A stretch of 25,209 bases of DNA from Oscillospiraceae bacterium. GTDB lineage: Bacteria; Bacillota; Clostridia; Oscillospirales; Oscillospiraceae. The stretch covers positions 1-25,209 of the forward strand of contig JAFTGG010000250.1 in the NCBI GenBank assembly GCA_017458025.1, written 5' to 3'. Position 1 is the first letter of the stretch. Each line of letters opens with the position of its first letter. Below the pieces are notes generated by a model. The model was not told the DNA's origin and searched no databases. It saw only the letters and a program-made list of their open reading frames with translations. The position numbers and the translations under genes were made by a program. Positions 1 to 25,209 of this stretch are shown here, piece by piece.

Positions 1-749
1 GGGCGGTACAGGCTGCGTCCCCAGAAGATCGGGTAATAGCGCACCGTCGGCACGCCCATGCCGGGCGCCAGATAGCGCCGGCGGTAGCGGTTGTAGCGGA
101 CGCGGTCGAGAATGACCCAAATCACCAGCGCGATCACCAGCACGATGAGGAACGCCGCGAAGATGCTGCCGACGCTCGACGAATCCTGCCAGCCGCTGTC
201 GTAGGAGTCGCTGTAAGGATAGGCAAAATCACTCACCGCGCCGAGCCGCGTAAAGAATATCTGATCCACCACCGGCATCAGCGCCCCGATCGCGCCGTCC
301 CAGTCCCCACTGTAGACATACGGGTCAAGCGCCGATTTGATCTTCTCCTCCGACGACGCGGCGAGCATGGCGCTCATGATATGGTCGCCGCCGTTCATAT
401 ACCACGTCGGGCCGTCGGACGCGTCGATCAGCACGAGCAGCAGGTCCTTGGAGCCGAGGCCCCAATTTTCGCCGAGGGCGGAGGTGTAATCGTCCAGATC
501 CCAGCCCTGTGTCGACTTGACCGTCGCCACGGCGCAGAGGGCATAATAGGCGTCGTCCCACCTCGCGTTGTACTGCTCGATCAGCGACTCCGTCGAAGCG
601 GACAGCAGGTTCGCGCCGTCGTACACCCACTGCTCGTACTGCACGTTCGGCAGGCTCGCGGGCTTTTTGCTCAGCCCCCAAACGCACGAGGCGACGATGG
701 CGATGACCATGACCGTGACCGCGACGCCGCGTTTTTGAAAGAATTTCAT
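1..749 (-). CDS. TPM-domain membrane protein, partial at 3' end
   Basis: The frame stays open from the ATG at 749 to the window edge, giving at least 249 residues with the C-terminus missing. The start has a good ribosome site (AAAGGAG, then GTTGACT, then ATG). Residues 8-25 form a hydrophobic N-terminal anchor or signal. Residues about 39-165 look like a TPM (TLP18.3/Psb32/MOLO-1) domain, with WVYDGANLLS near the start and DLLLVLIDASDG followed by WYMNGGDHI in the middle. A second membrane segment lies at about 194-214, followed by a basic stretch RVRYNRYRRRY. This signal/TPM/membrane/basic-tail layout is usual for Firmicute TPM proteins; their biochemical role is not settled. It is the third gene of an operon, 31 bp after telA, which points to a cell-envelope or stress role shared with xpaC and telA. 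Confidence 0.8.
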   Translation of the reverse strand, partial: MKFFQKRGVAVTVMVIAIVASCVWGLSKKPASLPNVQYEQWVYDGANLLSASTESLIEQYNARWDDAYYALCAVATVKSTQGWDLDDYTSALGENWGLGSKDLLLVLIDASDGPTWYMNGGDHIMSAMLAASSEEKIKSALDPYVYSGDWDGAIGALMPVVDQIFFTRLGAVSDFAYPYSDSYDSGWQDSSSVGSIFAAFLIVLVIALVIWVILDRVRYNRYRRRYLAPGMGVPTVRYYPIFWGRSLYR

Positions 750-780
750 AGTCAACTCCTTTCAAGGAGCAGGTTGCCTT

Positions 781-1944
781 TTAGCTGCGCAGCTCCATGA
801 GCTTCTGCTTCAGCTCGCCCTCGATACGGCCGAGCTCCTGCTCGGCGGCTTTGCGCTTCGCCGCGCCCTCGCGCTGGATATTGATGACCTCGTCCAGCGT
901 GGAGATGAGCTGCTCGTTCGTGTGCTGCAAGGTCTCGACGTCGATGATGCTGCGCTCCGCCTCCTTCGCGGTGGCGATGGTGCCCATCTTGAGCAGGTCG
1001 GCGTTCTTCTTGAGCAGGTCGTTCGTCGCCTCGGTGACGGCGTTCTGCGCCGCCGTCGCCTGCTTGGAGTGCTCCATGCCGAGCGCGAGCACCATCTGGC
1101 TCTTCCACAGCGGAATGGTGTTGACCAGCGAGGATTGGATCTTCTCGACCATCAGCGTGTCGTTGTTCTGCAGCAGGCGCGTCTGCGGCCCCATCTGCAG
1201 CGACACCATGCGCGTCAGCTCCAGGTCGTGCAGCTTCTTTTCAAAGCGGTTGCATAGCTGCACCATATCGTTGTACTTCTGCGCGTCCTCGGCGAGGCCG
1301 CTGGCCTCCGCCTTCTTGCGCAGCTCCTCCAGCTCGCCTTGCCGGATCTCCTCAAGGCGCTTTTTGCCGGCGATGATGTACATGGTAAGTTCCTTATAAT
1401 ATTTGAGGTTCAGCTCATACATCTGGTCAAACATCGCGATGTCCTTGAGCAGGACGACCTGATGGTTCTCCAGCTCCTTCGTGATCTTGTCGACGCTGGA
1501 CTCCGCCTTGCTGTACTGCTCCTTCATGAGCGCGAGCTTATCCTTCTGCTTCTGCGCAAAGCCGAAGATGCCCTTCTTCTCCTCCTTGCCGAAGCCCTTG
1601 ACCTCGACCACGAGCTTGCTCAGCGTGTCGCCGACCTCGCCGAGGTCCTTGTTGCGAACGCTGGCGAGCGCGTTCTCGGAGAACGACGCGACGCTCTTCT
1701 GCGCCGCCGCGCCGTAGTTGAGCACGAGGTTGGTGTCGGTGACGTCGATCTTCTTCGAGAACTCCTCGACCGCTTTCTTCTCCTCGTCGGTCAGCATGCT
1801 CTCGTCGAGCTCGACGGGCTTCGCTTCCTCCGCCGCCGCTTCGGGCGCCGCGGGCGCGGACGCGCCGTCCAGCGTCAGCTCAGGCATCGCGGCGGCGGTC
1901 GCGGCAGGGTCCAGGGTCAGTTCGGGCATATTGTTGTCAGCCAT
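781..1944 (-). CDS. telA: TelA-family protein (toxic anion resistance family)
   Basis: The product is 387 residues, the usual length for the TelA family, historically linked to tellurite and other toxic-anion tolerance and to resistance to cell-wall stress. No enzymatic activity is established. I chose the ATG at 1944 because ACAGGAGGAT lies just upstream; a longer frame from 2019 has no ribosome site and runs into xpaC. The N-terminus (about 1-45) is Ala/Pro/Glu-rich and carries the segment MPELTLD twice. The rest is almost entirely alpha-helical and acidic/basic, with strong coiled-coil character, including the family-like stretches MFDQMYELNLKYYKELTMYI and NTIPLWKSQMVLALG. It has no signal peptide or membrane segment, so it is probably cytoplasmic or membrane-associated. 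It is the second gene of the xpaC-telA-TPM operon, 28 bp from xpaC. Confidence 0.9.
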   Translation of the reverse strand: MADNNMPELTLDPAATAAAMPELTLDGASAPAAPEAAAEEAKPVELDESMLTDEEKKAVEEFSKKIDVTDTNLVLNYGAAAQKSVASFSENALASVRNKDLGEVGDTLSKLVVEVKGFGKEEKKGIFGFAQKQKDKLALMKEQYSKAESSVDKITKELENHQVVLLKDIAMFDQMYELNLKYYKELTMYIIAGKKRLEEIRQGELEELRKKAEASGLAEDAQKYNDMVQLCNRFEKKLHDLELTRMVSLQMGPQTRLLQNNDTLMVEKIQSSLVNTIPLWKSQMVLALGMEHSKQATAAQNAVTEATNDLLKKNADLLKMGTIATAKEAERSIIDVETLQHTNEQLISTLDEVINIQREGAAKRKAAEQELGRIEGELKQKLMELRS

Positions 1945-1972
1945 TGTCGTATCCTCCTGTATGTTAAGTCGT

Positions 1973-2683
1973 TTACAGCTCCAATTTGATGTCGCCAAGC
2001 CCCTCGACGCTCGACTCAACGCCGGTCGCGGTCGCCGTGCCGTGCAGCTCGTCGCCCAAGAGCCCCTCGCGCTGCATCAGGTTTTCGAGCACCGTGATGT
2101 CGGTGGAGATATCCATCGCCTCCGCGCCGTAGAGCGCGTCAAGCTGCTTCTCGAACGCGGTCACGATGGCGCCGAGCATCTTCTCGACGCGCTGCATCGT
2201 GCCGCCGATGTTCTCCCCGCTGACGCCGGCGGAGCCCATGCGGTCGTAGGCGTTGAGGATCTTGAGCGTCGTCGGCAGGTAGTAGTCCATAAACCTGCTG
2301 ATCTGCGGCAGGCGCGACGGGTCCGCCTTGATCTGCGCGAAGATCTTGCCGCTCACGTCCTCCAGCCGGTCGATGTAAGCGCTGACCTTTTCGTCTTTGA
2401 TCGACCCGTTCAGCCGCTTCATCTCGGCAACCGCGAGGTTGCCGTCGCGGATCATCCTGTCAAGCGCCTCGTTGCCGGTGGGCTTCTCCTCCTTCGGCTT
2501 CTCGACAATCTGCTCCTCCACGTCGGAGCAGACGAGCCGCATAACGCCGAACACGACCAGCGACACAAGCGCGACGAGCGCGAAGTGGCTTACCCGATAG
2601 AGCGGGAACAACGCCGCGTACAGCACCCACACGCCTCCGCAGGCGTAATAGGGCACGACGGATTTTCGTTTGACGGTCGCCAT
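1973..2683 (-). CDS. xpaC: XpaC-like 5-bromo-4-chloroindolyl phosphate hydrolysis family protein
   Basis: The protein is 236 residues. Two hydrophobic segments at about 11-29 and 33-51 form an N-terminal membrane hairpin, followed by a helical cytosolic domain from about 55 to 215. The XpaC family is named after a B. subtilis gene that allowed hydrolysis of a chromogenic phosphate when cloned; its true substrate is unknown. XpaC and TelA genes are very often neighbours in Firmicutes, and that pairing supports both calls here. The start at 2683 has AAAGGAGG upstream, and a near-perfect promoter sits at 2710-2738. As first gene of the operon it probably tethers the TelA partner to the membrane; that functional link is inference. 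Confidence 0.85.
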   Translation of the reverse strand: MATVKRKSVVPYYACGGVWVLYAALFPLYRVSHFALVALVSLVVFGVMRLVCSDVEEQIVEKPKEEKPTGNEALDRMIRDGNLAVAEMKRLNGSIKDEKVSAYIDRLEDVSGKIFAQIKADPSRLPQISRFMDYYLPTTLKILNAYDRMGSAGVSGENIGGTMQRVEKMLGAIVTAFEKQLDALYGAEAMDISTDITVLENLMQREGLLGDELHGTATATGVESSVEGLGDIKLEL

Positions 2684-2709
2684 GTCGCTCGCCTCCTTTT
2701 CTTATTAGT

Positions 2710-2738
2710 ATTATAGACACGATTCACCGCAGGGTCAA
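2710..2738 (-). promoter_or_regulatory. Sigma-A promoter of the xpaC-telA-TPM operon
   Basis: On the minus strand the boxes read TTGACC (2733-2738), a 17-bp spacer, and a perfect TATAAT (2710-2715). Transcription would begin around 2703, about 20 bp before the xpaC start. No other promoter is evident within the three genes. Confidence 0.75.
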
Positions 2739-2748
2739 GCGCGTTTTA

Positions 2749-2772
2749 AAAAGCCCCGCGGGCGGGGCTTTT
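2749..2772 (-). terminator. Intrinsic terminator after the DUF6512 gene
   Basis: AAAAGCCCCG pairs with CGGGGCTTTT around a 4-base loop. The descending arm ends in a T-run on the minus strand. The hairpin overlaps the stop codon of the membrane-protein gene and separates it from the xpaC promoter. Confidence 0.8.
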
Positions 2773-3313
2773 ATCGGGGGATACCGTATTGAAACGTCGA
2801 CGGGTCGCGGAACAGCGGGAGCTGCGGCGGACGGTAGGTGAAGAAAATAAACGCGAACATCAGCGCCCAGAGCAGCGCAAAGCCCGCAAGCTGCCATACG
2901 CCGCCGCGCAGCGCGAACGCGTTCAGCAGCAGATAGCTGACGAGATACGTCGCCGCGTCGGCAATAAAGAAAATGGCGATGTTGAGCCACGACGGCGGCG
3001 CGCCGAACATACCCGCGACGGTGTAGTACAGCAGCGGGATCAGCAGCAAGCCTGCCAGCCCCGCCGCGGCCTTGACCGCGAAGAAATTGCGGTACGGCTC
3101 GGCAAAAACGGTAAACTGCACCATCGTGAACACGAAGTATGGGATAAAGAGCAGCTTCATGTGCTCCCAGGTCGATTGGTTTACGCCCGCGAACGCCGCG
3201 ACCAGCGTATTGCCGCCCGTCCAATTAAACAAAAAATGCAGCAGCACGCCCATCGCGCCGACAAACACAAAGCCGAGGATCTCCCACCGTCGCAAGTTTT
3301 TCCGCACCGCCAT
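2771..3313 (-). CDS. DUF6512-type integral membrane protein
   Basis: This is a 180-residue hydrophobic protein with about five membrane segments (roughly 11-29, 55-72, 79-100, 109-130 and 139-160) and little outside them. The motif VNQSTWEHMK at 44-53, between the first two segments, matches what I know of the DUF6512 family of small clostridial membrane proteins, for which no function is established. The ATG at 3313 is preceded by AAAGGAG at 9 bp. It is a single-gene unit bounded by terminators on both sides (2749-2772 and 3373-3412). No catalytic motif is visible. Confidence 0.75.
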   Translation of the reverse strand: MAVRKNLRRWEILGFVFVGAMGVLLHFLFNWTGGNTLVAAFAGVNQSTWEHMKLLFIPYFVFTMVQFTVFAEPYRNFFAVKAAAGLAGLLLIPLLYYTVAGMFGAPPSWLNIAIFFIADAATYLVSYLLLNAFALRGGVWQLAGFALLWALMFAFIFFTYRPPQLPLFRDPSTFQYGIPR

Positions 3314-3372
3314 ATCTTGCCGCTCCTTTTCCGCGCAGTTTCCTTTTATTCTACGCGCAATGAGCGGCGTTT

Positions 3373-3412
3373 ATACAGAAAAGAGCCGCGCACATGCGGC
3401 TCTTTTCTGTAT
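3373..3412 (-). terminator. Intrinsic terminator after the MBL-fold hydrolase
   Basis: A near-perfect 17-bp stem closes a 6-base loop (GCACAT region), centred on AAAAGAGCCGC pairing with GCGGCTCTTTT. T-rich arms follow the GC core on either strand, so it could act in both directions. It ends the DUF4349/MBL transcript. Confidence 0.8.
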
Positions 3413-3420
3413 TGTAAACT

Positions 3421-4065
3421 CTATTCACTTTGTAAACTATCTGCCCTTGCCGATTCGTCCAGGAAGATCGGCGCCACGACGCCCGCCGGTTCGCCGGCCG
3501 TCAAGGTGAAGCGATTGCTTGTCAGATAATGTACCTGTTCGTTATGGTATAACTTCAGGAACTCCTCCAGCTCGCCCACCTGACGCAGGCCGTAGGGCCC
3601 GTGGCGGTAGTGCATCGGCACGATGACGCGCGGCTTTGCCGCGTCGGCGACGCGCTTCGCCGCGGCGGCGTCGATCGTAAAGAACCCGCCCACGGGGATC
3701 AGCATGGCGTCGGCATTTGAGATGGCGGCGAGCTGTTCGTCCGCCGGAAAGTGTCCCAGATCGCCGCAGTGGACGACGGTCAGTCCCTCGGCGCGCAGGA
3801 CGTGTATCGTATTGCCGCCGCGCAGGGCGCCGCCCTGCTCGTCGTGAAAGGTCGCTATCTTCTCGACGGTAAAGGGGCTTCGCCTGCCGGTTGACAGCTT
3901 GACCGCCGCAACATAATTGTGGTCGGCATGACCGTGCGAGCAGAGCGCCTCGTCGGCGTGCGTGTGCAGCGCTGGATAAGTCTCCATCGTGTAAGGGTCG
4001 ATGACGATGCGGTAGCCCTCGCTTTCAAGCGCGAAGCAGGCGTGTCCGAGCCAGATGATCTCCAT
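3421..4065 (-). CDS. MBL-fold metal-dependent hydrolase
   Basis: The product is 214 residues, the size of the stand-alone metallo-beta-lactamase-fold (UPF0173/YtkL-like, pfam13483) hydrolases. The metal-binding signature SHGHADHN is complete, with H44, H46, D48 and H49. Other expected ligands are likely H99 and D102 in VVHCGDLGHF and H152 in VPMHYRHG. The N-terminus MEIIWLGHACFALES is the typical first strand. It should bind two metal ions and hydrolyse an ester, phosphoester or lactone; the substrate cannot be read from sequence. It lies 18 bp after the DUF4349 lipoprotein gene with its own GGAGGA site, so the two are co-transcribed. It is cytosolic, with no signal peptide. Confidence 0.88.
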   Translation of the reverse strand: MEIIWLGHACFALESEGYRIVIDPYTMETYPALHTHADEALCSHGHADHNYVAAVKLSTGRRSPFTVEKIATFHDEQGGALRGGNTIHVLRAEGLTVVHCGDLGHFPADEQLAAISNADAMLIPVGGFFTIDAAAAKRVADAAKPRVIVPMHYRHGPYGLRQVGELEEFLKLYHNEQVHYLTSNRFTLTAGEPAGVVAPIFLDESARADSLQSE

Positions 4066-4083
4066 AGGCGTTCCTCCGTATTG

Positions 4084-5064
4084 TTATTGTTGGTCAGTTT
4101 TCTCCGTCGTATCCGCCGGAGCGTTCTTGCCCTTGCCCCGGAGCTTGCCGCCGGTTTTTTTGCGGCGCAAAAAGCGCACCGCGAGCACGACGAGCGCGAC
4201 GATCACCAGCAGCGGCAGCCACGCCTCCGCGAGCCACAGCGCGAAATCTTCCACCGCATAGCGGAAATCGCGCAGCCCGTTGCGGAACGCGCGCGCCATA
4301 CGGTCGCCGAAGGTCAGCGGCGCGGTCTGCTGCTCCGTGGGCTGATAGGTCTCCTGCAGGCTGACGTAGATGGTCGCGTAGTCGATCAGCGCGTCGTAGT
4401 GGCGCAGCTCGCCGGAGAGGTTCTCGATTTGATACTCCGTTTCGCTGATGGCGGACTCGATGGTGATGATGTCCTCCATGTTTTCCGCCTTGGCGAGCAG
4501 GGCCTGCAGGCGGTCGAGCTTGATCTGTGCCGTCTCCAGACGGGATTCCATGTCATAGTAGCGCTCGCTCACGTCATCGGCGCTCTGCGATTGGCTGCGG
4601 ATGCTGAACAGCTCGCCCGCCTGACGCAGAAACTCCTCAAACCGCGCCGCCGGCACGCGGACGGTGTAGCTGGCGCTGCGGTAGTTCGCGTTGTAATGAT
4701 AGCTGCTCTGCTCCTCAAAGTAGCCGCCGAGGGAATTGGTCAACGCCACGATGTCCGCGGTTGCCTTCTCATATTCCTGCGTTACGAGCTCAAGATTCGC
4801 GCGATAGATCATCTTGACGCCGTCCGGCAGGTTGCCGCGCCCGTCCTCGGCGTTCATCGCGTTCGCGGGCGTCTCCATCGGGCTGTCCGCCCAATACTCG
4901 GCGGTCTCCGCGTCGGCGGCGTAACCGTTCGCCGCTGCGGGCGCGGACGACGTCGTGCTTTCGTTGTACGCCACGCCCTGACTTCCGCCGCAAGCGGTCA
5001 GGCCCAGCAGCAGCAATAGGGTCAACAGGATCGCCAAAAAGTGCTTTTGATCTCTCTTTTTCAT
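4084..5064 (-). CDS. DUF4349 domain lipoprotein
   Basis: The protein is 326 residues. Residues 8-24 are a hydrophobic signal ending in a lipobox LTAC with Cys at position 25, so it should be a membrane-anchored lipoprotein. A Ser/Ala-rich linker follows to about 75. The DUF4349 domain covers about 85-295: IYRANLELVTQEYEKA begins it, a coiled-coil stretch lies at about 165-225, and a C-terminal membrane helix at about 278-298 is followed by a Lys/Arg-rich tail. Function is unknown; the family resembles anti-sigma/envelope-stress proteins in layout. I chose the ATG at 5064 over the GTG at 5073 because that GTG is itself part of the ribosome site GAGGTGG, 6 bp before the ATG. It is co-transcribed with the MBL hydrolase. 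Confidence 0.85.
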   Translation of the reverse strand: MKKRDQKHFLAILLTLLLLLGLTACGGSQGVAYNESTTSSAPAAANGYAADAETAEYWADSPMETPANAMNAEDGRGNLPDGVKMIYRANLELVTQEYEKATADIVALTNSLGGYFEEQSSYHYNANYRSASYTVRVPAARFEEFLRQAGELFSIRSQSQSADDVSERYYDMESRLETAQIKLDRLQALLAKAENMEDIITIESAISETEYQIENLSGELRHYDALIDYATIYVSLQETYQPTEQQTAPLTFGDRMARAFRNGLRDFRYAVEDFALWLAEAWLPLLVIVALVVLAVRFLRRKKTGGKLRGKGKNAPADTTEKTDQQ

Positions 5065-5154
5065 CTTTTCCACCTCAGTCTCATAATAATTGGGGGCTTG
5101 CTGAAGGGTTAGACGAGCCGGATTGAAAAAAGTTCCCGCCCCTATTCAGCTCAT

Positions 5155-5730
5155 TTATTCCAGCTCGTCGAGCGTCATCGAGAAGCTGTCCATGCAATGC
5201 TCCATAAAATAGTCCAGCTCCGGCAGCCGCATCGCCTCCAGCGCCGCCTTCGTCTGCTCGGCGGCGCGCTTGAACTCGCCGTTGCCCGCCTTGAGCTCCT
5301 CAAGGCACTTGATGTACGCCGACAGCTTGTCCGCCGCCTTGACAAGGCGGTGCATCTCCGCGTCCTCGCTGTAGAGAATGGGCCGGTAGGTGCCGCGCAG
5401 CTCCTCGGGCAGCAGCGAAAGCAGCTTGTCGGCGGCAACGCGCTCCACCTTGCGGTAGCTGTTCTTGATTTCGGGGTTATAATATTTAATGGGAGTCGGC
5501 ATGTCGCCGGTGATGATCTCCGTCGCGTCGTGGTAGAGCGCGTAGACCGCGACCCCGCCCGCGTCGATATTGCCGCCGCAGACCTCGTTGCGAATGACGG
5601 CAAGCGCGTGCGCCAGCACCGCCACCATGTGGCTGTGCTCCTGTACGTTCTCAGAGAAGCTGTTGCGCATCAGCGCCCACCGCGGGATATAGCGCATACG
5701 GCTGATGTAGGCAAAAAAGTGGCTTTTCAT
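5155..5730 (-). CDS. yfbR: YfbR-type 5'-deoxynucleotidase (HD domain)
   Basis: This 191-residue HD-domain protein should hydrolyse deoxyribonucleoside 5'-monophosphates to nucleoside and phosphate, helping balance dNTP pools. Against E. coli YfbR the key residues are all present with a near-constant shift: R17-W18 (substrate selection), H32, H67-D68 (the HD pair, in YHDATE), E71, D76 and D134. Its length is close to that of the E. coli enzyme. It starts within the stop of mtaB (ATGA overlap at 5727-5730), so translation is probably coupled. No convincing terminator is visible in the 90 bp after its stop. Confidence 0.88.
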   Translation of the reverse strand: MKSHFFAYISRMRYIPRWALMRNSFSENVQEHSHMVAVLAHALAVIRNEVCGGNIDAGGVAVYALYHDATEIITGDMPTPIKYYNPEIKNSYRKVERVAADKLLSLLPEELRGTYRPILYSEDAEMHRLVKAADKLSAYIKCLEELKAGNGEFKRAAEQTKAALEAMRLPELDYFMEHCMDSFSMTLDELE

Positions 5731-7019
5731 CGCGTTTCCTCCAGCTCGCCGTACAGCCGCTCCCCATCGCTGCGGGTGATCCGCACGGCGCGAATCTCAT
5801 TTTGTAAACCTATTTCTTCTATGTAAACTTCCGCGTAATTCGGTGCGTGCCCGACGCTGCCGTCGGTCTCGCCGCCCTCGAACAGCACGCGCAGCGTCTT
5901 ACCAACGCAGCGGTCCAGATAGGCCGATTTCATCGCGCGGGCAACCCGCGCGGCACGGGCGGCGCGCTCTTCCTTGACGCGCTTTTCCACCTGCGCCAGC
6001 TCCGCCGCCTTCGTGCCGGGGCGGATCGAATACGGAAAGATGTGCATATCCGCAAAGGCGCACCGCTCGATGAACGCGAGCGTCTCGGCGAACTCCGCCT
6101 CCGTCTCCTCCGGGAAACCGGCAATGAGGTCGGTGGTAATGGCGGGATCGTCGAAATATTCCCGCAGCAGCGCGCAGGACTCCGCATACCGCGCCGTATC
6201 GTAGCGCCGGTTCATGCGCTTCAGCGTCGCGTCGCAGCCGGATTGCAGCGACAGGTGGAAGTGCGGGCAGAGGTTTGCAAGCTTCGCCGCCCGTTCACAA
6301 AAGTCGCGCGTAACGGTGCGCGGCTCCAGCGAGCCCAGGCGAACGCGCATTTCCGGCGCTTCGCGGCAGACGCGCTCGATCAGGTCGATCAGCTCAACTT
6401 GTTCCGGAATGTCCTTCCCGTATGAGGATATTTCAATACCTGTAAGCACAAGCTCGCGATAGCCTTCGTCAACCAGCCTGTTTACTTGTAAACTCGCTTC
6501 CTCCATCGGCAGCGAACGCACAGGACCGCGGGCGAAGGGAATGATGCAGTAGGTGCAGAAGTTGACGCAGCCATCTTCGATTTTGAGCATTGCGCGGGTA
6601 CGCGCCGCCATGCCGCCGGCGGGCAGGACCTCAAATCCACGCCGGTGAAGCGCGTCGTCGAGGCGAACGATGCGCGTCTTCTCCCGCGCCGCCTTTTCCA
6701 CAAGGTCGAGAAAGCTCATGCGGTCGTTGGTGCCGGCGAGCACGTCGACCTCCAGCGCCGCCACGTCGTCCGCGTGGGTCTGGGCGTAGCAGCCGCAGGC
6801 GGCGACAACGGCGGCTGGATTGCGCGATCTGGCGCGGCGAAGCATCTGTCGCGACTTTTTGTCGCTGATGGCGGTGACGGAACAGGTGTTGACGATGTAG
6901 GCGTCCGCCTCGTCCTCGAAGTCGACGAGCGTGTGCCCGCGGCGCCGCAGCTCCCGCTCAATGGCCTGGGTCTCGTATTGGTTTACCTTGCAGCCCAAGG
7001 TGCAGATGGCGATCCTCAT
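5727..7019 (-). CDS. mtaB: tRNA t6A37 methylthiotransferase MtaB
   Basis: The 430-residue product is a radical-SAM methylthiotransferase that converts t6A37 to ms2t6A37 in tRNAs reading ANN codons. The N-terminal UPF0004 domain has the three cluster cysteines C10 (TLGCKVNQYE), C46 (NTCSVT) and C77 (GCYAQ). The radical-SAM cluster motif CVNFCTYC supplies C151, C155 and C158. A TRAM-like domain occupies roughly the last 60 residues. TLGCKVNQ is typical of MtaB rather than MiaB. The start at 7019 was chosen because MRIAICTLGCK is the canonical family start and GAGGAAAGG lies upstream; a frame extending to 7094 would run past its own promoter. yfbR follows with a 4-base overlap. Confidence 0.93.
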   Translation of the reverse strand: MRIAICTLGCKVNQYETQAIERELRRRGHTLVDFEDEADAYIVNTCSVTAISDKKSRQMLRRARSRNPAAVVAACGCYAQTHADDVAALEVDVLAGTNDRMSFLDLVEKAAREKTRIVRLDDALHRRGFEVLPAGGMAARTRAMLKIEDGCVNFCTYCIIPFARGPVRSLPMEEASLQVNRLVDEGYRELVLTGIEISSYGKDIPEQVELIDLIERVCREAPEMRVRLGSLEPRTVTRDFCERAAKLANLCPHFHLSLQSGCDATLKRMNRRYDTARYAESCALLREYFDDPAITTDLIAGFPEETEAEFAETLAFIERCAFADMHIFPYSIRPGTKAAELAQVEKRVKEERAARAARVARAMKSAYLDRCVGKTLRVLFEGGETDGSVGHAPNYAEVYIEEIGLQNEIRAVRITRSDGERLYGELEETR

Positions 7020-7032
7020 GGGGCCTTTCCTC

Positions 7033-7061
7033 TTGCTTTTACATGGTATTTTCGGTATAAT
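7033..7061 (+). promoter_or_regulatory. Promoter of the Sel1/desulfurase operon
   Basis: TTGCTT (7033-7038), 17 bp, then a perfect TATAAT (7056-7061). The predicted start is about 45 bp before the Sel1 gene. Its -10 box overlaps the -10 of the divergent mtaB promoter, so the two directions probably compete for polymerase. Confidence 0.65.
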
Positions 7062-7088
7062 TGTAGCGTTGTTTTGACCGAGATGCAA
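7060..7088 (-). promoter_or_regulatory. Promoter of mtaB-yfbR
   Basis: On the minus strand TTGCAT (7083-7088), a 17-bp spacer and TACAAT (7060-7065). It overlaps the divergent Sel1 promoter by two bases at the -10 boxes. Confidence 0.6.
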
Positions 7089-7111
7089 GTACAAAAGAAA
7101 GGGATTCGGAT

Positions 7112-7753
7112 ATGCCGACTTTGGAAGCGGATTACATGGAGGGGCTTCGGCTCTTCTATTTGCAGAAATACGACGAGGCCGCGCCGCTGCTGACGCGCAC
7201 TGCCGAGGCGGGCGATGCGAAAGCGCAGCACTTCCTCGCGATGATGTACGAAAACGGCAACGGCATTGAGCGCGACTTTGCCAAGGCCGCCTATTGGTAC
7301 GGCAGAACGGCGGAGCAGGGCGACCGCGAGGCGCAGCTGACTTACGCGATGATCTGCGCGCTCGGAAAGGGCGTCGAGGCAGACCTCGCCGCCGCGTGCC
7401 ACTGGGCGACGCGCTCGTACCATCAGGGCAACGACAAGGCGCGGCAGACGCTGGAGATTATCCGCGCGCAGGCTTCCGCGGAGGCCGCCGCGGCGACCGA
7501 GGCGTTCAAAGCCGCGCAACGGGCGAACGATCCGGACGAGGCGAAGCGTCAGATAGAGATTGCCGCGGAGTGCGGCAGCGCCAATGCGCAGTTCGCGCTG
7601 TTCCAACTGCTTTACGACGGTCGGGGCGTCGACGAGGACAAGACCGCGGCGCTGCTGTGGCTCCGCGACGCCGCGCAGCAGGGCCACGCGGAGGCGCGGA
7701 AGCTGCTGGCGGCGTATGAAGACGGCGCCGGCGCCGAGGAGACTGAGGCATGA
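7112..7753 (+). CDS. Sel1-repeat (SLR) protein
   Basis: The product is 213 residues built of Sel1-like helical repeats. Clear units lie at about 38-71 (AKAQHFLAMMYENGNGIERD) and 74-107 (REAQLTYAMICALGKGVEAD). A degenerate unit precedes them, and a further one begins near residue 155 (ANAQFALFQLLYDGRGVDED). A charged Ala/Glu-rich helical insert (about 115-150) splits the repeats. SLR proteins act as protein-binding scaffolds; no enzymatic residues are visible and no signal peptide is present. AAAGGG lies 9 bp before the ATG. The gene overlaps the cysteine desulfurase by ATGA, so they form a coupled two-gene operon; a role as adaptor for the desulfurase is only an inference. Confidence 0.85.
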   Translation: MPTLEADYMEGLRLFYLQKYDEAAPLLTRTAEAGDAKAQHFLAMMYENGNGIERDFAKAAYWYGRTAEQGDREAQLTYAMICALGKGVEADLAAACHWATRSYHQGNDKARQTLEIIRAQASAEAAAATEAFKAAQRANDPDEAKRQIEIAAECGSANAQFALFQLLYDGRGVDEDKTAALLWLRDAAQQGHAEARKLLAAYEDGAGAEETEA

Positions 7754-8883
7754 TTTACCTCGACCACGCCGCTACCGCGCCTGTGCCGCCTGAGGTGGCG
7801 GACGCGGTGCGCGATACTTTAGTAAACTGTTTCGGAAATCCTAGCTCACAATATGGAATCGGCCGCGAAGCGAAAGCGCTTGTCGCCCGCTGCCGCGAGA
7901 CAGTCGCGGGCGCGCTCGGCTGTGAGGCGGAACGGCTTGCCTTCACCTCCTGCGGCACCGAGAGCGACAATTGGGTGATCCGGCTCGCCGCGCATCAGGG
8001 GCGGCACGCGGGCAGGCACATCATCACCACCGCTATCGAGCACAGCGCGGTTCTTGAGCCCTGCAAGCAGTTGGAACGCGAGGGCTATTCGGTCACCTAC
8101 CTCAAGCCCGATAAGAGCGGCGGCATTACCGCCGCGCAGGTCGCAGAGGCGCTGCGGGAGGACACCGTGCTCGTCAGCGTAATGCTAGTAAACAACGAAA
8201 ACGGTTGTATACTCCCAATCCCTGAAATTGCGGAAGCGCTGAAAAATGCGGGTTCCGCCGCGCTTTTGCACACCGATGCGGTACAGGGCTTTTTAAATGT
8301 TCCATGTTGCCCCCATACATTAGGGGCTGACTTGGTTTCGATCAGCGGGCACAAGGTCGGCGCGCCGAAGGGCGTCGGGGCTCTGTACCTCGGCGCGCGC
8401 GTCAAAACTCCGCTTCCGCTGCTCGCCGGAGGCGGGCAGGAGATGGGCCTGCGCTCGGGCACGGAGGCGACCGCGCAGCTCGCCGGCTTTGCCAAAGCGG
8501 TCGAGCTGCGGCAGGCGCGGCTCGATACGGCGCCGGCGCATAGGTCGGCGGTCAAGGCCTACGCGCTCGACAAACTGCTTGCCATCGAGGGCGTGGAACG
8601 CGTCGGAAACGGCGAGGCACCGCATATTTTGGCAATTTCTCTGGTCGGCTACCCGTCGGCAAACATCGTTGAGGATCTCGGCGCGCAGGGCATCTGCGTC
8701 AGCGCGGGCAGCGCCTGCCACCGCGGCAGGGCAAGTCACGTCTATGAGGCGATGGGCTTGTCGAAGAAGGTCAAGGCGGGCGTCTTGCGTCTGAGCTTCG
8801 GTCCGGAGACCCGCACAAGCGACATCGACGCCTTGGCGGAAGCGCTGATCCGTCACCGCGACACTCGTTTTCCCATGCTTTGA
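7750..8883 (+). CDS. Cysteine desulfurase (NifS/IscS class V aminotransferase family)
   Basis: The enzyme (377 residues) should use pyridoxal phosphate to release sulfur from cysteine as an enzyme persulfide for Fe-S clusters or tRNA thiolation. YLDHAATAPVPPEV is the family N-terminus. H98 stacks on the cofactor, D176 and Q179 (HTDAVQG) contact it, and K202 in SGHKVGAPKG is the Schiff-base lysine. C323 in SAGSACHRGRASH is the catalytic cysteine on its mobile loop. The length fits group I desulfurases. No iscU or thiI is adjacent, so its acceptor is not known from context. It is translationally coupled to the Sel1 gene (ATGA overlap) and followed by a terminator at 8946-8975. Several Cys residues near 186-187 are not part of known motifs. 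Confidence 0.92.
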   Translation: MIYLDHAATAPVPPEVADAVRDTLVNCFGNPSSQYGIGREAKALVARCRETVAGALGCEAERLAFTSCGTESDNWVIRLAAHQGRHAGRHIITTAIEHSAVLEPCKQLEREGYSVTYLKPDKSGGITAAQVAEALREDTVLVSVMLVNNENGCILPIPEIAEALKNAGSAALLHTDAVQGFLNVPCCPHTLGADLVSISGHKVGAPKGVGALYLGARVKTPLPLLAGGGQEMGLRSGTEATAQLAGFAKAVELRQARLDTAPAHRSAVKAYALDKLLAIEGVERVGNGEAPHILAISLVGYPSANIVEDLGAQGICVSAGSACHRGRASHVYEAMGLSKKVKAGVLRLSFGPETRTSDIDALAEALIRHRDTRFPML

Positions 8884-8945
8884 GCGGAAAATCTATCCGT
8901 TTCAGTCCGTCACTTTTTTGGGCTTTTTTTGATTTTTGCGATCCG

Positions 8946-8975
8946 ATCCCGCCGCTTTCCCTGCGGCGGGATTTT
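8946..8975 (+). terminator. Intrinsic terminator after the cysteine desulfurase
   Basis: ATCCCGCCGC pairs perfectly with GCGGCGGGAT around a 7-base loop and is followed by TTT. It lies 62 bp after the desulfurase stop. Confidence 0.85.
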
Positions 8976-9372
8976 CGCGGATTTCGACATGATTTTTCAT
9001 AGACTTGGCGGTTTACTTATGTTTATGGAAGTCGACTAAAAATGAATTATGCCGTATTTTAGCGGGTTTTCGGGTTTTTCGCCGGATTGGCGGATAGACT
9101 TATTTTAATTGAACCGCCTGATTTTGCCTCCCGCCGCTTAAACGCACAGAATCGGGAAACGTATCATTCGCTTATTCCCCGGCGATTTTGTTGGAAAAAC
9201 GCTTGGGCGGATACAGACAGGAAGCCGCCCAAAAGGGCGGCTTCCTGTTGACTGTTATGATGCTATTTCTGAGCCTCGTTAGCCTCGTTTGGGAAATGGG
9301 CAACGCGGCCAATGGCGGAGGATTTTTGCGTCAGGCAAGATCAATTTGATCCGGCAAAGCTTAAAATCAGGT
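8976..9372. other. Intergenic region with one long hairpin, no gene seen
   Basis: Almost 400 bp between the desulfurase terminator and the end of the convergent symporter gene. The sequence is T-rich and noticeably less GC-rich than its surroundings up to about 9200. A perfect inverted repeat (14-bp arms at 9217-9230 and 9235-9248, loop AAAA, arm core GGAAGCCGCCC) probably ends the symporter transcript on the minus strand, though neither strand has a proper T-tract after it. No ORF with a ribosome site and no RNA gene is recognisable. Confidence 0.5.
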
Positions 9373-10605
9373 TTACGCCTTCGGGGCGAGCTCCTTGCCT
9401 TCCCACTTGGTCACGCACAGCGCGCAACTGATGTCGCCGGTGACGTTGAGGCAGGTACGGCCCATGTCGAACAGGCGGTCGACGCCGTAGATGATCATGA
9501 TCATGTTGACGTCGATGCCCATCGCGGTGAGGACCATAGCGAGCATGATCATGCCGGCGCCCGGCGTGCCCGCCGTGCCGATGGAGGCGAGCGTCGCGGT
9601 GACAACGATGATGACCATCTGCCCAATCGTGAGGCGGACGCCGGAGCAGGTCGCGAGAAAGATGGTCGCGACGCACTGGTAGATCGCGGTACCGTCCATA
9701 TTGATCGTCGCGCCGAGCGGCAGGACGAAGGACGAGATGTCCTCCTCCGCGCCGAGGTCGTCCGCGCACTCCTTTGAGACCGGCAGCGTCGCGGCGGACG
9801 AGGTGGAGGTGAACGCGAAGATCATAGCGGGCGCGGCCTTGCGGAAGAAGGTCAGCGGGCTGACGCCGGCGAACGCCTTGGCGGAGAGCGAGTAGACCAG
9901 AACCGCGTGGACGATGTAGGCGAGGTAGGCGCAGAGAATGACCAGCGCGAGAGAGCCGAGGATATTCGGGCCCTGCGTGGCGACGACCCATGTCATCATC
10001 GCGAACACGCCGATGGGGCTGAGGCTGATGACGAAGGTCATGACCTTGTCGATAACGGCGTAAAAGCTCGATACGATGTCTTTCGCGAGCTTCGCCTTCT
10101 CGCCCGCGGCGAGGATCCCGCCGCCGAGCAGCAGCGCGATGACGATGACCTGCAGCATGTCGGCGTTGGTAAACGACTTCCACATGTTATCCGGGAAGAT
10201 GGCGACGAGCGTGTCCATAAAGTTCTGGCTCGTCTTGCCGGTCCACTCCGCGCCGGCGGCATTCTGCAGCACCGGAAACAGGCCCGCGCCGTTGAAGATG
10301 TTCGCGAACACGAGGCCGATGACGCAGGCAACGGCGGTGGTGACGAGGAAGTAGGCGACCGTCTTCCAGCCGACGGAGCCGACCTTCTTCATATCGCCCA
10401 TAGAAATGATGCCGTCGATCATCGAGAGCAGCACCACGGGGACAACGAGGAACTTGAGCAGATTGACAAAGATCGTGCCGAAGGGTTTCAGGTAGCTTGC
10501 CGTGAAATCCGCGAGTCCGGCAAAGTAGCAGATCAAGCCCGCTACGATGCCGGCGACCAATGCAATGACGATCTGCATTGGCAGGCTCATTTTTTTCTTT
10601 TCCAT
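9373..10605 (-). CDS. Dicarboxylate/amino acid:cation symporter (DAACS family)
   Basis: The 410-residue protein is a member of the glutamate-transporter fold family. It moves acidic amino acids or C4-dicarboxylates into the cell with Na+ or H+. Motifs seen: the HP1 serine-rich loop TSTSSAATLPVS at 266-277, the ion-binding NMDGTAIYQ at 302-310, the HP2 tip AGTPGAGM at 345-352, and D380-MGRT-N387-V-T-G-D391 in TM8. R383 corresponds to the arginine of GltPh that holds the substrate side-chain carboxylate, so an acidic substrate is likely. The ATG at 10605 is preceded by AGGAG at 8 bp; the in-frame GTG at 10614 is too close to that site. It is a single-gene unit with its own promoter. Confidence 0.92.
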   Translation of the reverse strand: MEKKKMSLPMQIVIALVAGIVAGLICYFAGLADFTASYLKPFGTIFVNLLKFLVVPVVLLSMIDGIISMGDMKKVGSVGWKTVAYFLVTTAVACVIGLVFANIFNGAGLFPVLQNAAGAEWTGKTSQNFMDTLVAIFPDNMWKSFTNADMLQVIVIALLLGGGILAAGEKAKLAKDIVSSFYAVIDKVMTFVISLSPIGVFAMMTWVVATQGPNILGSLALVILCAYLAYIVHAVLVYSLSAKAFAGVSPLTFFRKAAPAMIFAFTSTSSAATLPVSKECADDLGAEEDISSFVLPLGATINMDGTAIYQCVATIFLATCSGVRLTIGQMVIIVVTATLASIGTAGTPGAGMIMLAMVLTAMGIDVNMIMIIYGVDRLFDMGRTCLNVTGDISCALCVTKWEGKELAPKA

Positions 10606-10659
10606 ATCACACACTCCTAATTATATTTTGGCGATACACACTTCCGCCAGATTGATGAT

Positions 10660-10688
10660 ATCATAGCACTTTTTAAAGATTTGCACAA
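10660..10688 (-). promoter_or_regulatory. Promoter of the symporter gene, framed by an inverted repeat
   Basis: On the minus strand TTGTGC (10683-10688), a 17-bp spacer and TATGAT (10660-10665). An inverted repeat AGCACTT (10665-10671) / AAGTGCT (10687-10693) brackets both boxes, and ATGATATCAT (10655-10664) overlaps the -10. These are candidate repressor sites; no regulator gene is adjacent. Confidence 0.6.
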
Positions 10689-10825
10689 GTGCTGTTTAAT
10701 TCTTAACGCTCTTTTTGTTTATTCCGCTGCATGCTTGCTCGATTTGGTCGCGGCGCAGCGCGCTTTTGTCAGTTCCGACTATGCTTTCCGGCATTTTTCG
10801 CGCGTTTCTTGGATAAAATCCCATC

Positions 10826-10854
10826 TTGCAATTTCAAAAGCTTTCCTTTATCCT
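10826..10854 (+). promoter_or_regulatory. Candidate promoter of the uraA leader transcript
   Basis: TTGCAA (10826-10831), 17 bp, TATCCT (10849-10854). Each box matches 4 of 6 consensus positions. A start near 10861 would give a 31-base 5' leader before the small ORF at 10892. Confidence 0.5.
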
Positions 10855-10891
10855 TAGTCAAAGAAAAAATCCAACAGAGGAGGAACCCGTT

Positions 10892-10984
10892 ATGACGTTT
10901 CGGAATACGACCGCAAAAAACGGCCCCGCGTCCGGTGTTTTTATTTCTTCCTTTGTTGTTGATATTGTTGTTTCCCGTCGGTAG
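10892..10984 (+). CDS. 30-codon leader peptide upstream of uraA
   Basis: ATG at 10892 is preceded by an excellent ribosome site GAGGAGGA with a 7-base spacer, better than that of many full genes in the window. The ORF has 30 sense codons and stops with TAG at 10982-10984. The peptide begins MTFRNTTAKNG and ends VVSRR; it resembles no family I know. Two facts suggest it is regulatory: the stop lies inside the ascending arm of the intrinsic terminator at 10976-11007, and the second half of the ORF is a U-rich tract (25 of 36 bases T at 10938-10973). It is 183 bp before the uracil permease. A ribosome reaching the stop would cover the hairpin and prevent termination. Function is inferred from layout only. 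Confidence 0.6.
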   Translation: MTFRNTTAKNGPASGVFISSFVVDIVVSRR

Positions 10985-11007
10985 TTTTTCTACCGGCGTT
11001 ATTTTTT
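10976..11007 (+). terminator. Transcription attenuator in the uraA leader
   Basis: CGTCGGTAG pairs with CTACCGGCG (9 bp, one G-U) around a loop of five T, then TTATTTTTT. It is a complete intrinsic terminator on the plus strand with no full-length plus-strand gene upstream; the only plus-strand ORF it follows is the 30-codon leader. That position, between promoter and permease, is what marks it as an attenuator. Confidence 0.75.
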
Positions 11008-11167
11008 GCCCGTTCCGCGCGCAAAAAATATCCGGCGCCCGATTTCCCCGCCGCTTACGGGGCGGCCGGAAATTGACGGCGGCAAGGCCCCGTCCGTAAA
11101 GCTTTGTAATTCGCACGCTTGTGATAACTATTACAATAGATATTCAAAAGAAGGAGAGAACAGTCCC

Positions 11168-12550
11168 ATGAAAAAAGAACTCGGTCAGGAAGCTATTTAC
11201 GACGCGCGTGAGCTCGGCGTGCCCCGCATGCTCGTGCTCGGTCTGCAGCATTTGTTCGCCATGTTCGGCGCGACGGTGCTCGTCCCCATTCTCGTCCAGG
11301 GCTACGGCCTGCCGCTGAGTATTCAGACGACGCTGCTGATGGCGGGCCTCGGCACGCTGCTGTTCCATGTCTGCACCAAGATGAAGGTGCCCGCGTTCCT
11401 CGGCTCCTCGTTCGCCTACCTCGGCGGCTTCGCCGCCGTCGCCAGCCTCGACGCCGGCAAGTACGCGACCATGTCGCCCGACGACAAGCTCGCCTACGCG
11501 CTCGGCGGCATCGTGATCGCGGGTCTGCTGTACCTCGTGCTCGCGCTGCTCTTTAAGGTGCTCGGCGCGTGGAAGGTCATGCGTTACTTCCCGCCCATCG
11601 TCACCGGCCCGATGATCATCATGATCGGCCTCAACCTCGCGGGCAGCGCCATCGGCAACGCCAGCCGGTGCTGGTGGCTCGCGCTGGTGGCGATCGCGAT
11701 CATCATTGTCGCGAACATCTGGGGCAAGGGCATGGTCAAGATCATCCCGATCCTGCTCGGCGTCGTCGGCGCTTATATCATCGCCTTGATTGCCAACGCG
11801 TTCGGCGCCACCGCGTTGGATGCGCAGGGCAATGTCGTGCCGCTGCTTGATTTCTCGGCCGTCGCCTCCGCAAACATCGTCGGCCTCCAGCCCATCACCA
11901 TCGCAAAGTTCGACCTCACGTCCATCCTCGTCATGGCGCCCATCGCCATCGCCGCGATGATGGAGCACATCGGCGATATCAGCGCCATCTCCTCCACCAC
12001 GGGCAACAACTTCATCTCCGACCCGGGCCTGCACCGCACGCTCGTCGGCGACGGCCTTGCCACCGCGCTCGCCGGCTTCTTCGGCGGCCCCGCGAACACC
12101 ACCTACGGCGAGAACACCGGCGTGCTGGCGCTCTCCCGCGTCTACGACCCGCGCGTGATCCGCCTCGCGGCAGTCTACGCGATTATCCTCTCCTTCTCCC
12201 CGATGTTTGACGCGCTGGTCAACTCCATCCCTGCGGCGATCGTCGGCGGCGTCAGCTTTATCCTCTACGGCATGATCTCCGCGGTCGGCGTGCGCAACAT
12301 CGTCGAGAACCGCGTCGACCTCACGAAGTCCCGCAACCTCATCATCGCGGCGGTGATGTTCGTCAGCGGCCTCGGCTTCAGCTCCACCGGCGGCCTCACC
12401 TTTATGGTCGGCGATGCGGCGGTCACGCTGACCGGCCTCGCCATTGCGGCGCTGGCGGGCGTGCTGCTCAACGCGGTGCTTCCAGGCAACGACTATGAGT
12501 TCGGCGCGACCGAGAACGCCGATAAGGCGGCGGATCTGGGTACTTATTGA
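11168..12550 (+). CDS. uraA: Uracil permease (nucleobase:cation symporter 2 family)
   Basis: The product is 460 residues with about 14 membrane segments and is a UraA/PyrP-type proton-coupled uracil importer. The two substrate-binding glutamates of E. coli UraA (E241, E290) match E266 in MMEHIGD and E315 in TTYGENTGV with a constant shift of 25. QHLFAMFGATVLVP at 27-40 and FLGSSFAYLGG at 77-87 are family motifs. UraA H245 corresponds to D270 here, as I recall for Firmicute PyrP. AAGGAG lies 11 bp before the ATG at 11168; a longer frame from 11006 would start in the leader and lacks support. No pyr genes are adjacent. Expression probably depends on the leader attenuator at 10976-11007. A terminator follows at 12572-12628. 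Confidence 0.92.
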   Translation: MKKELGQEAIYDARELGVPRMLVLGLQHLFAMFGATVLVPILVQGYGLPLSIQTTLLMAGLGTLLFHVCTKMKVPAFLGSSFAYLGGFAAVASLDAGKYATMSPDDKLAYALGGIVIAGLLYLVLALLFKVLGAWKVMRYFPPIVTGPMIIMIGLNLAGSAIGNASRCWWLALVAIAIIIVANIWGKGMVKIIPILLGVVGAYIIALIANAFGATALDAQGNVVPLLDFSAVASANIVGLQPITIAKFDLTSILVMAPIAIAAMMEHIGDISAISSTTGNNFISDPGLHRTLVGDGLATALAGFFGGPANTTYGENTGVLALSRVYDPRVIRLAAVYAIILSFSPMFDALVNSIPAAIVGGVSFILYGMISAVGVRNIVENRVDLTKSRNLIIAAVMFVSGLGFSSTGGLTFMVGDAAVTLTGLAIAALAGVLLNAVLPGNDYEFGATENADKAADLGTY

Positions 12551-12571
12551 TTGCCGTCTGCTACACGGCTC

Positions 12572-12628
12572 GGGAGCCGCGGCGCCGTCAGCCAAAATCA
12601 TGGCGGCTGCTGCGGCTCCCCATTTTTT
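12572..12628 (+). terminator. Terminator of uraA, lying inside the convergent 81-aa gene
   Basis: GGGAGCCGC (12572-12580) pairs with GCGGCTCCC (12612-12620), with further partial pairing inside, followed by CATTTTTT. The descending arm and tail fall within the last codons of the opposite-strand gene that ends at 12588. Confidence 0.75.
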
Positions 12629-12833
12629 CAAATATACAAACGATCTCTTCTATCTTCTTGAAACACGCCTCGTCACCTAGAGCGTCATCGTCCAGAACGG
12701 CTTTGATTTTTTGCAGCGCGCGATAGCTCTCCGTCCCGACGATCCATGCCGCGCGAGCAGCCATCAGAGGGAAAAAGGGCTCCTCCTGATGATTGCGGAT
12801 CATATTCGACAGGATTTCTTGGTAAAGTTCCAT
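12588..12833 (-). CDS. Small conserved clostridial protein ending RHDFG, function unknown
   Basis: An 81-residue, mostly helical, soluble protein. I recognise the type from Clostridia: a short protein with the core ALQKIKAVLDDDALGDEACF followed by KKIEEIVCIFE and a C-terminal Gly/Ser tail ending RHDFG. No function is known to me. The ATG at 12833 is preceded by GAGGTG at 5 bp, and a strong promoter (TTGACA-17-TAAGAT) lies at 12851-12879 with a candidate operator between its boxes. It is divergent from a small HTH regulator 87 bp away, which probably controls it. Its 3' end overlaps the uraA terminator on the other strand. It could be an accessory or effector of that regulator; this is a guess. 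Confidence 0.75.
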   Translation of the reverse strand: MELYQEILSNMIRNHQEEPFFPLMAARAAWIVGTESYRALQKIKAVLDDDALGDEACFKKIEEIVCIFEKMGSRSSRHDFG

Positions 12834-12850
12834 ATAATCACCTCAGAGCA

Positions 12851-12879
12851 ATCTTAGGACATATTGTCCAAAATGTCAA
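12851..12879 (-). promoter_or_regulatory. Promoter of the 81-aa gene
   Basis: On the minus strand a perfect TTGACA (12874-12879), 17 bp, and TAAGAT (12851-12856). The GGAC-N5-GTCC operator at 12857-12869 fills most of the spacer, so bound repressor would exclude polymerase. Confidence 0.75.
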
Positions 12880-12894
12880 TAGGACAAATCGTCC
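12857..12894. promoter_or_regulatory. Paired operators GGACA-N3-TGTCC type between divergent genes
   Basis: Two inverted repeats with the same pattern: AGGACATATTGTCCA (core 12857-12869) and AGGACAAATCGTCCA (core 12882-12894), centres 25 bp apart. The first sits between the -35 and -10 of the 81-aa gene promoter; the second lies just upstream of its -35 and just before the HTH gene's weak TAAACT -10 (12900-12905). They are the likely binding sites of the adjacent HTH protein. Confidence 0.7.
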
Positions 12895-12920
12895 AGCACT
12901 AAACTTGTCTTGGTGATGGT

Positions 12921-13151
12921 ATGGATTTGCGTATTCGCGATTTGCGCGAGGATTCGGATATCAGACAAAAAGAAATCGCGGCGTATCTGCTCTGCGACCA
13001 ATCGTTATATTCAAAGTATGAACGGGGCGAGCGTCCGCTCTCGCTGGACTATGCTGTAAAGCTGGCCGAATATTATAACGTAAGCGTCGATTATTTGGTA
13101 GGGCTGACGGATGAGCGGCGGCCATATCCGAGGGCAAAACGGCGCAAATAG
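12921..13151 (+). CDS. XRE-family HTH transcriptional regulator
   Basis: A 76-residue stand-alone Cro/C1-type DNA-binding protein. The helix-turn-helix covers about residues 5-58: LREDSDIRQKEIAAYLLCDQ contains helices 2-3, and SLYSKYERGERPLSLDYAVKLAEYYNVSVDYLVGLTD is the standard XRE second half. The C-terminus is a short basic tail (RRPYPRAKRRK) with no ligand or oligomerisation domain. It is divergent from the 81-aa gene and probably represses it, and perhaps itself, through the two GGAC-N5-GTCC sites. The start at 12921 has only a weak GGTGA ribosome site and a short predicted 5' leader. It resembles the HTH protein at 21264-21482 in size and fold but not in detail. Confidence 0.88.
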   Translation: MDLRIRDLREDSDIRQKEIAAYLLCDQSLYSKYERGERPLSLDYAVKLAEYYNVSVDYLVGLTDERRPYPRAKRRK

Positions 13152-13164
13152 CCCCCGAAGAGGG

Positions 13165-13329
13165 TTTAATACTAATATGCAACTAAAACAAGACATTCCT
13201 TGCGGCATAATTTGTGCCACGCTGCGTTGTCGTCCTTGGCGGGCGTCAGCCCGCTTGCGTCCTCCGCCTTGCCTGACAAAAATTCTGCTCGCAAGCCTTT
13301 GCCTCTTTTAGTCGCATATTAGTATTAAA
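13165..13329. mobile_element. 165-bp fold-back element, MITE-like, no coding capacity
   Basis: The ends are 24-bp inverted repeats at 13165-13188 and 13306-13329 with one mismatch; the outer 16 bases read TTTAATACTAATATGC. The interior continues as a long imperfect palindrome, for example TTGCGGCATAATTTGTG against the complement of the segment near 13278-13296, and closes on GCGGGC-GTCA-GCCCGC. AGGG sits directly outside both ends (13161-13164 and 13330-13333), a candidate 4-bp target duplication. It lies between the HTH gene and a terminator. It has no ORF with a ribosome site. A structured RNA is the alternative reading. Confidence 0.6.
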
Positions 13330-13358
13330 AGGGAGAGGCTCGCAAGCCTCTCCCTTTT
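13327..13358. terminator. Bidirectional terminator between HTH gene and cysK
   Basis: AAAAGGGAGAGGCT pairs perfectly with AGCCTCTCCCTTTT around CGCA (14-bp stem). It has a T-run on both strands and serves convergent genes. Its left arm abuts the end of the fold-back element. Confidence 0.85.
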
Positions 13359-13374
13359 GTCGTTTTATACGGAA

Positions 13375-13414
13375 CTCATATAAAAAGATTCCATTTATGG
13401 TATCTTTTTATGAG
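13375..13414. repeat. Hairpin downstream of cysK with CCATTTATGG loop
   Basis: CTCATATAAAAAGAT (13375-13389) pairs with ATCTTTTTATGAG (13402-13414) apart from a 2-base bulge. The loop holds CCATTTATGG. The same ten bases and flanks (AAGATYCCATTTATGGYAT) recur at 24106-24124, again just after the stop of a minus-strand gene. Confidence 0.55.
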
Positions 13415-13422
13415 GTCGCAGC

Positions 13423-14355
13423 TCACTCCGCGAACAGCGGCGTCGACAGATAGCGGTCGCCGGTGTCCGGCAGCAGCGCGACGATGGTCTTGCCCGCGTT
13501 CTCGGGGCGCTTCGCCAGCTCGATCGCGGCCCACGCCGCGGCGCCGGAGCTGATGCCGACCAGCACGCCCTCGGCCTTGCCGATGCGCTTGCCGGTGGCA
13601 AACGCGTCGTCGTTCGTGACAGTGATGATCTCGTCGTAAACGCCCGTGTTCAGCACGTCGGGGACGAAGCCCGCGCCGATACCCTGGATCTTGTGGGAAC
13701 CCGCGGTGCCCTTGCTGAGCACCGGCGAGTCGGCCGGCTCGACCGCGACGACCTTGACGTTCGGGTTCTTGCTCTTGAGGTACTCGCCGACGCCCGTCAC
13801 CGTGCCGCCGGTGCCGACGCCCGCGACGAAGATGTCGACCTTGCCGTCGGTATCGTCATAGATCTCGGGGCCGGTCTCCTCGCGATGTACCTTCGGGTTG
13901 GCGGGGTTGACAAACTGCCCGGGGATAAAGCTGCCCTCGATCTCGGCGGCGAGCTCGTCGGCCTTGGCGATGGCGCCCTTCATGCCCTTCGCGCCCTCGG
14001 TGAGCACCAGCTCCGCGCCGTAGGCCTTCATCAGCTGGCGGCGCTCGACCGACATGGTCTCGGGCATGACGATGATGATGCGATAGCCGCGCGCGGCCGC
14101 GACGGCGGCGAGGCCGATGCCGGTGTTGCCGGAGGTCGGCTCGATAATGGTCGCGCCGGGCTTGAGCTTACCGCTCTGCTCCGCGTCGTCGATCATCGCC
14201 TTGGCGATACGATCCTTGACGGAGCCGGCGGGGTTGAAGTACTCGAGCTTGGCGAGGATCGTGGCCTTGAGGCCCTCCTCCTTCTCAATGTGGGTCAGTT
14301 CCAACAGCGGGGTCTTGCCGATTAGCTGGTCGGCGGAGGTATAAATGTTAGCCAT
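13423..14355 (-). CDS. cysK: Cysteine synthase A (O-acetylserine sulfhydrylase)
   Basis: The 310-residue PLP enzyme makes cysteine from O-acetylserine and sulfide. K47 in NPAGSVKDR is the Schiff-base lysine; TSGNTG at 74-79 is the substrate-binding loop; [10 protein letters not shown] binds the cofactor phosphate; GISSGAA contains the serine that contacts the pyridine nitrogen. It covers the full CysK length with no CBS regulatory extension. I chose the ATG at 14355 ([20 protein letters not shown]), preceded by AAGGAAG at 8 bp; the frame extends to 14400 but that would include the promoter's -10. It is a single-gene unit with a consensus promoter overlapped by an inverted repeat, so it is probably repressed when cysteine is plentiful. 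Confidence 0.95.
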
Positions 14356-14388
14356 CAGATAAGCTTCCTTTCCAAAGATGATGGCGTC

Positions 14389-14421
14389 AGTATAGCCCAT
14401 AAATCCTATGTTGTCAATAGG
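14389..14421 (-). promoter_or_regulatory. cysK promoter with overlapping inverted repeat
   Basis: On the minus strand a perfect TTGACA (14412-14417), 17 bp, and TATACT (14389-14394). CCTAT (14405-14409) and ATAGG (14417-14421), 7 bp apart, form an inverted repeat over the -35. This placement and its CCTAT/ATAGG arms suit an Rrf2-type repressor such as CymR, but that identity is inference. Confidence 0.75.
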
Positions 14422-14461
14422 TTTTTAGAATTTTCTTTTCGACATCTTTTGCACGGCGCAA

Positions 14462-14487
14462 AAAAGCCGCCCAAATGGGCGGCTTTT
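14462..14487 (-). terminator. Terminator of the GH2 operon
   Basis: AAAAGCCGCCC pairs perfectly with GGGCGGCTTTT around AAAT, with a run of six T on the minus strand. It begins 9 bp after the HAD stop codon. Confidence 0.85.
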
Positions 14488-14495
14488 GCCGTTTC

Positions 14496-15110
14496 CTATG
14501 CCTTGACGGGGATACCCGCCTTGTTCAGGTCGCGGCGCAGAACGGCGACGTCGTTGTGAAACACCGCGCCGTCGATGCCGCAGCAGTACGCCGCCTCGAT
14601 GTTGGGCGGGTTGTCGTCGATGAAGAAGCACTCCGCCGGTTCGAGGGAGAACCGCTCGCACAGCAGCCGGTAGATGGCGTAATCCGGCTTGAGCAGCCGC
14701 ACGTCCGCCGAGATCAGCTTGCCGTCGAAATATTGGCTCACCGGCAGCCGCGGCCAATAATCGTGCTGGCGCTTGCCCGCGTTGGAGAGCAGGTAGAGCT
14801 TGTATCCCATGCTTTTGAGCTCCGCCGCCAGCTCGCGCATACCCTCGACCTCGAGGAGCGGGCGGTCCCACTGCGTGACGAGCTTCTCCACGGCGCCGCG
14901 CAGGCGCTCCGGCACGCGCGCGGCAATGATCTGCGCCGCGTCGGCTTCAAGCAGCGTGCCGTGGTCCATCTGCACCCACTCCCGCGAGTGATAGATTTCC
15001 CGCCACAGCAACGGGCGGTCCTCCGGCGCGACGCCGAGGCGTTCCATGAACAGCTCCGGCTCAAAGCGCAGAAGCACGTTGCCCATGTCAAAAATGATAT
15101 TGCGGATCAC
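14496..15110 (-). CDS. HAD-superfamily (subfamily IA) phosphatase
   Basis: The 204-residue protein has all HAD motifs: nucleophile D8 in FDMGNVLL, S109-N110 in LYLLSNAG, K141 in LLKPDYAIY, and D165-D166 in FFIDDNPPNI. The DxGNV form of motif I is that of YihX-like sugar-phosphate phosphatases (the E. coli YihX acts on alpha-glucose-1-phosphate). A helical cap lies at about 16-85. The start is GTG at 15110; AAGGAG, inside the end of the symporter gene, is 10 bp upstream, and the two genes are 4 bp apart. As the last gene of the GH2-GT-symporter operon it may dephosphorylate a sugar phosphate made in that pathway; this is inference from context. Confidence 0.85.
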   Translation of the reverse strand: MIRNIIFDMGNVLLRFEPELFMERLGVAPEDRPLLWREIYHSREWVQMDHGTLLEADAAQIIAARVPERLRGAVEKLVTQWDRPLLEVEGMRELAAELKSMGYKLYLLSNAGKRQHDYWPRLPVSQYFDGKLISADVRLLKPDYAIYRLLCERFSLEPAECFFIDDNPPNIEAAYCCGIDGAVFHNDVAVLRRDLNKAGIPVKA

Positions 15111-15114
15111 GACG

Positions 15115-16554
15115 TCACTTCTCCTTATGCAGCAGCTTGACCTTCGCGGCGATCTCCTCCACCTTCTCGTCGGTGAGGACGTACTTCCGGCGGAACCAGA
15201 GGAAGGCAGCCACGAGCATGACGATGGGAATGACGGTCATCGTCATGCGGAGGCCGACCTTCGCGCTCGCGGAAACGCTTGCGGAGAAGTCGACCAGCTT
15301 ATCCGCCTCGCTGACGGCGGCGTTGGAGAGCCGGTTGATCTGGAGGCAGATGGAGGCGATGAACGCCGCCACGCCGGAGGCGAGCTTGACGACGAAGGTC
15401 TGCATGGAGAAAATGACGGACTCGTCGCGGCGGTTGTTCTTGAGCTCGCCGTAGTCGACGGTGTTCGCGAGGAACACGGTGGTCAAAATTGAGTTGACGC
15501 CGTTGGTGGCAAAGATGAAAAAGCCGGGGATACAAAGCAGGATAACGCTGGACATGTTCGTGAACGACAGCGCCAGCAGCACGGCGTAGCCGACGGCGCC
15601 CATGCCCATGCTGACGTAGAAGATGCGCGTGTTGCTGAGCCCCAGCATGTTGCGCAGCAGCGGATAGAGCAGCATCATCGACAGGATCTGGATACCGCCG
15701 CCGAACGTGCTGAACAGCGTATAGCTGCCGTACCAGCCCGTGCCGCCGAAATCGTACTTAAAGAAGTAAAGCACAAGATTGGAGGTGATGTACAGCGCGC
15801 CGTTGACCAGCACGATGGTGATCGTGACCGTCATCGCCTGATCGTTCTGCACCAGCGCCTTGAACATCCGGCCGACGGAGACGGTCTCCATCTCGACGGT
15901 AGACTTCTCCTTGACGTTGACGCAGGTGATGACCGTAAAGAGTACGAACAGCGCCGCGATGACGAGCGAGAAGTATTTAAAGCCGATGATCTCGATCATG
16001 CGGGCGTTCGTACCGCCGAAGCGCTCGCCGAGCCAATGGACGCTGATGAGAGTGATGATCGTGATGATCGCGCTGCCGACGCCCGCCGCGCTTCTCGCCA
16101 GCGTGGTCAGGCCCTCGCGCTCCTTGCCGCCCTCGGTGAACGCGGGGATCATGGACCAATACGGAATGTCCATCATCGTGTACGTTACGCCCCAGAGGAT
16201 ATAGGTCACGGCGGCGTAGGCGGTAAGCCCGCCGGCGTCGAGCGTCGGCGGCGCGGCGAACATCAGGTACAGCACGACCGCGTTGGTCAGCGTGCCGATG
16301 AGCAGCCACGGGCGGAACTTGCCCCACTTGGTCTTGGTCTTGGCGACGATGACGCCCATGATGGGGTCGTTGAACGCGTCGAATACGCGGGCGATGAGCA
16401 GGATCGTGCCCATCGCGATGGCGCTGACGCCCATGATGTCCTGAAAATAGTAGAGGACGTAGCTCGCCGAGAGCATGTAGACCATGTCCTTGCCCACAGC
16501 GCCGAGGGCGTACGAGAACTTGGCCTTGCCGGTCAATTTCTGTTTCTGTTCCAT
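15115..16554 (-). CDS. GPH-family sugar:cation symporter (MelB/UidB-like)
   Basis: The product is 479 residues with 12 predicted membrane helices, of the glycoside-pentoside-hexuronide:cation symporter family. RVFDAFNDPIMG at 56-67 carries D59 and D63, matching MelB D55 and D59 of the cation/sugar site. KWGKFRPWLL at 76-85 is the cytoplasmic loop between helices 2 and 3. YTMMDIPYWSMIPAFTEGGKERE is the conserved central loop region. It ends with a charged tail without a PTS IIA domain, unlike LacS. AAGGAG lies 6 bp before the ATG, and the preceding gene stops 3 bp upstream. It should import a glycoside for the GH2 enzyme of the same operon; a beta-galactoside or beta-glucuronide is the likely cargo. 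Confidence 0.9.
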   Translation of the reverse strand: MEQKQKLTGKAKFSYALGAVGKDMVYMLSASYVLYYFQDIMGVSAIAMGTILLIARVFDAFNDPIMGVIVAKTKTKWGKFRPWLLIGTLTNAVVLYLMFAAPPTLDAGGLTAYAAVTYILWGVTYTMMDIPYWSMIPAFTEGGKEREGLTTLARSAAGVGSAIITIITLISVHWLGERFGGTNARMIEIIGFKYFSLVIAALFVLFTVITCVNVKEKSTVEMETVSVGRMFKALVQNDQAMTVTITIVLVNGALYITSNLVLYFFKYDFGGTGWYGSYTLFSTFGGGIQILSMMLLYPLLRNMLGLSNTRIFYVSMGMGAVGYAVLLALSFTNMSSVILLCIPGFFIFATNGVNSILTTVFLANTVDYGELKNNRRDESVIFSMQTFVVKLASGVAAFIASICLQINRLSNAAVSEADKLVDFSASVSASAKVGLRMTMTVIPIVMLVAAFLWFRRKYVLTDEKVEEIAAKVKLLHKEK

Positions 16555-16557
16555 AAT

Positions 16558-18027
16558 TTACTCCTTATTTTTCAGCCCCATAGCAATTTTGACCACGTTG
16601 TATGCGCCGTCGTAAACCCCGATGGATTTGTTTACCAGAATCGCCTTGATCATCTCGCCGAACAGCTCCTCCTCGCCGAGGAGCAGGTCGAGCATTTGCA
16701 GCGTGTGCGGGATATCCTCGCACTCGAGCGTGCCGTCGCCCAGCTCGGCGGAGTGGATCGCGCCCCAGCGCTCGTGCCCGCCGATGCGCTTTAAGAACAG
16801 CTTCGGCACGGGATAGAACGCCAGCTCGCTCGGCTTCGTCGCCAGCACGTCGCACGAGCGCATCAGGAGGTTCGTGCAGTACACCGCCTCGAAGATATTC
16901 GCGTGGTAGAACGCGTGCACGCCCTCGACCCTGCCGTCGATGGCGGCGTCCGCGAAGCGGACGGTCTCCGGCCAATTGTCGAAGTGCTCGGTCGAAAGCG
17001 CCGCGAGGCCGTCGACCTCGCGCGCCAGCTCGTCCCAGACCTTGCGGTAGTCGCCGACGTTGACGTAGAGCGCCGCGCGCTTTTCGCGCACCGCGGGCAG
17101 CAGGTGGCGAATGACCGCGGCAAACAGCTCGCGCTGCGCGCCCGCGCCGCCGATGGTCAGCAGGAAACGCATCGGCTCGCCGTTCTTTTTGCGATCGAGG
17201 CGGGCTTCGCAGTCCTTTTCAAGGTTCGCGACCAGCTCGTGGTCGACGTAGTGCCCCGTGTAGTACAGGCTGTCGGCGAGCATGGGCTTCAGCACGTCCT
17301 TGCCCTGCATACCGTTCAAAACGCGGTAGCCCATATAGCTCTGGTGCGTCTGTATCGTGTGGACGCCGCCCTCGGCGAGGTGGAGCGCCATAGGCCAATT
17401 GTCAGGAATGGCGTTGACGACGTGCTTCATGCCCGCGTGGAGCGCCGCCTGCGCGGGCCAGACATGGGTGCCGATGACGGGAATATCCTTCGGCACGTTC
17501 GCGAACACCGGCGCCATCAGCTCCGCGTTCTTCTGGTCGGACGCGTTATAGCTCAGCTTGCGGAAGCCCTCGTAGTTCATCGGCTCCCAGACGAGCTTGT
17601 TGAAGAGCTTGAACCTCTGCGACAGGCGCGAGCCGAGCGAGTACAGGTCGTTCTGCGCGCCGATGACCTTGGTGCAGGTCGTGTCGGGGTAGGAGTTCAA
17701 GTCCATCCAATACGGCGTATATCCCAGCGCGTGCGCCGCGCTCGCCATAGCGATGGAGATGCGGTAGTGCCCGAAGCCCATGCGAATGTTGCCGACGATG
17801 ACGCCCTTCCCTGTGTCAAAGCCGTTGTCGCCGCCGCCCTCCGCGACACGGATATCGCGCACGCCGAGCGGCGTGTACAGGCACCGGTTGTTGACGAGCT
17901 TCACGGGGTAATCGGCGTTCGCGTCGTCGCCGTACTTGCGCGCGTACTTTGCCTTGGATCTCACCGCCTTGTCGTAGTCCTTCCGCGAGATAGGGTTGCC
18001 GAATATGACCTTCGATCTATCGTCCAT
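16558..18027 (-). CDS. GT-B-like putative glycosyltransferase, family not recognised
   Basis: The 489-residue soluble protein has the layout of a GT-B glycosyltransferase. GNIRMGFGHYR at 79-89 resembles the glycine-rich acceptor loop of MGDG-synthase/MurG-like enzymes. The second half starts near 285 with FLLTIGGAGAQRE (GGAGAQRE at 293-300), like a nucleotide-sugar domain opening. KPSELAFYPVPKL at 398-410 resembles the donor-binding Pro/Glu region of GT28-type proteins. It has no signal peptide or membrane segment. I cannot assign a named family or substrate; a phosphorylase with the same fold is possible. It starts immediately after the GH2 stop (0 bp) with AAAGGAGAGGG upstream and lies 3 bp before the symporter, so it is a firm member of this operon. 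Confidence 0.65.
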   Translation of the reverse strand: MDDRSKVIFGNPISRKDYDKAVRSKAKYARKYGDDANADYPVKLVNNRCLYTPLGVRDIRVAEGGGDNGFDTGKGVIVGNIRMGFGHYRISIAMASAAHALGYTPYWMDLNSYPDTTCTKVIGAQNDLYSLGSRLSQRFKLFNKLVWEPMNYEGFRKLSYNASDQKNAELMAPVFANVPKDIPVIGTHVWPAQAALHAGMKHVVNAIPDNWPMALHLAEGGVHTIQTHQSYMGYRVLNGMQGKDVLKPMLADSLYYTGHYVDHELVANLEKDCEARLDRKKNGEPMRFLLTIGGAGAQRELFAAVIRHLLPAVREKRAALYVNVGDYRKVWDELAREVDGLAALSTEHFDNWPETVRFADAAIDGRVEGVHAFYHANIFEAVYCTNLLMRSCDVLATKPSELAFYPVPKLFLKRIGGHERWGAIHSAELGDGTLECEDIPHTLQMLDLLLGEEELFGEMIKAILVNKSIGVYDGAYNVVKIAMGLKNKE

Positions 18028-20370
18028 TTAGCCCTCTCCTTTGACTGTAAATTCTATCCTGACCGGCTCCGCGCCCTCGACCGAGAGCGTCAGCGCCGCC
18101 CTGCCCGTTTTGCCCGTGGTTTTCACATACGTCCCGCCGAGCCCGCCGCGCAGCATCGCCGTTTTCGGGCCGACGATCTCGATATCGCCCTCGGCGCGCA
18201 GCGTCACCGGCTCCTGCGCGAAGTGCAGGACGCCGCCGTTCTGGTCGACCAGCGCGAGGCGGATCGCCGCCATGTCGTAGGTCGCGCCCTCGACAAGCTC
18301 GGTGTGCGAAACGTCCGCGCGGAGACGGCGCTCCGTCGCCGGCGCCTTGACCGTCTCGGCGACGACCACGCCGTTTTTGACCGCCTCGAAGCGGAACACG
18401 GACGACGCGTCGCCCCAATTGTTGACGTACTTGCCGTAGAGCCTGTACGCGTCGTCGAAGCTCATGTGCCAGCGCGCCATCAGCACGCCCGCTTTCGCCA
18501 TGATCTCCGGCGGGAGATGATTCATGCCGAACCGCGCGGCGTAGTTGAGAAGATCCTTGACGTACTGCGCCTGCGTCGGCGCGAAGCGCTCGCCCCTGGC
18601 AATCTGATCGCCGATAAAGTCGTCCAACTCGATGGGCGGATTTTTGAGGTGCTTGTACGGGCTGTCCGCATGGGTGTAGGCGCGGATAAAGACCCCGTTT
18701 TTGTACATGCGCACCTCGTCCGCGTTCGTAAACGCGAACACGCGCCCGCGGTTGCTCGCCGCCTGCTCGCCGATGTCGAACGCCGAGCTGATCTCCAGCA
18801 GCGGCTCTCCCTCCCGCCGCGCGGCATAGACGCTTGCGGCGAGTTTCGGGTTGCGGAACATGTCCAGCACGCCGTGGTAGCAGACGCGGTCGCCGCTGCC
18901 GAAGTCGCGGTGGGTGTTGTAGTCGAACATGCACCAGCCGAAGCTGCCCGCGATGTCGTCCTCCGCCGCGACGGCGTCGAGCACGTTCGCGTGGCGCAGC
19001 GCGTGCTCGACGCGGCGCGCCTCGCTGTCAAAGGCCTTGGTCGGGTACATGTGCCCGTTGTATTCGCTCACGAGGTACGCTCTGTTCATGTCGGGCGTGA
19101 CGTCCTTTTTCTTCTCGCAGCCCTTTGCCTTGCCGTCGTGGACGAAGTCGTTGTAGGCGTACACGTCTTCGAGCAGGCTGCTCTTTTTCAGGTAGCGCAC
19201 GCCGCCGGTCGGGCGCGTCGGGTCGAGCCGGCGCGCGGCGGCGTTGGTGCGCTCGTAGAGCGCGTCGTCGTCCTGCGACTCGTTGACGCGCACGCCCCAG
19301 AGGATAACGGACGGATGGTTGCGGTACTGCCGCACCATGTCCTCGGTATTGCGCACCGCCTGCTCCTTCCACGCGTCCCCGCCGAGGTGCTGCCAGCCCG
19401 GGATCTCCGTGAACACCAGCAGGCCCAGCTCGTCGCAGCGGTCGATGAAGTGCTGCGACTGCGGGTAATGCGACGTGCGCACGGCGTTGCAGCCGAGCTC
19501 GTTTTTCAGGATCTCCGCGTCGAGCCGCTGGAGCGACTTTGGCGCGGCATAGCCCATATATGGGTAGCTCTGGTGGCGGTTGAGGCCGACCAGCTTGACC
19601 TTGCGCCCGTTGAGGTAAAAGCCGTCCGCGCGGAACTCCGCCTCGCGGAAGCCGAAGCGCGTCTCGGCACGGTCGATGACCTTGCCGCCGTCGAGCAGCT
19701 CGGTCACGAGCGTGTAGAGCTGCGGCTCGTCGACGTCCCAGCACTCCGCGTCGGGGACGTAAAGCGCGGTCTCGGTCTCCGCGCCGGAGACCTCGGCGGT
19801 CTTGCCGCTTTCGCCGACATACTGCCGCAGCGTCATGCCCGCGCGGAGCTCGCCGTCCAGCGTCACCGTGCTGTGCACCACGCCGGACAGCGCGGGGCGC
19901 GCGAACACGTCCGCGATATAGGTCTGCTCCGCGACCTCAAGCCACACCTCGCGGTACAGGCCGCCGTAGGTCATGTAGTCGACGACGTAGCCGAACGGCG
20001 GCTGGTCGAGGCTCTCGCGGGAATCGACCCTGATGACCAGCTCCACCTCCCTGCCCGGCGTCAGGCTGTCCGTCAGCTCGACGCGGAACGCCGTATAGCC
20101 GCAGCGATGCTCGGCAAGCTTCCGGCCGCCGGCGAACACCTCGGCGCGGTGTCCCGCCGCGCCGACGCAGAGGAACACGCGCTTGCCCGCCCATTCCTCG
20201 GGCGCGACGAGGCGCTTGCGATAGCCGCAGACCATTTGGTAGACGCCCTCGTCAAAATAGTCGTAAGGCGTCTCGCGGCAGGTGTGCGGCAGCGAAACGG
20301 TGACAGGGTTGCTGAAATCGTCAAAATGCTCTGTAAACTCCCAATCGCGGTTCAAGTCGATCTTCTGCAT
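18028..20370 (-). CDS. Glycoside hydrolase family 2 (beta-galactosidase/beta-glucuronidase type)
   Basis: The 780-residue enzyme has the GH2 order: sugar-binding jelly roll (about 1-150, with GLYREVWLEV closing it), an immunoglobulin-like domain (about 155-245), the TIM barrel (about 248-520) and C-terminal beta domains. GLNRHQSYP at 262-270 is the barrel start. E364 in WGVRVNESQDD is the acid/base and E436 in YLVSEYNGH the nucleophile. It has no signal peptide, so it acts on substrate imported by the GPH symporter. Substrate is unproven; RHQ instead of LacZ RHEHHP argues against a classical lactase. The ATG at 20370 has GGGAG upstream; the longer frame begins with TTG. It is first gene of a four-gene operon. 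Confidence 0.9.
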   Translation of the reverse strand: MQKIDLNRDWEFTEHFDDFSNPVTVSLPHTCRETPYDYFDEGVYQMVCGYRKRLVAPEEWAGKRVFLCVGAAGHRAEVFAGGRKLAEHRCGYTAFRVELTDSLTPGREVELVIRVDSRESLDQPPFGYVVDYMTYGGLYREVWLEVAEQTYIADVFARPALSGVVHSTVTLDGELRAGMTLRQYVGESGKTAEVSGAETETALYVPDAECWDVDEPQLYTLVTELLDGGKVIDRAETRFGFREAEFRADGFYLNGRKVKLVGLNRHQSYPYMGYAAPKSLQRLDAEILKNELGCNAVRTSHYPQSQHFIDRCDELGLLVFTEIPGWQHLGGDAWKEQAVRNTEDMVRQYRNHPSVILWGVRVNESQDDDALYERTNAAARRLDPTRPTGGVRYLKKSSLLEDVYAYNDFVHDGKAKGCEKKKDVTPDMNRAYLVSEYNGHMYPTKAFDSEARRVEHALRHANVLDAVAAEDDIAGSFGWCMFDYNTHRDFGSGDRVCYHGVLDMFRNPKLAASVYAARREGEPLLEISSAFDIGEQAASNRGRVFAFTNADEVRMYKNGVFIRAYTHADSPYKHLKNPPIELDDFIGDQIARGERFAPTQAQYVKDLLNYAARFGMNHLPPEIMAKAGVLMARWHMSFDDAYRLYGKYVNNWGDASSVFRFEAVKNGVVVAETVKAPATERRLRADVSHTELVEGATYDMAAIRLALVDQNGGVLHFAQEPVTLRAEGDIEIVGPKTAMLRGGLGGTYVKTTGKTGRAALTLSVEGAEPVRIEFTVKGEG

Positions 20371-20406
20371 GGCGTGTTCTCCCGCTTTCTTTTCAGACAA
20401 TTGGTT

Positions 20407-20435
20407 ATTTTACCATATAATACAAGAAAACGCAA
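20407..20435 (-). promoter_or_regulatory. Promoter of the GH2-GT-symporter-HAD operon
   Basis: On the minus strand TTGCGT (20430-20435), 17 bp, TAAAAT (20407-20412), about 30 bp before the ATG. A short inverted repeat TGGT-N6-ACCA (20402-20415) covers the -10 and could be an operator. No regulator gene is linked. Confidence 0.6.
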
Positions 20436-20449
20436 TGCCCCATTCGTAT

Positions 20450-20477
20450 AAAACGCCCGTGGGATATCCCGCGGGCG
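20450..20477 (-). terminator. Terminator after trmO
   Basis: CGCCCGTGGGAT pairs with ATCCCGCGGGCG (one G-U), followed on the minus strand by TTTTAT. It separates the HTH-trmO transcript from the GH2 promoter, which starts 15 bp further on. Confidence 0.75.
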
Positions 20478-20565
20478 ATTTTCACGCGATCTGTTTTATA
20501 CTATTATCGAATAAAAAGCCTGGGCTCTCCGGCCCGAAGCGGCGTAACGGGACGGTCCGCTTTCT

Positions 20566-21258
20566 TCATGTCGCTACGCCCTCCGTCACGTCGACGACGG
20601 TCAGGGCGCCGTCCGCGACGCGGAATTTGACCTCATACGCGCCGAACGCCATGCCGTAGACGCGCGCGGGGTCGTCCTGATAGCGCGGGCGCGGATCGTG
20701 CGCGAGCACGCCGAGCAGCGCGTCGCGCTTGGCCTCGTCCACACGGCCAAGCAGCGAGTCGGGAAACTCCACCGGAATGACGTCGGGCCGCGTGGACGCG
20801 AACCCGCCGCGCGCGTCGGGGAACGCGTCGGCGTAGGGCGCGTAGGGCTTCACGTCGTAGATGGGCGTGCCGTTCACGAGGTCCGCGCCGCTGACCAGCA
20901 GCGCGGGGCCGTCCGGCGCGTCCCACTCGACAGCATCGAGCTTAACGCAGGAGAGCCCGAGCGGGTTCGGGCGGAACGGCGAGCGCGTGGCGAACACGCC
21001 CATGCGCGTGTTGCCGCCGAGCCGCGGCGGGCGCACGGTGGGCCGCCACTCGTCGAGCACCGATTCCGAGAACTGCCAAATCAGCCACAGGCGGTCGAAG
21101 CCCTCGACGCCGCGCAGCGCGTCGGGGTCGCGGTACGCCGGCTCAAAGACGACGCGCGCGGTCAGCTCCGGCACGAGCCCGCTCTGGCGCGGCACGCCGA
21201 ACTTGGTTTTAAAATCGCTCTCGATGCGGGCAATGACCTTCATGGTGTGTTGGTTCAC
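20566..21258 (-). CDS. trmO: TsaA/TrmO-type tRNA m6t6A37 methyltransferase
   Basis: The 230-residue protein belongs to the TsaA/YaeB family, in which E. coli TrmO N6-methylates t6A37 of tRNA-Thr using S-adenosylmethionine. Signatures are FGVPRQSGLVPE at 20-31, GVFATRSPFRPNPLGLS at 87-103 and GADLVNGTPIYDVKPYAPYAD at 124-144. The C-terminal part (about 165-228) matches the E. coli-length form. The start is a judgement: GTG at 21258 has GAGGTG 6 bp upstream and lies 5 bp after the HTH stop; an ATG at 21276 would overlap the HTH gene with a weak AAGGG site, and the ATG at 21243 has none. Co-transcription with the HTH regulator is likely. Confidence 0.88.
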   Translation of the reverse strand: MNQHTMKVIARIESDFKTKFGVPRQSGLVPELTARVVFEPAYRDPDALRGVEGFDRLWLIWQFSESVLDEWRPTVRPPRLGGNTRMGVFATRSPFRPNPLGLSCVKLDAVEWDAPDGPALLVSGADLVNGTPIYDVKPYAPYADAFPDARGGFASTRPDVIPVEFPDSLLGRVDEAKRDALLGVLAHDPRPRYQDDPARVYGMAFGAYEVKFRVADGALTVVDVTEGVAT

Positions 21259-21263
21259 GGCGT

Positions 21264-21482
21264 TCACCTCGGCCATTTAAGGCCCTTGGGAAGGCCGAGA
21301 ATGTAGTCGGCGGAGACCTGATAAAACTCGCAAAGGGCTTTGATATGTTCAACATGAAAAGCCCTTACGCCGCGTTCCATTTTGCTGTAATCACTTTGTC
21401 GAACGCCGAGAAATTCCGCAACTTCAACTTGCTTTTTATCTGCGTCTTCCCGCAACGCGCGAAGTCGTTCATAATGTTCCAT
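21264..21482 (-). CDS. XRE-family HTH transcriptional regulator
   Basis: A 72-residue stand-alone Cro/C1-type protein: LRALREDADKKQVEVAEFLG forms helices 1-2, and VRQSDYSKMERGVRAFHVEHIKALCEFYQVSADYILGLP completes the fold. There is no effector domain. The ATG at 21482 follows GGGGTGA; the frame extends to 21509 but that would cross the operator-promoter area without a ribosome site. It is divergent from the 106-aa gene and lies 5 bp ahead of trmO. The perfect palindrome at 21519-21539 covers the -35 boxes of both directions, so this protein probably represses its own operon and its neighbour together. Confidence 0.88.
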   Translation of the reverse strand: MEHYERLRALREDADKKQVEVAEFLGVRQSDYSKMERGVRAFHVEHIKALCEFYQVSADYILGLPKGLKWPR

Positions 21483-21504
21483 CACAATCACCCCAAAACA
21501 ATAT

Positions 21505-21532
21505 AGCATAGTCTAAAATGCACTATTGACAA
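21505..21532 (-). promoter_or_regulatory. Promoter of the HTH-trmO operon
   Basis: On the minus strand TTGTCA (21527-21532), 16 bp, TATGCT (21505-21510). Its -35 lies within the palindrome and almost exactly on top of the divergent -35. Confidence 0.55.
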
Positions 21533-21556
21533 TAGTGCAGAAAAGACTATAATAGT
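21519..21556. promoter_or_regulatory. Palindromic operators of the HTH/106-aa switch
   Basis: A perfect 21-bp palindrome spans 21519-21539 (arm TGCACTATTG, centre A at 21529). A second site with the same half-site, ACTAT-A-ATAGT, spans 21546-21556, centre 22 bp away, on the -10 of the plus-strand promoter. The half-site recurs as ATAGTGC. The divergent HTH protein is the obvious candidate ligand. Confidence 0.8.
21526..21553 (+). promoter_or_regulatory. Consensus promoter of the 106-aa gene
   Basis: Perfect TTGACA (21526-21531), 16 bp, perfect TATAAT (21548-21553). It is the best promoter in the window, with the -35 inside the 21-bp palindrome and the -10 inside the second operator, so it should be strong but tightly repressible. 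Confidence 0.85.
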
Positions 21557-21574
21557 GCGCAAGGAGGTGTCATC

Positions 21575-21895
21575 ATGAACATCATGGAAGAAAAACAAGC
21601 GGAACGGCTGCTGGAAATGCTGCGCTGGCTGCTGGAAAATCCGGCGGAAATCACAATACTCTGCGAAATCGACTCGGCTTCGGCGCGGGACGTGCAGAAA
21701 AGTATCGAGAAGCTGGAGGCGCGCGGCTATTATGAATTTCTATTGATACTACTGTTGAAGCACCAAGAGGAGCGGGAAATCTATTGCGCGATCGCGCAGT
21801 ACCTGACCAACCGGCTGGACGGGTTTTTCCGCGAGAACGGCGTGCAAGCGGAGCTTGCGCTGTTCAAAACGCTGCTGGCGGAGCAGTTCTTATGA
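21575..21895 (+). CDS. 106-aa helical protein, function unknown
   Basis: I do not recognise a family. The protein is 106 residues, soluble, predicted almost entirely helical and rich in Leu and Glu; segments MEEKQAERLLEMLRWLLEN and DVQKSIEKLEARGYYEFLLI look amphipathic. No signal peptide, membrane segment or catalytic motif is visible. AAGGAGGTG with a 7-base gap to the ATG at 21575 is an excellent ribosome site, and the promoter is perfect consensus, so when derepressed it should be made in quantity. It is divergent from an HTH regulator that shares its operator, and is closed off by its own terminator. Possible roles are partner or antagonist of the regulator, or a toxin-like effector; none is shown by the sequence. 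Confidence 0.75.
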   Translation: MNIMEEKQAERLLEMLRWLLENPAEITILCEIDSASARDVQKSIEKLEARGYYEFLLILLLKHQEEREIYCAIAQYLTNRLDGFFRENGVQAELALFKTLLAEQFL

Positions 21896-21926
21896 AAAAA
21901 GCAGCGCCGCATGGCGCTGCTTTTTT
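21895..21926. terminator. Bidirectional terminator between the 106-aa gene and the DUF4914-like gene
   Basis: AAAAAAGCAGCGCC pairs perfectly with GGCGCTGCTTTTTT around GCAT. The first A is the last base of the TGA stop of the 106-aa gene; the other side begins 9 bp beyond the stop of the convergent gene. Confidence 0.88.
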
Positions 21927-21934
21927 CATGCTAT

Positions 21935-23833
21935 TTATTTCAGCTTCATCGGCGTCAGCGCCAGATAATCGTCCAGCGTGCCGTCCTTCAGCACGCACTC
22001 GATGATCTCGCGGCCGAGCGGGCTGAGGTCGTCGGTCAGGAACTGCCGCAGCTCCTCCTTGATGAAGTCGGTCAAAATCTTCGCGCCGACGTCGTAGCCC
22101 TCCTCGCCCAAGCGGGACTGCGTCTCGGGGCGCAGGAAGGTCTGGCGGATGTACTGCCCGTCGAGCTTCATCTCGTCGAGGCCGTAGCCGAAAATCGGGC
22201 AGCGCGCGGGCACGAGATGCTTCGCGCGGATCGTGCCGAGGTGGCGCGCCAGATACTCGCGGCTGAGCCACTCGCCGGCAAAGCCGATGCGGTACACGCC
22301 GATGTGCTGGTTCGGGATCAGGACGTTGAGCGTGTTCGGCGCGTTCATGATCTGTTCGAGCAGCATATTTGCCTGCGTGACCTTCTTGCCCGTGGCGAAC
22401 GGCCAATAGGAGCCGACGCCCTCGGCCTTCAGGCCGCTGCCCGCGTTCGCGTCCGCGATGCTCGGGTTGTTGAAGCCGCGCGGGGACACCAAACGCCAGA
22501 TCCACGCCAGCGACTGCGGGATGACCTGCAGCATGCCCATGACGCCATAGTTCGGGTTCGCGGCGCTCGACGGCGGCATACGCACGCCGAACGAGCGGAC
22601 GTCGACCTCGACCGGACGGTCGTCGGGCACGATGTTCTCGATCATGTTGCGCGGGATGATGACGCGCGGGTTGGAGTTGGGCTTGCCGTTGGACTCGATG
22701 GTGTGCTCCCAGATGAGCGCCGTCGCGCCCGCGACGCCTTCGACGTTGAAGAACGACAGGGGCTTCGGCGGGTGGATGGACACCTTCTCATACGGCGGGT
22801 TGTCGCCGTAGGCGTTGTCGCCGTCCATGCGCAGGAACCAGCCGTCCTCGGCGTCCACGATCGTGAGCTTGCCGCTCTCGGGGTTTTGCAGGTCCTTGTA
22901 CGCGCACGCCATGTCGTCCGCGATGGGGTAAATTTTGCAGCTCTCGCGCACGGTGAGGTAGTACTTCTCGCCCGTCTCCGTGCTCGTGCCGATCAGGACG
23001 CGATTCTCGTCCTCGCGGTGGAAGTCCTCCAGCATCTCGCTCTTGCCGCCGCCGGACGCGCCCTCGTGCATGAACACGACCTCGTTCTCGTACGGGGTTT
23101 CGAGCATCGCCGCGCTGGCGTGGCAGCAGATCCAGCCCTCCTGCTCGCCGATGTCGAGCAGGATCGAGAACACGCCCTTCTTGGCGCTGGGGCCGGGGTA
23201 GAGGTTGTAGGACCAGACCTCGTGCATGGTCTTGCTGCGGTTGTGCACGACAATCTGCTTGCCGTCGAAGTGGGTCTGGCGGAACGGCGGCGCGACAAAG
23301 ATGATGGAACGCGGGGTGTAGTTTTCCGGAATGTCGCGAATACTGACGAAGCCCTGCATGTTCGCGAGGCCCAGCGCGAAGAACGTCGCGTTGATCGGGC
23401 AGACGAGCAGGCTCGGGCTGCCGTGCACGCGGTCGCCCGCCGTAAACGGCAGCAACACCAGCATCTGCTGGGACAGCCATTCCAGCGTCTCCTGACGCAG
23501 CTTGGAGAAGTCATAGCCGAAGCGGTCCTTGAAGCGCGGCTTGTCGGTGGGCAGGTCGTCGCCGATGGTCATGGTGTTCGGGTCGCGGCGGCGCATGTAG
23601 TCCTCCATAAAGTTGGCGGCGCAGCCGTTCTTGCAGTGTACGACCTCCGCTTCCTTAATCATGCGGCCCTCGATCATGTACTGCACGTCGTAGCTGGAGG
23701 TGCGCGTCGGCCCGTAGACCATCTCCTCAAGCTCCTCATGCGTCTCGGCATAGGCGATGGCGCGGCATTTTTTCAGCGCGTCGCGCACGTCCTGCGGCAG
23801 GTTCAGCCGATTGAAATAGATGTCGGTGTACAT
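21935..23833 (-). CDS. DUF4914-like protein with PEPCK-type P-loop
   Basis: The 632-residue soluble protein fits what I know of the DUF4914 family of gut Firmicutes and Bacteroidetes, related in fold to phosphoenolpyruvate carboxykinase. A P-loop sits mid-protein, EGASGGGKSEM at 257-267 with K264 and S265, in the same place and context (VVFMHEGASGGGKSEM) as the PEPCK kinase-1 loop. The N-terminal half (about 120-255) should form the substrate-side domain. Activity is not established for the family. I chose the ATG at 23833 because GAGGGG lies upstream; the ATG at 23854 has no ribosome site. It is a single gene, convergent with the 106-aa gene, with a weak promoter candidate at 23867-23897. 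Confidence 0.75.
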   Translation of the reverse strand: MYTDIYFNRLNLPQDVRDALKKCRAIAYAETHEELEEMVYGPTRTSSYDVQYMIEGRMIKEAEVVHCKNGCAANFMEDYMRRRDPNTMTIGDDLPTDKPRFKDRFGYDFSKLRQETLEWLSQQMLVLLPFTAGDRVHGSPSLLVCPINATFFALGLANMQGFVSIRDIPENYTPRSIIFVAPPFRQTHFDGKQIVVHNRSKTMHEVWSYNLYPGPSAKKGVFSILLDIGEQEGWICCHASAAMLETPYENEVVFMHEGASGGGKSEMLEDFHREDENRVLIGTSTETGEKYYLTVRESCKIYPIADDMACAYKDLQNPESGKLTIVDAEDGWFLRMDGDNAYGDNPPYEKVSIHPPKPLSFFNVEGVAGATALIWEHTIESNGKPNSNPRVIIPRNMIENIVPDDRPVEVDVRSFGVRMPPSSAANPNYGVMGMLQVIPQSLAWIWRLVSPRGFNNPSIADANAGSGLKAEGVGSYWPFATGKKVTQANMLLEQIMNAPNTLNVLIPNQHIGVYRIGFAGEWLSREYLARHLGTIRAKHLVPARCPIFGYGLDEMKLDGQYIRQTFLRPETQSRLGEEGYDVGAKILTDFIKEELRQFLTDDLSPLGREIIECVLKDGTLDDYLALTPMKLK

Positions 23834-23866
23834 TGGAAATCGCCCCTCATACATAAAATAAAAAAT

Positions 23867-23897
23867 ATATCAGGGGAATGTTAGCACAGACTGTCAA
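23867..23897 (-). promoter_or_regulatory. Possible promoter of the DUF4914-like gene
   Basis: Perfect TTGACA on the minus strand (23892-23897), but the best -10, TGATAT (23867-23872), is 19 bp away. AT-rich sequence follows to the ribosome site. Confidence 0.35.
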
Positions 23898-23904
23898 AAA
23901 ATGC

Positions 23905-23936
23905 AAGTCCCGCGCCGGACGGCGCGGGACTTTTTT
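23905..23936. terminator. Strong hairpin, probable terminator of yitT
   Basis: AAGTCCCGCGCC pairs perfectly with GGCGCGGGACTT around GGAC. The better T-run (six T) is on the plus strand, but the only gene reading into it is yitT on the minus strand, where TTGCATTTTTT follows. Confidence 0.6.
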
Positions 23937-23954
23937 ACGGCTGTTCCTACTGAA

Positions 23955-24096
23955 CTCATACGAATAATACTGATATTCATTTAAAAGTAGACAAAGTCTA
24001 CTTTTAATAGCGCCGTCAGGCGCGTTGAATATCGTATGAGACGCGCCGGTGTGCGAAGCACAGCGGCTGCAATTAAAACATCCTGTTTTAATTGCA
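23955..24096. repeat. Compound fold-back region downstream of yitT
   Basis: Consecutive perfect hairpins: TTAAAAGTAGAC/GTCTACTTTTAA (23981-24007, loop AAA); GCGCC-GTCA-GGCGC (24010-24023); TGTGC-GAA-GCACA (24050-24062) with CCG/CGG outside; and a 13-bp stem TGCAATTAAAACA/TGTTTTAATTGCA (24068-24096, loop TCC). The first two are enclosed by GATATTCA/TGAATATC (23972-23979 with 24026-24033) and CTCATACGA/TCGTATGAG (23955-23963 with 24032-24040). It has no coding capacity. It may be a MITE-type insertion or a structured RNA. Confidence 0.6.
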
Positions 24097-24131
24097 GAAT
24101 AGTATAAGATCCCATTTATGGCATTTTGTTA

Positions 24132-25013
24132 TCAGTCGATCTTGCGAATGAAATTGCCCTCGATGCGGACGCCCTCCTGCACGATGAAAAACGCGTGCGG
24201 ATCGAGCTCGGTCACGATGCGGCGCAGGTCCTCCACCTCAAACTTGGAGACGGCGACGCACATGACGCGGATCTGCTTGCCCGTGTAGGCGCCCATTCCC
24301 TCCCAATAGGTCACGCCGCGGCCGAGCTGCCGCATGATGCGCTGCGGCAGCTCCGGGTCCTCGTCGCGCGTGAAGATCATTAGCTGCACGCTGATGCCCT
24401 GCTGGTGCGCACGGTCCACCATGAGCGAGGAAAAGACGTTGTAGATGATCGAGTAGAGCGCGGTCGGCACGTCGAAAATGATCGCGCAGATCGAGTACAA
24501 CACGGCGTTGAAGCTGATGGAGAACCGCCCGACGGTAAAGTGGCTGCCGCGCTTGGTGAGCCACAACCCCAGGATATCGAGCCCGCCGCTGGAGCAGCCG
24601 CTCGTCAAGGTCAGGCCCAGGCCGAAGCCGCCGATGATGCCGCCGACAAGGCAGCAGGCGAGGCGCTCCTCCAAAATCGGCGCCGCGGGCGCGGTCAGAA
24701 CGCTGTAAAAGAACGAGGAGGTCAGCGTGCAGATCAGCGTCCGCACGACGAATACCCTGCCCAGCGCGCGCCATGCCAGCAGGATCAGCGGCAGGTTGAG
24801 CAGCAGGTACAGCGGGCCGGCGAGATCGACCCCCGCGGGCAGCACGACGCTCTGCCCGATGAGCGTGCGCAGCAGTTGGCTGACGCCGAGGACCCCGCCG
24901 CTGAACAGCCCCATTGGGACGATAAAATAGTTCACGCCGAACGCGTTGATAAACGTGCCGAAGACGCCGATCGCGAGACGCGTCCAGCGGTTTTGCAAGG
25001 CCTTATGCAGCAT
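24132..25013 (-). CDS. YitT-family membrane protein (DUF161 + DUF2179)
   Basis: The 293-residue protein has five to six membrane helices in the first 200 residues and a soluble C-terminal DUF2179 domain. The family signature SGGLDILGLWL lies at 142-152, preceded by GGIIGGFGLGLTLTSGCSSGG. The DUF2179 hallmark GRGVTYWEGMGAYTGK spans 231-246. YitT proteins are widespread in Firmicutes and thought to be transporters or envelope proteins; the substrate is unknown. AGGAGGAG lies upstream of the ATG at 25013. The gene starts only 24 bp after the terminator hairpin of the tRNA-Tyr gene, leaving no room for a separate promoter, so it may depend on read-through from the tRNA transcript or on a promoter inside the tRNA region. 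Confidence 0.9.
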   Translation of the reverse strand: MLHKALQNRWTRLAIGVFGTFINAFGVNYFIVPMGLFSGGVLGVSQLLRTLIGQSVVLPAGVDLAGPLYLLLNLPLILLAWRALGRVFVVRTLICTLTSSFFYSVLTAPAAPILEERLACCLVGGIIGGFGLGLTLTSGCSSGGLDILGLWLTKRGSHFTVGRFSISFNAVLYSICAIIFDVPTALYSIIYNVFSSLMVDRAHQQGISVQLMIFTRDEDPELPQRIMRQLGRGVTYWEGMGAYTGKQIRVMCVAVSKFEVEDLRRIVTELDPHAFFIVQEGVRIEGNFIRKID

Positions 25014-25037
25014 AATGCTCCTCCTGAACGGAAAATG

Positions 25038-25073
25038 AAAAATGCGGCTGCCCGCACGGACAACCGCATTTTT
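25038..25073 (-). terminator. Terminator after tRNA-Tyr
   Basis: AAAAATGCGGCTG (25038-25050) pairs with CAACCGCATTTTT (25061-25073) around 10 bases, giving a 13-bp stem with one wobble pair and a T-run on the minus strand. It directly follows the tRNA CCA end. Confidence 0.8.
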
Positions 25074-25157
25074 GGTGGGGGAAGGTGGATTCGAACCACC
25101 GAAGTCACTGACAACAGATTTACAGTCTGCCCCCTTTGGCCGCTCGGGAACCCATCC
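25073..25157 (-). tRNA. tRNA-Tyr (GUA), acceptor stem poorly paired
   Basis: On the minus strand the body is a standard class II tRNA-Tyr. The D arm begins TTCCCGAGCGGCCAAAGG; the anticodon loop CTGTAAA has GTA at 25121-25123 within stem CAGA/TCTG; the variable arm is long, around GTC-AGT-GAC; the T arm is GGTGG-TTCGAAT-CCACC; the 3' end is A-CCA. However the 5' acceptor strand GGATGGG faces TTCCCCC, which gives A3-C70 and U4-C69 mismatches and two G-U pairs. It may therefore be a defective copy or a hybrid of two tRNA-Tyr genes. Confidence 0.85.
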
Positions 25158-25174
25158 AGATTTGATAGAATGAA

Positions 25175-25209
25175 AGCCGATGATCGGATTCGAACCGATA
25201 ACCTGCTGA
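25175..25209 (-). tRNA. 3' part of a tRNA, probably tRNA-Thr
   Basis: On the minus strand the window edge opens in the anticodon-stem 3' strand TCAGC. It continues with variable loop AGGTT, T arm ATCGG-TTCGAAT-CCGAT, acceptor 3' strand CATCGGC and discriminator T, with no encoded CCA. A 5' strand GCCGATG outside the window would complete it. Resemblance to Firmicute tRNA-Thr and the usual Thr-Tyr order suggest Thr, but the anticodon is not in the window. It is 17 bp before tRNA-Tyr. Confidence 0.6.

Follow-up and report, generated by a model that had tools for sequence, protein, structure and literature searches.

A conserved uraA leader in Oscillospiraceae as a candidate pyrBI-type UTP attenuator of uracil uptake

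Introduction

In the pyrE attenuator of Escherichia coli, translation of an upstream open reading frame (ORF), the full gene rph, ends near the attenuator after a U-rich stretch. The leader described here, found upstream of the uracil permease gene uraA of an Oscillospiraceae bacterium, differs in having a dedicated ORF, 14-44 codons long in 60 leaders. At E. coli pyrBI, as laid out in the available text of PMC10135430, high UTP brings fast transcription and termination, and low UTP brings pausing and masking by the ribosome. The pyrBI leader (pyrL) and the uraA leader share a sigma-70 promoter, a Shine-Dalgarno (SD) sequence, a short ORF with a U-rich second half, a terminator that a ribosome could mask, and a pyrimidine gene downstream. 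They differ in what they would control, uptake in Clostridia for uraA and biosynthesis in enterics for pyrBI, and in where the ORF ends, since the uraA ORF mostly stops at or in the terminator, whereas that of pyrL continues to 44 nt beyond the stem start. The initially transcribed regions of the uraA leaders have no common U run by eye, compared with the UTP-sensitive reiterative transcription that is an accessory feature of pyrBI at its start site.

Other leaders combine some of these parts. According to the accessible portions of the sources, the Bacillus subtilis tlrB (yxjB) and vmlR genes are preceded by Firmicute leader ORFs in which translation and polymerase pausing control a terminator, and tlrB has an SD-sequestering hairpin (PMC6851288). 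These systems respond to antibiotics, however, and what the tlrB hairpin sequesters is the resistance-gene SD rather than that of the leader. The trp and his attenuators likewise place a translated leader ORF ahead of a terminator, but uraA leaders have neither a conserved single-codon cluster nor an antiterminator. No report of this uraA leader, or of pyrBI-type attenuation in Firmicutes, was found in the full-text literature searched, most subscription papers being out of its reach. Of two related papers, PMC2965389 takes up Firmicute leader peptides in connection with hisS, and PMC3766115 lists the PyrR motif under pyrimidine metabolism; neither uraA nor uracil appears in the available text of either.

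The DNA analysed (the window) is a contig of 25,209 nucleotides from an assembly of 2.0 Mb in 282 contigs that is 89% complete. Its uraA leader is best read, with a probability of roughly two in three as judged from the sequence, as a pyrBI-type, translation-coupled UTP attenuator of uracil uptake that also gates ribosome loading.

Anatomy of the uraA leader

Direct reading of the window confirmed all elements of the leader base for base (Table 1). A first-pass annotation had described a promoter-like pair, a leader ORF with a strong ribosome site, a dense run of T just before a hairpin, and a complete terminator with the leader stop codon in its ascending arm. The ORF and its ribosome site were read as described, the T count proved exact, and the terminator was upheld by both reading and folding. 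The promoter-like pair is present as well, but its match is partial and lies under the scanner's threshold. No second stretch as dense in T was found on either strand of the window. The bias reaches third codon positions: T fills 12 of the 15 in the leader's second half versus 8% in uraA.

Table 1. Features of the uraA leader in the window.
Feature	Position	Strand	Details
Sigma-A-like promoter, TTGCAA-17-TATCCT	10826-10854	+	-35 10826-10831, -10 10849-10854; 8/12 match
Hairpin H1, 5' arm (predicted)	10872-10885	+	Holds leader SD; 14 pairs including G-U, partner 10945-10958; folding
Leader SD, AGGAGG	10878-10883	+	8 nt upstream of leader ATG
Leader ORF, 30 codons, MTFRNTTAKNGPASGVFISSFVVDIVVSRR*	10892-10984	+	ATG 10892-10894, TAG 10982-10984
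U-rich tract	10938-10973	+	25/36 T; direct count
Hairpin H1, 3' arm (predicted)	10945-10958	+	Anti-SD within U tract; partner 10872-10885; folding
Intrinsic terminator H2 (candidate attenuator)	10976-11007	+	9-bp stem 10976-10984/10990-10998, 5-nt loop, T tail
Leader stop codon, TAG	10982-10984	+	Final 3 nt of the 9-nt ascending H2 arm
uraA, NCS2 uracil permease	11168-12550	+	TIGR00801 above cut-off

The terminator H2 has the tail TTATTTTTT (10999-11007) and a folding energy of -14.2 kcal/mol (z -6.49 against shuffles). A lone terminator is unremarkable in this window, where the scanner found 1 and expected 1.6; it is the combination of elements and its conservation, rather than the terminator by itself, that exceeds chance. 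Across the leaders compared, runs complementary to the terminator arm average 6.00, against 6.32 in shuffles, and at Rfam gathering thresholds the window yields a tRNA (25076-25157) and no PyrR RNA or other cis-regulatory element. The claimed absence of a PyrR-type anti-antiterminator thus holds for the window, and an antiterminator or a riboswitch was rejected for lack of an Rfam match in the window and of complementarity beyond shuffles. The GC-rich segment with inverted repeats between the terminator and uraA (11030-11110) folds no better than shuffles (z -0.70).

The gene downstream had been called a uracil permease, with which both the TIGR00801 match and the closest solved chains, those of the E. 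coli uracil permease (8omz, 3qe7 and 5xls; E<=2.9e-57), agree; its match to the uracil permease equivalog model NF007995 lies below that model's cut-off. Its substrate is presumably uracil and its role pyrimidine supply.

Conservation of the leader among relatives

The leader was compared across the best 80 of 585 confirmed candidate uraA loci from named genomes, a sample that favours close relatives; L063 lacks upstream DNA. A strict detector demanded a stem of at least 6 bp with at least 4 G-C pairs, a T tail, an ATG-initiated ORF of 12-50 codons with an SD, and a stop codon between -6 and +24 from the stem start, a position at which pyrL itself would fail. It was positive in 56 of 80 uraA upstream regions (the window and 79 others) and in none of 400 dinucleotide shuffles, 4 of which held any terminator at all, and a looser detector was positive in 65 of 81. 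The DNA flanking these loci contained 103 other extragenic terminators, 2 of which had the order of SD, ORF and stop within the terminator, neither with a U tract by eye. In the window's genus, uraA was found at E<=1e-150 in 14 of 18 genomes, each of which has, by eye, an SD, a leader ORF and a U-rich tract, with the stop codon lying in the terminator; 7 of the 14 repeat species within the 80 as judged by identical upstream sequence. The first-pass annotation had proposed testing whether these elements are shared by relatives, and the answer is strongly positive.

The reading frame is kept along with the parts. Frame analysis used 66 of the 80 loci, 6 having no SD-ATG by rule and 8 no terminator. 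The ORF chosen by SD strength, irrespective of its end position, reaches the stem without a stop in 60 of the 66, compared with 22 and 41 for the other two frames, and the unfiltered leader stop falls between -6 and +24 of the stem start in 55, compared with 7 and 5. A disrupted leader ORF ahead of an intact hairpin had been named as contrary evidence; four of the remaining six loci (L012, L021, L032 and L044) have an alternative ATG that gives an open leader ORF, which leaves as exceptions L038, where the ORF ends early, and L060. The ORF runs through the hairpin, like that of pyrL, in L024, L034, L040, L042 and L071, and by eye in L060. L028 and L120 would require a TTG start, no terminator was found upstream of uraA in L046, L059, L068, L073, L077, L079 and L082, and L075, included in the 60 leaders, was judged spurious by eye.

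The leader SD is AGGAGG in 34 of the 60 leaders. No leader-peptide sequence is shared across genera, while frame, U-richness and stop position are kept; a functional small protein was rejected because the peptides are unrelated between genera. Since the arrangement is kept while the peptide varies, the importer is probably made only at low UTP. Two different frames of the same TGACCGGTA(A)-type arm can supply the stop codon, a pattern suggesting that selection acts on having a stop in the arm and not on a single frame. T makes up a growing share of the 60 leaders as the stem nears, starting at 0.15 and reaching 0.54 (0.47-0.54 over the final 30 nt), and the C fraction stays at 0.16-0.25 along the whole leader. 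At codon positions 1, 2 and 3, T makes up 0.39, 0.47 and 0.52 late in the leader ORF versus 0.20, 0.29 and 0.22 early in it.

This composition bears on what the leader might sense. The second half encodes 19% Phe and 15% Ser, its codons being spread across Phe, Ser, Val, Ile and Leu, and such a bias might be expected of a translation-level sensor that responds to ribosome availability or to stalling at Phe, Ser or Val codons, with U-richness as a secondary feature. That no fixed peptide is conserved, that T is enriched at third positions too, that there is no antiterminator and that nothing obvious ties a uracil transporter to Phe or Ser make this account very improbable.

U-richness could instead serve NusG-directed pausing or the anti-SD role itself. 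Pro-pausing NusG is widely conserved and, in the available text of PMC12288461, acts with TTNTTT and a hairpin placed 11-12 nt before the 3' end; pausing of this type in the T-rich tract, as in the B. subtilis tlrB and vmlR leaders, would synchronise ribosome and polymerase in response to a signal other than UTP. Both TTATTT (10941) and TTGTTT (10968) occur in the window, and TTNTTT with N other than T is somewhat above expectation (36 vs 27.3, sd 4.5). The motif as a whole is not enriched over composition, however (54 vs 62.8, sd 8.7), its presence in 33 of 57 tracts being what composition predicts, and the spacing of the predicted hairpin H1 to either window motif, measured by hand, misfits the described geometry. 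We consider a NusG-type signal improbable and retain UTP as the preferred one.

Promoter-like pairs matching at least 9 of 12 positions precede 40 of the 60 leaders versus 12% of shuffles, and those matching at least 8 of 12 precede 56 versus 42%; in relatives they lie 25-48 nt upstream of the leader ATG. This count used 300 nt, beyond which the window's own promoter lies, so that it was entered as a miss. The window's gap of 169 nt between stem end and uraA, the longest among the 60 leaders, contains a promoter-like site with a 9/12 match (11110-11137), as might be expected if the leader were a small upstream transcript with its own terminator and uraA were transcribed from a later promoter without regulation. 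Such sites are near chance (2 found vs 0.8+/-0.9 expected), and a functionless ORF would keep neither frame nor stop position. The gap also shrinks to 26-29 nt in relatives, which is too short for a separate uraA promoter and leaves too little room for a transcription start after the terminator, another contrary finding that had been anticipated. An unregulated uraA is hardly credible on these grounds.

Two uraA genes with the same type of leader (L031 and L061) occur in records titled as Spirochaetales and Sphaerochaetaceae MAGs, which reflects either transfer or MAG mislabelling.

Predicted pairing of the Shine-Dalgarno sequence with the U tract

In the window and in relatives, folding pairs the leader SD with its own U tract. 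This second hairpin, H1, was missed by the earlier interpretation and, as modelled, would add a step to the mechanism. For the SD core, the mean probability of pairing within the 60 nt that precede the stem is 0.82, with values above 0.5 in 53 of 57 leaders. Against shuffled tracts, the pairing of SD and tract has a mean z of -1.31 over 60 leaders, with p<=0.05 in 21 of them.

An alignment-free permutation test asked whether the SD region fits its own tract better than the tracts of other species. The H1 tests covered 60, 57 or 52 leaders that passed the openness filter, the sets of 57 and 52 being filtered for redundancy as well. In the 57 non-redundant leaders, own pairings average -18.4 kcal/mol versus -16.3 kcal/mol for permuted ones, and 0 of 20,000 permutations were as good; with the genus set left out, the values are -17.97 and -16.21 kcal/mol (z -4.55, n=52). 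The species-specific complementarity of SD and own tract is new here. Two controls were negative: one set the SD region of uraA itself against the leader tract (z +1.54, p 0.94), the other paired the leader SD with the opening 30 nt of the ORF (z +2.57, p 0.997). A third, in which the post-terminator spacer served as partner of the leader SD, was weakly positive (p 0.04). The leader SD thus seems to avoid early partners, as ribosome sites in general might have to. Bases 5' of the SD core add little (p 0.20 in 57 leaders; p 0.04 in 52 leaders with 3 core nt included).

Column covariation of the four outer H1 pairs is not significant in the genus alignment, in which L194 and L195 were misplaced by the aligner: 59 of 500 shuffles scored as high, 3 cells changed on both sides, and 71.4% of cells were paired compared with 70.7% after shuffling. 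Reliance was placed on the permutation test for this reason and because it needs no alignment.

A pure pyrBI mechanism would account for the locus without any loading gate, the fit of SD and tract being a by-product of a purine SD facing a pyrimidine tract. Every pyrBI part is present, purine and pyrimidine arms pair readily by chance, and the H1 columns do not covary significantly, all of which such a mechanism would lead one to expect. It would not, however, explain why each SD prefers its own tract to the similarly U-rich tracts of other species, nor why the uraA SD and the first 30 nt of the ORF show no such fit. An ungated attenuator is for these reasons unlikely, and the gated one is preferred. 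A further step, that the U tract would be UTP sensor and anti-SD at once, so that the switch would be a race of ribosome loading against polymerase progress and not just pursuit of the polymerase by a ribosome in mid-translation, is offered tentatively, as somewhat less probable than even.

An SD:tract hairpin is predicted for E. coli pyrL as well as for uraA. In E. coli K-12 pyrL (L141:2905-3060, minus strand), the minimum free energy structure pairs the SD CGGGAGGA with the tract UCUUCCCG. If the gate is real, this prediction would mean that classical pyrBI has the same gate, of which no mention was found in the literature searched, and would change the view of how UTP attenuators time the ribosome.

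Proposed mechanism and transcription-translation coupling

The first-pass annotation had proposed a pyrBI-like attenuator of the uracil permease, and this proposal is supported by the anatomy and its conservation; we infer the translation of the leader, UTP as the signal, the on/off logic and all kinetics. Transcription would start about 7 nt past 10854. When UTP is ample, RNA polymerase would transcribe the U-rich second half of the ORF without delay, the tract would pair with the leader SD to form H1 before a ribosome loads, and the leader would stay untranslated; H2 would then fold and uraA would not be transcribed. When UTP is scarce, polymerase would slow at the roughly 25 U residues, allowing a ribosome to load on the still open SD, follow closely and keep H1 open. 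On reaching the stop codon within the ascending arm of H2, this ribosome would prevent the terminator from folding, and uraA would be transcribed.

Such a device depends on the distance between stop codon and terminator. In E. coli, termination fell from ~90% to <10% when a stop codon 28 bp ahead of a terminator was shifted to 5 bp from it, as stated in the available text of PMC4824070. The leader stops lie at or in the stem, at a median of -1 nt from its start (n=55). For ordinary genes at uraA loci, the stem begins 0-29 nt after the first stop base in 28 of 37, lies 26-30 nt before the stop in 1, and is further away in 8. Overlap of stop and stem also occurs outside leaders, in 1 of the 37 ordinary genes and, in a sample from genome G036, in 2 of 15 ordinary stops, which lie past the stem start.

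The short stop-to-terminator spacing of the ordinary genes at these loci resembles a proxy for uncoupled transcription given in the accessible text of the review PMC7858274, according to which B. subtilis, and perhaps many bacteria, are thought to transcribe and translate largely without coupling. The parts of the attenuator make best sense if a ribosome reaches the polymerase within ~150 nt. A widely conserved attenuator of this design would suggest that coupling is used in Clostridia at least locally, and it would provide a ready reporter for coupling. If real, the SD gate would suit settings in which polymerase normally outruns ribosomes.

PyrR, pyrimidine genes and distribution

The PyrR attenuators of Firmicutes (RF00515) also place pyrimidine genes under transcription attenuation. 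In contrast to that arrangement, PyrR protein is over cut-off in only 1 of 40 leader-bearing genomes, a set that includes the read-through variants L042 and L060, versus 13 of 61 genomes of the family, a comparison that is not like for like because uraA is present at E<=1e-80 in only 18 of the 61. Two of these 18 have PyrR, both in pyrR-uraA operons that lack the leader (G004 and G051). PyrR RNA occurs at E<=1e-3 in 8 of the 61 family genomes, one match being over cut-off. An Rfam search of the window's own assembly (89% complete) gave no PyrR RNA, and its only PyrR protein match is far below cut-off (39.5 of 138 bits). PyrR control of this leader was rejected, given the missing RNA and the rarity of the protein in leader-bearing genomes. 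The leader would offer an alternative to PyrR for pyrimidine sensing in gut Oscillospiraceae.

Outside the family, L182 was flagged by the leader detector and carries a PyrR RNA, and the uraA upstream regions read in distant Clostridia hold pyrR operons, PyrR RNAs or plain promoters. In other Clostridia families, the uraA leaders of L170, L173 and L174 look structured by eye, for instance with a ATCTTTAAA...AAGAT-like stem in L174; these three upstream regions have no Rfam match at E<=0.05.

On a UraA tree of 114 rows (79 labelled leader, 24 none, 4 pyrR and 7 unscored, leader being the default for rows not listed otherwise), the leader label clusters, with 8 changes versus 25.0 after shuffling and 0 of 500 shuffles as low. 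All but two leader rows (77 of 79) fall in one group of 97, which also has 15 rows without a leader; L066 and L129 lie outside it. The leader is specific to uraA as far as tested. It was upstream of upp in 0 of 24 loci and of pyrG in 0 of 18, counts that omit the duplicates L215 and L245 and the partial L251 from 25 and 20 loci, and none was seen by eye at 30 pyrB loci, a partly informative survey in that minus-strand loci were not re-oriented. A pyrimidine regulon sharing the leader was rejected on these counts. A 400 kb sample of the 2.1 Mb G036 genome contained 40 extragenic terminators and returned the uraA leader plus one T-poor spurious match.

Uptake may carry particular weight in some of these organisms. 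Among the leader-bearing genomes, pyrB is over cut-off in 25 of 40 and in 15 no match is over cut-off. It is not over cut-off in 6 of 7 genus members tested (L007, L010, L011, L022, L029 and L070; present in L036), which suggests dependence on uracil uptake in these, and is also missing in the near relatives L003 and L005 and present in L008. In genomes without pyrB over cut-off, uraA may lie on the main pyrimidine supply line. The L007 genome has upp and pyrG; the window's own assembly has no match to either, and gaps there prove nothing.

Two minor observations concern other sequences. By eye, a terminator-like hairpin with a T tail lies shortly after a promoter-like sequence of pyrG in L234 and L236, possibly a separate nucleotide-responsive attenuator. 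In the window, an open frame of 1182 aa (16903-20451, plus strand) runs antisense to a 790-aa ORF (18028-20400, minus strand) and is probably spurious, owing to the GC-rich genome.
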